NCBI RefSeq assembly: GCF_001400735.1
Contig: NZ_LJPW01000157.1
Location: forward strand, 1-64,000
Source: Pseudomonas caricapapayae
Lineage (GTDB): Bacteria; Pseudomonadota; Gammaproteobacteria; Pseudomonadales; Pseudomonadaceae
Direction: 5' to 3'
DNA length: 64,000 bases
This document shows positions 1 through 64,000 of this stretch, one piece after another. The position numbers and the translations under genes are program-made. Below the pieces are notes generated by a model that was given only the letters and a program-made list of their open reading frames with translations, did no database searches and was not told the DNA's origin. Position 1 is the first letter of the stretch, and each line of letters opens with the position of its first letter.

Positions 1-47
1 CGACCCGAGTCGAACCCCAGCCCCCCCTGAGACCACAAAACCGCTGT

Positions 48-92
48 GTGACGCAGAGCGTCACGAACTGCATGCCCACGCGGAGCGTGGGC
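48..92. repeat. Pair of short hairpins, P. syringae-type intergenic repeat
   Basis: Two perfect stem-loops stand side by side. The first has arms GTGACGC (48-54) and GCGTCAC (58-64) around AGA. The second has arms GCCCACGC (74-81) and GCGTGGGC (85-92) around GGA. Tandem hairpins of this look are, from general knowledge, abundant between genes in P. syringae-group genomes, but I cannot count copies here and saw no second copy in the window. Confidence 0.6.
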
Positions 93-98
93 ACGATA

Positions 99-136
99 GT
101 TATCCGTGCCTTCAGCCGTTATCCGTGCCTTCAGCC
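99..136. repeat. Perfect tandem direct repeat, 2 x 19 bp
   Basis: The 19-base unit GTTATCCGTGCCTTCAGCC occurs at 99-117 and again, without mismatch, at 118-136. It directly follows the double hairpin and may be a local duplication at its edge. The rest of 1-255 contains no supported gene. Confidence 0.85.
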
Positions 137-255
137 AAACTGCTCTAAAACGCTTTTCACCGCGATAGCACAAACGACGCCGATTGCGACGTAAGTGGAC
201 GGCTGAGTCCTGGCGCAGATCAGTGACAGGGCGACGGAACCCGACGAAAGAGCTG

Positions 256-1122
256 TCAGCCCTGATCCTCAATCGGATAACGGCTGTCGTTCAGGCTTTC
301 CTTGATCTTGCGCAAATGCGGCTGGAAGTCGACGCCGCGGCGTAGCGTCATGCCAGTGGCCAAAACATCGAGAACCGTGAGCTGGATGATCCTTGAGGTC
401 ATCGGCATATAGATATCGGTGTCTTCAGGCAGTGGAATGTTCAGGCTCACAGTGCTGGCCTGAGCCAGTGGCGAGCCCGCTGCCGTCAGGCCCAGCACCG
501 AGGCACCGTTGGCCCGCGCAATACGGGCCACTTCCACCAGTTCGCGGGTGCGGCCGGTGTAGGAAATGATCACGAACAGCTCACCGGTGTGCGCCACCGA
601 CGCAATCATCCGCTGCATCAGCACATCGGCATGCGCCGTGACCGCCAGATTGAAGCGGAAGAATTTGTGCTGTGCATCGAGGGCCACCGGCGCTGAAGCA
701 CCCAGTCCGAAAAAGTGGATCTGCCGCGCCTGGATCAGCATGTCTACAGATTTGCTGATCAGCGCAGGGTCCAGCTGCTGACAGGCGCTGTCCAGTGACG
801 CGATGGCGCTGCCGAAAATCTTCTGGGTGTATGCCTCGGGATTGTCGTCGGCTTCGACCGCACGGCTGACATAGGCTGCGCCGCTGGCCAAGCTTTGGGC
901 CAACTGCAGTTTCAATTCCGGATAGCCGCTGACGCTGAACGAACGGCAAAAGCGATTGACCGTCGGTTCGCTGACCTTGGCGGCCTGGGCAAGCGCTGCA
1001 ATGCTCAGCCGCGTTGCCATCTGCGGGTTGAGCAGGATGACCTCGGCCACTTTGCGCTCGGCCTTGTTCAGCTCGTCGAGCCGGCCCTGGATTTGCTCCA
1101 GGAGGTTTCTTACGCGGTCCAT
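256..1122 (-). CDS. hexR: HexR, RpiR-family transcriptional repressor of glucose catabolism
   Basis: This 288-residue protein has an N-terminal RpiR-type helix-turn-helix (about 1-77, recognition helix near [10 protein letters not shown] at 51-60) and a C-terminal SIS sugar-phosphate domain (about 125-260, with [11 protein letters not shown] at 137-147 and ISYTGRTRE at 186-194). In pseudomonads HexR represses zwf-pgl-eda, edd/glk and gap-1 and is released by 2-keto-3-deoxy-6-phosphogluconate. Here it is divergent from zwf, which supports the specific assignment over other RpiR paralogues. It may also control itself through the operator-like site at 1259-1275. Length is normal. Confidence 0.93.
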
Positions 1123-1258
1123 TCAAAGTCCTTGTCGGGGCTGATTTACCAACGGTTTTGTCTGGGGCTTTTATTAGCCCTTTAGCCTGTAGCAAAGGTG
1201 GCCTATCGTACTGAGGGCCTGTGTTGATCACCACTGGAATATGCTTTCAGGCAGAATG

Positions 1259-1275
1259 TTGTGGTTATTACTACA
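1259..1275. promoter_or_regulatory. Candidate HexR operator between hexR and zwf
   Basis: The near-palindrome TGTGGT-TATT-ACTACA (1260-1275, preceded by a T) lies in the divergent intergenic region, 66 bases before zwf. HexR operators in gammaproteobacteria are described as TGTARTwwwAYTACA-like, or TTGT-N7/8-ACAA in P. putida. This site keeps the half-site outline with one extra central base. The match was made by eye. Confidence 0.5.
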
Positions 1276-1340
1276 TATGGCCTTGAGTAACGCCTTTAAA
1301 AAAGGTATTTGTAGCCTAACTTGATAAAAGAACCAACATT

Positions 1341-2810
1341 ATGCCCTTGATTACGGTTGAACCGTGCACATTTGCCCTGTTTGGTGCCTTGGGAGACCTG
1401 GCGGTACGCAAGCTGTTCCCGGCTCTTTATCAGCTTGATCGCGCTGGACTGCTGCATGAAGACACAAAAATTCTTGCCCTGGCGCGTGAACCAGGCGACG
1501 AACAGTCGCATCTGGCGTATATCGAAAAATCCATGCGTCGCTTCATTCCCGAGAAAGAACTCGAGCCTGAAAATCTGGCCCGGTTTCTAGCCCGCCTAAG
1601 CTATCTGCATGTCGATTTCCTTAAGGCTGAGGATTACGTCGCATTGGCCGAGCGCGTCGGCAATGCCGAAACCCTGATCGCCTATTTCGCCACACCCGCT
1701 TCGGTCTACGGTGCGATCTGCGAGAACCTTGCGTCGGTCAATCTGGCCGAGCGTACGCGCGCCGTACTGGAGAAACCCATTGGCCACGACCTGGCCTCTT
1801 CGCGCCGGGTCAATGACGCTGTGGCGCAGTTTTTCCCGGAAAACCGCGTGTATCGCATTGACCACTATCTGGGCAAAGATACGGTTCAGAACCTCATTGC
1901 CCTGCGTTTCGCCAACAGCCTTTTCGAGACCCAGTGGAACCAGAACCATATTTCTCATGTGGAAATCACAGTCGCCGAGAAGGTTGGCATCGAGGGCCGT
2001 TGGGGCTATTTCGATCAGGCCGGCCAGTTGCGCGACATGATCCAGAACCATTTGCTGCAACTGCTTTGCCTGATTGCCATGGACCCGCCAAGCGACCTGT
2101 CGGCCGACAGCATTCGTGACGAGAAGGTCAAGGTGCTCAAGGCCCTGGCGCCGTTTACCCCCGAGCGTCTGGCAACCCAGGTGGTGCGTGGCCAGTACAC
2201 CTCCGGCTACAGCGAAGGCAAGGCAGTGCCGGGTTATCTGGAGGAGGAAAACTCCAACACCCAGAGCGATACCGAAACCTTCGTCGCATTGCGTGCCGAC
2301 ATCCGCAACTGGCGCTGGTCGGGCACGCCGTTCTACCTGCGCACCGGCAAGCGTATGCCGCAGAAGCTGTCGCAGATCGTGATCCATTTCAAAGAGCCGC
2401 CGCACTACATCTTCGCGCCTGAACAGCGTTTGCAGATCAGCAACCGCCTGATCATCCGCCTGCAGCCGGACGAAGGCATTTCCTTGCAGGTGATGACCAA
2501 GGATCAGGGCCTGGACAAAGGCATGCAGTTGCGCAGCGGACCTTTGCAACTGAACTTTTCCGACACCTACCGCAGCGCTCGTGTCCCCGACGCTTATGAG
2601 CGGTTGTTGCTGGAAGTCATGCGTGGCAATCAGAACCTGTTTGTCCGCAAAGATGAAATCGAGTACGCCTGGCAATGGTGCGATCAGTTGATCGCTGGCT
2701 GGAAAAAAGCGGGCGATGCGCCCAAGCCTTATCCGGCCGGAACCTGGGGGCCAATGAGCTCCATTGCTCTGATTACTCGCGACGGGAGATCCTGGTATGG
2801 CGATATGTGA
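1341..2810 (+). CDS. zwf: Glucose-6-phosphate 1-dehydrogenase
   Basis: This is the first enzyme of the oxidative Entner-Doudoroff/pentose-phosphate entry, oxidising glucose 6-phosphate to 6-phosphogluconolactone with NAD(P)+ in the cytoplasm. The 489-residue product has the N-terminal nucleotide-binding loop [11 protein letters not shown] (14-24), EKPIGHD (144-150) and the active-site signature RIDHYLGK (172-179). Length is standard. The gene opens zwf-pgl-eda and overlaps pgl by 14 bases, so the two are probably translationally coupled. The start at 1341 has only a weak ribosome-binding site but places the coenzyme loop at the expected distance. Confidence 0.97.
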
Positions 2811-3510
2811 CCTTCAGCTACCGGCAGGACTGGTAGCGCGTGATTTCGACACGCCTCAGCAACTGGCCGATGCACTGGCTACCAATGTAGCCGAGCGTCT
2901 GCAACAGGCAATCGGTGAAAACGGCGCAGCGACCCTGGTGGTGTCCGGTGGCCGCAGTCCGGTGGCTTTTTTTCAGAGTCTGGCGGTAAAGCCGCTGGAC
3001 TGGTCGAAAGTGGTTATCAGTCTGGCCGATGAGCGTTTCGTTCCGACCGAGCATGCCGACAGCAATGCGGGGCTGTTGCAGCGTCACCTGCTGCAGGGCC
3101 CTGCGGCGAAGGCCAGGTTTCTTGGCTTGTACAGCGTAGCGAGCAGTGTCGAGGAGGCAGCTCTGGCTGCCGATCAGGCACTGGCCGAGCTGCCGCCCAT
3201 TGATGTGCTTGTTCTGGGCATGGGCGACGACGGGCATACCGCGTCGCTGTTTCCCGACAGTCCGAATTTGCAAGAAGCCCTTGATCTGCAAGGCGAGCGC
3301 CGCTGCCTGCCGATGCTGGCACCGAGCGTACCGCATCAGCGTCTGACCCTGACCCGCCGTCTGCTGGCGTCGGCGCGTTCGCCGATCCTGTCGGTGTCCG
3401 GTCAGGCCAAACTCGACACCCTGCGCACAGCGCTGGCGGGCGATGACCTCGCCGAAATGCCGGTGCGTGCCTTTCTCAACCCGTCTCTCGAGATCTACTG
3501 GTGCCCATAA
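2797..3510 (+). CDS. pgl: 6-phosphogluconolactonase
   Basis: This enzyme hydrolyses 6-phosphogluconolactone to 6-phosphogluconate, the step after Zwf. The 237-residue protein belongs to the glucosamine-6-phosphate isomerase/6PGL family and shows SGGRSP (50-55), DERFVP (78-83) and the catalytic-region signature [13 protein letters not shown] (141-153). Its ATG lies inside the end of zwf, behind GGGAGA, which fits translational coupling in an operon continuing to eda. Confidence 0.96.
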
Positions 3511-3527
3511 GCAAAGGAACCGTCGCC

Positions 3528-4202
3528 ATGACACAGAACGAAAATAATCAGCCGCTCATCAGCATGGCGAACAAGATTGCCCGGATCGACGAACTTTGCG
3601 CCAAGGCGAAGATTCTGCCGGTCATTACCATTGCCCGTGATCAGGATGTGCTGCCCCTGGCCGATGCCCTGGCCGCTGGCGGCATGACCGCACTGGAAGT
3701 TACCTTGCGCTCGGCGTTCGGCCTGAGCGCGATCCGCACCCTGCGTGAACAGCGTCCCGAGTTGTGTGTAGGCGCCGGAACCATTCTGGACCGCAAGATG
3801 CTGGCAGACGCCGAAGCGGCCGGTTCGCAGTTCATCGTTACCCCGGGCAGTACGCAAGACTTGCTGCAGGCCGCAGTCGACAGCCCGCTGCCCCTGCTGC
3901 CAGGCGTCAGCAGTGCCTCGGAAATCATGATCGGTTATGCCATGGGCTATCGCCGTTTCAAGCTTTTCCCGGCAGAGATCAGCGGTGGTGTTGCAGCGAT
4001 CAAGGCCCTGGGCGGTCCTTTCAATGAAGTGCGTTTTTGCCCGACTGGCGGCGTCAACGAGCAGAACCTCAAGAACTACATGGCCCTGCCTAACGTCATG
4101 TGCGTTGGCGGGACCTGGATGATCGATAACGCCTGGGTCAGGAATGGCGATTGGGGCCGTATTCAGGAGGCCACTGCCCAAGCCCTGGCCCTGTTCGACT
4201 GA
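3528..4202 (+). CDS. eda: KDPG/KHG aldolase
   Basis: This aldolase cleaves 2-keto-3-deoxy-6-phosphogluconate to pyruvate and glyceraldehyde 3-phosphate, completing the Entner-Doudoroff route fed by Zwf and Pgl. I use the ATG at 3528, behind AAAGGAA, giving 224 residues; an in-frame GTG at 3501 overlaps pgl and would add nine atypical residues. The Schiff-base lysine is K145 in RRFKLFPAE, and E57 in LEVTLR is the likely acid/base residue. It is the last gene of the operon and is followed by a strong terminator. Confidence 0.96.
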   Translation: MTQNENNQPLISMANKIARIDELCAKAKILPVITIARDQDVLPLADALAAGGMTALEVTLRSAFGLSAIRTLREQRPELCVGAGTILDRKMLADAEAAGSQFIVTPGSTQDLLQAAVDSPLPLLPGVSSASEIMIGYAMGYRRFKLFPAEISGGVAAIKALGGPFNEVRFCPTGGVNEQNLKNYMALPNVMCVGGTWMIDNAWVRNGDWGRIQEATAQALALFD

Positions 4203-4274
4203 TCGACAGGCATTTCAGAGTCAGTCCAGGTGGACGGCTCAGGTAAAGAAGTTGTTGTTGGTTGTATGGCTTTG

Positions 4275-4306
4275 CGGTGCCCCCTGGTCCGGGGCACCGT
4301 TTTTTT
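4275..4306 (+). terminator. Rho-independent terminator of zwf-pgl-eda
   Basis: A perfect 9-bp stem, CGGTGCCCC (4275-4283) with GGGGCACCG (4291-4299), has a 7-base loop and is followed directly by seven T. It lies 73 bases after the eda stop. Confidence 0.93.
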
Positions 4307-4346
4307 CCTTTCAGGACCGTGCAATTTTTGTTTGCCCGCGTGTGTT

Positions 4347-4586
4347 CTACCCCTTGTCCTTGAATGACTGACGCGGACGTGTGCGCAACGGGTCCAGCAG
4401 TCCACTCAGGCCGTTGTGATCGATTTCCTGCATCAGGGCCAACAAACTTCCCAATTCACCTTTGGGGAAGCCTTCACGTGCGAACCAGTTAAGGTAATGC
4501 CCTGGTAGATCAGCGATCAGCCGACCCTTGTATTTACCGAACGGCATTTCCTGTGTGACCAACAGCTTGAGTGTGTCCGGATTCAT
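4347..4586 (-). CDS. DUF3820 family small protein
   Basis: This 79-residue protein carries the DUF3820 hallmark MPFGKYKG near residue 14 and the following sequence LIADLPGHYLNWFAREGFP. Family members are small and found across gammaproteobacteria; their role is not established, although some resemble parts of exonuclease-associated proteins. The ATG at 4586 is preceded by AGG at suitable spacing; an upstream in-frame ATG at 4628 would add 14 residues that look non-coding. It is a single gene convergent with eda. Confidence 0.75.
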   Translation of the reverse strand: MNPDTLKLLVTQEMPFGKYKGRLIADLPGHYLNWFAREGFPKGELGSLLALMQEIDHNGLSGLLDPLRTRPRQSFKDKG

Positions 4587-4731
4587 CGCCGATACCTGTG
4601 TTCTCGTTTGCGCCGACGATACGTGCATTCTGCATGCAGGCCAATCGACAGATCATGCAGAAGTCACGATCGGGTAATTGTGAAAATTTCGTAAATATTT
4701 GATTTTAAAGCATTATTTTCATTTCAATAAC

Positions 4732-4747
4732 TGGCACGGTGTCTGCA
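4732..4747 (+). promoter_or_regulatory. Sigma-54 (-24/-12) promoter before the DUF2383 gene
   Basis: TGGCAC-GGTGT-CTGCA matches the consensus TGGCAC-N5-TTGCW at all but one position and keeps the invariant GG-N10-GC. The predicted transcription start is about 40 bases before the ATG at 4801. An enhancer-binding protein would be needed; none is encoded next to it. Confidence 0.65.
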
Positions 4748-4800
4748 ATTACCTAGATATCGAACACTTTCGTATCAACCTGCCATTAGGAAATTATCAA

Positions 4801-5271
4801 ATGACTGATATCAACAAAGAAACGATCTCTATTCTGAATGACTTGGTCGAAACCAGCATCGACGGCAAAGAAGGCTTCGAAACCAGCGCCAAGAACGCGA
4901 AGACTCCAAGCGTAAAAGAATTCTTCGCACGTCGTGCCATTGAAGTTGGCAAGGCAGTCACTGACCTGCAGGCGCATGTACAGCGACTGGGCGGCAAGCC
5001 GGAAGATTCCTCCAGCGTATCGGCTGACATCCATCAGGCATGGGTCAAGCTGAAAACTGCGTTCACCAGCAATGATGATCTGGCTGTGCTGGAGGAAGCA
5101 GAGCGTGGTGAAGACGTCGCCAAGAAGGCCTACAGCAAGGCAATCGAGAAGCTGAATGAGAAAGGCGCTGATGCAACCGTGGTTGCCTTGGTCAAAGATC
5201 AGTACCAAGGTGTTCTGAAGAACCACGACGAAGTAAAAGCATTGCGTGACGCGGCCCGCGCTGCGGCGTAA
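4801..5271 (+). CDS. DUF2383, PA2169-type four-helix-bundle protein
   Basis: This 156-residue, highly charged and helical protein belongs to the PA2169/DUF2383 ferritin-like family. Acidic and histidine residues spread over four predicted helices (about 5-30, 38-62, 80-108, 118-150) agree with a ferritin-like bundle, but a metal site is not proven. Family members are often stress- or stationary-phase-induced and their biochemical role is unknown. The ATG at 4801 follows TTAGGAAAT; an in-frame start at 4699 would add a poor extension running across the sigma-54 promoter. The gene is monocistronic, bounded by that promoter and a terminator. Confidence 0.8.
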   Translation: MTDINKETISILNDLVETSIDGKEGFETSAKNAKTPSVKEFFARRAIEVGKAVTDLQAHVQRLGGKPEDSSSVSADIHQAWVKLKTAFTSNDDLAVLEEAERGEDVAKKAYSKAIEKLNEKGADATVVALVKDQYQGVLKNHDEVKALRDAARAAA

Positions 5272-5297
5272 GCCGATGCGTCAGCGCTGACCGAAAA

Positions 5298-5323
5298 AAC
5301 GCCAGCCAGCCTGGCGTTTTTTT
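5298..5323. terminator. Terminator between the convergent DUF2383 and cyclase genes
   Basis: The stem AACGCCAG (5298-5305) / CTGGCGTT (5311-5318) has a 5-base loop. It is followed by a T-run ending at 5323 and preceded by an A-run, so it could act in both directions. Confidence 0.88.
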
Positions 5324-5341
5324 ATGCCCGAAGATGGCACG

Positions 5342-6871
5342 TCAAACCTCATCTATCACTTTTCTGGCAACTGCACTGCGGTACTCGACCCGGTTACGCC
5401 CATTGTCCTTGGCCTGATACAGCGCCTTGTCGGCCACTCCAAAAAATGCCTCCAGTTTGTCGCCTTGGCGAACGATATCCGAAGCGACCCCGATGCTCAC
5501 GGTGATGGGATGCTTGGCATTCATGAACAGCGGGAGTGACTCTGCGGCCTTGCGGATTTTTTCCGCGATCAGCATGGCTCCCGGCAATTCTGTTTCCGGC
5601 AGCACAACCACGAACTCCTCCCCTCCATAGCGCGCAACCTGGTCACCCGGTCGACGAATGTTATCCGAGATGGTCTGTGCGATCAGACGCAACGCCTCAT
5701 CCCCGCCTTGATGGCCGTGGCGTTCATTGAATGCCTTGAAATGGTCCACGTCGATCATCAGCAAGGAAAGCTGCTTGCCGGAGCGCTGTGCCCGCGCCCA
5801 TTCAGTCTCCATGGCTTCGTCGAGCTGACGACGATTGTCGAGACCGGTCAAGCCGTCCGTCGCAGCGAGGCTGGCCAGCGCATCTTCGGCACGGTGACGT
5901 CTTCGCAACTCGCGACTCAGCAACCCTGTGAGCCACAGGATTCCGAGACACAGCACACTGGTGGCGGAGCCGACCAGCCAGGCGTTGCGCCGCCATACGG
6001 CATACACTTCGTCCTCGGACTGGCCGATGACGACCACCAGCGGCAGATTGCCGACCCTGGAAAACGTATACAGCCGACGAGCGTTCAACTGCGTCGACAT
6101 GGCGGCAAAACTGCCGTCGCCTTCTTGAATAATGCGCTGAAAGTTGGGGCTGTGGCTGTAATCCTTGCCGATCAGGTCTTCACCCTCCAGATCGGGGTAG
6201 CGAACAATCAGGATGCCTGCGGTATTGATCAGGTTGATACTGCTGTCGCTGCCCAGGTTCTGGCTCATGAACAAGTGCTTGAAATACACCAGGCGCATGG
6301 CCGCACTCACAATCCCGGCGAATTCACCGTTGGGTCCCGACATACGCCGGCTGAAACTGATACACCAGTCCTTGTAGCCCCAGCGAGTCTTGTACGGCGA
6401 ACTGACGTGGAGATTCAGCGAGGGATCCACAGCGTGCTCTTTGAAATATGAACGGTCAGAAAAGTTGTCATTTCGGGGCATGACGGACAGTGAGTCAGCC
6501 AGTATTGCGCCCTTGTTATCGAGCAACACCAGATCACCCTTGTATGACGCTGCGGTGGAGCGATCAAACAGGACAAGTTGTCGCAGTTCAGGTGACAGGT
6601 CCTTGAGGTCAGGACGTTGCCACGCGCTGATCATGCCTTGCAGGGACGAGTCGTACAGTTCTGCGTTATGCAGGACGTCTGCATCGATCAATTGCACGAT
6701 ATTGGCCGCTGCACGGGCCGCCGTATCGGCTGCATCCTCGCGTTCCCGGGCCAGAAGAGATGCCACGATCGCCAGAATGGCGAGCATTGAAACCGAGCTG
6801 CCGAAGACCAGCAGGAGCTCCGGACGGGTCCACGCGAGCCGGGCGCGCCGAGATAACGCAAACAACATCAT
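5342..6871 (-). CDS. Membrane diguanylate cyclase with periplasmic Cache sensor
   Basis: This 509-residue protein has a transmembrane helix (about 19-41), a large periplasmic region resembling a double Cache domain (about 45-295), a second helix (297-317) and a C-terminal GGDEF domain (about 335-495). The active-site motif is GGEEF at 416-420, and an inhibitory I-site RxxD is present at 407-410. It should therefore make cyclic di-GMP in response to an extracellular ligand, with product inhibition. It stands alone, 207 bases downstream of the kinase gene of the RND operon and in the same orientation. The ligand cannot be read from sequence. Confidence 0.9.
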   Translation of the reverse strand: MMLFALSRRARLAWTRPELLLVFGSSVSMLAILAIVASLLAREREDAADTAARAAANIVQLIDADVLHNAELYDSSLQGMISAWQRPDLKDLSPELRQLVLFDRSTAASYKGDLVLLDNKGAILADSLSVMPRNDNFSDRSYFKEHAVDPSLNLHVSSPYKTRWGYKDWCISFSRRMSGPNGEFAGIVSAAMRLVYFKHLFMSQNLGSDSSINLINTAGILIVRYPDLEGEDLIGKDYSHSPNFQRIIQEGDGSFAAMSTQLNARRLYTFSRVGNLPLVVVIGQSEDEVYAVWRRNAWLVGSATSVLCLGILWLTGLLSRELRRRHRAEDALASLAATDGLTGLDNRRQLDEAMETEWARAQRSGKQLSLLMIDVDHFKAFNERHGHQGGDEALRLIAQTISDNIRRPGDQVARYGGEEFVVVLPETELPGAMLIAEKIRKAAESLPLFMNAKHPITVSIGVASDIVRQGDKLEAFFGVADKALYQAKDNGRNRVEYRSAVARKVIDEV

Positions 6872-7033
6872 TGGTTGTTCTACCTGCAGACGGTGAGTCT
6901 TGAGAAATGGTTAAGACAGTTAAATTGTTTTCCGGGTGTTGCGGCTGGGTATATAGCACGCTCCTTATAGCCTCATATGAATGGAATGTGAATAAAGCAA
7001 GTGTATTTAAAAGGATGCGAACAGACGCACATG

Positions 7034-7060
7034 AAAGGGCACGCAAAACAGGTTGTGCCC
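7034..7060 (-). terminator. Possible weak terminator after the sensor kinase gene
   Basis: Read leftward, the 6-bp stem GGGCAC/GTGCCC (7060-7055 with 7042-7037) is followed by only three T. It lies just after the kinase stop and before the cyclase gene. The weak T-tract makes termination doubtful. Confidence 0.35.
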
Positions 7061-7078
7061 ACTTGACGTCTTCAAGTA

Positions 7079-8443
7079 TCAGCGAGGAAGGTGGATACCG
7101 AATGTGTTGACGCCCTTGCCGCTATTCACGAATACAGTGCCGCCATGCATCAGCGCAATCGCCTTGACGATGGCCAGCCCCAGGCCATGATTGGCGCCGC
7201 TGTTGCTGCGTGACGCATCGACCCGATAAAAGCGCTCGAAGAGTCTGGGCAAATGTTCCGGAGCGATTGGCGCGCCCGGATTGGTTACGCCGATACTTAT
7301 ATGGGCACCGCAGGATTCGATAGTGACCTGAATGACGTTGCCGGCATCGGTGTGCTGCACAGCGTTATGCAGCAAGTTGATCAGGGCGCGGCGCAGGTGA
7401 GGTTTTTCAATCGGCGCACTGGCGTCGCCCGCTACCCGAACTTTCACCTGCGCGTCCTCCAGAATGAAGTCCAGGTAGTCCAGCGTGGTAGCCACCTCAT
7501 CTGCCAGTGACGCGCAGGTCTGTGCCTTGACCTTGGTGCCCTGATCTGCGCTGGCCAGAAACAGCATGTCGTTGATGATCGAGCGCAAACGCTCCAGTTC
7601 TTCGAGGTTCGATTGCAATACCTCGAAATAATGCTCGGCAGAGCGACCGCGAGTCAGCGCCACCTGGGTCTGACCGATCAGGTTGGTCAATGGTGAGCGA
7701 AGCTCGTGCGCGACATCGGCATTGAACGATTCCAGTCTTGAGTAGGCTTGCTCGACCCGTTCCAGCGTGGAGTTGAACGAGGCCACGAACTGCTCGAGCT
7801 CGGGTGGCAGCGGCGACAGCTGCAAGCGCCCCGACAACCGTGGCGGGGCGAGTTTCTGAACTTCCTGCGAGAGGCTGGTCAGCGGGCGCAGGCCAATGCG
7901 CGCGACCCAGTAACCCAGCACCGAAGCCAGCAGAATCCCTAGCGTGGCCAGGCTGATCAGTGCGACCAGCAGCGAGTGCTGTGTGTGCCAGAACGTCTCG
8001 GTGTCGATGGCGGTCAGAAAGCGTAACGCCGGGCGCTGCTCCTTGGCCGGGAACTCGCTGACCAGCACTTTGAACGCAAAAGGGTGGTCAGCCAGTTTCA
8101 GGTCGTGCATGCCCAGCGGACCCTGCGCAAAGCGACGAATGTCCACGCCGGGATTGCCGAACTCGTAGAGCGGATTGTCACTCACCACCCAGAAGCGCAG
8201 GCGTTTGTCTTCTTCGCTGAGCAACGCGAGCTTTGCCTTGATCTTGCCCCAATGCTCCGGGTTGCCAAAACGATTGACCGCCGATTCCAGCACGCTGTAG
8301 CGCGCATCGACCTCGGCGCGCGGCAACAGGTCCAGGCTCTTGTCGACCTGCAGATACAACGCCCAGCCGATCAGCAGGAACACCACCAGCGCCACCAGCG
8401 CGAACAGGCCGCTAAGGCGCAGGGCAATCGAGTCAACCCGCAC
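7079..8443 (-). CDS. Heavy-metal-type sensor histidine kinase
   Basis: This inner-membrane kinase resembles the CusS/CopS/IrlS family. The 454-residue product has a transmembrane helix (10-31), a periplasmic sensor region (about 32-155), a second helix (156-180), a HAMP linker, a HisKA domain with phospho-acceptor H246 in NADVAHELRSP, and a C-terminal ATPase domain with the G-box HGLGLAIVKA. I use the GTG at 8443, overlapping the end of the regulator gene by 11 bases; a longer reading from 8551 would translate regulator sequence in the wrong frame. It is co-transcribed with the RND pump, so it probably senses a pump substrate or the envelope stress it relieves. Confidence 0.9.
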   Translation of the reverse strand: MRVDSIALRLSGLFALVALVVFLLIGWALYLQVDKSLDLLPRAEVDARYSVLESAVNRFGNPEHWGKIKAKLALLSEEDKRLRFWVVSDNPLYEFGNPGVDIRRFAQGPLGMHDLKLADHPFAFKVLVSEFPAKEQRPALRFLTAIDTETFWHTQHSLLVALISLATLGILLASVLGYWVARIGLRPLTSLSQEVQKLAPPRLSGRLQLSPLPPELEQFVASFNSTLERVEQAYSRLESFNADVAHELRSPLTNLIGQTQVALTRGRSAEHYFEVLQSNLEELERLRSIINDMLFLASADQGTKVKAQTCASLADEVATTLDYLDFILEDAQVKVRVAGDASAPIEKPHLRRALINLLHNAVQHTDAGNVIQVTIESCGAHISIGVTNPGAPIAPEHLPRLFERFYRVDASRSNSGANHGLGLAIVKAIALMHGGTVFVNSGKGVNTFGIHLPR

Positions 8444-9110
8444 TGCGGTTCTCCAGCACATAGCCCATGCCGCGAATGGTGTGCAGCAGTTTGTGCTCGT
8501 GAGGACCATCGAGTTTGGCGCGCAAGCGTTTGATCGCGACTTCGACGACATTGGTATCGCTGTCGAAGTTGATGTCCCAGACCATCTCGGCGATTGAGGT
8601 CTTGGAGAGGATGTCGCCCTGACGTCTGGCCAGCACGCTGAGCAGCGAGAACTCCTTGGCGGTAAGGTCCAGACGCATGCCGGCGCGTGTCGCCTTGCGG
8701 CTGATCAAGTCTATCCACAGGTCGGCGATGGTAATCTGCACCGGCTCGTGACCGCCGCTGCGACGGGTCAGCGCCTGCAGACGGGCGACCAGTTCCAGAA
8801 AGGAAAACGGCTTGCCGAGATAATCGTCGGCACCTTCGCGCAGACCGCGAATGCGGTCATCGACCTGCTCGCGAGCCGTCAGCATGATGACGGGCGTCTG
8901 CTTGCGTGCGCGCAATGCACGCAGCACGCCGAAACCGTCGAGGCCCGGCAGCATCACATCAAGAATGATGATTGCGTGGTCGTTTTCCAGCGCCAGGTGC
9001 AGGCCTTCGATGCCGTCGCGGGCGACGTCGACGGCATAGCCCTGTTCGGTCAGGCCGCGACGCAGGTAGTCAGCGGTTTTTTCTTCGTCTTCGATAATCA
9101 GCACGCGCAT
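8433..9110 (-). CDS. OmpR-family response regulator, CusR/CopR type
   Basis: This 225-residue regulator has a receiver domain with acidic pocket EDE (7-9), phospho-acceptor D51 in IIILDVMLPG and conserved K100, followed by an OmpR/PhoB winged-helix domain (about 125-220, ending in TIRGMGYVLE). It lies between the RND gene (10 bases away) and its kinase (11-base overlap), so pump and regulator are very likely one transcript with autoregulation. Metal-sensing relatives are the closest in appearance, but an antibiotic or plant compound could equally be the signal. Confidence 0.92.
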   Translation of the reverse strand: MRVLIIEDEEKTADYLRRGLTEQGYAVDVARDGIEGLHLALENDHAIIILDVMLPGLDGFGVLRALRARKQTPVIMLTAREQVDDRIRGLREGADDYLGKPFSFLELVARLQALTRRSGGHEPVQITIADLWIDLISRKATRAGMRLDLTAKEFSLLSVLARRQGDILSKTSIAEMVWDINFDSDTNVVEVAIKRLRAKLDGPHEHKLLHTIRGMGYVLENRSAG

Positions 9111-9120
9111 CGGGCGACTC

Positions 9121-12100
9121 TCACTTGTGAAGGGCCAGCGCCGGGGCGGCAGGCGCAGGGTGGCGTCGATGAAACAGTCGCTCGAGTTGCAGATAAATGA
9201 CTGGCGTGGTGAACAGGGTCAGCATCTGGCTCACCAACAGACCGCCGACCACTGCAATACCCAGCGGCTGACGCAACTCGGCACCGACCCCGAAACCCAG
9301 CATCAGCGGCAATGCGCCGAGCAGGGCGGCGAGGGTGGTCATGATAATCGGCCTGAAACGTGTGATGCAGGCCTCATAGATGGCCTCCTGTGACGTAAGG
9401 CCCTGCTCGCGCTGTGCTTGCAGGGCAAAGTCCACCAGAAGAATGCCGTTCTTCTTGACGATACCGATCAGCAATACCACGCCGATCAGGGCCATGATCG
9501 AGAAGTCCTGCCCCATCATCCACAGCAGCAGTAATGCCCCGATGCCTGCGGAGGGCAGCGTGGAGATGATGGTCAACGGATGTACGAAGCTTTCATAGAG
9601 CACACCCAAAATAATGTACACCGCCACCAACGCCGCGAGGATCAGCCACGGCTGATTGGCCAGCGAACTCTGGAAGGCCTGTGCCGCACCCTGAAAGCTG
9701 CCGATGATCGAGGCTGGCATGCCGATTTCGTTTTTGGCTTGATCGAGCATGCGCACGGCATCGCCCAGCGCGACCCCGGACGCAAGGTTGAACGACAGGT
9801 TCGCTGCCGGGAACATGCCATCATGGCTGATCGAAAGCGGACCCATGCGTGGAGCACTGACTTTGGCCAGCGCCGACAGCGGCACCATTTCGTTGGTCAG
9901 CGGCGAGCGCAGGTAGAAGTAAGCCAGACTTTCGGCCTTGCCACGCTGCTGAGCGTCCAGTTCAAGGATCACCTTGTACTGATTGACCTCAGTCTGATAT
10001 TCGCTGATCTGCCGCTGGCCGAATGCGTCGTACAGCGCCTGATCGACGTCTGCGGTGGTCAGGCCGAAACGTGCGGCAGCACTGCGATCGATATCGATAT
10101 GTGTGACGCTGCCGCCCAATTGCAAGTCGTTGGACATGTCACGAAACGCCGGGTTGCTGCGCAGCTTTTCGGTCAGCCGTTGCGTCCAGGTATTGAGCAA
10201 TTCGCCGTCGTTGCTCTTGAGCACGTACTGATACTGGCTGCGGCTCGGACCGGAACTGAGGTTGATGTCCTGTCCGGCGCGCAGGTACAGAACGATGCCG
10301 GGGACTTTCGCCAGCTTGGGGCGCAGGCGGTCGATGAACTCACTGACCGACACATCGCGTTCGGATCGCGGTTTGAGCGAGATCCAGAAGCGGCCGTTGG
10401 CAATGGTCTGGTTGCTGCCTGAGACGCCTACCGAGTGCGAGAACGCCAGCACTGCTGGGTCCGCGCCAACGATCTTCGCCAGTTGCAGGTGCTTTTCCAC
10501 CATGTCCGGATAGGAAATATCGGCAGCGGCCTCGGTAGTGCCGAGTGCAAAAGCAGTGTCCTGAACCGGAAAGAACCCCTTGGGTATGAGGATATAGCCG
10601 ACTACCGCCAGCGCCAGGGTCAGGCCGAACACCCCGAGCATCAGCCGCTGATGGGCCAGCGCCTTGCGCAAGCCACGCTCATAGGAGGCCAGCAGGCGTT
10701 CACCGAACCCCGGTTTCCGATGCGGGTTGTGTGTGGGCGCGCGCATGAACAGTGCCGCCAGCGTCGGGGCCAGGGTCAGCGAGACAACGACCGAGATCAG
10801 GATGGTCGCCGTTGCGGTCAGCGCAAATTCCTTGAACAGCCGCCCGACCACGCCGCCCATGAACAACAATGGAATGAACGCTGCTACCAGCGAGAAACTG
10901 ATCGACACCACGGTAAAACCGATTTCACCCGAGCCTTTTATCGCTGCTTCGCGCATGCCTTGTCCGGCTTCGAGGTGGCGGTGGATGTTCTCCACCACCA
11001 CGATGGCGTCGTCCACCACGAACCCGACCGCAACCACGATGGCCACCAATGTCAGGTTGTTCAAGCTGAACCCGAACAGGTACATCATCGCAAAGCTGGC
11101 GATCAGCGATACTCCGAGCACTGCGCTGACGATCAGCGTGGCGGACAGCTGGCGAAGAAACAGCGCCATGACCGCCACCACCAGCAGCACTGCAATCATC
11201 AGGGTCAGCTCCACTTCATGCAGCGAGGCACGAATGGTGCGGGTCCGGTCGTTGAGTACCGATACGTCAACGGTTGCCGGGAGCATTTCCTGCAGCCGTG
11301 GCAGTTCACGCTGGATGCGGTCTACCGTGTCGACAATGTTTGCACCAGGCTGGCGAAAAATAGCGATGTTGACGCCTTGCTGGTCGCCGGACCACGCTTT
11401 GACATAGGCGTTTTCCGAACCCGCGACCACCCGCGCCACATCCTTGAGCTGGACAGGCGCGCCGTTTTTGTAGGAAACGATCAGTTGCGCGTAGTCCTGC
11501 GGCTTGAACAACTGGTCGTTGGACGACAGGGTCGAGATGCTGTCCTTGCCATACAAGGCACCCTTGGCCAGGTTAAGGCTGGTCTGTTGCACCGCTACAC
11601 GGATGTCTGCGAGGGTCAGCCCCAGCGCGGCAAGTTTTTCAGGAGCGGCCTGAACACGAATCGCCGGCCGTTGCTGGCCGGTAATGAACACCTGGCCCAC
11701 GCCTTCGATCTGGCTGAGCTGGCGCGCCAGAATGGTTTCGGTGACATCGCTCAGTTCCGTACCGGGCATCAGGCCTGAACTCACGCTCAGGATCAGCACC
11801 GGACTGTCGGCCGGGTTGACCTTGCGCCAGGTCGGCAGACTGGGCATGTCGGCAGGCAGGCGTCCTGCCGCGGTGTTGATCGCCGCCTGGACTTCCTGGG
11901 CTGCCGTGTCGATGCTTTTGTTGAGGGTAAATTGCAGTGTGAGGTTGGTGGACCCCAGCGCGCTGCTGGAGGTCATCTGGGTCATGCCGGGTATCGCGCT
12001 GAACTGCACTTCCAGCGGCGTGGCAACCGAAGACGCCATGGTTTCCGGGCTGGCACCGGGAAGCTGCGCGGTGACCTGAATGGTCGGAAACTCGGCCTCC

Positions 12101-12225
12101 GGCAGCGGTGCAATCGGCAGCCGGGGAAAGGCAATGACCCCCAGCAATACCAGCGCGAAGGTCAATAACAATGTGGCCACAGGATGGTCGATGCACCACG
12201 CCGATACCGAACCTCGGCCATTCAT
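9121..12225 (-). CDS. RND efflux pump inner-membrane transporter (HAE-1/MdtC-like)
   Basis: This 1034-residue transporter has the full RND plan: TM1 near the N-terminus (HPVATLLLTFALVLLGVIAF), a periplasmic porter domain, TM2-6 with the proton-relay aspartates in GFVVDDAIVVVEN (about 400), a second porter domain, and TM7-12. The opening PIAPLPEAEFPTIQV is typical of the MdtB/MdtC/MuxC branch that exports drugs rather than heavy metals. It follows the membrane-fusion gene with a 4-base ATGA overlap. No outer-membrane factor is encoded, so it must borrow a TolC/OprM-like channel. The substrate is unknown. Confidence 0.92.
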   Translation of the reverse strand: MNGRGSVSAWCIDHPVATLLLTFALVLLGVIAFPRLPIAPLPEAEFPTIQVTAQLPGASPETMASSVATPLEVQFSAIPGMTQMTSSSALGSTNLTLQFTLNKSIDTAAQEVQAAINTAAGRLPADMPSLPTWRKVNPADSPVLILSVSSGLMPGTELSDVTETILARQLSQIEGVGQVFITGQQRPAIRVQAAPEKLAALGLTLADIRVAVQQTSLNLAKGALYGKDSISTLSSNDQLFKPQDYAQLIVSYKNGAPVQLKDVARVVAGSENAYVKAWSGDQQGVNIAIFRQPGANIVDTVDRIQRELPRLQEMLPATVDVSVLNDRTRTIRASLHEVELTLMIAVLLVVAVMALFLRQLSATLIVSAVLGVSLIASFAMMYLFGFSLNNLTLVAIVVAVGFVVDDAIVVVENIHRHLEAGQGMREAAIKGSGEIGFTVVSISFSLVAAFIPLLFMGGVVGRLFKEFALTATATILISVVVSLTLAPTLAALFMRAPTHNPHRKPGFGERLLASYERGLRKALAHQRLMLGVFGLTLALAVVGYILIPKGFFPVQDTAFALGTTEAAADISYPDMVEKHLQLAKIVGADPAVLAFSHSVGVSGSNQTIANGRFWISLKPRSERDVSVSEFIDRLRPKLAKVPGIVLYLRAGQDINLSSGPSRSQYQYVLKSNDGELLNTWTQRLTEKLRSNPAFRDMSNDLQLGGSVTHIDIDRSAAARFGLTTADVDQALYDAFGQRQISEYQTEVNQYKVILELDAQQRGKAESLAYFYLRSPLTNEMVPLSALAKVSAPRMGPLSISHDGMFPAANLSFNLASGVALGDAVRMLDQAKNEIGMPASIIGSFQGAAQAFQSSLANQPWLILAALVAVYIILGVLYESFVHPLTIISTLPSAGIGALLLLWMMGQDFSIMALIGVVLLIGIVKKNGILLVDFALQAQREQGLTSQEAIYEACITRFRPIIMTTLAALLGALPLMLGFGVGAELRQPLGIAVVGGLLVSQMLTLFTTPVIYLQLERLFHRRHPAPAAPALALHK

Positions 12226-13388
12226 CGTGCATGCTCCACGTGTGCACTCGCCACATCCGGGACGGGCGCGCTGACCACCTCCACAGTTGCCCCCGGCCGC
12301 AGCCGCGACTGACCGTCGCTGACCAGCGTATCTCCGGCGTTTGGCCCGCTGATCAATGTCTGCTCGCTGTCCTGATAAAGCACCTTGACCGGTACGACTT
12401 CCACTTTGTTATCCGCACCAAGCCGGTAGACGAAATGCTGATCGATGCCACGCTGTACCACTTGTGGCGGCACCTTGAGCGAGTTGAGCTCTACGCCGGT
12501 CTGGATCTTCACCGTCACCAGTTGCCCCGGCCAGAGTTGTTCCGCGGGGTTTTTGAATTGAGCCTTGGCGCGGATCGTGCCGGTGGTTGCCGACACCTGA
12601 TTGTCGATCAGTGAAAGTGTGCCTTCGCCCAGTAGCAGGCCATTTGCAGCGCCGTCGCCCTGATACGCTTTGACCACCGCAGAAGTGTGCTCGGCAATAA
12701 GCCCCTGCAAGGTCGGCAACATCTGCTGTGGCAGAGAGAACTCCACCGCAATCGGGTCGATCTGGGTCACCGAAAACAGCCCGGTAGCATCGCTGACGCG
12801 CAGGAAGTTGCCCTCATCGACATTGCGAATGCCGACCCGACCCGTAACCGGAGAGCGAATCTGGGTGTAGGAAAGCTGCACCTGGGCGGCATTGATGCTG
12901 GCTTCGTTGCCTTTCGCCGTAGCATCGAGCTGCCTGACCAGTGCCTGTTGCTGATCGAAGGTCTGGCGTGAAATGCCGTTATCCTCAGTGAGCTGGCGAT
13001 AGCGTTTAAGGTCCAGCTGCGCGACGTCGAGTTGCGCCTTGCTCTGCGCAAGTTGGGCACGTGCCTGCTCCAGCGAGGCGCGGATCGAACGGTCATCCAG
13101 CGTCGCCAGCAGCTCGCCGGCCTTCACCTGTTGGCCCTCCTTGACCAGCACGCGCGTCAGTACGCCGTCTACCTGAGGACGAATTACCACGCTTTGCAGT
13201 GACAGCACCGAGCCGATCCCTGTGACGAAGCGTGGCACATCCTCGATGTTTACCCTGATCACCTTGACCGGCACCGCCGCAACGGAATTTTTCGGGAGTG
13301 TGGCAGGGCGTGTCAGTTTCCATCCGGCAAAGGCCGCACAGGTGATCAGCAGAACTACGGCGGTGACGGTCAGGGTCTGTCTGCGCAT
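12222..13388 (-). CDS. RND efflux membrane-fusion (periplasmic adaptor) protein
   Basis: This 388-residue adaptor has an N-terminal membrane anchor (about 7-26) and then the HlyD/AcrA layout: a lipoyl half (VKEGQQVKAGELLATLD, about 82-98), a coiled-coil hairpin (about 100-170), the returning lipoyl half (IRSPVTGRVGIRNVDEG, about 177-193), a beta-barrel and a membrane-proximal domain. It is the first gene of the leftward operon adaptor-pump-regulator-kinase. The absence of a lipobox suggests anchoring by an uncleaved helix rather than by lipid. Confidence 0.92.
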   Translation of the reverse strand: MRRQTLTVTAVVLLITCAAFAGWKLTRPATLPKNSVAAVPVKVIRVNIEDVPRFVTGIGSVLSLQSVVIRPQVDGVLTRVLVKEGQQVKAGELLATLDDRSIRASLEQARAQLAQSKAQLDVAQLDLKRYRQLTEDNGISRQTFDQQQALVRQLDATAKGNEASINAAQVQLSYTQIRSPVTGRVGIRNVDEGNFLRVSDATGLFSVTQIDPIAVEFSLPQQMLPTLQGLIAEHTSAVVKAYQGDGAANGLLLGEGTLSLIDNQVSATTGTIRAKAQFKNPAEQLWPGQLVTVKIQTGVELNSLKVPPQVVQRGIDQHFVYRLGADNKVEVVPVKVLYQDSEQTLISGPNAGDTLVSDGQSRLRPGATVEVVSAPVPDVASAHVEHAR

Positions 13389-13586
13389 ATGAAGAAAACG
13401 CCAAATGTCGGTACGGGAGTCATGTTTTTTTACAGCTTCCTTATAGCCTGCAAACCCGGTCAGCAGAATGACTTTCAGCTGTCAGGTTTGTCAGAAAGCC
13501 TCCATCGGGCAAGGCGTCCAGTCAAGAAAAGTCAGCGCCGGACGATATCTATGTTGAAGGGATATTTGTCCAGATGTTTATAAAGT

Positions 13587-13614
13587 CCTAGGAATTTTCT
13601 TACATTTTCCTAGG
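13587..13614. promoter_or_regulatory. Inverted repeat with an Rcs-like box upstream of the fimbrial genes
   Basis: The perfect 8-bp arms CCTAGGAA (13587-13594) and TTCCTAGG (13607-13614) flank 12 bases. Within it, TAGGAATTTTCTTA (13589-13602) resembles the enterobacterial RcsB-box consensus TAAGAATATTCCTA. It lies 68 bases before the first fimbrial start codon. A LuxR/FixJ-type response regulator is a plausible binder; this is inferred from pattern only. Confidence 0.5.
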
Positions 13615-13681
13615 CCGGCTTCTGGCAGTTAATTCTCCCGTCAACTTAACTCACTGTATGAGCCTATGAGTGGAGAACGCC

Positions 13682-14059
13682 ATGAACAGTAAAAAATCAA
13701 CCTGGACAGGCATGTTGAAATCTGTCTTTCTCCGTCAGGGGCTGGGGGTCTTGACTGTGTCGATCCCGTTGCTGGTTGCGCCTGCTATTTCCTGGGCAAA
13801 GGATGGCGCGATTACGTTGCATGGCAGCATCGTCAATAGCAGTTGCGCAATGACCGAGCGTTATGTGAATACGCCTGTTACGCATGCACGAATGCTGCAA
13901 GTTGCGCCTGGGGTCAATATGCAGGTGAGCACCGAACACAATGCGTGTACCGATCAGGCGGTGCCCTTCGTTGCGCAGTATCAGGTATTACCTTCCGCCC
14001 ACAGTGATGGAGAGGCCCTGCAGGTCCGTGCCGCATTGATTACGGTAAGCTATCAATAA
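13682..14059 (+). CDS. Small exported fimbrial-like protein
   Basis: This 125-residue protein has a long N-terminal signal (positive start, hydrophobic core, cleavage near ISWA/KD at about 41) and then GAITLHGSIVNSSC, which resembles the first strand and first cysteine of type 1 pilins. A second cysteine (HNAC) could close a disulphide. It lacks most of a full pilin domain (mature part about 85 residues), so it may be a degenerate or minor subunit or a terminator-like subunit. The start at 13682 follows GGAG; a GTG at 13670 is less likely. It heads the fimbrial cluster with its own upstream region. Confidence 0.6.
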   Translation: MNSKKSTWTGMLKSVFLRQGLGVLTVSIPLLVAPAISWAKDGAITLHGSIVNSSCAMTERYVNTPVTHARMLQVAPGVNMQVSTEHNACTDQAVPFVAQYQVLPSAHSDGEALQVRAALITVSYQ

Positions 14060-14391
14060 CGACACGTCTGTATTGTTTTTCTGTCCGGACTGTCATGTCT
14101 TATTGAGTGGCCGTCCAATGCCCGATCAGCCATCCGGCATGCCGGAGTCGCGCCGCAGAATTATAAAAGCGCCCGTGTCGAATGCAGGCGCACGTACAGA
14201 GGCTGTGCAACTTCCTTATTAGCGTGTCCGCGCAAGACTATGGTTATTCCTACAGACCTGTCCTGCGCGTCGTGTTGTGTTGTCTGCGGGTTAAAAGTTA
14301 TCAAGCTGACAGCGCTGAAACAGAGCGGGCTCTATAGTGCTCGCCGTCCGATAGCGGGCACACACGAAATAACACAAGGAAGGTCGTTAGC
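14060..14391. other. Intergenic region before the major pilin gene
   Basis: These 332 bases separate the small fimbrial-like gene from the major pilin gene. I found no gene. A TATAGT hexamer at 14333-14338 could be a -10 element for the pilin, but no -35 lies at a proper distance. Neither a terminator nor a clear operator was seen. Confidence 0.4.
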
Positions 14392-14976
14392 ATGAAAAAG
14401 CTTTCTCTTACATTGGCAGTTCTGGGCGTGATGGGCGTTGGCATGGCGGGTACTGCCAGTGCGGCGAACAACGGAAAAATGGTCTTTAACGGAACACTGA
14501 CCAATATCTCCTGCGATGTGGGACCGGGCACGGGCGTCAGTGCGGGCACCAACCCTGGCGAAATCAATGTCGACCTGGGCAACGTTTCCTTCTCTGATAT
14601 CGGTGTCTCGAGCGAAAGTCGATTTGAAACGGCTGCGCCTATTCAGTTGCTGGTCAACTGCAGCGCGGGCGCAGAGCAGTACAGCATGGTGAAGATGCGC
14701 CTTACGGCCCGTAACGGCAGTGGTCTGGACAACAACGATGCCAAACTTCTGCGCACCACCGGTGCCGCAGACGGGGTCGGCATCGGCCTGCTCAATGCCT
14801 CCAGCGTCCTGATGGACCTCAGCGGCGCTGAAACCGTCGATACCACTCTTATCAAGGACGGTGCCAGCGGTGCAACTGCTGAAATCAACTTTGGCGCGGT
14901 GTATGTGCTTAACGGCACGCCGACCAACCCGGGTAATGCCGACGGCTTCCTGCCGTTCGTGATGGATTACGAGTAA
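14392..14976 (+). CDS. Type 1-like major fimbrial subunit (pilin)
   Basis: This 194-residue protein has a classical signal peptide (cleavage after TASA, about 24) and a chaperone-usher pilin domain: N-terminal donor-strand region GKMVFNGTLTNISC with the first cysteine, VNCS with its disulphide partner, and a C-terminal beta-strand ending in the penultimate-tyrosine pattern (FVMDYE). It should be exported, capped by the periplasmic chaperone and polymerised at the usher. AAGGAAGG-like sequence precedes the start. The following hairpin (14984-15012) separates it from the assembly genes, typical of an abundantly made major subunit. Confidence 0.88.
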   Translation: MKKLSLTLAVLGVMGVGMAGTASAANNGKMVFNGTLTNISCDVGPGTGVSAGTNPGEINVDLGNVSFSDIGVSSESRFETAAPIQLLVNCSAGAEQYSMVKMRLTARNGSGLDNNDAKLLRTTGAADGVGIGLLNASSVLMDLSGAETVDTTLIKDGASGATAEINFGAVYVLNGTPTNPGNADGFLPFVMDYE

Positions 14977-14983
14977 CCGTGTC

Positions 14984-15012
14984 GGACAGAGCGGGCACGG
15001 CTCGCTCTGTCC
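14984..15012 (+). other. Hairpin between major pilin and chaperone genes
   Basis: A perfect 10-bp stem, GGACAGAGCG (14984-14993) with CGCTCTGTCC (15003-15012), has a 9-base loop and no T-tract. It lies 7 bases after the pilin stop. In chaperone-usher operons such stems often stabilise the pilin message or cause partial termination; that role here is inferred. Confidence 0.7.
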
Positions 15013-15039
15013 TCTATAGAATTCAAGGCGAACACCCGT

Positions 15040-15792
15040 ATGTTTCCTGATTTTTTTCGCTGCACGGTGCTTGTTGCGATGGTGTGCTGGGCGTCCTTTG
15101 TTCAGGCGGGGATCGTATTGAACACGACGCGGGTTATATACCAAGGCAATGAAAAAGAGGCCAGCCTGAGTGTTCAAAACAGTGGCGGGGGGGAAATTCT
15201 GTTGCAATCCTGGCTTGAGTCTCCGGCAGGGGCAGGCACTAACAAAAACACCGCGCAGCCTGTGCCTTTTATCGTGACACCCGCACTGGCACGTATGGCC
15301 GGAGGTGGCAGGCAACTGTTGCGCATTATTCATTCCGGTACTGACATGCCCAGCGATCGAGAGTCAGTGTTGTGGCTCAATGTTCAAGAAATTCCTCAGG
15401 CTGCGGCAGAGAACACACTGCAGATTGCAATACGTCAACGCATCAAAGTGTTTTTCCGGCCTGACGGTTTGCCCGGTGACCCACAGCAGGCACCGGAAAC
15501 ACTGAACTGGCAACTGGCCGATAACGCAACTGTGCAGGTCGACAATCCAGGGCCTTATCACGTCTCCATGCTCAAGGTGTCCATACAGCAACACGACACT
15601 GAACTTGCCAGTCTCGACAGTCAGATGCTTGCGCCTTACCAGCGTCTGCGTATTCCGTTGCGGCGCACGCCGGGAAGTGCACCGTTGATGCTGAGTTTCG
15701 TCAGTATCAATGACTTCGGCGGGCAAGTGTCTTATCACGCGACACTTGCCGATCAAGAACCGGGTTACGCCCGCAAGGCCTTGCCTCGATAA
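15040..15792 (+). CDS. Periplasmic fimbrial chaperone (PapD/FimC family)
   Basis: This 250-residue protein has a signal peptide (cleavage near VQA, about 23), an N-terminal immunoglobulin domain beginning GIVLNTTRVIYQGNEKEASLSVQN, the subunit-binding region VTPALARMAGGGRQLLRII and the conserved LWLNVQEIP strand, then a second immunoglobulin-like domain. The short F1-G1 loop places it in the FGS class that builds rod-like or thin fimbriae. It lends a strand to pilins in the periplasm and delivers them to the usher encoded next. A second chaperone follows the usher. Confidence 0.92.
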   Translation: MFPDFFRCTVLVAMVCWASFVQAGIVLNTTRVIYQGNEKEASLSVQNSGGGEILLQSWLESPAGAGTNKNTAQPVPFIVTPALARMAGGGRQLLRIIHSGTDMPSDRESVLWLNVQEIPQAAAENTLQIAIRQRIKVFFRPDGLPGDPQQAPETLNWQLADNATVQVDNPGPYHVSMLKVSIQQHDTELASLDSQMLAPYQRLRIPLRRTPGSAPLMLSFVSINDFGGQVSYHATLADQEPGYARKALPR

Positions 15793-15923
15793 CCTGCCGC
15801 ATCAACCGTCAGCGTTCACTGTTCAAACCGTTGGGCCTCTGCGACAAGCCGGCCCGGCAGACCTGCGTCTGTGTAAAAGGATTGCGCGGCGCGCGCGACA
15901 GCCGAAGTAGAGTGAAGACCGCT

Positions 15924-18467
15924 ATGGAATGGCGCAAAAAAGATAACAAGGGAGTCATTGCTCAGTTCGCTCCCCCTCACCTCCAACGATTCCAGCCGGT
16001 TATCGGTCTTGGGTTGACGTTGATATTTTCGCTCGGCACGTTCGCGGCTCAGCCTGGCAGCGCCCGTGGCGAGGGGGCCGTCAAATTCAATACGGCGTTT
16101 ATCCAGGGAACCGATCAGCCACCTGACCTGCAGGAGTTTCTACGTACCAACAGCGTATTGCCCGGCACTTATCGGGTCGATATCTATGTCAATCGCAAGC
16201 TGAGTGGCAGACGAGATATTACTTTTTCAAAGAACCCGGTATCAGGCCTGATCGAACCCTGCCTGTCGCTTGAGATGTTACAGAGCTTCGGCCTGGACTT
16301 GAGTCGCCTAGCTCAAGATGAAGCTCCTGCTCAGGCCTGTTTCGATCTGCCTGCGCGTATCGAGTTTGCACGCGTCGACTATCAACCCGGTGCGCTGCGA
16401 CTCACTATCAGCGTGCCGCAAGCCTTCATGTCGCGCGGTACCCGTGGTTATGTTTCACCAGAGCTTTGGGACCAAGGCGAGACAGCCGGTTTTATCAATT
16501 ACAACGCCAACGGCAGCAGACGCCGTAATAAGGATTTGCACGCTGACCAGTATTATCTCGGTCTGCGAAATGGCCTGAACCTCGGAGCCTGGCGATTGCG
16601 CAACGAATCATCACTGGTCGGTGGCAGTGACCGGTCCTGGCTGTACCGCAGCAATCGTACCTTCGCTCAGCGCGACATCACGTCCCTCAAAAGCCAGTTA
16701 ACAGTGGGGGAAACCTTCAGCGACTCGCAAGTGTTCGACAGTGTTCGCTTCAAGGGGGCGGCACTGGCCTCGGACGATGGCATGCTGTCCGACAGCGAGC
16801 GGGCCTATGCCCCGGTCATCCGCGGGATTGCCGAAACCAACGCTACGGTGGAAGTTCGTCAAAACGGCTTCCTGCTGTACAGCGGCAGTGTCTCGCCCGG
16901 GCCGTTTGAAATTTCCGATATCTATCCCAGTGGTTCCAATGGGGACTTGTCAGTGTCGGTCATTGAAGCCGACGGCCGGGTACGAACCTTCACTCAGGCC
17001 TATGCCTCGCTGCCGATCATGGTGCCCTCTGGATCCTTGCGCTACAGCCTTGCTGTCGGCCAGGTCGACAGCAATGACGATCTTCAGGCGTCCCCCGGTT
17101 TTGTCGGCGCAGCCCTGATCTATGGGCTTTCCGAGCGAATTACCGGGTTCGGTGGTCTGCAGTTGGCCGAAGATTATCAGGCCGGGAATATAGGCGCCGG
17201 GGTCAATACCGGGCTGGGCGCGGTGTCGCTGGATATCACCCGATCTGTCAGCCAGACAGACCGGCAGTCGCTCAGCGGTCAAAGCCTGCGGGTACGTTAT
17301 GCCAACACGCTGGACGTCACCGACACCACCCTGGCGGTAGCGGGTTACCGGTATTCCAATGAAGCGTACCGCACCCTGAGCCAGCACGTCAGCGATACCG
17401 ATCCGCAAAGACGTGCTTTTTCCGCTGGTCTGGCACGAGATCGGCTTGAACTGAGTGTTACTCAGATAGTGCCGAGCCAGGCCGCATCATTGAGCCTGAC
17501 CGCTTCCGAGCAGCGCTACTGGAACCTGCCCGGCAAAACCCGGCAGCTCTATCTGTCCTATAACGCTGCCTGGCGCAGCGTCAATTACAGCCTTTCCGTC
17601 GAACGGAACGAGGACTTTGGTCGAAACGGTCAAGCGAGCACGGATAATCGTGTCGCCTTGAGCGTGACCCTGCCACTTGGATCGAGCCCGGGTTCTTCGC
17701 GACTGTCTTTCAATGCGGTGCGCGACAGCACGGGCGAATACAACGCCCAGACCGGGCTCAACGGGCAGGTGCTGGGGGATCGCGACACGTTTTATTCGGT
17801 ACAGGCCGGACGTGACAGCAGCTCTGGCGGCTTTGGTGCAGGGAAGATCAGTACGACCAGCGGATTCGGTCGCTTCGAGGCCGGTTACAGCCAAGGCCAG
17901 GATTACGATGCATTCAGTCTGTCTGCGGCAGGTTCACTGGTGGCTCATGCCGGTGGCTTGAATCTGGGGCAGGCGCTCGGTGAAACCTTCGCCCTGATTC
18001 AGGTTCCGGATGTCAGTGGGGCACGTTTGAAGTCGTTCAGTAACGTCGAGACGGCAGGCAACGGCTATGCGATTTTGCCGTATGCACAACCCTACCGGAC
18101 CAATTGGGTCAGCCTCGACACCCGGCAACTGGGCGCAGATATCGACCTGGAAAATGCCATCACCCAGGTCGTGCCGCGCCGGGGAGCGATGCCGGTGGTA
18201 CGCTTCAGGGCCGTTGTGGGTCGCCGTGTCCAGTTTGAGCTGGTGCGCTTCGACGGCAGCAAATTACCGCTGGGTGCCAGTGTCGAGGATGAACAGGGCA
18301 GGGCGCTGGCGGTGGTCGACCCGGACAGTCAGGCGTTGGTGCTCAGTGAGCAGGATGTCGGCAGTTTGCGGGTGCGCTGGTCCGATCAGAGTTGTCAGGC
18401 CGCATTCTCTCTGCCGCCCAGAGATCCTGCCCGTGCCTACGAGCGGATCAGAGTGACCTGCCAATGA
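15924..18467 (+). CDS. Outer-membrane fimbrial usher (FimD/PapC family)
   Basis: This roughly 847-residue usher has an N-terminal signal region, the N-terminal periplasmic domain beginning VKFNTAFIQGTDQPPDLQEF, a long beta-barrel with plug (SERAYAPVIRGIAETNATVEV), and C-terminal domains ending in RVTCQ. It forms the pore through which chaperone-pilin complexes are polymerised. I use the ATG at 15924; an upstream start at 15831 would add an arginine-rich extension that does not look like a signal. Its stop overlaps the second chaperone start (ATGA), so the two are coupled. Confidence 0.92.
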   Translation: MEWRKKDNKGVIAQFAPPHLQRFQPVIGLGLTLIFSLGTFAAQPGSARGEGAVKFNTAFIQGTDQPPDLQEFLRTNSVLPGTYRVDIYVNRKLSGRRDITFSKNPVSGLIEPCLSLEMLQSFGLDLSRLAQDEAPAQACFDLPARIEFARVDYQPGALRLTISVPQAFMSRGTRGYVSPELWDQGETAGFINYNANGSRRRNKDLHADQYYLGLRNGLNLGAWRLRNESSLVGGSDRSWLYRSNRTFAQRDITSLKSQLTVGETFSDSQVFDSVRFKGAALASDDGMLSDSERAYAPVIRGIAETNATVEVRQNGFLLYSGSVSPGPFEISDIYPSGSNGDLSVSVIEADGRVRTFTQAYASLPIMVPSGSLRYSLAVGQVDSNDDLQASPGFVGAALIYGLSERITGFGGLQLAEDYQAGNIGAGVNTGLGAVSLDITRSVSQTDRQSLSGQSLRVRYANTLDVTDTTLAVAGYRYSNEAYRTLSQHVSDTDPQRRAFSAGLARDRLELSVTQIVPSQAASLSLTASEQRYWNLPGKTRQLYLSYNAAWRSVNYSLSVERNEDFGRNGQASTDNRVALSVTLPLGSSPGSSRLSFNAVRDSTGEYNAQTGLNGQVLGDRDTFYSVQAGRDSSSGGFGAGKISTTSGFGRFEAGYSQGQDYDAFSLSAAGSLVAHAGGLNLGQALGETFALIQVPDVSGARLKSFSNVETAGNGYAILPYAQPYRTNWVSLDTRQLGADIDLENAITQVVPRRGAMPVVRFRAVVGRRVQFELVRFDGSKLPLGASVEDEQGRALAVVDPDSQALVLSEQDVGSLRVRWSDQSCQAAFSLPPRDPARAYERIRVTCQ

Positions 18468-19249
18468 ACGCCCTTGTCTACCCATGCAAGGTATTGTTGG
18501 CGGTTTTGCTTCTAGGCGGCGGCGTTGACGTGCAAGGGGCGGTTTCGCTGTCCGGGACGCGACTGGTCTTCGATGGCCAGTATCGTGAAGTCAGCATTGA
18601 GGTACGCAATCGCGGCAAGGCCGAGGCTCTTTTACAGGCCTGGCTCAGTGATCCGCTGGATGATGACGACACTCCCCTGAACCGGCGCAATGCGCTGCCG
18701 TTCGTGGTCACGCCGCCACTTTCACGTCTGCCGGTTGGCGGCAGGCAGGCTTTGCGCGTGTTGTATCAGGGCACCGGGATGCCGCAGGAGCGCGAGTCGC
18801 TTGTACATTTGTATGTGCTTGAGGTGCCTCGACGCCAGGATGGCCTTCATCAGTTGAACGTCGCCGTGCGTCAGCGCATCAATGTGTTCTACCGGCCAAC
18901 CGGTCTCGAAGGTGACCCGGCCGACACCGCCGCAAGGTTGCTGTGGACGCTGACTCACGACCAGGCGGATGTGGTATTGCTGACGGTCAGTAACCCAACG
19001 CCTTACTACGCCGCTCTGCACGCGTTGCGCATCGACGGCATTCAACTCGGCGGGCACCTGCTGCTGGCACCGGGTGCTCGTGTTGATCTCGCTGCGCCAA
19101 CGGGTCTTCTGCCTTCCGCAACCCATCGTTTTTCCTATAAGGCGCTGACCGACTATGGCGGTCAGCGAACCTATTGCACACCGCTCAAGGGGCAGGTGGC
19201 CGTTACGGCGCGCCTGCTGGAGAACAATTCCGTTCAGGATGAATGCTGA
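18464..19249 (+). CDS. Second periplasmic fimbrial chaperone
   Basis: This 261-residue PapD-like chaperone has a signal peptide (cleavage near VQG/AVSLSG, about 24), the motif GTRLVFDGQYREVSIEVRN, the binding region VTPPLSRLPVGGRQALRVLYQG and the VHLYVLEVPRR strand. It parallels the first chaperone but has clearly diverged, and sits next to the putative tip adhesin, so it may be dedicated to that subunit. The ATG at 18464 overlaps the usher stop by 4 bases. Confidence 0.9.
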   Translation: MNALVYPCKVLLAVLLLGGGVDVQGAVSLSGTRLVFDGQYREVSIEVRNRGKAEALLQAWLSDPLDDDDTPLNRRNALPFVVTPPLSRLPVGGRQALRVLYQGTGMPQERESLVHLYVLEVPRRQDGLHQLNVAVRQRINVFYRPTGLEGDPADTAARLLWTLTHDQADVVLLTVSNPTPYYAALHALRIDGIQLGGHLLLAPGARVDLAAPTGLLPSATHRFSYKALTDYGGQRTYCTPLKGQVAVTARLLENNSVQDEC

Positions 19250-19250
19250 T

Positions 19251-20249
19251 ATGAAATTTCTGTCTGCCAGACGCTGTCTGCACTCCATTGCCGTATTGCT
19301 GATACTGAATCCGACGGCGGTATTCGCGTTGGTCTGTACCGCTCAGGGGACTGGCGAAACCGAAATCCACAACGATCTGAGCAGTACCGTGGCGATTCCG
19401 GAATCGACGCCCGACGGGGAAGTGGTGTGGCGTTCCGAACCCTTGAATATTCAGGTCGAATGCGCCAGGGAAGGTTTGCAGTCTGTCGAGGAGGAAATTT
19501 TTGTCTATCTGAATCCGGACAATCGTGTGATCGGTCAGGGTATCCGGGCCGGAATGACGCTTCAGGGCATCGACCACCTGCAAGGCAGTGGACGTATCAG
19601 TACCGGAAGCCACTTGCCGACCTGTCATGCAGGCGACGGCAATGTCGATAACTGTCCGAAGGTGAGATTCACTCTGGCGTTCTCCGTATTCATTCAAAAG
19701 TTCGGTGCCACACCGCCTACAGGCGTGGCCAGTGATTTACTGGACTACCGGTTTTTTCAGCTGGGCGGCGCAACAGATTCGAACCGGGTGCCGGGGCGCA
19801 GCCTCAGTTATGTGATCAACAACTTGCGGGGGCTGCGGTTCGTGGCCTGCGATGCCGACCTGCAAGTACTCCCTGAAACCGTGGAGTTCGGCGACGTTGC
19901 CATACACCAGGTGGCTATTGGCAAGGTGATAGCCGCACAGACATTTTCCCTGCTGACCAGCCGGACCTGTGACTCGCCCTTCAGCATCGATGCGCGTTTC
20001 AGGCCGGTCACAGGCAATCTGTCAGGCGATCTGCTCGTCCCTTCCGGCAACGATTCATTGGGGATTCGCATTGCAAGCGCAGTCAATGGTCAGCTATTAC
20101 GTTACAACGAGCCCTTCCATCTGGCGGAATTGCTGGGTGAAACCAATGCTGCCAGTGCCGACTTCAACGCTGAGCTGCTCTGGAACACGAACACGCCAAG
20201 GCCTGGACCGTTCAATGCCGAGATCATGGTCGATCTGATCTACAAATGA
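19251..20249 (+). CDS. Putative fimbrial tip adhesin
   Basis: This protein of about 332 residues has a signal peptide (cleavage near VFA/LVCTAQG, about 24), an N-terminal cysteine-containing lectin-like half, and a C-terminal half from about 195 (FVACDADLQVLPETVEFGDV) with the disulphide and final strand expected of a pilin domain. A two-domain subunit last in a chaperone-usher operon is characteristic of the tip adhesin. Starts at 19239 and 19251 are both possible; the later has better spacing to AGGA. The receptor cannot be predicted. Confidence 0.7.
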   Translation: MKFLSARRCLHSIAVLLILNPTAVFALVCTAQGTGETEIHNDLSSTVAIPESTPDGEVVWRSEPLNIQVECAREGLQSVEEEIFVYLNPDNRVIGQGIRAGMTLQGIDHLQGSGRISTGSHLPTCHAGDGNVDNCPKVRFTLAFSVFIQKFGATPPTGVASDLLDYRFFQLGGATDSNRVPGRSLSYVINNLRGLRFVACDADLQVLPETVEFGDVAIHQVAIGKVIAAQTFSLLTSRTCDSPFSIDARFRPVTGNLSGDLLVPSGNDSLGIRIASAVNGQLLRYNEPFHLAELLGETNAASADFNAELLWNTNTPRPGPFNAEIMVDLIYK

Positions 20250-20303
20250 CGGCGACAGGAGGCTCGGGCGGTTGCGCGGCGATTGATGTATGCTGCGCGA
20301 CCG

Positions 20304-20317
20304 CGGGCACGTGCCCG
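20304..20317. repeat. 14-bp perfect palindrome after the fimbrial cluster
   Basis: CGGGCACGTGCCCG lies between the adhesin stop and the next small gene. There is no T-tract, so it is not an obvious intrinsic terminator. It could be an operator or a rho-dependent end. Confidence 0.5.
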
Positions 20318-20342
20318 GCCAATTCGACTTTCTGGTGACACC

Positions 20343-20567
20343 ATGACCACTCCTGAACAACCTCCTGTTCAAGACGCCGCAGCCGAGCCCGTCGCAGACA
20401 CTGAAAAGAAGGCTGTCATCGCGCCTTTCAGCTTTCCGTTCAAGCCTTCGGAGTTTGCCCAGGCCAAAAAGGAGCCGGCATGGCATCAGAAAGCCAATAA
20501 GCATGGCCATCACAAGACGCCTGGCGTCGCCCCTGCCGGTACGCGCAGATCGATGGGTAAACGCTGA
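20343..20567 (+). CDS. Small conserved hypothetical protein
   Basis: This 74-residue protein is rich in proline, alanine and lysine, with no hydrophobic segment. Its centre FSFPFKPSEFAQAKKEPAWHQKANKHGHHKTPG and basic C-terminus RRSMGKR suggest a disordered cytoplasmic or nucleic-acid-associated protein. I do not recognise a functional family. GGTGA precedes the start; an in-frame ATG at 20283 would add 20 mainly arginine-rich residues and is less likely. It ends 18 bases before the convergent YkgJ-type gene. Confidence 0.55.
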   Translation: MTTPEQPPVQDAAAEPVADTEKKAVIAPFSFPFKPSEFAQAKKEPAWHQKANKHGHHKTPGVAPAGTRRSMGKR

Positions 20568-20585
20568 ACGCGTGAGCGATCCGGT

Positions 20586-21341
20586 TCAGGCTGCCTGCAA
20601 CGGTATGAACAGGTAGGACACCGGATCCCGATCAGTGACGTCCGCACCCTCCTGCTGAAGGGTGCTGAGTACCTGCTGTCCAGCCACATGAAACGCCCAG
20701 TGTGACCTCTCGGGCAGCATACTCTGCGCTGAATTCGTGACTTCCTCGATGGCGGCCGCGAATGCGCTCATGTCCGGCAGGTACGCCACGAAACCGTTGC
20801 CCTTGAGGGCTGTGGTACGAATACCCAGCTTCTGACAGATCCGCTGTTTGACCTCTATTTCGTCCCGATCGGCCTGACGCGACTGTTCGATCAGGTTCAT
20901 CAACTGTGTATCTACCAGCCTGTCGGCAACGATCAGGTCGGGGCCCTGTTCCCAGGATTCGGGTGGGCAACCTTTGGTTTCAGGGCGTAACGGAATATGC
21001 GGGTTGATCTCCATCGGATAAATCCGGCACACCAGCGGTCGGCGCTCGTAAATGCGGCAAAGGTTTTTTTCGTCAAGATTCCGGCAGCGCCCGACGTTGT
21101 AGGCCGCGAAGGTGATCGCCACGAAGGCTGTTGTACTGCCACTGCTCACTTCGGTCGAGCGACGGCTGGCATGGGTCAGCTGCGTTTCGGAGACGCCATA
21201 GCCATTGCTCAGAAATGCTTCGGTCAAGACAATGACGTTGCCGCCGTCTGCCGCCCATTGCCTGGCTTCGCCGAGCGTAAGGGGGACGTGGTGATCGGTG
21301 CAGCAACCGCCACAACCCACACAGGAAAACTTCGTGTCCAT
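20586..21341 (-). CDS. YkgJ-family cysteine cluster protein
   Basis: This 251-residue protein opens MDTKFSCVGCGGCCTDHHVPLT and has a second cysteine group (CRNLDEKNLCRIYERRPLVCRIYP, about 80-105), the pattern of the YkgJ/Fe-S or zinc-binding CxxCxxCC family. The biochemical role is unresolved; a metal cofactor is likely. I start at 21341, which places the first cysteines at residues 7-14; an upstream start at 21455 would add 38 atypical residues. It is probably transcribed separately from the GNAT gene to its right. Confidence 0.8.
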   Translation of the reverse strand: MDTKFSCVGCGGCCTDHHVPLTLGEARQWAADGGNVIVLTEAFLSNGYGVSETQLTHASRRSTEVSSGSTTAFVAITFAAYNVGRCRNLDEKNLCRIYERRPLVCRIYPMEINPHIPLRPETKGCPPESWEQGPDLIVADRLVDTQLMNLIEQSRQADRDEIEVKQRICQKLGIRTTALKGNGFVAYLPDMSAFAAAIEEVTNSAQSMLPERSHWAFHVAGQQVLSTLQQEGADVTDRDPVSYLFIPLQAA

Positions 21342-21456
21342 TGTCTCGATGACCCTTTCAGAGGTGCGCGCCGGCCGACAACAACTGGTCGTTCGCCGGG
21401 CTGATGCAGCTGAGGAAGCAAGTTGTGCGCCAGCCGCCTGTCGGGCGATACACAAT

Positions 21457-21918
21457 TCAGGGCGCAGGGGTCTCGAAACGCCTCAGGCAGGACATTCCTG
21501 ATTTGGCGTAAAGGTGCCGCGCTGCAAGATTGTTTTCCATGACGTACAGATCGACCGCCGCTTCGCCGCATCGCTGTAAATGGGCGAACAGGTGGTTGAG
21601 CAGCGCCGAACCGATCCCGGTATTTCGCACATCAGGATTCACGACCAGGTCCTTGATGAATGCGCTGGTCCAGCAGACGATCACGCCCACCACCGTTTCG
21701 TCGAGCGTGGCCACAAAGCAGCGTGATGTATCGAACTCAGGGTCTCGCTCGAAGGCGGCCAGCCAGCTCTTATAATCCGGAACGCTGCCTTGCCCATTGG
21801 CATAACCCAGTGCCAGCAGGTGGTGAACCTCCTGTGCCCGGTCAAGGGTGAAAGGCTGCGGCAGGACACGCGGCGGCCAGACCGCAGCGGGTACGGGTAT
21901 GGCGAGCGGCCGACGCAT
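21457..21918 (-). CDS. GNAT-family N-acetyltransferase
   Basis: This roughly 153-residue acetyltransferase shows IKDLVVNPDVRNTGIGSALLNHLF, the acetyl-CoA-binding motif A (R/Q-x-x-G-x-G/A), and a typical C-terminal region NLAARHLYAKSGM. The substrate is unknown. The start is uncertain: no clear ribosome-binding site precedes the ATG at 21918, and a much longer reading to 22299 only runs antisense through cheV. It lies 65 bases after cheV in the same direction. Confidence 0.75.
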   Translation of the reverse strand: MRRPLAIPVPAAVWPPRVLPQPFTLDRAQEVHHLLALGYANGQGSVPDYKSWLAAFERDPEFDTSRCFVATLDETVVGVIVCWTSAFIKDLVVNPDVRNTGIGSALLNHLFAHLQRCGEAAVDLYVMENNLAARHLYAKSGMSCLRRFETPAP

Positions 21919-21983
21919 CAGCCAGTAATGTCCGGCAGATGCGTCGGTCAGGTCAGGACGTTGCGTCGGTGTGCGCTCAGGGA

Positions 21984-22880
21984 TCAGAGCCCTTGGGCGA
22001 CCACCGTGCGTGCGGCCTCGATCAGGCATTTGGTCAGCTCGGGCGACGAGAACTTGGTCAGCACAGCGTTGGCTCCGGCGATCTGGGATTTCTCGCTGTT
22101 CATCGCGCTGTCGAGCGACGTGTGCAAGAGGATGTACAGGTCGCTGAAGTCGGGTGTGTCGCGAAGTGTACGGGTGAGGGCGTAGCCGTCCATCTCCGAC
22201 ATCTCGATATCGGAAACCACGACGTTGATCTGCCTTGCAGTGCCCTGCAGATCCAGCAGAACGTCGATAGCTTCCTTGGCACTGCGCGTCGTGTGGCATT
22301 CGATGCCCAGATTGCGCAAGGTAATGATCGACTGCTGCAGGGCAACCTGGCTGTCATCGACGACCAGAATCCGCGCCTTGCTCAGCAGTTCCGCATCCTC
22401 TTTGGCCAGTTCTGTCGATTGCACGACGATCTGCGCCGGAGCAATGCCGTGAATGACTTTTTCGATATCCAGCACCTGTACCAGCACGCCGTCGACCTGA
22501 GTGACCCCGGTAATGAACGACTTGCTGCTGGACCCATAGGGCGGCGGACGGATATCGGTGGTCAGGCAGTGCACTATCTTGCTGACGGCCTGAACGTGCA
22601 GGCCCTGTTTCGAGCGGCTGACGTCGGTAACGATCAGGCAGCCGCCGTCGGGATCGGCCAAGGGACGCTCACCGATGGCACGGCTCAGGTCAATGACCGA
22701 CAGCGAAGAGCCGCGTAACGTAGCGATGCCTTTGACGTGCGGGTGCGATTCGGGCAGATGGGTCAGGGGAGGGCAGGGAATGATCTCACTGACCTTGAGC
22801 AGGTTGATCGCCATCAGCTTGCCGCTGCGCAACGTGAAGAGGAGCAGCGAAAGTGAATCTGCTCGGACGTTCTTGGACAT
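21984..22880 (-). CDS. cheV: Chemotaxis coupling protein CheV
   Basis: This 298-residue protein fuses an N-terminal CheW-like domain (about 8-150, with the LPESHPHVKGIATLRG signature at 42-57) to a C-terminal receiver (about 168-295) with acidic residues D175/D176 and phospho-acceptor D224 in VVVSDIEMSEMDG. CheV couples receptors to CheA and adapts through its own phosphorylation. The ATG at 22880 gives the normal length; an in-frame ATG at 22928 would add 16 residues. It stands apart from any other chemotaxis gene, as is common in Pseudomonas. Confidence 0.92.
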   Translation of the reverse strand: MSKNVRADSLSLLLFTLRSGKLMAINLLKVSEIIPCPPLTHLPESHPHVKGIATLRGSSLSVIDLSRAIGERPLADPDGGCLIVTDVSRSKQGLHVQAVSKIVHCLTTDIRPPPYGSSSKSFITGVTQVDGVLVQVLDIEKVIHGIAPAQIVVQSTELAKEDAELLSKARILVVDDSQVALQQSIITLRNLGIECHTTRSAKEAIDVLLDLQGTARQINVVVSDIEMSEMDGYALTRTLRDTPDFSDLYILLHTSLDSAMNSEKSQIAGANAVLTKFSSPELTKCLIEAARTVVAQGL

Positions 22881-23491
22881 ATGAACCTTCTGGCTGTAGG
22901 TGTTTCGTCGCCTGGAAGCGGCAAACAACTTTCTATGTCAGGTTATCGACCTGCGGCGAGCAGGCTTGAGGATTTTTAACGGACAGCCGACCTGGCCGTT
23001 CGCTCATCATGGAAAGTCGTTTCAGCACATCCCGGCAGGCTGCATGAGCTGCCTGCGCAGACGCTGATAGTGGCAGTCTGGCTTCGGTTGCGTCAAACCG
23101 GGCGAGAGCGGCACATTGTCGCTCTGCCCGGTCCGACAGATCGCGTCGCGGGTTCGAAAGCTGCTGCCCTTTGACAGATTCGGGGCCTGCGGCAAAATAC
23201 CGCAGCTATATATAGAAGAAGTGGTGCGACAAACTGACGCACCCTTCTATATATAGAAGGGCTTTGCATCGGCTACTGACAAAAAATCTTCAGGTGCGAC
23301 GCATCGGTGCGGCTGCGCAGACCATCCGGCTGGCAAATGCGCCCGTACGGCTGGCGAATGCTTGAGTTGCCGAATCAGACAGAAGATCATCGCGCACGCT
23401 TCGGCGCAGCCGGCCGTACACTCCGGATCAGGCTTCGGCCCCGGGTTCATGGCGTTGGCCAACCACCTCATCAGTTCAGTAAGGTAAGTGA
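22881..23491. other. 611-base intergenic region between cheV and dsbB
   Basis: The region lies between two divergent genes, cheV leftward and dsbB rightward, so it should hold both promoters. I found no convincing protein gene. The one clear structure is the tandem hairpin element at 23187-23259, listed separately. Confidence 0.5.
23187..23259. repeat. Tandem hairpins with long TATATATA arms
   Basis: A 6-bp stem CTGCGG/CCGCAG (23187-23192, 23200-23205) is followed immediately by a longer one. Its left arm CTATATATAGAAG (23206-23218) pairs with CTTCTATATATAG (23244-23256), with GTGCG/CGCAC (23224? to 23242 region) inside. The right arm itself lies in a 16-bp perfect palindrome CTTCTATATATAGAAG (23244-23259). 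Possible natures are a small structured RNA, a MITE-like remnant or a protein-binding palindrome. Confidence 0.6.
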
Positions 23492-24001
23492 ATGAGCGAC
23501 AACACGTTGTACCTGAGACGCGAAAAGCGCTTTCTGGTTTTGCTGGGGATTATCTGCCTGGCCCTGATCGGCGGTGCCCTGTACATGCAGATCGTGCTGG
23601 GCGAAGCGCCTTGTCCGCTGTGCATCCTGCAGCGCTACGCGTTGCTGTTCATCGCCATTTTCGCATTCCTCGGCGCAGCCATGCCCGGACGCCGTGGCGT
23701 AACGGTATTTGAAACGCTGGTTACCTTCAGTGCATTGGGCGGGATTGCTGCTGCCGGCCGGCATGTATGGATTCTCGCCCATCCGTCCGACAGCTGCGGT
23801 ATCGATATTCTGCAACCGATTGTCGATGGCCTGCCATTGGCTACACTGTTTCCTGTCGGGTTCCAGGTCAGCGGATTCTGCACGACGCCGTATCCGCCGG
23901 TTCTCGGGTTGTCACTCGCACAATGGGCGTTGGTAGCGTTTGTCCTGACGGCCGTTCTGGTACCGGCGTGCATCATTCGCAACCGCCGCAAACCTTACTA
24001 A
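23492..24001 (+). CDS. dsbB: Disulphide-bond formation protein DsbB
   Basis: This 169-residue inner-membrane protein reoxidises DsbA and passes electrons to ubiquinone. It has four predicted transmembrane helices (about 14-32, 48-64, 74-92, 146-164) and the two required periplasmic cysteine pairs: C41/C44 in CPLC and C102/C130. The ATG follows AAGGTAAGTG. It is monocistronic with its own terminator; many Pseudomonas place it immediately before cyoA, as here. A second paralogue elsewhere in the genome is possible. Confidence 0.93.
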   Translation: MSDNTLYLRREKRFLVLLGIICLALIGGALYMQIVLGEAPCPLCILQRYALLFIAIFAFLGAAMPGRRGVTVFETLVTFSALGGIAAAGRHVWILAHPSDSCGIDILQPIVDGLPLATLFPVGFQVSGFCTTPYPPVLGLSLAQWALVAFVLTAVLVPACIIRNRRKPY

Positions 24002-24023
24002 ATACAGGGGCTTTCAAGTAAAG

Positions 24024-24049
24024 AGCCCCGTGATTACGGGGCTTTTTTT
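24024..24049 (+). terminator. Terminator after dsbB
   Basis: The 7-bp stem AGCCCCG (24024-24030) / CGGGGCT (24037-24043) has a 6-base loop and a run of seven T. It isolates dsbB from the cyo operon. Confidence 0.93.
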
Positions 24050-24465
24050 GGGCGGAATGACATGTTTTCAGGTTGATTGTTACGTTTATGGAGAATAACT
24101 GTTACAAAATTAGGCATAGTCATTGAAAATTTACGTATCTACAATCCCCACCACTTGTCGTCCAGCCTGGCTGAACGATCAGCATTTTGAGGCTTGGAGC
24201 GTCCCCTGTGCACTCTGAACAGGCAGCGCAACGCTTGCCTCTGAGGGCGTATAATGGCCGCGTCGAAAGCGTCTGCCCGCTATTTTGGGCAGTTCCAGCA
24301 ACTCAAAAAACAAGAATCCATAGCTAAACCCGGACTTGTCGATATGCCGCTGTGCGTACTGGCAGGCCCTTGTTCAATTCAAAAAAATTAGCCGGCACTG
24401 GCAGGGCGAAGTGTTGGCGGTCGAAACCCAACTGCACCGCGCAAGCTGCTTTTAGAGGTCGTGAA
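24050..24465. other. Regulatory region upstream of cyoABCDE
   Basis: These 416 bases carry no gene. A perfect TATAAT lies at 24250-24255, 210 bases before cyoA, but no good -35 stands 16-18 bases upstream of it. TGTTAC is repeated near the left end (around 24080 and 24109). I saw no clear Anr box. The long leader may hold post-transcriptional control sites. Confidence 0.4.
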
Positions 24466-25407
24466 ATGAGTAAAAAAAGGTACCCCAGGTTTTTTGGCTT
24501 CTTGGCCCTTTTCTGTATGCTTTTGCTCAGTGGATGCGATGGCGTACCTCTGCTCGATCCAAAAGGGCAGGTGGGTATCGAGCAGCGGAACCTGATCGTA
24601 ATCGCTACGTTGCTGATGCTGATCGTCGTGATCCCGGTCATTCTGATGACCCTGATCTTCGCATGGAAGTATCGCGCTTCGAACAAGGCCGCCAAGTACA
24701 CGCCGGACTGGTCTCACTCCACCAAGATCGAAATCGCAGTCTGGGGCGTACCCATGCTGTTGCTGGTCTTCCTGGGGTACATCACCTACGTCTCGACCCA
24801 CTCGCTGGACCCTTACCGTCCGCTGGAGTCGGACGTCAAGCCGGTCACCATTCAGGCGATCTCGGTTGACTGGAAATGGGTATTCATCTACCCGGACTAC
24901 GGCATCGCCACGGTCAACAAGATCGTGTTCCCTGCCAAGACTCCGATCAACTTCCAGGTCACCTCGGACAGTGTGATGAACTCGTTCTTCATCCCTGGTC
25001 TGGGTGGTCAGATCTACGCGATGGCGGGTATGCACACCAAGCTGCATCTCATTGCCAACGAGAATCATGAATTCAACGGTATTTCGGCCAACTACAGTGG
25101 CGCAGGCTTTACCGGCATGAAGTTCAAGGCTATCGCTACCAGCCAGGCTGATTTCGACAGCTGGGTCAGCGAAGTCAAGAGCTCACCTAAAAAGCTTGGC
25201 ACGGCCGAATACGCCGAGTTGATCAAGCCGAGCGAACGCAACCCTGTCGAACTCTTTTCCTCGGTCACCCCGAACCTGTTCCAGATCGTCATCGACAAGT
25301 ATGAAGGTATGAATCCAGGCAAGAAGGTTGTTGCTGGTGAGAAGGAAGTGGCCGGTGACGCTGGTGCGGAAAAAGGCAAAAATTCAGCTGCTGGGGCAGA
25401 GGAGTAA
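24466..25407 (+). CDS. cyoA: Cytochrome bo3 ubiquinol oxidase subunit II
   Basis: This 313-residue subunit has a lipoprotein signal with lipobox LLLSGC (cysteine 24), two transmembrane helices (about 42-65 and 87-107) and a periplasmic cupredoxin-like domain lacking the CuA ligands, as expected for a quinol oxidase. The start at 24466 follows a purine-rich GAGGTCGTGAA; a longer in-frame reading from 24352 would destroy the lipoprotein signal. It is the first gene of cyoABCDE. The tail beyond about 285 is lysine/alanine/glutamate-rich and probably disordered. Confidence 0.95.
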
Positions 25408-25410
25408 ACG

Positions 25411-27423
25411 ATGTTTGGCAAATTAAGTCTGGAAGCGGTGCCGTTCCACGAGCCCATAGTCATGGTGACACTTGCCATGATCGCGCTCGGCGGCATTGCG
25501 GTTGTCGGGTTGATCACCTATTTCCGCAAGTGGACGTACTTGTGGTCTGAATGGCTGACCTCTGTCGACCACAAGAAAATCGGCGTGATGTATATCGTCG
25601 TTGCCATGGTCATGCTGCTGCGTGGTTTTGCCGACGCCATCATGATGCGTACCCAACTGGCGATGGCCCAGAACGGCTCCGAAGGGTTCCTCCCGCCGGA
25701 GCACTATGACCAGATCTTCACCGCTCACGGTGTGATCATGATCATCTTCATGGCGATGCCGTTCTTTACCGGTCTGATGAACATCGTTCTGCCTCTGCAG
25801 ATCGGTGCTCGCGACGTGGCGTTCCCGTTCCTGAACTCCCTGAGCTTCTGGCTGCTGGTCGCAGGCATGCTGCTGATCAACATCTCCCTGGGTGTCGGTG
25901 AGTTCGCCAAGACCGGCTGGGTAGCCTATCCGCCTCTTTCCGGGTTGCAATACAGTCCTGGCGTAGGCGTTGACTACTATATCTGGGCGCTACAGTTATC
26001 CGGGTTAGGTACGACGCTGACGGGGGTCAACTTCCTCGTGACCGTTCTCAAGATGCGTACCCCTGGCATGAAGCTGATGGACATGCCGATCTTCACCTGG
26101 ACCTGCACCTGGGCAAACATCCTGATCGTGGCTTCGTTCCCGATCCTGACCGCTACCCTGGCGTTCCTGACCCTTGACCGCTACCTGGACTTCCATATTT
26201 TCACGAACGAAATGGGTGGTAACCCCATGATGTACGTGAACCTGTTCTGGGCGTGGGGTCACCCTGAGGTGTACATCCTGATCCTGCCGGCATTCGGTGT
26301 GTTCTCGGAAGTCATCTCCACGTTCTCCGGCAAGCGTCTGTTCGGCCACAAGTCGATGATCTTCGCATCCGGTGCGATCTGTATCCTGGGCTTCATGGTC
26401 TGGCTGCACCACTTCTTCACCATGGGTGCGGGTGCCAACGTCAACGCCTTCTTCGGTCTGGCGACGATGCTGATCGCGATCCCGACGGGCGTGAAGCTGT
26501 TCAACTGGCTGTTCACCATGTACCAGGGTCGTCTGCGCTTCACTGCGCCAGTGCTCTGGACCCTGGGCTTCATGGTCACCTTCTCGATCGGCGGCATGAC
26601 CGGCGTTCTGCTGGCGATCCCGGGTGCTGACTTCGTGCTGCACAATAGCCTGTTCGTAATCGCTCACTTCCACAACGTCATCATTGGCGGTGCGGTATTC
26701 GGTTACATTGCCGGCTTCGCGTTCTGGTTCCCTAAAGCGTTCGGTTTCACCCTGAACGAGAAGTGGGGCAAGGCAGCGTTCTGGTTCTGGATCGTCGGCT
26801 TCTTCGTCGCGTTCATGCCGCTTTACGCGCTGGGCTTCCTGGGCATGACCCGTCGTCTGAACGCTACCGACATGCCTGAGTGGAACATCTACCTGGACGT
26901 CGCGCTGTTCGGTGCCGTACTGATCGCCATGGGTATCGCTTCGCAGCTGATCCAGTTGTTCGTAAGTATCCGTGACCGTGACAACAACCGCGATCTGACC
27001 GGTGACCCATGGAATGGCCATACTCTGGAATGGTCCACTTCTTCGCCACCGCCGTTCTACAACTTTGCCGAGCTGCCAAAAGCTGACGACATCGACCCGT
27101 TCACCGACGCCAAGCGTGCCGGCACTGCTTACAAGGTTCCTGCCCGCTACTCGGCGATCCACATGCCTAACAACACGGCGACCGGCCTGTACATGGGTAT
27201 GTTGCTGACGGTGTTCGGCTTTGCATTCATCTGGCATATCTGGTGGCTGGTAGGCGCAAGCCTGGTTGCTACCATCGCAGTCTTCGTTGCTCACGCTGTC
27301 CGTGACGACCAGGGCTACATGGTGCCCGCTGAAGATGTAGCGCGTATTGAAGGTGAGCATCACAAGGTCCTGGCGGCCAACGGTGCATACACTCCTGTCA
27401 AGTCCTCGCTGGAACAGGTTTAA
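25411..27423 (+). CDS. cyoB: Cytochrome bo3 ubiquinol oxidase subunit I
   Basis: This 670-residue catalytic subunit has about 15 transmembrane helices. It carries the haem-copper oxidase core: WGHPEVYIL with the CuB histidine and cross-linked tyrosine, the paired histidines WLHHFF, and the haem ligand pair in [12 protein letters not shown]. It reduces O2 to water at the binuclear centre while pumping protons. It lies 3 bases after cyoA. Length matches the family, which carries extra N- and C-terminal helices compared with aa3 oxidases. Confidence 0.97.
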
Positions 27424-27426
27424 ACA

Positions 27427-28071
27427 ATGTCAAATATTGCAATCAACTCCGGAGCCCACGATCACGATCACGATCACGGTCACGACCATGATCATGGGCA
27501 TGACGATCACCACGACAGCGGTGGAATGACGGTCTACGGCTTCTGGCTGTACCTGATGACCGACTGCGTGTTGTTCGCCTCGTTCTTCGCGGTGTACGCC
27601 GTGATGGTCAACAGTGTCGCGGGTGGTCCATCGGGCCAGGACATTTTCCTGCTGCCATTCGTGGCTGTGGAAACCGCGTTCCTGCTGGTCAGTAGTATCA
27701 CTTACGGCTTCGCCATGCTGGCACTGTACAAAGGCAAGAAGAGCCAGGTACTGGGCTGGCTGGCACTGACCTTCCTGTGTGGTGCTGCGTTTATCGGTAT
27801 GGAAATCTATGAATTCCATCACCTGATCCACGAAGGTTACGGTCCGAGCCGCAGCGGCTTCCTGTCAGCGTTCTTCGCGCTGGTCGGCCTGCACGGCGCC
27901 CACGTGACCAGCGGTCTGATCTGGATGGCGATCATGATGTTCCAGGTCCAGAAAAAGGGCCTGACCAACACCAACAAGACGCGCCTGAGCTGCCTCAGCC
28001 TGTTCTGGCACTTCCTGGACGTTGTCTGGATCGGCGTGTTCACCGTTGTCTATCTGATGGGAGCTTTGTAA
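27427..28071 (+). CDS. cyoC: Cytochrome bo3 ubiquinol oxidase subunit III, His/Asp-rich N-terminus
   Basis: This 214-residue subunit III has five predicted transmembrane helices (about 36-58, 75-97, 104-126, 147-169, 190-212) and the family sequence near [22 protein letters not shown]. It stabilises the oxidase core. Before the first helix, residues 11-31 are almost entirely histidine and aspartate, a repeated HD run that could bind copper or another metal; the family start is often shorter. It overlaps cyoD by one base. Confidence 0.95.
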
Positions 28072-28403
28072 TGTCAAATTCGCATCACTCCGCTGAAGAC
28101 AATAGTCACGGCTCCGTGAAGTCGTACATCATCGGTTTCGTACTGTCGGTCATCCTGACCGCTATTCCGTTTGCCCTGGTGATGTCGCCTTCGCTGCCGA
28201 AGGACATGACGATCGCAATCGTTCTGGTCTTCGCGATCATCCAGATTCTGGTGCATCTGCATTACTTCCTGCATCTGGACTTCACGAGCGTGCAGCGTAA
28301 CAACGTGATGGCCTTCGCCTTTACCACGATGGTTATCGTCCTGCTGGTCGGCTTGTCGCTGTGGATCATTTTCAGCGTCCACCGCGAAATGATGGCGCAT
28401 TGA
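28071..28403 (+). CDS. cyoD: Cytochrome bo3 ubiquinol oxidase subunit IV
   Basis: This 110-residue small subunit has three transmembrane helices (about 17-38, 44-65, 77-100) and the family sequence [11 protein letters not shown]. It assists CuB binding and assembly of the bo3 complex. Its start overlaps the cyoC stop (TAATG), showing tight coupling. Confidence 0.95.
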
Positions 28404-28413
28404 GGAATACCAG

Positions 28414-29301
28414 ATGTCACTGAAGCACTTTATCCAAATCACCAAGCCGGGGATCATTTTCGGTAACGTGCTTTCGGTGGCAGGTGGCTTTTTTCTGGCT
28501 TCCAAGGGAAATATCGATTTCGGCGTGTTTCTCGCTGCGGTCATCGGTACTTCCCTGGTCGTTGCGTCTGGTTGCGTGTTCAATAACTGCATCGATCGCG
28601 ATATCGATCAGCGAATGGAAAGGACCCGTAACCGGGTCCTGGTGCAGGGTCTGGTTTCACTGAAACTGGCGCTGCTCTACGCAACCCTGCTTGGTGTTGC
28701 AGGCGTTGGCCTGCTGTACACCGAGGCCAATCCGTTGGCCGCACTGTTTGCAGTGATCGGTTTCGTTATCTACGTCGGCCTCTACAGCCTGTACCTGAAA
28801 CGCAGATCCGTTCATGGCACACTGGTGGGCAGTCTCTCGGGGGCGATGCCTCCAGTGATTGGCTACTGCGCAGTGAGCAACAGCTTCGACTTTGCAGCCC
28901 TGACGCTACTGGTGATGTTCAGCCTGTGGCAGATGCCGCATTCGTATGCGATCGCGATTTTCCGTTTCAATGATTATCGTGCGGCGAAAATTCCGGTCCT
29001 GCCGGTCAAGCGCGGCATTCTGGTTACCAAGCGTCACATCATGCTCTACATCCTGGCGTTCCTCGTGGCGACCCTGATGTTGACCGTCGGTGGTTACGCG
29101 GGCCTCAACTACCTGGCTGTTGCAGCAGGTATGGGCATGTACTGGTTGTACATGGCCTGGAAAGGCTACAAGGCCGTTGACGATACTGTCTGGGCTCGCA
29201 AGCTGTTCGTATTCTCGATCTTCACCATCACAGCCCTGAGCGTGATGATGTCGGTCGACTTTCAGGTGACAAAAGAATTGCTGGTGACTTACGCCTTCTG
29301 A
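28414..29301 (+). CDS. cyoE: Protohaem IX farnesyltransferase (haem O synthase)
   Basis: This UbiA-family membrane prenyltransferase makes haem O for the oxidase. The 295-residue protein has about nine helices, the first aspartate motif [15 protein letters not shown] (about 51-65) that binds the diphosphate-Mg complex, and the second loop with [15 protein letters not shown]. It ends the cyo operon, 10 bases after cyoD, and is followed by a strong terminator. Confidence 0.95.
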
Positions 29302-29325
29302 TGCCACCTGATGTGCGACATGAAA

Positions 29326-29357
29326 AACCCCGTTCTGTGAAGAACGGGGTTTTTTTT
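29326..29357 (+). terminator. Terminator of the cyo operon
   Basis: The 11-bp stem AACCCCGTTCT (29326-29336) / AGAACGGGGTT (29341-29351) with a GTGA tetraloop is followed by eight T. It lies 24 bases after the cyoE stop. Confidence 0.95.
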
Positions 29358-29556
29358 CGGGCGCAGTTCTACACTTGACGATGACATGACGGGATAGCCG
29401 ATTTTTAGCGGCTGGATACGCCTGGTTACACGGCGATTATGACCTGTCATGGAAACTCAGGATCGTTTGCCGCATGATGTGCCGTTTTCAAGCGACCTGT
29501 TATGGATATCCGGTTTCCAAGCCCGTCAGGGCTGATCATGATTACGGCTGCTACCC

Positions 29557-30441
29557 ATGATGTCTTCAGAAAGTCAGAACCTTACGCCCAAACCCTTGGT
29601 ATCGATTGTTGCGCCTTGCTACAACGCCGAGCGATTTCTTGAAGTCGCGATTCAAAGCATTTTTGCTCAGGACTACGAGAATTTCGAGGTCATCGTTGTT
29701 GACGATGGCTCGACCGACAACAGCATTGCGATGCTCGAGTCCTTGCAGGAACACTATCCCTTTCAGCTTTACCGTCAGGTCAATCAGGGTGTCAGCGCTG
29801 CGCTCAATCATGGTTTGCGCTATGCAAAAGGCGTCTATCTCTCAACACCGGACCTGGATGACATCATGCTGCCTTCATCGGTGCGTGTCCGTGCCGAGTA
29901 CCTCGACAAGCATCCTGCGGCGGGCTGCGTCGGCGCGTTGATCTGCTACATGGACTGTGAAGGCAGGGAAATCAAGCGCCAGTCACGCGACAGGGTCGAG
30001 CAGCTGACATTCGATGACATACTGCGCGGCGCGGTCGTGGTCGGGGCACCGGTGGCGTTGTATCGGATGCAGGCCATGCGGGACGCGAACGGATATGACC
30101 CGGAAATAAAGGTTCAGGATTTCCAGGCCACGCTGAGAATTGCCCGCCTGGGTTATGAAATGCATGTCATCCCTGAAGTCGTGACACGCTATCGACGTCA
30201 CCCCGACAACCTCTCACGCAAATACAAAGTATTGCTCGAGGCCGACCTGAAAAGCATCGAGCCCTACCGAGATCATCCTGATTACCAGCGGGGGCGTACT
30301 CAGATCATCAACAAGGCACTCAAATACGCTGCGGTCGCGGATAAGCGGCATGCCTGGAGCCTGTTGCTTTCCATTCCCCTGAAGTACATCAATCGAACGA
30401 CCTGGCGGCGCTGCAGGCGCTTGCTCCTGAGTTATCGCTGA
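29557..30441 (+). CDS. Family 2 glycosyltransferase
   Basis: This 294-residue cytoplasmic GT-A enzyme begins PLVSIVAPCYNAERFL and has the nucleotide-sugar motif VVDDGSTDNS (47-56) and metal-binding TPDLDD (97-102), with no membrane span. It transfers an unknown sugar, probably to a surface polysaccharide or lipid. The next gene, a hexapeptide acetyltransferase 43 bases downstream, is probably co-transcribed, suggesting a two-gene sugar-modifying unit. It is not in a larger polysaccharide locus here. Confidence 0.85.
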   Translation: MMSSESQNLTPKPLVSIVAPCYNAERFLEVAIQSIFAQDYENFEVIVVDDGSTDNSIAMLESLQEHYPFQLYRQVNQGVSAALNHGLRYAKGVYLSTPDLDDIMLPSSVRVRAEYLDKHPAAGCVGALICYMDCEGREIKRQSRDRVEQLTFDDILRGAVVVGAPVALYRMQAMRDANGYDPEIKVQDFQATLRIARLGYEMHVIPEVVTRYRRHPDNLSRKYKVLLEADLKSIEPYRDHPDYQRGRTQIINKALKYAAVADKRHAWSLLLSIPLKYINRTTWRRCRRLLLSYR

Positions 30442-30484
30442 ACGTGACCTTAGTGTCCATAAAACCCTTTTATTCAAGGTGGCC

Positions 30485-31126
30485 ATGAAACTCATCGAGC
30501 TTCTGAAATCCAGGAAAGTACGCAAGCACCTTCGCAAGATGGATAAGCTGGAGCGGCTTGCCGAGAAAATCAGGTTGCACTATCCCCGAGCCGAAGTGGG
30601 AGTAGGTACATATGGCACCCCGGACATCGTCGAGTTTGGAGACGATTCGGTGTTGCGCGTAGGATCGTACACATCCATTGCCGAAGGCGTGAGGATTCTG
30701 TTGGGCGGCGAGCACCGCACAGACTGGATTACCACTTATCCATTCCCCGCAATGGTCGAACAATTATCAGACATAAAGGATTACTCGCCCAGCAAGGGCG
30801 ACGTAACGATTGGCAGTGACTGCTGGATTTGCGCGAACGCGGTCATCGTGTCGGGCGTCACCATTGGTCACGGCGCTATCGTCGGTGCCGGTGCAATGGT
30901 CGTGCGCGATGTGGCTCCCTATTCGGTTGTCGGTGGCAATCCGTGCAAATTCATCCGATGGCGTTTCGATGAGGATGTTCGCGACCTGCTGTTGCAAACG
31001 GCGTGGTGGGACTGGCCTATGGAGGAAGTAAAGTCGGTAGCGCGAACGCTTTGCAGTTCGGACATGGAAGCTTTTCTTGCCTATGTTCGCCAGCGTCGGG
31101 CAGCGCCACCTTCGTTGGCCAACTGA
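30485..31126 (+). CDS. Left-handed beta-helix acetyltransferase, CatB/Vat type
   Basis: This 213-residue trimeric-type acetyltransferase has hexapeptide repeats (about 50-75 and 98-145) and the loop LLGGEHRTDWITTYPF, whose H77 corresponds to the catalytic histidine of xenobiotic acetyltransferases. VVGGNPCKFIRWRF is the typical helix-end signature. Similar proteins occur both as chloramphenicol/streptogramin acetyltransferases and as sugar O-acetyltransferases; the adjacent glycosyltransferase favours a sugar. The ATG at 30485 has AAGG at good spacing; a GTG at 30479 is less likely. Confidence 0.85.
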   Translation: MKLIELLKSRKVRKHLRKMDKLERLAEKIRLHYPRAEVGVGTYGTPDIVEFGDDSVLRVGSYTSIAEGVRILLGGEHRTDWITTYPFPAMVEQLSDIKDYSPSKGDVTIGSDCWICANAVIVSGVTIGHGAIVGAGAMVVRDVAPYSVVGGNPCKFIRWRFDEDVRDLLLQTAWWDWPMEEVKSVARTLCSSDMEAFLAYVRQRRAAPPSLAN

Positions 31127-31274
31127 CGGTACATGAAGAGCGCCCGTATCTGGACCTGGGTCAGAAATGCCATGTCGGTTTGCATTTATTTCAAGCCTCA
31201 GAGCCTGAATGATCTGGCAGAATAAGGCATTGGCCTGACTCGTCCAGGCAGTCGCTAAAATGATAGAGGGCGTT

Positions 31275-32294
31275 ATGAGTCAAGAAAGCATCAACTGGGA
31301 CACTCTGGGTTTCGATTACATCAAGACTGACAAGCGCTACCTTTCTCATTGGCGCGACGGTGCCTGGGATCAGGGTTCGCTGACCGAAGACAACACACTG
31401 CATATCAGCGAGGGTTCGACTGCGCTGCATTACGGTCAGCAGTGTTTCGAGGGGCTCAAAGCCTACCGCTGCAAGGATGGTTCGATCAATCTGTTCCGTC
31501 CCGACCAGAACGCGCAACGCATGCAGCGCAGCTGCTCCCGCCTGTTGATGCCCCATGTCCCGACCGATGTGTTCATAGAAGCCTGCAAACAGGTGGTCAA
31601 GGCCAACGAACGCTTCATCCCGCCTTACGGTTCCGGCGGCGCTCTGTACCTGCGTCCGTTCGTTATCGGTGTGGGTGACAACATCGGTGTGCGCACGGCA
31701 CCGGAGTTCATCTTCTCGATTTTCTGCATCCCGGTGGGCGCTTATTTCAAGGGTGGCCTGAAGCCGAACAATTTCGTCATCTCGGGCTACGACCGCGCTG
31801 CGCCCAACGGTACAGGCGCTGCCAAGGTTGGCGGAAACTACGCCGCCAGCCTGATGCCCGGATCCGAAGCCAAGAAACACAGTTTTGCAGATTGCATCTA
31901 TCTTGATCCGCAGACCCATTCCAAGATCGAGGAAGTGGGTTCGGCCAATTTCTTTGCCATCACCAGGGACGATGTGTTCCTGACGCCGAAATCACCCTCG
32001 GTATTGCCGGGCATCACCCGTCTGTCGTTGATCGAACTGGCGAAATCCCGTCTGAACCTGACGGTCGAGGAGGGTGACGTATTCATCGACCAGCTCGACA
32101 CCTTCAAGGAAGCAGGCGCTTGCGGTACAGCTGCGGTGATTACGCCGATTGGCGGGATTTCCTACAAGGACAACCTGCACGTGTTCTACAGCCAGACCGA
32201 AGTCGGTCCGGTGACCCAGCGTCTGTACAAGGAATTGACCGGCGTTCAATCCGGCGATATCGAAGCACCCGCAGGCTGGATCGTCAAGGTCTGA
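31275..32294 (+). CDS. ilvE: Branched-chain amino acid aminotransferase (BCAT-II type)
   Basis: This 339-residue fold-type IV PLP enzyme of the larger, eukaryote-like BCAT class interconverts leucine, isoleucine or valine with their 2-oxo acids using glutamate/2-oxoglutarate. K184 in AAKVGGNYA is the PLP-binding lysine, and LHYGQQCFEGLKAYR (51-65) is a family signature. I use the ATG at 31275, behind GAGGG; an ATG at 31260 would add five residues. It stands alone between the sugar-modifying pair and a convergent gene. Confidence 0.92.
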   Translation: MSQESINWDTLGFDYIKTDKRYLSHWRDGAWDQGSLTEDNTLHISEGSTALHYGQQCFEGLKAYRCKDGSINLFRPDQNAQRMQRSCSRLLMPHVPTDVFIEACKQVVKANERFIPPYGSGGALYLRPFVIGVGDNIGVRTAPEFIFSIFCIPVGAYFKGGLKPNNFVISGYDRAAPNGTGAAKVGGNYAASLMPGSEAKKHSFADCIYLDPQTHSKIEEVGSANFFAITRDDVFLTPKSPSVLPGITRLSLIELAKSRLNLTVEEGDVFIDQLDTFKEAGACGTAAVITPIGGISYKDNLHVFYSQTEVGPVTQRLYKELTGVQSGDIEAPAGWIVKV

Positions 32295-32306
32295 CGACTT
32301 GAAGCT

Positions 32307-32335
32307 GATCGTTCCAGTCTCACTCTGGAGCGATC
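32307..32335. other. Hairpin between convergent ilvE and a hypothetical gene
   Basis: The arms GATCGTTCCAG (32307-32317) and CTGGAGCGATC (32325-32335) form an 11-bp stem with one T-G pair and a 7-base loop. No T-tract follows on either strand, so it may help 3'-end stability or rho-dependent termination. Confidence 0.5.
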
Positions 32336-32348
32336 ATTGGCTGCCTGC

Positions 32349-33341
32349 TCAAGTGGCAGGCGCCTTCCCTTCCTCACCCCATTCTTTCGCAGGCCCCAGC
32401 ACAATTGCCAGATGCCGCAAGTCATCGACTTCCAGGCCATAGCTCTTGCCTGAGGGGCTTTGTGTTACCGTTCCCAGCGCGTACACCGTGAAGAACTTCA
32501 CCTCCTCCGCGTGGCTCAGCAACTCGCTGATGTAACGGCTGGAGCGGTAGGCCTGCATCTGTGCGGGCGAGACGTAGAGTGTCACCAGTTTACCGTCGAG
32601 ACGGTCGAAGAACCTGAACTTGAACCCCAGTCCGTAACGTTGCTCGATCAATCCTCCGCCGAACAGCACACGACCGTTATCGCCTGTTTGCGCGTATTTG
32701 ATATGGCGAAAATAAGCGCGCAGCGACACTTCGCCCTGGCCCGGCACTTTCAGCTTCAGCAACTTGAAATCTTCCAGCGGCAGCTCGGCCTTGGCTTGCC
32801 GGTAGCTGTCCACCAGTCGTTCCAGATTATTGGTGCGGGTTTCACTGTAGCGAACCGCTTTAGGGGTGGCGGGCTCCTGGGGCGCAAGCGCGGCAGCAGG
32901 GCGCTGATTGCCAGCATCAGGTTTTTCGACACTGGACTTGTCTTTGGCTGGCACCTTGATCGTCGGGTCGAATATATCGATGTAGTCGTCCAGCTTGCGT
33001 TTGGCCTTGCGTAGACGTGTCTGTACGTCGGTCTCTACCAGCTGATCGTCTGGCTGCTCGTCTGCACTGTCGTCCACCCACTCACAACCCGGATGGTGAT
33101 CGTAATGCGGGTTGGCGCGAAAGTGCGCAGCAACGAAGGTCGGGTTGTCTTGAGGCTTCACGTCGTAGCGAACCCCGGTCACCTTCGCTCCCATTGCCCT
33201 GCAGGCCTCGTTCGAGCAGAGAAACTCGAAGCGTGTGCGGGGTGGCTCCTGAGAGAAGTATTCACGTCGGGCAGCAGCGATCGACAGCTCTTGCTGCAAA
33301 TCGACGCAGAATGCGCGGGTGATAGGTTTGCTGGGCTTCAT
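32349..33341 (-). CDS. Unrecognised protein with a possible CoiA-like zinc site
   Basis: I do not recognise this roughly 330-residue protein. Its N-terminal part has C42-x4-C47 (LCSNEAC), then H73 in AAHFRANPHY and H79/H82/H83-xx-C86 (HHPGC), an arrangement that looks like the zinc-binding front of CoiA-type competence or nuclease-associated proteins. A charged, low-complexity linker (about 90-165) follows, then a compact C-terminal domain (about 175-325). No membrane span or signal is present. The ATG at 33341 has AAGGA at suitable spacing. It is a single gene, convergent with ilvE. Confidence 0.55.
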   Translation of the reverse strand: MKPSKPITRAFCVDLQQELSIAAARREYFSQEPPRTRFEFLCSNEACRAMGAKVTGVRYDVKPQDNPTFVAAHFRANPHYDHHPGCEWVDDSADEQPDDQLVETDVQTRLRKAKRKLDDYIDIFDPTIKVPAKDKSSVEKPDAGNQRPAAALAPQEPATPKAVRYSETRTNNLERLVDSYRQAKAELPLEDFKLLKLKVPGQGEVSLRAYFRHIKYAQTGDNGRVLFGGGLIEQRYGLGFKFRFFDRLDGKLVTLYVSPAQMQAYRSSRYISELLSHAEEVKFFTVYALGTVTQSPSGKSYGLEVDDLRHLAIVLGPAKEWGEEGKAPAT

Positions 33342-33634
33342 GCGGGCCATCCTTGTTCGTGCAGAACACCACGCTATTTCAGGCGTAATGCGCTTGCAAC
33401 AGAATATGTACACAGACGTGCACATCGGCTGACGGTCAGGTTAAAAAAACAGCGCACAGAGTGCGGGTCAGATAAGGGCAGGCGGGGGCGCCCGACGATG
33501 TTGGTCAGGTCCAGAGCTCAGCGTCGACAGTTCACGGCTCGCGTCGCTGGTCTGCTGTGCGCTCAATGAGCCCGTACGAAGTACGGCACAGGTTCAAAAC
33601 CATCGGCGTCTCCCGCCCAGGCTTTGCGTAATGG

Positions 33635-34423
33635 CTACAGCTGTGCCGGCACTGCCAGCCACTCTCCCAGCGCCTGCTGATATTCACCGGTGGCCTTGCT
33701 CAGATGCAGCCATTGGTCCACGTAGCTTTTCCAGGTCACATCGTCGCGTGGCAACAGGTAGGCTTTTTCACCGTACTGCATGTACCGGGTCGGGTTGATG
33801 GCGCACAAGCCCGGCATGCGTTTCTGCTGGTAGAGCGCTTCGGAGGCGTCGGTGATCATCACGTCAGCCTTTTTGTCCAGCAGCTCCTGAAAGATGGTCT
33901 TGTTGTCGTGAAAAGACAGGGATGCCTTTGGCAGATGGGCACGGGCGAAGGCTTCATTGGTGCCGCCAGCAGGTTCTATCAGGCGCACTGAAGGCTGGTT
34001 GATCTGCTCGACAGTCTGATAGGAAGCCTTGTCTTCACAACGTACCAAGGGAATCTTGCCGTCCACGTCCAGTGTATTGCTGAAGAACGCCTTCTTCTGA
34101 CGTTCCAGGCTGACCGAGATGCCGCCCATGCCGATGTCGCATTTACCGGCAACCATGTCCGGCATGAGATTCTTCCAGGTGGTAGGCACCCACTGCACGT
34201 TCACGCCCAGGCTTTTGGCCAGCGAGCGGGCCATGGTGATATCGATGCCTTCGTACTCACCGTCTTCGCGGAGCAGGGTGTAAGGCTTGTAGTCGCCGGT
34301 CGTGCAAACCGCCAATTGACCAGCCTGCAGCACCTTGTCCAGATGCGAGGAGGAATCCTGAGCCTGAGCCATACCTGTCATGCCCAGCAGGGCGGTGAAT
34401 GCGCTGTATTTAAGGTTCATCAT
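33635..34423 (-). CDS. PheC-like periplasmic cyclohexadienyl dehydratase or solute-binding protein
   Basis: This 262-residue protein has a signal peptide (cleavage near AQA/QDSSS, about 21) and a periplasmic amino-acid-binding fold (SBP_bac_3). Segments CTTGDYKPYTLL, PTTWKNLMPDM, GGTNEAFARAHL and EKAYLLPRDD strongly resemble the P. aeruginosa periplasmic cyclohexadienyl dehydratase PheC, which makes phenylalanine/phenylpyruvate precursors outside the cytoplasm. No ABC permease or ATPase gene is nearby, which favours the enzyme over a transporter component. Whether catalytic residues are complete needs alignment. Confidence 0.65.
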   Translation of the reverse strand: MMNLKYSAFTALLGMTGMAQAQDSSSHLDKVLQAGQLAVCTTGDYKPYTLLREDGEYEGIDITMARSLAKSLGVNVQWVPTTWKNLMPDMVAGKCDIGMGGISVSLERQKKAFFSNTLDVDGKIPLVRCEDKASYQTVEQINQPSVRLIEPAGGTNEAFARAHLPKASLSFHDNKTIFQELLDKKADVMITDASEALYQQKRMPGLCAINPTRYMQYGEKAYLLPRDDVTWKSYVDQWLHLSKATGEYQQALGEWLAVPAQL

Positions 34424-34548
34424 GAGTCTGAGTGCTCGCAGCCATGCAGTCGGTTTTGTTGGAGTCGACAGATTGCTTCATTTGTCAGGCCGATGTGAAG
34501 CTGTAATGAAAACATGCGTTCAGATGTACGGGCATAAATCAGGGGTTG

Positions 34549-34574
34549 AACATTTCGTAAAAAAGCGTAATGTT
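34549..34574. promoter_or_regulatory. Candidate ArsR-family operator, copy 1
   Basis: The arms AACATTTCG (34549-34557) and CGTAATGTT (34566-34574) form an imperfect inverted repeat with an 8-base spacer, just before the regulator start. The same 9-8-9 pattern with identical arms occurs at 34889-34914, which makes chance unlikely. Confidence 0.75.
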
Positions 34575-34581
34575 GTGCCCC

Positions 34582-34878
34582 ATGATTCTTGAGCAAATCA
34601 AAGCGGTCGGCAATGACACTCGCATGTTGATCATGGAGTGGCTGAAAAACCCGCAAGCCCATTTCCCTCCACAGGACCACGGTGATCCGGCGATAGGCGT
34701 GTGCGTGTCGCACATTCAGGCCAAGGCAAGTCTGTCGGCTTCCACGGCGTCTGCGCATCTGGCCATCCTGCAACGCGCCGGGCTGGTTCAGGCGACGAGG
34801 ATCGGCAAGTGGACTTATTTTCGTCGCGACGAGCAAGCCATTGACCGGTTCGCTGAGCGGCTCAAGAAAGAATTGTAA
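34582..34878 (+). CDS. ArsR-family winged-helix repressor
   Basis: This 98-residue ArsR-type regulator has a winged helix with recognition region LSASTASAHLAILQRAGLV (about 46-64) and the wing ATRIGKWTYFRRDE. It lacks the metal-binding ELCVCDL motif of arsenic sensors; CVSH near residue 41 is the only cysteine, so it may sense an oxidant or electrophile, or something else. I start at 34582 because an upstream in-frame ATG at 34570 lies inside the operator. It is followed 56 bases later by the oxidoreductase it probably controls. Confidence 0.8.
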   Translation: MILEQIKAVGNDTRMLIMEWLKNPQAHFPPQDHGDPAIGVCVSHIQAKASLSASTASAHLAILQRAGLVQATRIGKWTYFRRDEQAIDRFAERLKKEL

Positions 34879-34888
34879 GTTTTACTTA

Positions 34889-34914
34889 AACATTTCGTCA
34901 TTTTGCGTAATGTT
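34889..34914. promoter_or_regulatory. Candidate ArsR-family operator, copy 2
   Basis: The arms AACATTTCG (34889-34897) and CGTAATGTT (34906-34914) are identical to those at 34549-34574, with the same 8-base spacer but a different spacer sequence. It lies 21 bases before the oxidoreductase ATG, in a position to block its transcription. Confidence 0.75.
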
Positions 34915-34934
34915 GAATTGATAGGAGATTGATC

Positions 34935-35945
34935 ATGAGCAACACAACTATCTACGTGCAGGCCGGTGGCGGCTACGACCAAGTGATTGTGGGTGACAGC
35001 GAAGTGCTGGCTCCGAAGGCCGGTGAAATCACCGTGCGTCTGCATGCCAACTCGCTCAACTATCATGACTTCGCCGTCGTCAGTGGTATGTGGGGCCCGA
35101 GCGAGTCGCGCATTCCGATGGCCGACGGTGCCGGCGTGGTAACGGCAATAGGCGAGGGCGTCAGCGAATTCGCTGTCGGCGACGCTGTAGTCAGCACTTT
35201 TTTCCCTGAATGGATCAGCGGCGAGCCGCAGGTTGAAGGTTTTGTCACTGTGCCGGGTGACGGCGTCGACGGTTACGCCCGCGAGCAGGTGACTGCCCGT
35301 GCAACCTCGTTCACTCACGCGCCGCTGGGTTATACCCATGCTGAAGCGTCCACGCTGACCACCGCTGGCCTGACCGCGTGGCGCGCCCTGATGGTTGATG
35401 ACGCGTTGAAAGCCGGTGATACCGTTCTGGTGCAAGGCACTGGCGGCGTATCGATCTTTGCGTTGCAGTTTGCCAAGATGGTCGGCGCTACGGTCATCGC
35501 GACATCGTCGAGTGATGAAAAGCTGGAGCGTCTGCAAGCCATGGGGGCCGATCATCTGATCAACTATCGCAAAGACAGCAACTGGGGCGAGACTGCCCGC
35601 AAGCTGACTGGCGGTCGTGGTGTGGATCACATCATCGACGTTGGCGGTCCCTCGACATTGCAGCATTCCATGACCGCCGCGCGGGTTGCTGGCCATATCT
35701 CGGTCATCGGTATTCTGAGCGGTGTCGCCGGTCAACTGGAGTTCGTTCCGGCACTGGTCAAGCAACTGCGCATGCAGGGCGTACTGGTCGGCAGCCGTAC
35801 CCAGCAACAGGACATGATCCGCGCCATTGACGCCAACGGGATGCGTCCGGTCATGGATCGCTCGTTCCCGATGACCGACATCGTCGAAGCGTTCCGTTAT
35901 CAGGAAACCAATCAGCATTTCGGCAAGATCTGCCTGGATATCTGA
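34935..35945 (+). CDS. Zinc-free medium-chain dehydrogenase (quinone oxidoreductase type)
   Basis: This 336-residue NAD(P)H-dependent MDR oxidoreductase has an N-terminal GroES-like domain and a Rossmann domain with VLVQGTGGVSIFALQFAK (about 165-182). The cysteine cluster and catalytic cysteine/histidine pair of zinc alcohol dehydrogenases are absent, which points to a quinone/enone reductase-like activity. The ATG at 34935 has AGGAG upstream. It sits behind the second of two matched operators, so it is the probable target of the adjacent ArsR-type regulator; the inducer might be its substrate. Confidence 0.85.
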   Translation: MSNTTIYVQAGGGYDQVIVGDSEVLAPKAGEITVRLHANSLNYHDFAVVSGMWGPSESRIPMADGAGVVTAIGEGVSEFAVGDAVVSTFFPEWISGEPQVEGFVTVPGDGVDGYAREQVTARATSFTHAPLGYTHAEASTLTTAGLTAWRALMVDDALKAGDTVLVQGTGGVSIFALQFAKMVGATVIATSSSDEKLERLQAMGADHLINYRKDSNWGETARKLTGGRGVDHIIDVGGPSTLQHSMTAARVAGHISVIGILSGVAGQLEFVPALVKQLRMQGVLVGSRTQQQDMIRAIDANGMRPVMDRSFPMTDIVEAFRYQETNQHFGKICLDI

Positions 35946-36179
35946 TTCACACTGTTACGCCTGTTCCTGAGCGCCAGTCGGGATCGCTGGCCTGCCATCC
36001 TTTGTGTTGGCGGGCCAGCCGTGACGTTTTGCATAACGTTCCCTGTTCATTTTTTTGCATCAAGTACGCCCCTCTGTGGTCACACCCTCTGTGACATCAA
36101 GGACGTTGCGTGGCATGCCGTTTCACGCTGCCCGCCGTGACGTTCAATCCGATTACCAGATCAGGGACGCATTGAAATC

Positions 36180-36698
36180 ATGAAACCTCATCTTTGGCTA
36201 GGCCTGCTCGGCGTTTTCTCCCTCAGTGTCCAGGCTGCATCGCTGGACGTTCCAATCAATCTGGTCAGCGCAGACGGCGCGCCCAAACCTGTTGGCAACG
36301 TGACGGTGAGCGAAACGCAGTACGGCTTGCTGTTTACCCCGAACCTGAAAGACCTGCCAGCAGGCATCCACGGTTTTCATGTGCATGAAAACGGCAGTTG
36401 CGAAGCGGGCACGAAGGACGGCAAAAAAGTTGCAGCGCTAGCCGCAGGCGGTCACTTTGACCCGGGTAAAACCGGCAAGCACCTGGGGCCCTACGCTGAT
36501 GGCCATCTAGGCGATCTGCCAGCGCTGTACGTTAACGCTGATGGCACCGCTAACTACCCGGTCCTGGCGCCACGCTTGAAAAAGCTGTCGGAGATCAAAG
36601 GTCATGCGCTTATGGTTCATGCGGGTGGCGATAACCATTCTGACCACCCTGCGCCCTTGGGCGGTGGCGGTGATCGTGCAGCCTGTGGTGTGATCTGA
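36180..36698 (+). CDS. sodC: Periplasmic Cu,Zn superoxide dismutase
   Basis: This 172-residue enzyme has a signal peptide (cleavage near VQA, about 19) and the SodC fold. Copper ligands include H67 and H69 (GFHVHE) and H147; bridging and zinc ligands are H92, H101, H109 and D112; C74 and C169 form the structural disulphide. It converts periplasmic superoxide to peroxide and O2, useful against host oxidative bursts. It is monocistronic, with a hairpin after the stop. Confidence 0.95.
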
Positions 36699-36703
36699 TG
36701 CGC

Positions 36704-36734
36704 TGTGCCTGTATCCGCTTCGGGTGCAGGCACA
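36704..36734 (+). other. Hairpin after sodC
   Basis: The arms TGTGCCTG (36704-36711) and CAGGCACA (36727-36734) form a perfect 8-bp stem whose loop can pair further (TCCG with CGGG). There is no T-tract, so it is at most a weak or rho-assisted end. Confidence 0.5.
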
Positions 36735-36920
36735 CCCACCGGTAACGCCGGGGCAGGCGATCATGGTTGCGCAGTGCAGGCGTCGAGCGAAGAGTCCTTT
36801 TTACTTCTCAAACAGTTAGCGGATTTCATTTCCAATGTCAGTTTGTTTTGATACCGCTACTTCAGTTGCCAACGCCAGTTGTCAGGGCGCATTGAACACG
36901 GTGAGCTGGCGTCCTGAGCG

Positions 36921-38156
36921 TCAGGTGCGCCACAGCGGGCGCATGTTGTTATCTATCGTCCAGTGAGGTTGCCCAACCTGAATGCAGACTCCGCCAACCC
37001 AGCGCACTTGATGGCAATAATCAGGCCAATAGGCCTTTGCATCCAGCACTTGCCGCCCCAAGCGCGTTAGCCTGAGTGAGCGGCGAGGCCACTCGAGTTG
37101 GGTATCTGACTCGATCAGCAGCGCAGTCGGGGAATCAATCAAAGGACGCATGATTGCGTGAAACATCATGTCTCCCAGAAACGGCAAGGGCTCGCGTTTG
37201 TTGGTCAGCTCTGCAAACACCTCGCCGAAGGTCACTGAAGCTGATTCGCCGATGTACTGCAATGACAGGCGCTCGGTGAGCGACAGGCCATCATTGACGC
37301 CCGGTAATTCCTGTAACTGACGCAACAGCGCCGGGGCAAGAAAGGGCAATGCTGGCTGCGGGGTGTGGGCCAGGTCGGCAAGGGCAACTGGCGAAGGGTA
37401 GCAGTAAGCCGCCCATGCCTGGCGGGCCAGATGCAGCATTTCTTCAGTCACCGCCTGGCGCTGCGGCCACAGCCAGGCAAGCAAATCAGGTGCCAGTTGG
37501 CCAATGCCGATGAAGCGTTCGACGCCGGGGATCTGCTTCACCTGAATAAGCTCGAGTCTGGGAGGCAATTGCTCAAGTGCGGCCAGCGCCCTGATCAGGA
37601 AAAGCTGGTCGTAGGCGTCTGCCTCGCACCACAACACACTGTGATCGGCGCTGCTCATGTGCCTCAGATCTGCGTACTCATCATCGAACCTGCGTGCAAC
37701 ATCCGCGCGCCCCAGCCCGAATGCCTGGCTGATGTACTGGCTGCGCGCTGCCTGGTAGGCCTCTGCGGGCAGAGCCTGAACCGGACCCATGCACAATGGG
37801 TCCGTAAGCGTCTTGAAAGAGCCTTTGAAACCGGCCAGTTTCAGAGTGTGGGCAATGTCGCTGCCGCATCGCCAATGTACGGTTCGCACCTCATCGCTAG
37901 CGTCGAAATCCGGGTGTCGGGCTGCGAAGTCGACAGCCTCGACGTGAGCTTTCAGTCTGGGCCAACTGCTGAAGCCCAACTGCCTCGCGATCAACCATTG
38001 GGCATCCGATAAAAGTGGCATCGTTTTGCCGAGCTGGATGAGCTGATCGGGCGCGGTGCCGTTTTTCATCCGCAGCAGAAGCTCTTTGGCACGCTTGCGC
38101 TGTTGCTCAAGGTTGATACGGCCGTGATGAGACGAGGACATGTCAGTGCTGGACAT
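36921..38156 (-). CDS. DUF1835 domain-containing protein
   Basis: This 411-residue cytoplasmic protein has an N-terminal helical segment (LLRMKNGTAPDQLIQLGKTMPLLSDAQWLIARQLGFSSWPRLKAHVEA) typical of a short ankyrin-like lead before DUF1835, then the DUF1835 region (TVHWRCGSDIAHTLKLAGFKGSFKTLTDPLCMGPV, about 95-130) and a C-terminal DUF3658-like part. Function is not established. The ATG at 38156 follows AGGAGATCG. It is a single gene, and the region upstream holds no known partner. Confidence 0.75.
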   Translation of the reverse strand: MSSTDMSSSHHGRINLEQQRKRAKELLLRMKNGTAPDQLIQLGKTMPLLSDAQWLIARQLGFSSWPRLKAHVEAVDFAARHPDFDASDEVRTVHWRCGSDIAHTLKLAGFKGSFKTLTDPLCMGPVQALPAEAYQAARSQYISQAFGLGRADVARRFDDEYADLRHMSSADHSVLWCEADAYDQLFLIRALAALEQLPPRLELIQVKQIPGVERFIGIGQLAPDLLAWLWPQRQAVTEEMLHLARQAWAAYCYPSPVALADLAHTPQPALPFLAPALLRQLQELPGVNDGLSLTERLSLQYIGESASVTFGEVFAELTNKREPLPFLGDMMFHAIMRPLIDSPTALLIESDTQLEWPRRSLRLTRLGRQVLDAKAYWPDYCHQVRWVGGVCIQVGQPHWTIDNNMRPLWRT

Positions 38157-38323
38157 ACGATCTCCTTGCAAAAACCTTGTCCGCTTGAAGGTCGGGAGTC
38201 GTAGTGACGGAATATTGAATCAGTATCCTGGGCGCAGCCCTTTCCGCGGGAGGTGGCGTAGAAGGCGCCACGTCGGAATATAGGTAATCGGACAGTTGTT
38301 TTCAACCTGCCCGTTTGTATTGA

Positions 38324-38533
38324 TCACGCGTGTTTGAGCGCACCCTCATGATGCAATGCCAAGTGGCCGGTCTTGTCGCTCTTCACTTCGTACTGTGGGG
38401 CGTCCTTTGACGCAGGTCGATGTTTGCCCATGAACGTGACGTCTTTCACATGCACTTTAGTAACCTTCCCATGTATCTCGCCCGCTTCGGAGTTCCAGCG
38501 TACGGCGTCGCCAACGTTGAATGCGGTGGTCAT
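38324..38533 (-). CDS. DUF2945 (HVA1/tudor-like) small protein
   Basis: This 69-residue protein follows the DUF2945 pattern: FNVGDAVRWNSEAGEIHGKVTKVHVKDV at the start and KSDKTGHLALHHEGALKH at the end. The fold is a small tudor-like barrel; the fungal name, hypervirulence-associated, says little about bacterial function. GAGGAAA precedes the ATG at 38533. It is an orphan gene. Confidence 0.8.
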   Translation of the reverse strand: MTTAFNVGDAVRWNSEAGEIHGKVTKVHVKDVTFMGKHRPASKDAPQYEVKSDKTGHLALHHEGALKHA

Positions 38534-38685
38534 TTCGTTTCCTCGAGTAGGGAGCGACTGATCTGCGGCGTTCGCTCGATACTGTTCGGAGTGTCCGCTG
38601 CGGGAAGAATTCACTGCGGTTTGTTGTGTGGTTGGCCTTTATCTTGCTCATGTACATGCAGTCCCCTTATCAAGGAAGTGATTAC

Positions 38686-39123
38686 ATGAGGACGTGGCTT
38701 ACAGGCACGCAGATTACCAATGATCAAACCCGGGCTGTTATTGACGGCGTCTTGCAACACGGCCGTGCATTGTCCGAGGCGAAAGGGGGAGTGGCTGATC
38801 CGATTGCCTGCATGATCATGGAGAACGGCCTGTTGATTGGCGGCACCACAGGCCGAACCGAATTTCAACGGCTCTTTGTGAGTTACCTCTGGATTGATGC
38901 CAGGTCGCGCGGAAAAGGGCTCGGGGCGCAGACCCTGCACAGGCTTGAAGCGCTGGCCATCAAGCGAGGCTGTACTGACGCCCTGATCGAAACGCTGGAT
39001 GACGATGTCGCCAAGTGGTACGAGCGTTGCGGTTACGTGTCGATCGCATGTCTTCCACGCTACTGTGGCCCCTGGAGTCGGCACACGCTATTGAAGTCGT
39101 TCGCAGCAGAGGACTGCTTGTGA
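38686..39123 (+). CDS. GNAT-family N-acetyltransferase
   Basis: This 145-residue acetyltransferase has the acetyl-CoA-binding segment YLWIDARSRGKGLGAQTLHRLE (about 65-88) and the C-terminal DDDVAKWYERCGYV. The acceptor is unknown. The ATG at 38686 follows AAGGAAG. It is a single gene between the DUF2945 gene (divergent) and a convergent DUF6508-like gene. Confidence 0.8.
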   Translation: MRTWLTGTQITNDQTRAVIDGVLQHGRALSEAKGGVADPIACMIMENGLLIGGTTGRTEFQRLFVSYLWIDARSRGKGLGAQTLHRLEALAIKRGCTDALIETLDDDVAKWYERCGYVSIACLPRYCGPWSRHTLLKSFAAEDCL

Positions 39124-39177
39124 AAAAGTCAGATGTGCACTGTCATGGCCCTGCACACTGCATGCCTGTCGCAAGCT

Positions 39178-40140
39178 TCAATCCTCGCGCAACACTGCCA
39201 GCCTGCGCAGGATCTTCAGCACGTAGTCTTTTTCGATCATCGAGCCATGATGCCCATCGCAAAACCGTTCGCCTCTGATGCAATAGGTCAGCAGGGTTTG
39301 CATGTCAGCGAGGTTTGCCTGGGCAATGTAGGTGTCATCTTCGAGCATGTCCGCCGCGCCATGATTAAGGTAATCAATGTCACACCAGCACTCGTTGGCC
39401 ACCGCGCGATAAAACGCTTCGACTACTGGAAAGTAGTCTGGCCAGTAGGTGTTTGCCCTGACGGTATAAGTCTTGATCGCCACGCCGTCGGGGTACAGCA
39501 GCGGCAGGTAGGAGAGTAACTGGTCAATATCTTCGGGCCCTGGCGCGGGCTCATCAGGCAAACGTGTCGCATCAGAGGGATGTGGCAGAAATGTCCTGAC
39601 CTGCCTTGGCGTATGTTCGGCCACATACCTATCGAACGCCCATACTTGCCCGGCCGTCAGTGGCTGTTCTTTGTAGTGCCACACATCGTCTCGATAGCGT
39701 TGAAACGCTTCCGACTGCGCGCCTTCGGCAAATAACGAAGCAATAGCCGCGGATTGAGTCAGCCAATAAACCTGCGGCGAGTTTTCGGCTTTCGACGTGA
39801 CTGTATCGATAGCCGCCGACTGCAGCTCGCCGGCCAACTGTCGGCCTGTTTCGCGGCATGATTGGTCTTGAGCGTCTGGATCGGCCTGTTCCATGTGCGC
39901 AACGTAGGCGTGATAGCGAGCTCGCAGCGGTTCGTTCTGTTGCCCCACAGGCGGGCAGGCAGGTGGCTGCAGACGCAGTGGCTGCAGCTCTTGACAGACT
40001 GGCAGCCAGGCCAGATTTGCCTGCACGCGTGACATGGATTCTTGCTGATCGACAGGCTGCGCGGGCGATAACCGGTCAGGCAGATGCGCCTTGGGCTTTC
40101 GGTCGAGGCGCGTTTTCAGGCGCATCAGCAGCTTGATCAT
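39178..40140 (-). CDS. Hypothetical protein, DUF6508-like C-terminus
   Basis: This roughly 320-residue cytoplasmic protein has a C-terminal segment RGERFCDGHHGSMIEKDYVLKILRRLAVL resembling the DUF6508 family of unknown function. The central part is alanine/glutamine-rich, without transmembrane helices or signal. The family assignment is from pattern memory and weak. ATG at 40140 is the likelier of two starts. It is convergent with the GNAT gene on its left and divergent from the dipeptidase on its right. Confidence 0.45.
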   Translation of the reverse strand: MIKLLMRLKTRLDRKPKAHLPDRLSPAQPVDQQESMSRVQANLAWLPVCQELQPLRLQPPACPPVGQQNEPLRARYHAYVAHMEQADPDAQDQSCRETGRQLAGELQSAAIDTVTSKAENSPQVYWLTQSAAIASLFAEGAQSEAFQRYRDDVWHYKEQPLTAGQVWAFDRYVAEHTPRQVRTFLPHPSDATRLPDEPAPGPEDIDQLLSYLPLLYPDGVAIKTYTVRANTYWPDYFPVVEAFYRAVANECWCDIDYLNHGAADMLEDDTYIAQANLADMQTLLTYCIRGERFCDGHHGSMIEKDYVLKILRRLAVLRED

Positions 40141-40271
40141 ATGAGCGCTCCACTGCATTGCTTCGTTTTAAAAGGGGATTCTCGCATCATTGCGCTTGGT
40201 GTAAGTTGGAAAGCATCCTGATCAAACGATCAGAAAATTCGCGCTTTGCCTGCCAAGGAATGCCTTCAATA

Positions 40272-42010
40272 ATGAACCTGTCACTCAAACACCTGGCCGC
40301 AACCACCTTGATACTCGCCAGTCTTTCGTCGTTCACCAGTCTGGCAAGTGCCAATATCACCGCACAACAGAGCGCCGTCATCTTCAATACGTTCAACGAT
40401 ACATCGGTAAAGGATTTCAGGCAGTTTCTGACAAGCCTGTCCGATACCGAGGGTGTTAAAACGGCCGATTTTGCTCCGGCCATCACCGCCTTTCTCGATA
40501 ACAAAACACTTTCCGAAGCGCAACAAAACGATATTCATCGCCTGCTCGGTCTGTATACCCGGTTGAAGTATGGCAGTGCGGCAACCGAAACGTTGCGTGA
40601 ACTGGTCGCCATCCAACCGCGCGCGTCGACGGCGTGGCTCAGCACGAAAACCCCGAATTCATCAAGATCGCCAACGCGATCAAAGCCATTGCCGAACGCT
40701 TCGATCTGAAATTCCGCAACGTCGATAACCGTGTTTATGAAGTCTCGCTCGACGGTGCGGGCGATGAAGTCGTGGGTATTCACGTCCATGCCGATGTGGT
40801 GCCGGTCACGCCTGAGAACTGGGTGTTGCCCGATGGCACCCGACTGGACCCGTTCAAGGTCACGCTGATCGGAGACCGCCTGTATGGACGTGGCACCGAA
40901 GATGATAAAAACGGCATCGTCGTGGCGCTTTATGCCATGAAAGTCATCAAGGAAGAAAAGCTGCCGCTGGCCAGAAACTTCAAGTTGCTGATCGATACCA
41001 CTGAAGAAACCACCGGTGACGCCATTCCCTATTACTTTGAACGCAATCCGACACCCGCCTACAACCTGGCGCTGGATGGCAGCTATCCGGTTGTGATCGC
41101 GGAAAAAGGTTATGGCACGGTCATGGCCAGCTTTGCCCGACGCAATGCAGAAGGCGAGGGTGCTGAAATCGTCTCGATGACCGGTGGTATGGCCACTAAC
41201 CAGATTCCGTCGAAATCAGTTGTCACGCTGGTGACCGATAAACCTGCGGAACTGTCCGCCAGCCTGCAACAGGCCGGTGCCGAATACGTGAAACGCAATG
41301 GTGGGGATTTCGAAGTCGATGCCAAGGTCGACGGCAATGACGTCAAGCTGACAGTGACCGGTGTTTCCGCGCACTCATCGTCGCCCCAGTCCGGCGTCAA
41401 CCCGGTCGCGAGGATGCTGGACTTCATCGACAGCCTTCAAGGCAGGGGCGCGCTTAAACATAACCAGATTACGGATGCCGCCCGCTATGCTGCCGACAAC
41501 TGGGGACTTGATTATCTGGGCAGCAAGTTGGGCGTTGGTTTCTCCGACGACTTCATGGGGCCGTTGACCGCTTCTCTTACCTACGTCGCAATGGATGAGA
41601 AAGCGTTCAAACTGGCGGTCAACTTGCGCGTGCCCAAGGGCAGGTCGCCGGAAGCGCTAAAATCCGCAATCGCCGAAAAACTGGCTGCCTGGAGCTCCAG
41701 GACCGGTATCAAACCAGCGTTCGACTATTCGATTGCCGAGCCGATGTACCGAAACCCGGAAGGCGAGTGGGTCAAGGCGCTGCTCGCTGTTGCCAGTGAA
41801 AACCTGGATATGAAACACGCATTCGGCACCTCGGCCGGTGCCACATCGGTACATGAGTTGCCCAATGGCGTGCAGTTCGGCCTGGCGCGGCCCGAAGTCA
41901 AATACACCGGTCATACCGATGACGAGTTCAAGACGACCGGACAGTTTCTGCTGGACCTGCAGATCGTCACCGAGATGATGGGACGTATCGGCCAGTTGCC
42001 AAAACTCTGA
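40272..42010 (+). pseudogene. Frameshifted M20-family dipeptidase (exported)
   Basis: Two frames together encode one M20 peptidase. The first (from 40272) gives a signal peptide (MNLSLKHLAATTLILASLSS then FTSLASA) and the N-terminal helical region up to TLRELVAI near 40612. The second (to 42010) continues RVDGVAQHENPEF and carries the catalytic parts: VHADVVP, GRGTEDDKNG and EETTG, so the zinc ligands are intact. One base appears to be missing at about 40613-40622, where homologues would read on. The start at 40272 is chosen by the signal peptide. It may be a true pseudogene or a sequencing error; without the shift it would be about 579 residues. Confidence 0.8.
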
Positions 42011-42161
42011 TCCAGCCTCCGGGCCTGCTGTCAGGGCAGGTCCGGTCTGGATGAGCCATTGTTTCATTGCGCTGTTCCGTGCGACCGGCTTCATGATCGC
42101 CAGGCGCATATTATTGATGTTGCCCTGTCATTCAGTGTTCTCGTCAACAAGGATTTAACCC

Positions 42162-42734
42162 ATGAAAGCGTTCTTCGCATTTGCACTGACCTGTGCTGCG
42201 GTTTGTGCGGCAGGCAACAGTGCCCATGCTGCGCTGCTGGCTGTGCCCGCAAACTCTCAAGAAAGCACCACCAGCAACGGCAAGCTTCAGCCCCCCGTTA
42301 CCTACGCCACCGTCTGGTCCGATGAGACAGGGGCCACCCATGTCGACCACTGCCGTATCGAGGGGCTGGAATTCAAAAGTTATGCGCCACCCGCCGAACC
42401 GCAGTGGATCGGCGTGTCGCCCGACGAGGTAGAGAGTATTGCCTACGCGGTATTGCCGCCGGGTTATGTCGGTAGCTGGCACCATGCGCCCGGCCCTCAG
42501 TGGGTGATGACCCTGCAGGGCCAGTGGTCGGTGGAAACCACTGACGGCACGGTGCTGGTTCAGGGACCCGGGGAGATGCAGTTCAACGCTGACAGTCACT
42601 CAAGGGCGCGGCCTGGCGACGACAGGGTCGGGCATCTGAGTCGTACTGTCGGTGATCAGCCCAATGTTCAGCTCATCGTGAAACTCAAGCCGGATGCCGC
42701 TGCCAAACGTTCCTCTGGCCGCTGTGCCTATTGA
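42162..42734 (+). CDS. Exported cupin-domain protein
   Basis: This 190-residue protein has a signal peptide (cleavage near AHA/ALLAV, about 23) and one cupin barrel with the motif GSWHHAPGPQWVMTLQGQWSVETTDGT (about 103-130) that may hold a metal. Substrate is unknown. It is followed 17 bases later by an exported SMP-30-type protein, so the two are probably one transcript acting in the periplasm. Confidence 0.78.
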   Translation: MKAFFAFALTCAAVCAAGNSAHAALLAVPANSQESTTSNGKLQPPVTYATVWSDETGATHVDHCRIEGLEFKSYAPPAEPQWIGVSPDEVESIAYAVLPPGYVGSWHHAPGPQWVMTLQGQWSVETTDGTVLVQGPGEMQFNADSHSRARPGDDRVGHLSRTVGDQPNVQLIVKLKPDAAAKRSSGRCAY

Positions 42735-42751
42735 TCAATGGGGCGAAATGC

Positions 42752-43765
42752 ATGAAACGAGTCTTCCGTCATCCTGGCAAGAAATCAACGTCGTTCTTGC
42801 TGGCTAGCGCGCTTCTTGCTGCGGGCGCAGTGATGGCTTCGGACGCATCGCCAGTCACGGTGGTCGCCAGTAATCCCCGGTTCGCCTCGCTTGTCGAGCC
42901 AGGTGCGCAGGCCGAAGTGCTTGCCACCGATGCGCAGTGGGCGGAAGGTCCGTTGTGTTTGCCCGATGGTCGGTTGATCTGGAGTGATGTAAAAGCGAAC
43001 AAAGTCATGAGCTGGAAAGAGCATGAGGGCGTCACTGTATGGCTGGACCCTGCCCATTATCAGAATGGCCATGCTCTGGACGCCAAAGGGCGCGTCGTCG
43101 CCGCATCTCATGGCGAACGCGCAATTGTCCGGCAGGAGGCAGATGGTCAATGGCGCACACTGGTCGACCGGTATCAGGGCAAACGCTTGAACAGTCCCAA
43201 TGACGTCGTGGTCGACGACCGTGGTGAAATCTGGTTCAGCGACCCGACGTTCGGCGTTTTGAACAAGGCAGAAAGCTACGGCGGCAAGCCAGAGCAGGGC
43301 GGCGAGTTTGTATACCGCTATGACCCGGAGCACAACCAACTGCTGAGGCTGGACACCCCCGGGCTTCATTCGCCAAACGGCCTGGCGTTTTCACCCGATC
43401 AGAGCCTGCTGTATGTCGCGGACTCACAACTGGCGCACGACTTCAAGAATCCGGAACTGGCACATAGCATCCGGGTGTATCAGGTGCGTGACGGTGCGCT
43501 GAGTAATGGCAAGGTGTTTGCCAGAATCGCGCCCGGCATCCCTGATGGCGTGAAGGTCGATGCGCAGGGTAATGTCTGGAGCAGCAGCAAGGACGGTGTT
43601 CAGGTGTTCTCCGCCAGCGGTGAGTTGCTGGGTAAGCTGCAGGTCGCTGCGAAGGACACCGGCAATCTTGCGTTCTGTTCTGCCGGTTCAAAGCACTGGA
43701 TTTACATCACGGCGGCCAACAAGGTGCTGAGAGTACCTGCGCTTGTTGGCGGTAGTCGCCCGTAA
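42752..43765 (+). CDS. Exported SMP-30/gluconolactonase-type protein
   Basis: This 337-residue six-bladed beta-propeller has a signal peptide (cleavage near VMA/SDASP, about 30). Metal-ligand positions of the SMP-30 family are visible: E in QWAEGPLC, N in NSPNDVVVDD and D in IPDGVKVD. It may hydrolyse a sugar lactone in the periplasm. The ATG at 42752 follows GGGGCGAA. With the exported cupin it forms a two-gene unit; the GntP permease 1.7 kb away is on another transcript. Confidence 0.82.
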   Translation: MKRVFRHPGKKSTSFLLASALLAAGAVMASDASPVTVVASNPRFASLVEPGAQAEVLATDAQWAEGPLCLPDGRLIWSDVKANKVMSWKEHEGVTVWLDPAHYQNGHALDAKGRVVAASHGERAIVRQEADGQWRTLVDRYQGKRLNSPNDVVVDDRGEIWFSDPTFGVLNKAESYGGKPEQGGEFVYRYDPEHNQLLRLDTPGLHSPNGLAFSPDQSLLYVADSQLAHDFKNPELAHSIRVYQVRDGALSNGKVFARIAPGIPDGVKVDAQGNVWSSSKDGVQVFSASGELLGKLQVAAKDTGNLAFCSAGSKHWIYITAANKVLRVPALVGGSRP

Positions 43766-43829
43766 CGATTGCGTTATGGGCAAAGCGGATAGCCCACTTG
43801 GGCCGCTGATGACCCGGTGGCAGACAACC

Positions 43830-45107
43830 TTAATAAACCGGCTTGTCGGCCTGCGCGCCTTCGACGCGGTTGCGACCCAGGCGCTTGGCTTGATAGAGCG
43901 CCTTGTCTGCACGCTGAATAAGGCTGGCCGCAGTTTCCCCAGGGCCAAGTTCCGCCACACCCAGAGAAATGGTCACGGAGCCTGTTTCCGGCATGACCAG
44001 ACTTTCAACGCCCTTGCGGATGCGATCGGCCAATTCGGCCGCTTGCTTCAGCGAGCTGTCGGGCACCAGTATCAGAAACTCTTCTCCTCCCCATCGGGCA
44101 GCGACATCCGGCAGGCGGATCCGTTGTTTGAGGATGGCCGCGACGCTGGTCAATACGCTATCGCCAGCGGGGTGGCCGTAGCGGTCATTGACCGACTTGA
44201 AATGGTCGATGTCCCCGATGACAAGGCTGAACGGCCTGCCCGATAACCGTGCGGTATCGATCAGGCGTTCAAGCGCATGTTCGGCCGCTCTACGGTTATC
44301 CAGCCCGGTCAGCGGGTCACGGTGAGCGATTTCCAGCAACTTCTGTTCACGGCCCAGCCGCGTGGTCACATCCTGGCTGATGCTGACGTAGTGCGTGATG
44401 GCTCCCTCCAGGTTACACAGCGGAGAAATACTGTGCTCTGCATAGAACAGAGAGCCGTCCTTGCGCTTGTTGATGAAGGTCGTGCGAAACGGGGCCCCAC
44501 TCGACAGCGCTTCTTTGAATTGCGCATAAAACGTCTCGTCATGTTTACCCGAGCGCAGCACGCGCGGGTTTTCGCCGATGATTTCCGACGCGCTGTAGCC
44601 GGTGATGTGCTGAAACGCCTCATTGGCAAACACAATAGTAGAGTTGCAGTCGGTGATGATAATCGGATCGAGCGCAGCGTTGAGTGCCTGAGCCAGCAAG
44701 TGTTGTTCGCGCTCTGCCCGGATGCGCGGGCTGATATTCTGCTGCACCGAAACAAAATTACACACCATGCCCCCATCGTTACGCACGGGGGAGATTTTCC
44801 ACTCGACAACGTAGGGGCTTCCATCTGCGCGGTAGTTGACCGTCGACCCTTCGAAAAAAAGACTCTCGCTCAGGCACTGGCGCATACGCGCGATCACCTG
44901 AGGGTCGGTGTCGGGGCCTTGCAGAATCCGTGGCGAAAGGCCGATCAAGGCCTCGGCTGCATAGCCGGTCATCGCGCAGAATGCCGGATTGACATAGACA
45001 ATGAACGGGCCGCCGTTCGTCAGGTTGGCGTCGGTGATCAATACGGCATCGAATGACTGCTCGACAACTGCTTCAAGCAAGGCCAGGCGCTGGCTGGATG
45101 AGGTCAT
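43830..45107 (-). CDS. PAS-PAS diguanylate cyclase
   Basis: This 425-residue cytoplasmic protein has two PAS/PAC units (about 8-130 and 135-250) and a GGDEF domain (about 258-420). The active-site motif is GGEEF (340-344), and the I-site RLPD is at 331-334, so it should make cyclic di-GMP with feedback. PAS1 resembles a LOV domain (NPAFCAMTGYAAEALIGLSPR then ILQG) but lacks the flavin-adduct cysteine, so a blue-light photocycle is not expected. It is a single gene; gntP is divergent. Confidence 0.9.
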   Translation of the reverse strand: MTSSSQRLALLEAVVEQSFDAVLITDANLTNGGPFIVYVNPAFCAMTGYAAEALIGLSPRILQGPDTDPQVIARMRQCLSESLFFEGSTVNYRADGSPYVVEWKISPVRNDGGMVCNFVSVQQNISPRIRAEREQHLLAQALNAALDPIIITDCNSTIVFANEAFQHITGYSASEIIGENPRVLRSGKHDETFYAQFKEALSSGAPFRTTFINKRKDGSLFYAEHSISPLCNLEGAITHYVSISQDVTTRLGREQKLLEIAHRDPLTGLDNRRAAEHALERLIDTARLSGRPFSLVIGDIDHFKSVNDRYGHPAGDSVLTSVAAILKQRIRLPDVAARWGGEEFLILVPDSSLKQAAELADRIRKGVESLVMPETGSVTISLGVAELGPGETAASLIQRADKALYQAKRLGRNRVEGAQADKPVY

Positions 45108-45493
45108 CTGATTTCCTGTCGAGTGATCCGTTAATTGATAGCGGCTCTGATCAGATAGGGTGAGGCAATGCCGGACGGTTGATGGATACCGTAAGACCGC
45201 GCGCGCTCAGCACATGTTGCACAGGCACTATACCCACATGATTCACAGGGTGCATTACGTACGTAACAACGTCATCCGGCGTATTGCAAGGCGTCTGTGA
45301 TCGCCTCTGCCGAAGATGTTGCCGAGGCTGGGGACGTTTTCCGAGGGACCTGCGTTTCTGGTTGAGTCGGCAAATATTAGCTGCGACGCGATGTCGCATT
45401 CCGGTATTGTTCGGTCAATTGAAACCAATTGTTTCTGTTTTTTCGGAAGGCAGGCTGAAAAGCGGCCTGGAAAAACCGAACCCCAGGAGGCTC
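45108..45493. other. Divergent promoter region between the PAS-GGDEF gene and gntP
   Basis: These 386 bases hold no supported gene. The inverted repeat listed at 45421-45435 is the only site I can point to. An upstream in-frame reading of gntP from 45284 across this region looks non-coding. Confidence 0.4.
45421..45435. promoter_or_regulatory. Candidate LacI-family-type operator before gntP
   Basis: GAAAC-CAATT-GTTTC is an inverted repeat 59 bases before the gntP start, similar in outline to LacI-family operators (GAAACC/GGTTTC). A gluconate repressor such as GntR/GnuR would be the natural candidate but is not encoded here. Confidence 0.4.
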
Positions 45494-46867
45494 GTGTTGG
45501 ATCTGTCGTCTACTGTCTGGGTGTTTCACGACACCCGTCTGATTATTTGCTGCCTGATCGCCATCGCCACGATTATCGTACTGATCAGCGCCACGAAACT
45601 TCCCCCTTTTCTATCGATTCTCGTGGGCACTTTCATTGCGGGCATAGGTGCCGGATTGCCTGCCGAATCCGTTGCAAAAGCCTTCAGTAAAGGTGCAGGT
45701 GCCATTCTTGGCGAGGCGGGAATCATCATCGCGCTGGGTGCGATGCTGGGTGCGTTGATGGCCGAATCGGGGGCGGCGGATCGTATCGCTTCTACCTTGC
45801 TCAGGCTGGGCAAGGGCCGGACGTTGCCGTGGATCATGGCGCTGGTGGCGATGATCATCGGTCTGCCGCTGTTTTTCGAGGTCGGCCTGGTACTGATGGT
45901 GCCGATCATATTTGTCATGGCGCGTCAGTCCGGTCAGCCGCTCCTGAAAATCGCGATTCCGGCATTGGCAGGCATGACCACGTTACATGCCCTGATGCCG
46001 CCGCATCCCGGGCCGTTGATTGCCGTCAGCGCCTTGCACGCCGATCTGGGCCTGACCATGCTGCTGGGCTTGTGCATCGCGGTGCCCGCCGTGATTCTCG
46101 CCGGGCCTCTTTACGGCAATTGGCTGTCCGGGCGTATGCAGATTGAAGAGCCCGCCGAGCTGGGCGAGTTGTTCAGTGCCAAGCCTGATAGCCGCCGTCA
46201 GCCAGGTTTCGGCATTTCACTGCTGATCATCCTTTTGCCAGTGATTCTGATGCTCGGCAGCACCTTGGCCAAGGTCACCATGGAGCCTGAAAGCAGTGCG
46301 GCCCTGGCGTTGAAGTTTCTCGGCGAACCGCTGGTTGCCCTGGGCATCGCGGTACTGGCTGCGACGGTCTGCCTGGGTTGGGCCAACGGGCTGTCCCGTG
46401 AACGGGTCGGCGGAACATTGCGCAAAAGCCTTGCGCCCATTGCGGTGCTGCTGCTGACCATCGGCGCCGGTGGCGGCCTCAAGCAAACGTTGCTGGACGC
46501 CGGGGTCAGCCAGACCATCAGCAAAGTGGCGGAAGGCGCACACATGCCGTATCTGCTGCTGGCCTGGCTGATTGCCGTGGCGTTGCGTCAGGCAACCGGC
46601 TCCGCGACCGTAGCAACCACCACGACCGCAGGCATTCTCGCGCCGATGATGGCTGGCCTGGCACCGGTGCAGGCATCGCTGATCGCATTGGTGATCGGTG
46701 CCGGCTCGGTGTTCTTCTGTCATGTCAACGACGCTGGCTTCTGGATGGTACGCGAATACTTTGGCCTGCAACTGAAACAGACGCTCTGGGTGTGGTCGGT
46801 GTTGCAGACGATTGTCTCGGTGGTCGGGCTGGCAGGGACACTGTTGTTGTGGCATTGGTGGGCATGA
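45494..46867 (+). CDS. GntP-family gluconate permease
   Basis: This 457-residue proton symporter has about 12-14 transmembrane helices. The family signatures MPPHPGPLIAV, RQATGSATVATTTTAGI and FCHVNDAGFWMV are present. It should import D-gluconate or a related sugar acid. A strong AGGAGG at 45485-45490 decides the start: GTG at 45494 or TTG at 45497. It stands beside no gluconate kinase, although the zwf-pgl-eda operon further left uses the same catabolic route. Confidence 0.9.
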   Translation: MLDLSSTVWVFHDTRLIICCLIAIATIIVLISATKLPPFLSILVGTFIAGIGAGLPAESVAKAFSKGAGAILGEAGIIIALGAMLGALMAESGAADRIASTLLRLGKGRTLPWIMALVAMIIGLPLFFEVGLVLMVPIIFVMARQSGQPLLKIAIPALAGMTTLHALMPPHPGPLIAVSALHADLGLTMLLGLCIAVPAVILAGPLYGNWLSGRMQIEEPAELGELFSAKPDSRRQPGFGISLLIILLPVILMLGSTLAKVTMEPESSAALALKFLGEPLVALGIAVLAATVCLGWANGLSRERVGGTLRKSLAPIAVLLLTIGAGGGLKQTLLDAGVSQTISKVAEGAHMPYLLLAWLIAVALRQATGSATVATTTTAGILAPMMAGLAPVQASLIALVIGAGSVFFCHVNDAGFWMVREYFGLQLKQTLWVWSVLQTIVSVVGLAGTLLLWHWWA

Positions 46868-46906
46868 GCCCATTACATTGATGGTTCGCAGCGCGAGGAC
46901 GAGTCA

Positions 46907-48118
46907 GTGCGCGTCACGAACGCGCTTCGTCCCACTCAACAATGCCTCGCGGCGCCGGTGTACCATGTCAGTTCTTTTTCGCCCCGGGATGTGGCTGCCA
47001 TGCGTGAGTTTCTTGAGGTTTTTCGTAATCGCGCACTGGATGTCATGTCATCGGCTTTGCCTGCCGAGTCGCTTCTTGAAGATTTTGCCCTTGCACTGCA
47101 GGCCAGATTGCCTGGCGTGATCGTCGGCATCAATGTGCTGGACAAGGCCGGCAGAACATTTCGCCAGTCTCTTTTTCCGAATCTTCCCTCCGGGTTTTCT
47201 CAAGCCCTGACGGGCAACATCATTACCGGCAAGCATGGTTCCTGCGGGCTGGGCATCCTCAACGGGAAAACCATCGAGGTGCCCGAAGTGGCCACCGACC
47301 CGCGCTTTTCACCAGAGTGGAAAGCGCTGTTCGCCAGGCATGACCTGAAATCGATGATTTCGATACCGGCACTGAGTGCTGATGGAAGTGCACAGGGGAG
47401 TGTCGCCGTCATTCATCCTTACGGGATGTCGTTTACCGCTGAACAGCGCGACTTTCTCCAGTCGGCCTCGTCGCTATGCGCCACTATCTGTGCGTACAGC
47501 AGGTCGCAGGAGTCCAGCAAACTGATGCTGGGCGAGCTTGAACACCGAATTCGCAACCTGTTTCTGACCATTGGCGGGGTGGCCAATCTGACCATGAAGC
47601 GCTATCCGGAGCCGGTACAGTTCAGGGCGGTCTTCGGTGAACGGCTGGTGATGATGCACCGGGCGCATTCGCTGGCATTGAGCACCAGCGAAATCGACAT
47701 GGTCATGCTGATTCAGGAAATGCTCGCGCCTTATCGAACAGACTGCAGCATCCATTTCTCGGGCCCCGATATTCTATTGACTCAGGAGGCGGCCTCGGCG
47801 CTGGCGCTGGTCGTACACGAGCTGGGCACCAATGCTGCCAAGTACGGCGCACTGTCTCAACCCGGTGGAGAGCTGAACATCGAGTGGTTGATCGTGGCGC
47901 AGGGTGTCGATGATCTCGATGCCACGTTCAAACTGATGTGGACCGAGCGCAACGGTCCGCTGGTTGAGCAGCCGGATCGAAAAGGCTACGGCACGGCAAT
48001 GATCAAGGGCAGCCTGAGCAATGCGTTTGATGGTGTGGCGACGTTCTTCTATGAACCCTGTGGCGTGAAGTGCGAGATATCTGCACCGTTCACCGGGAAA
48101 CTGGGCAAAAGCAACTGA
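46907..48118 (+). CDS. GAF-domain HWE/HisKA_2-type sensor histidine kinase
   Basis: This roughly 403-residue soluble kinase has a GAF domain (about 50-200), a phospho-acceptor region ELEHRIRNLF with H213, and an HWE-family ATPase domain with HELGTNAAKYG (304-314) and LMWTERNGP. HWE kinases in this group are often involved in light, stress or general signalling with a separate response regulator. None is adjacent, so it is an orphan. GAGGA precedes GTG 46907; a later ATG at 47000 is the alternative start. Confidence 0.82.
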   Translation: MRVTNALRPTQQCLAAPVYHVSSFSPRDVAAMREFLEVFRNRALDVMSSALPAESLLEDFALALQARLPGVIVGINVLDKAGRTFRQSLFPNLPSGFSQALTGNIITGKHGSCGLGILNGKTIEVPEVATDPRFSPEWKALFARHDLKSMISIPALSADGSAQGSVAVIHPYGMSFTAEQRDFLQSASSLCATICAYSRSQESSKLMLGELEHRIRNLFLTIGGVANLTMKRYPEPVQFRAVFGERLVMMHRAHSLALSTSEIDMVMLIQEMLAPYRTDCSIHFSGPDILLTQEAASALALVVHELGTNAAKYGALSQPGGELNIEWLIVAQGVDDLDATFKLMWTERNGPLVEQPDRKGYGTAMIKGSLSNAFDGVATFFYEPCGVKCEISAPFTGKLGKSN

Positions 48119-48132
48119 TCGGAATGAGTACG

Positions 48133-48819
48133 TTATGCCTCATGCCGCCGCCGCGCATCGCTGAGCATGGATATCGTCAGTTTGCGTACTTCGAGCTTGC
48201 TGATTTCCACATGAGAGCGCAGCAATAACAGTGCTTCGTCCCGTTTGCGTGCCTGCAACGCATTGAGGATCGCAGCGTGCTCGAGGTAGGTGTGTTCGAT
48301 ACGGGCACTTTTGAAGAAGTCCAGTCTGCGGACGATGCGGATACGCTCGGTCACTTCCTGATGAACACGGGCCATTTCCAGATTGCCCGAGGCGGCCACC
48401 AATTGAGTGTGAAACTGTTCGTCCAGGTCTGCGACGACTTGCATGTCGATCTGCCAGCAATCGCGATCAATCAGCCAGTGCTGGCGCAGAACATTGAGCT
48501 CCGGATGCACCTCGTGGGACGCACAGATGCGCTCGACCGCAGCGCATTCAAGCACGATGCGCAGGTCGTACAGCTGGTCGATCTGGTCGAAATCCAGCGG
48601 TTTGACTGACCACCCCCGGCGAAACTCGACGTCCAGATAACCCTCGCGCTGAAGCCGGTACAACGCGTCACGCACCGGCGTCCGCGAGACCTGATAACGA
48701 TCTGCCAACTGCGTTTCGGTAAACCGGTCGTAGGGCAGCAGGTAGAAATCGAAGATCTCCTGCTTGAGGCGGCGATAGACGTCTTCTGCCAGCGCATTGG
48801 TGGTGTTCGGGGAATTCAA
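48133..48819 (-). CDS. GntR/FadR-family regulator of the ureide operon
   Basis: This 228-residue protein has a GntR winged helix (about 10-75, with QLADRYQVSRTPVRDALYRLQREG) and a helical FCD ligand domain (about 90-220) that usually binds a carboxylate, often with a metal held by histidines. It is the last gene of the operon and overlaps the preceding gene by 4 bases. It probably represses the unit by binding near its start (candidate palindrome at 58133-58144) and is released by a pathway intermediate such as allophanate; that ligand is inferred. Confidence 0.88.
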   Translation of the reverse strand: MNSPNTTNALAEDVYRRLKQEIFDFYLLPYDRFTETQLADRYQVSRTPVRDALYRLQREGYLDVEFRRGWSVKPLDFDQIDQLYDLRIVLECAAVERICASHEVHPELNVLRQHWLIDRDCWQIDMQVVADLDEQFHTQLVAASGNLEMARVHQEVTERIRIVRRLDFFKSARIEHTYLEHAAILNALQARKRDEALLLLRSHVEISKLEVRKLTISMLSDARRRHEA

Positions 48820-49211
48820 GGGCGTGGCTCCAGGCTGCTCAGGTCAATGCTGACATGTGCTGCAACGACTTTCCAGCCGCCATCCAGTCGCGCCCAGGTC
48901 TGCATTTGCCGTCCCAGCCGCCGGGTAGCATCCTCGTGAAACTCGGTACTGACGGTGGCGAAGTCTTCGCCGAAGGTGCTCACCACGGTGCGCAATAGTT
49001 TTCGACCAGGCCCGACCGGTTGGCACTCACGTCGATAGCGCGCAATGGTTTCGGCACCGTGCAGGTTTTCCGCTACGCCATAGCGAACGGTCTGCTCGGA
49101 ATTCCAGAAGTACGCGTCCAGCGTAGTCAGTTCGTTGGCGAGCAGGGCGCGCTCGTAATCGATGAAGGCGTTGGTGACTTCGGCGACGACGTGGGGAAGA
49201 TTGATGTCCAT
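48816..49211 (-). CDS. AtzH/HpxZ-like NTF2-fold protein
   Basis: This 131-residue protein belongs to the DUF3225/HpxZ-AtzH group with a SnoaL/NTF2-like fold (NAFIDYERALLANELTTLDAYFWNSEQTVRYGVAENLHG). Relatives sit beside AtzE/AtzG or Hpx oxalurate genes and are thought to act on small carboxy-ureides. It is encoded between a cysteine hydrolase (1-base overlap) and the GntR gene. A role downstream of biuret or a carboxylated ureide fits the context, but activity is not proven. Confidence 0.8.
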   Translation of the reverse strand: MDINLPHVVAEVTNAFIDYERALLANELTTLDAYFWNSEQTVRYGVAENLHGAETIARYRRECQPVGPGRKLLRTVVSTFGEDFATVSTEFHEDATRRLGRQMQTWARLDGGWKVVAAHVSIDLSSLEPRP

Positions 49212-49888
49212 TACGGTGTACTCCTCGTTTGTAAAGCCCGCTGCAGATCAGCCAGAGACGCTGCCCGTCCGACAATCGCGTTTTGTGCGGTGATCATCTC
49301 CAGCGTGGCCTGCTTGAAGGCCGGGAAATAGCTTTCGGTGGCATCCTCGATCAGCAGACAGCGATAGCCCCGGTCATTGGCCTCACGCATGCTGGTCTGC
49401 ACGCAGACTTCGGTGGTTACACCCGCGAAGATCAAATGGGTGATGCCCGCTTCGCTCAATCGCTGATGCAGATCGGTGGCGAAGAACATGCCCTTGCCGG
49501 GTTTGTCGATGACCCACTCGCAGGCAAGCGGGGTCAGGCTGTCGATAATCTGATTGCCGGGTTCGCCGCGGATCAGGATACGTCCCATCGGGCCGGGGTC
49601 GCCGATGCGCAGGCCGGGTGAACCGTGGTCGAGTTTGGCTGGCGGGCAGTCGGCAAGGTCCGGGCTGTGTGATTCGCGGGTATGGATCACTGCTATGCCC
49701 TGATCACGGGCCAGTGCCAGCAGTCTTTGCACCGACGGCACAATGGCTTGCAACAGTGCGACATCGTTGCCCAGCGCGGCACCGAAGCCGCCGGGCTCAA
49801 GGAAGTCGCGCTGCATGTCGATGATCACCACAGCGGCACAGGACCTGTCGAACGTGAAACTGTCCGGACGCGCATTGACGCTGATCAT
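49211..49888 (-). CDS. Second cysteine hydrolase, BiuH-like (isochorismatase superfamily)
   Basis: This 225-residue hydrolase has the superfamily catalytic triad D24 (VIIDMQRDF), K129 (IDKPGKG) and C162 (GVTTEVCV). It shares with the BiuH in the same operon the unusual stretch [19 protein letters not shown] and [17 protein letters not shown], so it is a close paralogue rather than a nicotinamidase. It overlaps the ATPase gene by 4 bases. The substrate is probably another ureide: triuret, carboxybiuret or a substituted biuret are candidates. This is inference; the difference from BiuH around the active-site mouth would decide. Confidence 0.85.
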
Positions 49889-51420
49889 GCCGATTCTCCG
49901 GTCAGATGCTCGGCACCGGCCATGTATCGACCCAGCTCGGTTCGATCAGCGGTCGCCGCGCGGGTTTCGAAGACCAGTTCGCCGTCATGAATCACGACAA
50001 TGCGGTCTGCCAGGCTCAACAGCTCGTCGAGGTCTTCGCTGAGCAACAGCACTGCCGTGCCGCTGTTGCGCGCGTCGATCAGGCGCTGGTGGATGAGGGC
50101 GACACTGGCGAAGTCCAGGCCGAACACCGGGTTGGCGACGATCAGTACAGCGACATCACGGGTCAGTTCGCGGGCCAGGACGGCGCGCTGCACATTGCCC
50201 CCGGACAAGGTGCCGATCGGTCGGTCCGGGTCGTTGGGCGACACCTGAAACTGTTCGATCAGTGCGCGTGCCTGTGCGCCTATGGCACGGCGATCGAGAC
50301 GCCAGCCCTGACGGCACAAAGGCGGCCGGTCGAAGTTGCGCAGGGCCAGGTTGTCGGCGACGCTGAAGCTGCCGATGCAGGCGTTGCGCAAGGGTTCTTC
50401 GGGCAGGCTGAAGACACGCAGGCGCTGCATCTCTTCACGCCGTGCATGGTAGGGCTGGCCGTTGACCGATAGCCGTCCGGCGCTGAAAGAACGCTGGCCG
50501 AGCAGCGCTTCGGTGAGTTCGCGCTGACCGTTGCCGGAGATGCCTGCCACTCCGACGATTTCTCCCGGATGGACCGCCAGAGAAAGGTTTTTCACTGCCA
50601 GCGTGCCTTTGTCACCGGGCACATTCAGCGCCTCCATGTGTAACTGAGGTGGGCGGGGTGCCATCTCCGGGCGTTCGCTGCTCACGCTACGCACGCGCGC
50701 TTCGCCCATCATCCAGGCCGCCATTTGCTGCGTAGAGATGTCAGCCACTGCTGCCGTCCCTACCCAACGCCCCTTGCGCAGCACGGTAACGTCATCGGCA
50801 TAGGTGCTGACTTCGCGAAACTTGTGGGTAATCATCAGCACCGTGATGTCGCCGCGATGCGCCATCGACTGCATCAGCCCCAGCACCTCATCGGCTTCCT
50901 GCGGGGTAAGCACCGAAGTGGGTTCGTCGAGAATGATCAGCCGACGTTCCAGATACAGCTGCTTGAGAATTTCCAGCTTCTGCTTTTCACCTGCCGCCAG
51001 GCTGCTGACGGGGCGATGGATATCCAGACGAAAAGGCATCGTCGCCATGAACGCTTCAAGGCGTTCGTGCTCGCGGGTCCAGTTGATACGCCACGGCAGA
51101 TCGCCGCGCGACAGCACCAGGTTTTCAGCCACGCTCAGGCCCGGTGCGACGGTGAAATGCTGATACACCATGCCGATCTGCAACTGATGAGAGTCGCGCG
51201 GAGTGTTGATGGCATGCTCGCGATTGTTGACCAGAATACTGCCCGATTGCAGCGGGCTGTAGCCGATGATGCCTTTGACCAGCGTGCTCTTGCCGGCACC
51301 GTTCTCGCCGAGCAGGGCGTGAACGGTGCCGGCGCGGACCTTGAACGATACCTCGTCCAGTGCGCAAAACGTGCCGAAATGCTTGCTGACACCAATCGTC
51401 TCAAGGCTCGGGGCGCGCAT
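49885..51420 (-). CDS. ABC importer ATP-binding protein, nucleoside/BMP type (two NBDs)
   Basis: This roughly 511-residue protein carries two ATPase domains in tandem, as in RbsA/YufO-type importers. The first has Walker [10 protein letters not shown] and Walker [11 protein letters not shown]. The second has a degenerate P-loop-like [10 protein letters not shown] and [16 protein letters not shown]. It powers the two permeases encoded upstream and pairs with the BMP binding protein. It starts at 51420 or 51426, overlapping the biuH stop. It makes the operon self-sufficient for uptake. Confidence 0.9.
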
Positions 51421-51422
51421 GC

Positions 51423-52109
51423 TCATGCTCCCAACAGGTCGCGAAGCATGGAGGAGTGGCCGACTGCACCGAATACTCCGCCCTGCATCTTGACCATGCT
51501 CAGTGCCGCCGCATGGTTGGCAGGATCGGTCGCACCGCAGCAGTCCTCCAGCAGCAGGCATTCAAAGCCGCGGTCATTGGCTTCGCGCATCGTGGTGTGT
51601 ACACAGACATCGGTGGTGATGCCGGTCAGGATCAGGTTGTCGATGCCGCGTGTGCGCAGGATCAGTTCCAGATCGGTAGCGCAGAAGGAGCCTTTGCCGG
51701 GTTTGTCGATAACAATTTCGCCGGGCACTGGTGCCAGTTCGTCGATGATCTCCCAGCCCGGTTCGCCGCGTACCAGGATCTTGCCGCACGGGCCGGGGTC
51801 GCCGATGCCGGCACCGATGCGTTGCGAGCGCCAGCGTTTGTTGGCAGGCAGGTCACTGAGGTCCGGACGGTGACCTTCGCGGGTATGGATGATGGTAAAT
51901 CCGAGCGGGCGCATCGCGGCCAATAGTGCCTTGATCGGCTCGATGGGCGCGCGGGTCAGCGCCAGGTCGTACCCCATGCTGTCGACGTAACCACCGACGC
52001 CGCAGAAGTCGGTCTGCATGTCGATCACGATCAGCGCAGTGTTGTGCGCATGCAATTGCCCGTTCCAGGGCCAGGGGTAGGGGGCCGATGCAATATGACG
52101 TTCGCTCAT
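51423..52109 (-). CDS. biuH: Biuret hydrolase (biuret amidohydrolase)
   Basis: This 228-residue cysteine hydrolase converts biuret to allophanate and ammonia. It resembles the characterised Rhizobium BiuH over its full length: [51 protein letters not shown] and GGVFGAVG. The catalytic triad D30, K136, C169 corresponds to D36/K142/C175 of that enzyme. It is 4 bases after the formamidase and is followed directly by the ATPase gene. AtzF, at the head of the operon, consumes its product. Confidence 0.92.
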
Positions 52110-52113
52110 GGCA

Positions 52114-53130
52114 TTACTCCTTCCAGCTGCAGGGTGCAGGCTTGAACTCACGCTCAGGCGCGCTAAAGCCACAGGCGCTGCCGTCGGTATGCATGACATC
52201 GTCTTCCCAGGGCAGACGGTACTGGCCTGCGCTCAGATCGTGCATGTAGGTGTAAGGACAGTCGCGTGCGCCGCCCTTGACCGCCACATAGCCGCGATGC
52301 CCGAATTGATAGATGTTGTTTTCCACGCCCCAGTGCACGCGGGCTTCGCGGACCAGATCGGGGCGCAGTTCACAGCAGACGATTTCGTCGGCCCGGCCAC
52401 CGCCTTCGGCCATGACCGTACCGTCGAAGTCGACAAACATGGCCTCGCCCATGGAGTCGAATGTGCCGTCGGAGCCGCACATGCAGACGCTCGCGGTCTG
52501 CATGAGGTTGGTGAAGGCGTTGCTCTGATTGGTGATTTTCCAGGCGTGGCGAATCGGCGCGGTGTACCCCGCAGTGCGGAGCATGATATCGGCCCCCTTG
52601 TAGGCGCACTCGCGGGCCATTTCCGGAAACATGCCATCGTGGCAAATGATCAGGGCCAGCTTGCTGCCGCGCGGGCCGTCGCACACCGGAATGCCCAGAT
52701 CGCCAGGTTCCCACGGCTCGACCGGCACCCACGGGTGCAGCTTGCGGTAGTAGAGGCGAATCTCACCGAGGTCATCGACGATCAGGCCACTGTTGAATGG
52801 ATTGCCGTGGGGGTTGGCCTCCATGATCGAGAAGCAGCCCCATATCCGGTGCTCCTGACACGCCTGACGCAGCGCCATGACTTCCGGCCCGTCGAGGCTG
52901 CACATGATCTCCGGGGCGGTGCTCATGGACAGACCGTGCAAGGAATATTCAGGAAACACGATCAGGTCCATGCCCGGATTGCTGCGCCGCGCCTTGGCGA
53001 CCATGCTGACCACTTTCTGCGTTTGTGCCCACAACGCCTCGCGGGTATGCGGATCGGGCAGCGCCAGTTGCGCCAGGCCGATCACCACCCCATTGGGCGA
53101 CTTGTTCAAACCGCCAAGACCACTGGCCAT
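52114..53130 (-). CDS. amiF: Formamidase (AmiF type, nitrilase superfamily)
   Basis: This 338-residue nitrilase-superfamily amidase matches AmiF formamidases ([53 protein letters not shown]). The catalytic Glu-Lys-Cys set is E61, K130 and C163. It hydrolyses formamide to formate and ammonia. The ATG at 53130 is chosen by AGGAGG at 8 bases; an ATG at 53136 is too close. Its place inside a biuret operon suggests that formamide, or a formylated ureide, is made by or taken up with the pathway's substrate. Confidence 0.88.
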
Positions 53131-53156
53131 GTGCATGCCTCCTCGAAAAGATCAGT

Positions 53157-54077
53157 TCATCGCGTCAGGCTGAGTTCGCCAGGAGCACCGTTCAGGGTGC
53201 GTCCACGGCGGCAGGTGGCGTACATCACCACCAGCGTCAGCGCATAAGGTGTTGCTGCGAACAGGTAATAACCGGAGCTGATGCCCACCGCTTGCAAGGC
53301 CGGGCCGATGGCACCGGCAGCGCCGAACAGCAACGATGCCCACAGGCACGCCAGTGGACGCCAGCGGGCAAAGATCACCAGCGCCACGGCCATCAACCCT
53401 TGTCCGCTGGACAGGCCTTCATTCCAGCTGCCGGGATAGTAAAGGGACAGGTAGGCACCGCCGATCCCGGCCAGCCCGCCGCCAGTTGCCGTGGCCAGAA
53501 TGCGTACCTTGAGCGGTCGATAGCCCAGCGCCTGGGCCGTTTCGCCATGATCACCGACCAGGCGCAACATCAACCCCCAGCGCGTTGCGCGCAGCCCCCA
53601 GTGCAGGATGAACGCCAGCGCTACGCCGACGAAGAACAGCACATTGATGTTCAGCGCCGAGCGCACGCGTTCTTCGTTGCTCCAGGCTCCCAGTGCCAGT
53701 GAGGGCAACATGGGGGCTTGCGGCTGAATGAAGGCTTTGCCAAGAAAAAACGCCAGCCCGGTGCCGAGCAGAATCAGCGCGATGCCGAATGCGATGTCGT
53801 TGACCCGTGGCAACGAGCATGCAAGGCCGTGCAGCAGCCCTAACAGAATGCCGACTCCGGCGGCTGCGCCGACGCCCAGCCATGCCGAACCGCTCAGGTA
53901 CGCCACGGCGTACCCAGACATCGCGCCGGCAACCAGAATGCCTTCCAGCCCCAGGTTGATCCGTCCGCTTTTCTCGGTCAGGCATTCGCCCAGGCTGACG
54001 AACAGAAAAGGTGTACCGACGCGGATCGCGCCAGCCAGTAATGCCAGCAGAAAAGTGCTCAGGTCGATATCAGCCAT
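53157..54077 (-). CDS. ABC importer permease, nucleoside/BMP type (second)
   Basis: This roughly 306-residue inner-membrane permease has about 8-10 transmembrane helices and the family sequence RVGTPFLFVSLGECLTEKSGRINLGLEGILVAG at the start. It matches YufQ/RbsC-like permeases of nucleoside importers. The ATG at 54077 overlaps the end of the first permease by 8 bases; a longer reading from 54149 is not supported. With the other permease it forms the channel for the BMP-delivered substrate. Confidence 0.9.
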   Translation of the reverse strand: MADIDLSTFLLALLAGAIRVGTPFLFVSLGECLTEKSGRINLGLEGILVAGAMSGYAVAYLSGSAWLGVGAAAGVGILLGLLHGLACSLPRVNDIAFGIALILLGTGLAFFLGKAFIQPQAPMLPSLALGAWSNEERVRSALNINVLFFVGVALAFILHWGLRATRWGLMLRLVGDHGETAQALGYRPLKVRILATATGGGLAGIGGAYLSLYYPGSWNEGLSSGQGLMAVALVIFARWRPLACLWASLLFGAAGAIGPALQAVGISSGYYLFAATPYALTLVVMYATCRRGRTLNGAPGELSLTR

Positions 54078-55179
54078 GTTGCAGCGCTCCTTTCCCCGCA
54101 GGCGCGCTGACGGCCGCCAGCCTGATCTTCCAGGCAGCGATACGGCCACTCAGGGCTTCCCAGAGCAACAGGTTGGTGAACAGCAAGCCTTCAAGAATCA
54201 GCGTGGTGGCGTCCGGCAGGCCAAGCCGTCGTTGCAGCAGCCCGCCACTGGCTTCCAGCCCGCCAAGCAGTACCGCGCAAACGATGATTGCCAGCGGATG
54301 ATGGCGTGCGGCGAAGGCGACAAGAATGCCGCTGGTGCCATAACCTGCAATCAGCGCGGCGTTGGCGCTGCCTTGCACGGCAGTGACTTCGAACATTCCG
54401 GCCAGACCCGCCGCAGCACCGCCCAGCAGACAACTGAGCAGAATCAGACGGTCTACCGGCAGGCCGATCATCAATGCCGTGCGAACATTGCCGCCCACCA
54501 CGGCGAGGGCAAACCCCTTGATACTGTGGCGCACCAGCACATACGCCAGCAGGCAGGCTGCCACGCCTGCCACCAGACCCCAGTGCACTTCAAGGCTTTC
54601 GCTGATGGTGCCGATCAGATAGGGCTCGTCCAGCGGCGGGGTCGAGGGCTTGTTCAGGCTTGCCGGATCGCGCAATGGTCCTTCGACCAATTGCCGGAAC
54701 AGCGCCAGCGCAATATACGAAAGCAGCAGGCTGCTGATGGTTTCGTTGACCCCGCGGCGCTGGCGCATCCAGCCACTCAGGCCGATCCACAACGCGCCCA
54801 CGGTCATCGCCGCCAAGGCCATGCAGACAAGCATCGGCCCGGATGACAACTGGCCGAGCCACAAGGGCGTCACTGCCGCTGCCAGGCCGCCCAGCACCAG
54901 CGCGCCTTCGCCGCCGATGATGATCAGCCCGGCCCTTGCCGGCAGGGCGACGCAGAGTGCGGTCAACATCAACGGGGCTGCGCGCTGCAAGGTGTTTTCC
55001 AGCGCGAACCATGAGCCAAACGCGCCTTCGCCGACCAGTTGCAGGGCTTGCCACGCAGGCTTGCCCTGAACCGCCAGAAACAGACCGAACAGCACGCACG
55101 AAGAAAACACCGCCAGCACCGTCGGCAGTCCCGGCAACAACGCGCTGGCAAGGCGGCGCAGACTTCTCGATGAACTCAT
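54070..55179 (-). CDS. ABC importer permease, nucleoside/BMP type (first)
   Basis: This 369-residue permease has about 10 transmembrane helices with RAGLIIIGGEGALVLGGLAAAV in the first half and RTALMIGLPVDRLILLSCLLGG further on, as in YufP-like permeases. It lies 9 bases after the binding-protein gene and overlaps the second permease by 8 bases. Confidence 0.9.
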   Translation of the reverse strand: MSSSRSLRRLASALLPGLPTVLAVFSSCVLFGLFLAVQGKPAWQALQLVGEGAFGSWFALENTLQRAAPLMLTALCVALPARAGLIIIGGEGALVLGGLAAAVTPLWLGQLSSGPMLVCMALAAMTVGALWIGLSGWMRQRRGVNETISSLLLSYIALALFRQLVEGPLRDPASLNKPSTPPLDEPYLIGTISESLEVHWGLVAGVAACLLAYVLVRHSIKGFALAVVGGNVRTALMIGLPVDRLILLSCLLGGAAAGLAGMFEVTAVQGSANAALIAGYGTSGILVAFAARHHPLAIIVCAVLLGGLEASGGLLQRRLGLPDATTLILEGLLFTNLLLWEALSGRIAAWKIRLAAVSAPAGKGALQHG

Positions 55180-55188
55180 GAACGTCCC

Positions 55189-56298
55189 TCAGAGCTGGCC
55201 AAGCACGCCTTCGACCAGGTAATTCATGCTCTCCAGAGCAATGTCGGTCTGGCCTTGTGCGACGCCATCGGCAATCACCACGGCCCCTTTGTTGTCCTTG
55301 AGCGGGCCTTTGAAAATCACGAACTGGCCCGCCATCATCTGCGCCTTGATGGCATCTGCTTTCTGCCTGGCGTCGGCTGTTACCGCAGGCCCGTAGGCAG
55401 ACGTTTTGACGAAGCCTTCCTTCAGCCCGCCGCGCAAGAAGTTGATCATCGGCGCGCCGCTCTGGGCTGCCGCGACGTGAGCACGATAAGGCGTCTCCCA
55501 GTTCCACTCGGCGCCGGTCAGGTAGCCCTTGGGAGCCAGCGCAGCCTGGCTGGCGTGATAGCCACAGGTCATGACGCCGCGTTTTTCAGCCGTTTCGACG
55601 ATCACCTTGGGGCCGTCGACATGGCAGGTCAGCACGTCACAGCCCTGGTCGATCAAGCCGTTGGCCGCTTCCGCTTCCTTGACCGGCAACGACCAGTCGC
55701 CGGTGAAGATCACCGTGGTGACAATGCTCGGGTCGACCGAACGGGCCCCCAGGGCGAACGCGTTCAGGTTGCGCAGCACTTGAGGCACAGGTTTGGCGGC
55801 GACGAAACCAAGTTTTTTGCTCTTGCTCATGTGTCCGGCAATCACGCCGTTGAGGTATTGCGCTTCGTCGATGTAACCGAAAAAGCTCCCCGCATTCATC
55901 GGGTCGCGACCTTTCTGCCACAGACCACCGCAGTGCGCGAAACGTACGTCCGGGTACTTTTTCGCGACCTTGACCACGTGCGGCTCGAAGTAGCCGAACG
56001 AGGTCGGGAAAATCAGCGTTGCACCGTCCTGACGGATCATGGCTTCCATGGTCTTTTGCACGGCCACCGTTTCCGGAACATTTTCCTCTTCAATCACTTT
56101 GACGTTGGGCAGCGACTTGATGATGGCGGCCGCCTGGGCGTGTGCCTGGTTGTAACCAAAGTCGTCGCGAGCACCGACGTAAATGAAACCCACCACCAGC
56201 GGGGCATCGGCTGAGTAGGCGCGACCAAAAGGCAGCGCCGCACTCAGGCCGATAATGCCTGCCAACTTGATGAAACTGCGACGATCAACGTTCGACAT
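55189..56298 (-). CDS. BMP/PnrA-family substrate-binding protein
   Basis: This 369-residue periplasmic binding protein has an N-terminal twin-arginine signal (DRRSFIKLAG at 5-14, hydrophobic stretch to about 30). The BMP/Med/PnrA fold follows, with VGFIYVGARDDFGYNQAHAQAA and HCGGLWQKGRDPMNAGSFFGYI. Relatives bind nucleosides, but those in ureide operons are thought to take biuret, urea-like or purine-derived substrates. It lies 15 bases after atzF. Tat export implies that it folds in the cytoplasm first. Confidence 0.88.
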   Translation of the reverse strand: MSNVDRRSFIKLAGIIGLSAALPFGRAYSADAPLVVGFIYVGARDDFGYNQAHAQAAAIIKSLPNVKVIEEENVPETVAVQKTMEAMIRQDGATLIFPTSFGYFEPHVVKVAKKYPDVRFAHCGGLWQKGRDPMNAGSFFGYIDEAQYLNGVIAGHMSKSKKLGFVAAKPVPQVLRNLNAFALGARSVDPSIVTTVIFTGDWSLPVKEAEAANGLIDQGCDVLTCHVDGPKVIVETAEKRGVMTCGYHASQAALAPKGYLTGAEWNWETPYRAHVAAAQSGAPMINFLRGGLKEGFVKTSAYGPAVTADARQKADAIKAQMMAGQFVIFKGPLKDNKGAVVIADGVAQGQTDIALESMNYLVEGVLGQL

Positions 56299-56313
56299 GC
56301 CTACTACCCCTGA

Positions 56314-58131
56314 TCAATGAGCGATGGAAGATGTGTGCGCGGCGCGGTAGGCGCGCCAGCCTTTGTAGTCGGTGATGTCCAGCGCGCCCTCAAGGCCGCC
56401 AGGCTCACAGATGAAACCCTTGACCCACTGGCCATCGGCCAATTGCAGCGAGCCGATGCCCAGTGGTGCGGGAATGGCCGCGACGAAAGCGCCGAACTGG
56501 CTCAGTGGCATTTCCCAGACTTCTATCTCGATGCTCGCGCCCTGTTCAGCTACGCGCACCAGTCCCGGCTTCGGCGGCGACGTTTCTGCCAGCGCATACA
56601 GGCGGTAATCCGCGCTGGTGGTTGTGGTGCGCAGTAAACGTGCGCCGCCTTCGAGCAATTGCCAGTTGAGTGGCTGGCCAACGAGGTGTGCACCGACCAC
56701 CGCAACCTGCACAGTGGGGCTGTTATAGGGCAGGGGAGCCATCGCCACGGCGTCACGCTGGTCAGCCTGGCCGAACAGCGGCTGCCAGGCAGCGGCGATC
56801 TCTGCCAGGCGCTGATCGGCACCGGCCGGGCCAATCAGCGTGATGCCCGCAGGCAACCCGTCGGCACGGCGCTCTGCCGGGATGGCGATGGCGCACATGT
56901 TCATCAGGTTGACGAAGTTGGTGTAATAGCCGAGCTGTGAGTTGAGTGCGACCGGATCGCCTAGCACCGCGTCGATGGTCGGCATGCACGGCGCGGTCGG
57001 CACCACCAGCACGTCGATGTCGGTCAGCAACTGCTGCGCAGCGCGGGTCAGTTCTGCCAGGCGATAGCGAGCGTTGAACGTGTCTACTGCATCGAACGAA
57101 GCAGCACTTTGCAGAATACCGCGTACCACCGGGTGAATATCGGCTGCATTGGTCGTGAAGAACTTGCCTGCCGCTGCACGCCGTTCGGCCACCCACGGGC
57201 CTTGATACAGCAGGGCAGCCGCCTCGGCGAAGACGTCGAACTCGACCTGGCTGACAGTCACCAGCGGGTCGTTTTGCAGGGCTTCCAGGGTTTTGAGATA
57301 AGCCGCCTTTGCCTGCTCATCACCGAAGAACTCACAGTGTCGCGCGACGGCGACACGCCGGACCCTGCGCTGCACCGGCAGTGCCGACACGGCCACACTG
57401 GCCGGATCGAGAGGGTCGTAAGCCGCGATAACCTGCGCCACTTGCCAGGCTTGCAGCACATCCCCGGCAAATATGGACGGGCAATCCAGCGTCCGGCAGG
57501 CGGGCACCAGTCCCCGGCTGCTGAACAAGCCAAGGCTGGGTTTGAGCCCGACGATGCCGTTGAAACCGGCAGGTACCCGGCCTGACCCTGCGGTGTCCGT
57601 GCCCAGCGCAAAGCTCACATAGCCGCGCGCGACGGCCACTGCCGAGCCTGAGCTCGATCCGCCGCTGACGTAGGCAGGGTCGTGGGCATTGCGCACCGCG
57701 CCGTAGGGCGAACGGACGCCCACCAGGCCCGTGGCAAACTGATCGAGGTTGGTCTTGCCCATCAGGATCGCGCCGCTGTCGAGCAGCCGCTGGACGACGT
57801 GAGCCGTCTCCTTGGGCACGTAGGCGAAAGCCGGACACGCAGCTGTCGTGGGGATTTGCGCCACGTCGAAATTGTCCTTGACCGCAAACGGCACACCGAA
57901 CAGCGGCAGTCGCTCATACACCGAATCGCCGAGTTCGCTGGCAATGCTCTCCAGCGTTTTGGCCCGGTCCAGCAGCATGGGAAGAGGCACGCGATGAATC
58001 CAGACCTCTGCCCGGTCATCCGCGTCAATATGCGCTGCCAAGGTTTGCACAAGTGTCGTCAGGGTAGTCTGGCCTGAACGTAACGCCGACTGAAGTTGAG
58101 AAATGTCGAGTGCGGTCATGGTGGTGTTCAT
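56314..58131 (-). CDS. atzF: Allophanate hydrolase, AtzF type
   Basis: This 605-residue protein has an amidase-signature N-terminal domain (about 1-450) and an extra C-terminal domain (about 480-600), as in AtzF. The Ser-cisSer-Lys set is K85, the serines of GGSSSGS (157-163) and nucleophile S183 in TDTAGSGRVPAG. It hydrolyses allophanate to ammonia and CO2 (via carbamate), completing biuret use begun by BiuH. It heads the operon. Two starts are possible, 58131 and 58119; neither has a clear ribosome-binding site, and the palindrome touches the first. Confidence 0.92.
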   Translation of the reverse strand: MNTTMTALDISQLQSALRSGQTTLTTLVQTLAAHIDADDRAEVWIHRVPLPMLLDRAKTLESIASELGDSVYERLPLFGVPFAVKDNFDVAQIPTTAACPAFAYVPKETAHVVQRLLDSGAILMGKTNLDQFATGLVGVRSPYGAVRNAHDPAYVSGGSSSGSAVAVARGYVSFALGTDTAGSGRVPAGFNGIVGLKPSLGLFSSRGLVPACRTLDCPSIFAGDVLQAWQVAQVIAAYDPLDPASVAVSALPVQRRVRRVAVARHCEFFGDEQAKAAYLKTLEALQNDPLVTVSQVEFDVFAEAAALLYQGPWVAERRAAAGKFFTTNAADIHPVVRGILQSAASFDAVDTFNARYRLAELTRAAQQLLTDIDVLVVPTAPCMPTIDAVLGDPVALNSQLGYYTNFVNLMNMCAIAIPAERRADGLPAGITLIGPAGADQRLAEIAAAWQPLFGQADQRDAVAMAPLPYNSPTVQVAVVGAHLVGQPLNWQLLEGGARLLRTTTTSADYRLYALAETSPPKPGLVRVAEQGASIEIEVWEMPLSQFGAFVAAIPAPLGIGSLQLADGQWVKGFICEPGGLEGALDITDYKGWRAYRAAHTSSIAH

Positions 58132-58132
58132 T

Positions 58133-58144
58133 CATGTATACAAG
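58133..58144. promoter_or_regulatory. Candidate GntR operator at the head of the biuret operon
   Basis: The 8-bp perfect palindrome TGTATACA (58135-58142) in CATGTATACAAG lies 3 bases before the first possible atzF start. FadR/GntR FCD-type repressors often bind TTGTATACAA-like sites. Read leftward, the same TATACA could serve as a -10 element. Confidence 0.5.
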
Positions 58145-58342
58145 ATGAACTGACGCGTTTGCACGTTACGGGCCAAGGTCAGCCTGAGGGCGATTTACGG
58201 CGGGATTACTGGCTATTGGCAGGGCATTGCGTGGCAGTGGTGCGTCATGTTTGCGCTTGAACGTGCCTGCGTGCACAAAGATAGGTCATGTCAGCCGCAG
58301 GGCGAATATCTCGACCTGCGACCGATATTAAATGCAGGTTTC

Positions 58343-58723
58343 TCAGCTCTCACAGAACCTGAGCCGGTTGCCGAACGGGTCGCAGACTTCCAGTACCTGT
58401 CCCCAGCCCTGCTGAACGATGTCCGGTCTTGCATAACCGTACTGTTTGCCGATCAGTTCATCGCGCAGCTGTTCGATGTTTTGCGTGGGGATAAACACCG
58501 CCGCCCCTGGACAGGCGTCACCGTGATGTTCGGAAAGGTGCAAGTGCAGTCCGTTGCGGCTGATCCCCAGGTACAACGGCAGATCAGCCTCGAAGCGGTG
58601 CTCGAACTCGATGCTGAAACCGAGAAAGTCGATGTAGAACTCACGCGCTTTGCGTTCATCGAACATCCGCAGGATCGGGATGGCACTGGTGAAGGTCACG
58701 GTGGCTGGCTCCTTTGCAGGCAT
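58343..58723 (-). CDS. VOC-family (bleomycin-resistance-like) protein
   Basis: This 126-residue protein has the two beta-alpha-beta-beta-beta modules of the vicinal-oxygen-chelate family (SAIPILRMFDERKAREFYIDFLGF; LEVCDPFGNRLRFCE). Such proteins either sequester bleomycin-like drugs or act as small metal-dependent lyases or dioxygenases; annotation as resistance is often nominal. It is a single gene separated from the biuret operon by 211 bases with no other feature. Confidence 0.8.
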   Translation of the reverse strand: MPAKEPATVTFTSAIPILRMFDERKAREFYIDFLGFSIEFEHRFEADLPLYLGISRNGLHLHLSEHHGDACPGAAVFIPTQNIEQLRDELIGKQYGYARPDIVQQGWGQVLEVCDPFGNRLRFCES

Positions 58724-58816
58724 TGCTATTCCTTTATCGAGATGGTTGGCGGGCAGTCATCGACGCCCATGCACACATTTATACATGGCGGTCATCTGCG
58801 GCGACAGCAGGCCTGG

Positions 58817-59296
58817 CTATGCAGGCTGCTTTACCGGGAACGAGACGAACGGTTTTATTTCCTTGAGGACGAACATGCTCTGCATTTCCTTGATGCCGGG
58901 TAATCGTCTGACCACGGTCATGGCGAAGTCAGCAAAGGAATCCAGATCGGGCGCGACGACCTGAAGCAGGAAGTCCGCATCGCCACCGATGCTGTAGCAC
59001 GCCACTACATCTTCCAGCTGCATGACTTCCTTCTCGAATTTTCTGGCCTCGGCCTCACTATGACTGTCGATGCTGATACGAATGAACACCATGACGCCAA
59101 GCCCGATCTTGCGACGGTCCAGTACGGCTCGGTAACCCTGTATATAGCGATGTTCTTCGAGCTGCCTGACCCGTCGCCAGCAGGGCGAGGCAGACATGCC
59201 GATCTGATCGGCCAGGGTCTGATTGGTGATCCGGCCGTCCTGCTGCAGAGCCGTGAGGATCCTTACATCAATCGGGCTTAACGTCGGCTTGGTCAT
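58817..59296 (-). CDS. Lrp/AsnC-family transcriptional regulator
   Basis: This 159-residue regulator has an N-terminal helix-turn-helix (LTALQQDGRITNQTLADQIGMSASPCWRRVRQLE, about 14-47) and a C-terminal RAM ligand domain (about 70-150). It is divergent from a LysE-family exporter (171 bases), a common pair in which the regulator senses the amino acid and drives its export. The specific amino acid cannot be deduced. Confidence 0.9.
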   Translation of the reverse strand: MTKPTLSPIDVRILTALQQDGRITNQTLADQIGMSASPCWRRVRQLEEHRYIQGYRAVLDRRKIGLGVMVFIRISIDSHSEAEARKFEKEVMQLEDVVACYSIGGDADFLLQVVAPDLDSFADFAMTVVRRLPGIKEMQSMFVLKEIKPFVSFPVKQPA

Positions 59297-59467
59297 AAAT
59301 ACCGTTGCTCCGCATGGAGCAGGAAATTTATACCGGTTTTAGCCATTCAGCCAGTAAGAACAGATCATTTTTTCCGCGTTGAAACGCGTAGTATTTTTCG
59401 GCACAGGGCTTGTCTGATGGATCTCAAGCGAGCTCTGCAATCAACGCCACGTCTCAAGGAGTGCGAC

Positions 59468-60088
59468 ATGCTTGATCTGACCCAGATTCTTACATATTCG
59501 GCAGCGCTGGGCATCGCCGCCGCCATCCCTGGCCCCGGTATGGCCGCGCTGGTGGCGCGAAGCGTCAGTGGCGGTGCAGTGTCAGGGTTCTGCCTGCTGT
59601 CCGGGCTGATTCTGGGTGACTTGACCTATCTTTCATTTGCAGTATTTGGTCTTGCCATGATCGCCGAGCACTTCAATGCGTTGTTTCAGGTCGTGCGTTG
59701 GGGGGCCGCGATTTATCTGTGCTACCTGGCCTGGCAGTTCTGGTTCGCAGATCATCAAGCCATAGAAATCGGAAAACCGGCAAAAAAGAAAGAGTTGCTG
59801 TCTGCGGCCGCATCCGGACTGACCATAACCCTGGGCAACCCCAAGACCATCGCTTTTTATCTGGCGCTTTTACCGTTGGTCATCAATCTTGAAACGGTCT
59901 CTCTGCAGACGTGGGGGCTGGTTCTGGTGCCGCTGACTGTATTGGTGCTGCTGGGAGTTGGGGCAGTGTTCATATTTGCCGCCTTGCGCATTCGACATTT
60001 GCTGTCGAGTGAGCGCGCGCAGAGGAAACTGTTTCGCGGTGCGGCGGCAATCATGGTAGCGGCGGCAGCTTCGATGCTGGTGCGCTGA
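59468..60088 (+). CDS. LysE/RhtB-family amino-acid exporter
   Basis: This 206-residue inner-membrane protein has about six transmembrane helices and the LysE/RhtB signature near its start (ALGIAAAIPGPGMAALVARSVSGG). It exports amino acids or their derivatives. The ATG at 59468 follows AAGGAG; an upstream ATG at 59417 adds 17 residues without family support. The divergent Lrp/AsnC gene is its probable regulator. Confidence 0.88.
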   Translation: MLDLTQILTYSAALGIAAAIPGPGMAALVARSVSGGAVSGFCLLSGLILGDLTYLSFAVFGLAMIAEHFNALFQVVRWGAAIYLCYLAWQFWFADHQAIEIGKPAKKKELLSAAASGLTITLGNPKTIAFYLALLPLVINLETVSLQTWGLVLVPLTVLVLLGVGAVFIFAALRIRHLLSSERAQRKLFRGAAAIMVAAAASMLVR

Positions 60089-60136
60089 TCTGCCTGGAGG
60101 GAAGATGAGGCCGTTGACGGCCTCATCCGGTCGCCG

Positions 60137-61566
60137 TTACAGCTCTTTCTTCAGGTGCTTCTCGATCTGCTCAAGCGACTTGCCTTTGGTTTCCGGAAGG
60201 CACAGGAAGACAAATATCAGTGAGCCGACATTGATGGCCGCGAAGATGAAGAACGTCGGGTTGCCGATGGTATCGACTGCAATCGGGAAAGTGAATGCCA
60301 CCGATGCGTTGAATAACCACTGCATTGATACGGCTGTACCCGTCAGCAATCCTCTTACCTGCATCGGGAACAGTTCCGACATCAGCAGCCAGTACACTGG
60401 CGAGATGCACATCTGCATGAACAGCAGGAATACCAGAATGCAGGCGAGGGCAGTGTAGCTCTGGGTCAGGTTCTGCGGCATGAATTGCAACACGCAACCC
60501 AGCGCTCCAGCGCTGCCTGCATCAGGATGACCATTACCAGCCCGGTCATCAGCAGGTGCCGGCGTCCATAACGGCCAATTGCCCAAATGCCGAGCAGGGT
60601 GGCGATGACCGATACCACACCGTTGCCGATCGTGGCCGTCAGCGCGGCGTTGGTGCCCATGCCGGTATTCTTGAGGATGATCGGCGTGTAATACATAAAG
60701 GCGTTGACGCCTGTGAGCTGGGCGGTAAAGCCCAGACCAATGCCGATCAGCAGCAACTTGATGACCCAGCCCTGACGCAGCAACTCTCTGGCTTTCGGGC
60801 GATGGCGAGCTTGCTCGTCCTGCGCTTTCATCTCGTCCACTTCGCGCTGTGCATCTTGCTTGTTGGTACGCAGTTGCTCCAGTACGTCCTGCGCTTCATC
60901 GAAGCGACCTTTGGAGGCCAGCCAGCGCGGCGACGGTGGTACGAAGAACGTACCGACCAGCAGCAACACGCCGGGCACCGTGGCAATGGCCAGCATGTAA
61001 CGCCAGATTCCCGGTGTATGCAGCAGCGCAGCCATGACCGCACTCAGTACGTAGGCAAGCAGCTGGCCGCTGACGATCATCAGTTCATTCCGGCTGACCA
61101 GTCGCGCACGGCGTGACGGCCCCGCAATTTCGGCGATGAACACCGGCACCGTTGCCGAGCCTCCACCCACCGCAATACCCAGCAGGAAGCGCGCAGCGAC
61201 CATGAACGGAATGGATGGCGCGATGGCCGTGCCCAGTGCGCCAGCGATGAACAGCACCGACAGTAGACGCAACGTCAGGCGACGCCCGAAACGGTCGGAG
61301 ATGTAGCCGCTGGCAAGCGAGCCAAATGCAGCGCCAACGATCAGTGAAGCCGTGATCATCCCCTCGCTGTAAGCATCCAGACCCAGCCCGCCCTGATCGG
61401 CGGGTAGCGTCATGAACGGCAATGCACCGGCGATGATACCGGTGTCATATCCGAACGCCAGGGCACCCATGGTTGCCACCAGCACAGAGATAAAGATGAG
61501 TCGATTCGGTGAAGCGCTTTGCCGACCTTGCTGATCAGCCGCTGCTGAGGTGCTACTTGAAGACAT
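60137..61566 (-). pseudogene. Frameshifted sugar-porter MFS transporter
   Basis: Two leftward frames make one transporter. The first (61566 to about 60510) gives TM1-10 with the sugar-porter motifs RFGRRLTL and GRYGRRHLLMTGLVMVILMQAAL. The second (about 60510 to 60137) continues with GCVLQFMPQNLTQ and the C-terminal PETKGKSLEQIEKHL. One base seems to be missing in GCTGGAGCGCTGG near 60505-60512; adding a G restores the reading GALGCVLQF. Intact members (XylE/GalP-like) have about 470 residues. It is either inactivated or mis-sequenced. Confidence 0.8.
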
Positions 61567-61724
61567 GAATCTGAAGTCCTTCGCTTGAAACCAGCGTCGC
61601 GCCAGTACGTAGATGTGAGGCTTAGGGCGATGTCGGCCGCGTGAGTTCCCTACAAACCCGCTCAGGATTACTTTCCTGGAAAAAGCCTTGAGCGTGAGGC
61701 GGCTTAAACGATTAACTCTAATTG

Positions 61725-61780
61725 GTCATAATGACTCTTTTTTTAAATTTTTAGAGTCAATAAGACCAGGTCTTTTTGAC
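61725..61780 (+). promoter_or_regulatory. Three NorR/FhpR-like enhancer boxes before hmp
   Basis: GTCATAATGAC (61725-61735), GTCAATAAGAC (61756-61766) and GTCTTTTTGAC (61770-61780) each fit GT-N7-AC, the core of NorR sites; the first is a perfect palindrome around its central base. NorR uses three such sites with sigma-54 in E. coli norVW. No NorR/FhpR gene is encoded in the window. Confidence 0.72.
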
Positions 61781-61822
61781 TGTGCATGGGGTTTTTACAT
61801 TGATTTTAAAGCGGTTTTTGTC

Positions 61823-61838
61823 TGGCATGCACGTTGCT
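61823..61838 (+). promoter_or_regulatory. Sigma-54 promoter of hmp
   Basis: TGGCAT-GCACG-TTGCT keeps GG-N10-GC and matches TGGCAC-N5-TTGCW at all but one position. The expected transcription start is about 28 bases before the hmp ATG. It lies 42 bases after the last NorR-like box. Confidence 0.78.
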
Positions 61839-61877
61839 ATCACTATAGGAACCTGACTGAATACCCTGGAGTCGATC

Positions 61878-63065
61878 ATGCTTACCACCGCCCAGCGCGA
61901 CATCATCAAAGCCACCGTCCCGATCCTGAAGACGGGCGGTGAAGCGCTGACCAGCCATTTTTACCGAATCATGCTCGATGGCTATCCCGAGGTTCGTCCC
62001 CTGTTCAATCAGGCCAACCAGGCGAGTGGCGCACAGCCGCGAGCGTTGGCCAACGCGGTCTTGATGTATGCGCGCAATATCGATCGCCTCGAGAATCTCG
62101 GCCCGCTGGCGAGTCAGATCGTCAACAAACATGTCGCGCTGCAAATACTGCCCGAGCATTACCCGATTGTCGGTACCTGCCTGCTGCGCGCCATTCGCGA
62201 GGTATTGGGCGCTGAGACGGCCACGGATCAAGTGGTTGATGCCTGGGCTGCGGCGTATCAGCAACTGGCGGACATGCTGATCGATGCCGAACACAGTGTG
62301 TACGAAAGCATCGCCGCCGCACCTGGCGGCTGGCGTGGCGCACGGCAATTCACTGTCACTCGCAAGGTTCCGGAAAGCAGCGAAATTACCTCGTTCTACC
62401 TGCAACCTGTGGATGGAAGACCGGTTATCGCGCACAAGGCCGGTCAGTACATCGGTGTACGTCTGAATACCGAGAGCGGCGAGGTTCGTCGAAATTACTC
62501 GCTGTCTGCGCCCGCCAATGGACTCGGCTATCGCATCAGCGTCAAGCGCCAGCAAGGCGGGGTTGCCTCCGCTTACCTGCACGACCAGATCATGGTGAAT
62601 GACACCGTCGAGCTGTTTCCGCCCTCGGGCGAGTTTGTCCTGATCGACAGTGCCAGGCCGTTGGTGCTGATCAGCGGCGGTGTCGGCATCACCCCGACGC
62701 TGGCCATGGCTGAAACAGCGTTGCAGGCAGGCAATCGAGATGTCGTGTTTATCCACTACGCGCGTAACGCCAGTGCGCAGGCATTTCAGACGGTCATTGA
62801 TGAATGGCGCGAGCGCTATCCGCAGTTTACTGCACACGTGGTGTACAGCGACGTGAAGCCCGGCGATGGGGCTGCAGGAAAGTTGACCGGGCTTGCTTCG
62901 CTGACGCACCTGAGGCAGTGGTTGCCTGCCAATCGGGATATCGAGGCCTACTTTCTCGGTCCGCAACCTTTCATGGCGTTCATGAAACGTGCGCTGCACG
63001 AGCTGGGCGTGCCGGACCGGCAAAGTCATTACGAGTTTTTTGGGCCGGCGCAGGCGTTGGCATAA
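61878..63065 (+). CDS. hmp: Flavohemoglobin, nitric oxide dioxygenase
   Basis: This 395-residue cytoplasmic enzyme converts NO to nitrate with O2 and NAD(P)H. The globin domain (about 1-137) has distal Y29, Q53 and proximal H85. The FAD domain shows RRNYSLSAP, and the NAD domain GGVGITPTLAMAE; it ends FFGPAQALA. Upstream sites predict sigma-54 activation by a NorR-type NO sensor, so expression should follow NO from host or denitrification. It is followed by a SnoaL-like gene 78 bases away, possibly on the same transcript. Confidence 0.96.
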   Translation: MLTTAQRDIIKATVPILKTGGEALTSHFYRIMLDGYPEVRPLFNQANQASGAQPRALANAVLMYARNIDRLENLGPLASQIVNKHVALQILPEHYPIVGTCLLRAIREVLGAETATDQVVDAWAAAYQQLADMLIDAEHSVYESIAAAPGGWRGARQFTVTRKVPESSEITSFYLQPVDGRPVIAHKAGQYIGVRLNTESGEVRRNYSLSAPANGLGYRISVKRQQGGVASAYLHDQIMVNDTVELFPPSGEFVLIDSARPLVLISGGVGITPTLAMAETALQAGNRDVVFIHYARNASAQAFQTVIDEWRERYPQFTAHVVYSDVKPGDGAAGKLTGLASLTHLRQWLPANRDIEAYFLGPQPFMAFMKRALHELGVPDRQSHYEFFGPAQALA

Positions 63066-63143
63066 GCGCTACAGTAAGCCAGCAGATGTGTGCGGCCTTC
63101 TCGACGAGGCTGCTTCGTTATCTTTTGAAGAGGAGGACGCAAC

Positions 63144-63560
63144 ATGAACCTGGCCGAGCAGTACGCTGCCTACATCGCCTGCCTCAATGAACGTCGCTGG
63201 CAGGACCTGGGCGATTTCGTCGACAGCGGCGTGCACTACAACGGTGAGCAGATCAGTCTGGCCGGTTACCGGTCGATGCTGGAAAACGACGTCAGAATCA
63301 TCCCCGATCTGCGGTTCAATATCGACCTGTTGGTGGTCGAAGCGCCACAGGTTGCCGCACGTCTGCTCTTCAACTGCTCGCCGCAAGGCCGTTTCATGGG
63401 GCTGGAGGCACATGGTCAACGCATCACTTTCAGCGAAAACGTGTTCTACACCTTTCGCGAAGGCAGGATCGTCAGCGTCTGGTCGGTCATCGATAAAGCC
63501 GCAGTGGAACGCGAACTTCGTGGAGAGCATGCGGCTGCTTCCAGTGACAGAAGCGCCTGA
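63144..63560 (+). CDS. SnoaL/NTF2-like protein
   Basis: This 138-residue protein has an NTF2-like alpha+beta cone (YAAYIACLNERRWQDLGDFVDSGVHYNGEQI; ENVFYTFREGRIVSVWSVIDK), as in SnoaL-type ester cyclases and related isomerase-like proteins. No substrate can be named. AGGAGGACGCAAC precedes the start. It lies downstream of hmp in the same direction. Confidence 0.75.
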   Translation: MNLAEQYAAYIACLNERRWQDLGDFVDSGVHYNGEQISLAGYRSMLENDVRIIPDLRFNIDLLVVEAPQVAARLLFNCSPQGRFMGLEAHGQRITFSENVFYTFREGRIVSVWSVIDKAAVERELRGEHAAASSDRSA

Positions 63561-63656
63561 ACGAGTCGGGTACGTTCATCGAAGTAAAATCATTTCAGGG
63601 CACTCCCCGGTGGCAGTGCAGTCTTTTTTAGACACACTCACCCGGCGGAGCCTTAC

Positions 63657-64000
63657 ATGATCACGGTCCATCACCTGAACAACTCACGGTCGCAGCGCAT
63701 TCTGTGGCTGCTCGAAGAGCTCGACCTGCCCTACGAGATCAAGCGTTACCAACGCGACCCGAAAACCAATCTGGCACCCCCTGAACTCAAGGCCATTCAC
63801 CCGCTGGGCAAATCGCCCGTCATTGAAGAGGGGCCGCATGTGGTCATCGAGTCAGGTGCCATTGTCGACTATCTGATTCGCCGTCATAGCGATGGCCGTC
63901 TGCAACCGGACCCCGCCAGTGCCACCTACGATGAATACGTGCAGTGGCTGCACTTCGCTGAAGGCTCGGCCATTCTGCCGATGATGCTCAACCTGTACGT
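63657..64000 (+). CDS. Glutathione S-transferase, N-terminal part (cut by window end)
   Basis: The first 114 residues of a GST are present and the gene continues beyond the window. They form the thioredoxin-like domain: ITVHHLNNSRSQRILWLLEEL with the catalytic serine/tyrosine region, then HPLGKSPVIEEG and the glutathione-binding IESGAIVDYLIRRH. The N-terminal motif suggests a beta/theta-like bacterial GST. GGAG precedes the ATG. It is probably not co-transcribed with hmp, given the 96-base gap. Confidence 0.85.
   Translation, partial: MITVHHLNNSRSQRILWLLEELDLPYEIKRYQRDPKTNLAPPELKAIHPLGKSPVIEEGPHVVIESGAIVDYLIRRHSDGRLQPDPASATYDEYVQWLHFAEGSAILPMMLNLY

Follow-up and report, generated by a model that had tools for sequence, protein, structure and literature searches.

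The window, i.e., the whole 64,000-nucleotide stretch of DNA that was analysed, contained a ten-gene operon at positions 48133-58131 of the minus strand, with all ten genes present by their ORF coordinates (Table 1). Junctions between the genes were either overlaps (1, 4, 4, 4, and 8 bases) or gaps (4, 9, 15, and 20 bases). The tight leftward packing described in an earlier sequence-only reading of this DNA was confirmed, and the 26 bases given there is an upper bound. The gene families named in that reading were each supported by Pfam and NCBIfam, with the exception of a second BiuH-like gene, and its view of the locus as a unit for taking up and degrading ureides, with its own regulator and with BiuH and AtzF, also held. 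In the case of AtzF both the amidase and the AH_C domain were found and the equivalog cut-off was passed. With the promoter counted in, the ureide unit reaches upstream to approximately position 58175.

Table 1. Genes and upstream elements of the ureide operon (window positions).
Feature	Position	Strand	Evidence
Sigma-54-type promoter element	58161..58175	-	TGGCCCGTAACGTGC, variant of TGGCAY-N6-TGC; pattern match
Palindrome, probable GntR operator	58133..58144	-	CTTGTATACATG; between promoter and first start codon
atzF, allophanate hydrolase	56314..58131	-	Amidase + AH_C domain; TIGR02713 812 vs. cut-off 511 bits; PDB 4gyr/4gys
BMP-type periplasmic binding protein, twin-arginine-like signal	55189..56298	-	Pfam; PDB 6pi5 (AtzT), 3s99
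ABC permease 1 (BPD_transp_2)	54070..55179	-	Pfam
ABC permease 2 (BPD_transp_2)	53157..54077	-	Pfam; ATG at 54077 overlaps permease 1 end
amiF, formamidase (nitrilase superfamily)	52114..53136	-	NF009803 567 vs. 406 bits; PDB 5g3o, 2dyu; Glu-Lys-Cys motifs
biuH, biuret amidohydrolase	51423..52109	-	NF050097 418 vs. 370 bits; PDB 6azo; BiuH residue at 14/14 checked positions
ABC ATPase, two nucleotide-binding domains	49885..51426	-	Pfam/NCBIfam
trtA, predicted triuret hydrolase	49211..49888	-	Best solved relatives PDB 6xix/6xj4; 13/14 TrtA positions
AtzH/HpxZ-like (DUF3225), candidate carboxybiuret decarboxylase TrtB	48816..49211	-	HpxZ model 162 vs. cut-off 135 bits
GntR-family (FCD) regulator	48133..48819	-	Pfam GntR-FCD; TTG start

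The gene at 49211-49888, previously called a second BiuH-like hydrolase, is predicted to encode the triuret hydrolase TrtA. Its assignment as a biuret hydrolase was rejected: the protein failed the BiuH model NF050097 (239 vs. 370 bits), had TrtA as its nearest solved structure (6xix, 299 bits; BiuH structures 6xjm from Rhodococcus and 6azo from Rhizobium scored lower, at 207 and 189 bits), and carried TrtA residues. Using residue roles (catalytic and discriminating) drawn from PMC7948467, catalytic D24, K129, and C162 and substrate-binding E72, K132, and Q202 were all present. At the six positions separating TrtA from BiuH, the protein was TrtA-type at five (F35, N41, E160, Y187, and I205); the neighboring BiuH (51423-52109) had Y, Y, D, T, and V at those five and was BiuH-type at all six. 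The five discriminating TrtA residues were identical in all 120 aligned rows, window included. Position 134 was a Met, matching neither consensus, and this residue occurred in 40 of the 120 rows, window included; an A134S change in TrtA was not deleterious (PMC7948467). Apart from position 134, the catalytic and discriminating residues were the same as those of the TrtA described in PMC7948467. The Herbaspirillum TrtA converts triuret to 1-carboxybiuret with the removal of one ammonia (PMC7948467).

TrtA is accompanied by a decarboxylase gene, trtB (PMC7948467), which would be a member of the AtzH family. The AtzH-like protein of the window kept Y22, R46, R63, R73, F94, Q106, and Q108, while R66 was replaced by C and R96 by E; three of the five arginines in the AtzH pocket of Pseudomonas sp. 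ADP were thereby retained. Neighbors were counted for 73 AtzH rows, 7 of which came from loci shorter than 5 kb, where neighbors may lie out of view. Among rows with neither arginine (66 and 96), 31 of 34 abutted trtA and 0 of 34 had an AtzE-like neighbor within 2.5 kb, as against 2 of 24 and 15 of 24, respectively, among rows with both. AtzH proteins encoded next to trtA mostly lack these two pocket arginines, a signature that gives a means to tell likely carboxybiuret-type from dicarboxyurea-type enzymes. With its DUF3225/AtzH family membership, Tyr22 and Arg46, a position adjoining trtA, and no AtzE partner, the window gene fits a candidate carboxybiuret decarboxylase TrtB.

AtzT, the nearest solved relative of the BMP protein, binds guanine and 2-hydroxyatrazine (PMC6834077); this branch of the family therefore appears to handle flat nucleobase-like molecules, and a BMP importer serving ureides is plausible. 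Relative to the AtzT pocket, the window protein kept the aromatic sandwich (Y45 and W194) along with S97 and F98. At the guanine contact Glu165 the window protein had a Gln, and none of the 82 operon BMP rows (the window's among them) had a Glu there, vs. 8 of 12 BMP-family rows from outside the operons. This contrast is weak in that L197, one of the genome's other BMP proteins, also had Gln and control rows L059 and L077 were distant and poorly aligned. His226 and Asp228 did not vary across the 82 operon rows, and were dropped as a ureide signature when they were also found in 10 of the 12 BMP-family proteins outside these operons. The BMP pocket is only weakly distinctive.

Related operons were drawn from the 80 loci most like the window TrtA, the best 80 of at least 583 confirmed, and fractions among them are not unbiased because the loci were chosen by that likeness. 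Genes bmp, perm1, perm2, biuH, atpA, and trtA lay in one run in 64 of these best 80 loci. In the other 16 the six-gene core was not in one same-strand run as scored; reasons included a contig end in some loci and, in L033 and L066, both of which contained amiF, a 3 kb gap that separated biuH from the ATPase gene. Since other genera share much of this gene order, the operon is not a chance arrangement. Similar operons are present in the non-pathogenic relatives Stutzerimonas stutzeri KOS6 (L010) and Halopseudomonas oceani (L008).

The sigma-54-type promoter and the GntR-type palindrome upstream of atzF were overlooked in the sequence-only reading. Among operons from the best 80 of at least 583 loci, the strict TGGCAY-N6-TGC element preceded 36 of 59 and was absent before 23 of 59, compared with 17 of 4482 background windows (0.4%); five of the 64 core operons were left out of this count, their first-gene start being less than 300 bases from a sequence end. 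A relaxed pattern was found within 250 bases of 40 of 59 operons from the same best 80 loci, vs. 281 of 4482 background windows, and at any distance in 41 of 60, window included, where four sites more than 400 bases upstream are probably chance matches and the first gene was wrongly assigned in some operons. The window's own -24 box, TGGCCC, was a weaker match than the strict form, and this copy taken by itself was not significant; the relaxed pattern occurred 37 times in the window, where 21.6 occurrences were expected. In L005 and L006, two relatives from the syringae group, the -24 box read CGGC.

The palindrome pattern TTGTATACAW occurred once in the 64 kb window (0.01 expected). Its core was present in 12 of 60 upstream regions, window included, and within 250 bases of 10 of 59 operons vs. 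2 of 4482 background windows, both counts again coming from the best 80 of at least 583 loci. An NtrC-like palindrome, GCAC-N7-GTGC, was found nowhere in the window and in 5 of 60 upstream regions, and no claim is built on it. The sigma-54-type promoters suggest a general programme of response to nitrogen limitation, and the promoter pattern predicts nitrogen control of the operon.

Nitrogen scavenging from triuret and biuret is the preferred reading of the operon, with a probability of roughly 0.85. The operon would serve more than biuret: one hydrolase is a predicted TrtA and the AtzH-like protein fits a decarboxylase of the intermediate, which makes triuret the most likely primary substrate. 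Under nitrogen limitation, RNA polymerase carrying sigma-54 would transcribe from approximately 58175 with the help of an NtrC-type activator, and a GntR repressor bound at 58133-58144 would keep the operon down until a ureide is present. Triuret and biuret would enter through the BMP-type ABC importer. TrtA, judged by its residues, would convert triuret to 1-carboxybiuret and ammonia, and the AtzH-like protein would decarboxylate 1-carboxybiuret to biuret. BiuH and AtzF would follow with the reactions established for their families, biuret to allophanate and ammonia and allophanate to two ammonia and CO2. The net yield would be four ammonia and three CO2 from one triuret. In a side branch the formamidase would convert formamide to ammonia and formate, the formamide being either scavenged or formed by ureide hydrolases acting on formylated ureas.

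The AmiF formamidases of B. cereus and H. pylori (PDB 5g3o and 2dyu) belong to the same family and share the catalytic Glu-Lys-Cys motifs; the window copy differs in sitting inside a ureide operon. Formamidase genes were found in 34 of the 64 core operons (from the best 80 of at least 583 loci) in five different slots, and are a recurrent part of these operons. The remaining 30 of 64, from the same best 80, had none nearby, and one of those 30 genomes had a formamidase elsewhere; the enzyme is therefore not required for triuret use. Across 298 Pseudomonas genomes, formamidase and trtA occurred in the same seven. In a 299-genome phylum sample trtA was present in 13 of 13 formamidase genomes, and in a 369-genome class sample it was present in two of five and absent from three. 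A formamidase tree, midpoint-rooted for drawing only, was consistent with relocation inside the operon; the L046 formamidase was not counted as a relocation because its grouping with an unlinked copy was weakly supported. That the formamidase keeps recurring points to a further substrate of the operon.

Roughly even odds are given to formamide being a small nitrogen source in its own right; its hydrolase and the ureide genes would then have only a promoter and a repressor in common, as a nitrogen-scavenging cassette. The clearly passed formamidase model, the Glu-Lys-Cys motifs, and the programme suggested by the promoters agree with this, but the tie to trtA/biuH operons in the phylum sample is left unexplained (yet the class sample loosens that tie). 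A direct pathway role for formamidase would follow from a second, more doubtful explanation, in which BiuH or TrtA acts on formylurea (or formylbiuret) by stripping off its terminal amide nitrogen, the resulting N-formylcarbamate loses CO2 to become formamide, and formamidase releases formate and a second ammonia. The five operon positions, the tree, and the shared seven Pseudomonas genomes speak for it, and formylurea is the best alternative substrate of TrtA, at approximately 0.3% of triuret (PMC7948467 Table 2). However, 0.3% is a small activity, a BiuH assay on formylurea was not found (the word is absent from PMC5806882), no natural source of formylurea was established, and the 30 operons and three class-sample genomes noted above have one gene without the other. 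It is a little less probable again that formamidase completes an unrecognised branch for formylated ureas (such as formylurea and formylbiuret), possibly from purine or pyrimidine oxidation, with BiuH/TrtA yielding formamide and CO2. If true, the operons would scavenge a family of oxidised nucleobase fragments beyond triuret alone.

Two further explanations were weighed. A role of the AtzH-like gene in oxalurate catabolism, after its NCBIfam name HpxZ, is improbable: the HpxZ model was passed, but HpxW, HpxX, and HpxY were not among the names given to the ten proteins, the gene adjoins trtA, and its product has the pocket typical of the trtA-abutting class. Breakdown of cyanuric acid or s-triazines, with carboxybiuret entering the same route, is the least credible of all, since the AtzH and AtzF families and an AtzT-like BMP protein are common to the atrazine/cyanuric acid system but cyanuric acid hydrolase is absent from the ten genes and carboxybiuret would already be supplied by TrtA.

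The atzDGEHF and atzRSTUVW operons of Pseudomonas sp. ADP (cyanuric acid) have AtzF, the AtzH family, and the BMP-type AtzT with its ABC importer in common with the window. Pseudomonas sp. ADP uses AtzD and AtzEG, whereas the window uses TrtA and BiuH; its regulator is AtzR, a LysR-type regulator, whereas that of the window is GntR. A genome search for AtzD returned 0 matches, as did its control, and so carries no information on AtzD. The ADP operons have sigma-54 promoters (PMC6834077). The triuret operon of Herbaspirillum sp. BH-1 and R. leguminosarum 3841 (Tassoulas et al., 2020; PMC7948467) likewise contains TrtA, BiuH, and AtzF. Nitrifier trtA-trtB-biuH-atzF-bmpA-nupABC clusters (mSystems 2025, PMC12625717) have the same enzymes and a BMP-type ABC importer, and the legend of their synteny figure includes a gntR gene, as in the window.

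The route that leads from triuret to ammonia and CO2 by way of carboxybiuret, biuret, and allophanate, together with its link to a BMP importer, is already published (JBC 2020; mSystems 2025). The earlier view of the formamidase as an under-described part was supported. Formamidase had 0 mentions in the main text of PMC7948467, and the genomes of Herbaspirillum loci L019, L027, and L030 contained none at E 1e-80 or better. The main text of PMC12625717 had 0 occurrences of 'formamid', 'sigma', 'rpoN', and 'promoter'. The recurrent formamidase, the nitrogen-type promoter, and the AtzH arginine loss are less described in these sources, and a thesis on triuret with regulation in its title (reference 28 of PMC7948467) may cover part of them.

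Urea fertiliser contains triuret as an impurity, and triuret also forms when peroxynitrite oxidises uric acid (PMC7948467); biuret, which is toxic to plants, is another common impurity of fertiliser (PMC7700744). Because of these sources, the operon in a plant-associated Pseudomonas matters for nitrogen in the soil and for living on plants.

The ten genes of the probable triuret/biuret operon lie on one strand, and neighboring genes, judged from the coordinates, overlap slightly or are separated by no more than 20 bases, bearing out the tightly spaced unit proposed in the sequence-only reading. Proteins were assigned to families with Pfam and NCBIfam at curated cut-offs. The interpretation as a ureide operon was mostly right, and its core is a published pathway. 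Importer and enzymes are already known to occur together: the available text of PMC7948467 reports operons in Herbaspirillum and Rhizobium that encode TrtA, BiuH and AtzF and names trtB as a decarboxylase found alongside, and in that of PMC12625717 some contigs carry atzF, biuH, trtA and trtB together with a BMP-type ABC importer, with gntR shown in a synteny figure. The source genome assembly (6.26 Mb, 193 contigs) contained two urease alpha subunit genes above the family cut-off (contigs C134 and C127). A sugar-transporter-type MFS gene within 60137-61566 is probably frameshifted, because its model match is partial and an overlapping ORF resembles the remainder.

Features of the operon and its surroundings, with the slots of amiF in related core operons
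Feature	Position	Strand	Observation
Ten-gene operon	58131 down to 48133	minus	Transcription order: atzF, bmp, permease 1, permease 2, amiF, biuH, ATPase, trtA, atzH, gntR
bmp	55189-56298	minus	Product begins with twin-arginine-like signal RRSFIK
biuH	51423-52109	minus	418 bits; passes BiuH model
trtA	49211-49888	minus	239 bits; fails BiuH model (cut-off 370, NCBIfam)
atzH-like	48816-49211	minus	NCBIfam label "HpxZ, oxalurate catabolism"
GAF-HWE histidine kinase gene	46907-48118	plus	Converges on gntR; gap about 14 bases
Sigma-54-type element	58161-58175		TGGCCC variant
Palindrome CTTGTATACATG	58133-58144		Directly downstream of sigma-54-type element
MFS gene	60466-61566	minus	Pfam match stops at model position 334 of 452
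ORF in other frame	60137-60586		Overlaps MFS gene; by eye, resembles its missing rest
amiF slot	permease 2-biuH		26 of 34 core operons with amiF
amiF slot	ATPase-trtA		4 of 34
amiF slot	biuH-ATPase		2 of 34
amiF slot	before bmp		1 of 34
amiF slot	between permeases		1 of 34

The gene earlier taken for a second BiuH-like enzyme scored below the BiuH model and, by sequence, encodes TrtA, a triuret hydrolase. The best solved relatives of its product were 6xix/6xj4, the Herbaspirillum triuret hydrolase (PMC7948467, available text). Six positions separate TrtA from BiuH by consensus in the same source; the trtA product agrees with TrtA at five of them (F35, N41, E160, Y187, I205) and has Met at the remaining one, 134, while the biuH product carries the BiuH residue at all six. 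The five TrtA-type residues were common to 120 of 120 aligned TrtA sequences, the window's included. Among the matches listed, from which very near genomes may be absent, the closest TrtA outside the source genome was that of P. cerasi (89%), a kinship that places the source in Pseudomonas.

Herbaspirillum TrtA converts triuret to carboxybiuret and ammonia; carboxybiuret loses CO2 in vitro (half-life about 20 minutes), and this step can also be catalyzed by trtB (PMC7948467, available text). After decarboxylation, BiuH and then AtzF would complete triuret breakdown. With residue roles taken from the accessible part of PMC6219798, the AtzH-like protein keeps Tyr22, Arg46, Arg63, Arg73, Phe94, Gln106 and Gln108 of AtzH; Arg66 is replaced by Cys and Arg96 by Glu. 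Among 73 AtzH-family sequences from the loci, not counting the window's and AtzH itself, both of these arginines were missing from 34; 31 of these abutted trtA and none had an AtzE-like neighbor within 2.5 kb. Both arginines were present in 24 sequences (15 with an AtzE-like neighbor, two abutting trtA) and one in 15 (none and three, respectively). All three Herbaspirillum loci had an AtzH with neither arginine. Loss of two positive charges would suit singly charged carboxybiuret better than doubly charged dicarboxyurea, the AtzE product. The HpxZ/oxalurate label is probably misleading in trtA operons.

In 36 of 59 relatives the 250 bases preceding the first operon gene contained a strict sigma-54-type element (TGGCAY-N6-TGC), compared with 17 of 4482 windows of that length drawn from these loci; for the relaxed form the counts were 40 of 59 and 281 of 4482. 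Within 500 bases the relaxed form was found in 41 of 60 regions; shuffled sequences gave 5.1%, and the reverse strand had it in 4 of 60. The TGGCCC variant is shared by the window and the three relatives closest to it, and two further relatives have CGGC. The sigma-54 claim rests on conserved place, because the relaxed pattern is common by chance in the window (37 matches, 21.6 expected). The operon's own GntR probably binds the adjacent palindrome, which resembles FCD-type GntR sites. TTGTATACAW matched once in 64 kb (0.01 expected), and the palindrome core was present in 12 of 60 upstream regions. At the P. californiensis locus (L005) atzF was not found; the palindrome persists upstream of bmp (about 3578), as do, by eye, apparent first atzF codons, suggesting loss of atzF from this locus.

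Among solved structures, the BMP protein is closest to AtzT and to a protein from Brucella whose model contains adenine. It retains the aromatic pair and the Ser/Phe that AtzT has in its guanine pocket, and Glu165 is replaced by Gln. None of the 82 operon BMP sequences, the window's among them, has Glu at this position (63 Q, 8 S, 8 T, 2 L, 1 I); 8 of 12 control family members outside these operons do, which lends weak support to an altered ligand. His226/Asp228 was dropped as a difference from AtzT because 10 of 12 controls also have it. A twin-arginine-like motif was matched in 54 of 81 operon BMP sequences, suggesting export by Tat, which would be unusual for a binding protein.

Both the family model and the motifs identify the amiF product as a formamidase. 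The locus set comprised the best 80 of at least 583 relatives, chosen by similarity to the window's TrtA. The six-gene core formed one run in 64 of the 80 loci, and 34 of these 64 contained amiF; among 30 genomes whose core operon is without amiF, one had it elsewhere. On a midpoint-rooted tree of 57 formamidases, in which some inner forks were poorly supported and two sequences sat on long branches, the permease 2-biuH slot was scattered across several lineages. Most other slots were nested within these: a Paraburkholderia/Caballeronia group, one Ramlibacter, one Variovorax, one Bosea, and a further group of four genomes with amiF upstream of or beside bmp. The copy before bmp in locus L046 clustered weakly with an unlinked copy. 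The distribution of slots is read as relocation of amiF with retention near the operon.

Formamidase (E 1e-90 or better) was found in 7 of 298 genomes of the genus sample, the same seven with trtA at 74% identity or more; the other seven of 14 trtA-match genomes reached only 46-50%, and those loci matched BiuH best. The class sample (369 genomes) had formamidase in five, trtA (E 1e-70 or better) in 11 and both in two; three of the five formamidases (identity to the window's copy 73%, 74% and 45%) had no trtA nearby. In the phylum sample (299 genomes), 13 had formamidase and 29 trtA, and all 13 formamidase genomes had trtA. In these 13, amiF lay inside the biuH/importer run in the window's genome and seven others, 5' of bmp on the same strand in three, divergent beside gntR-, bmp- and trtA-like genes in one, and alone in one. 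Hypergeometric values for genus, class and phylum were 2.6e-14, 0.008 and 3.6e-15, with kinship ignored and some genomes shared between samples. In six genomes (G722, G922, G790, G820, G828, G875; loci L169, L170, L172-L177, L183, L184, L186, L187), trtA (54-57% identical) lay apart from the biuH/importer genes and formamidase stayed with or near them.

No description of a biuret hydrolase-formamidase linkage was found in the part of the literature open to searching; "formamidase" is absent from the main text of PMC7948467 and "formamid" from that of PMC12625717, and both main texts lack "rpoN" and "promoter". Two readings of the formamidase's role remain. Formamide may be used independently, with formamidase under nitrogen control shared with the ureide genes. 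Alternatively, formamidase would clear formamide produced from formylated ureas: TrtA is slightly active on formylurea according to the available text of PMC7948467, the sole source on formylurea in the same search, and attack on the terminal amide would yield N-formylcarbamate and then formamide and CO2. From its slots, its co-occurrence with trtA and the amiF-less operon counts, formamidase is an optional partner that the operon has kept repeatedly. To the known core the analysis adds the identification of TrtA, the link to formamidase, the pattern of promoters and the arginine signature of AtzH.
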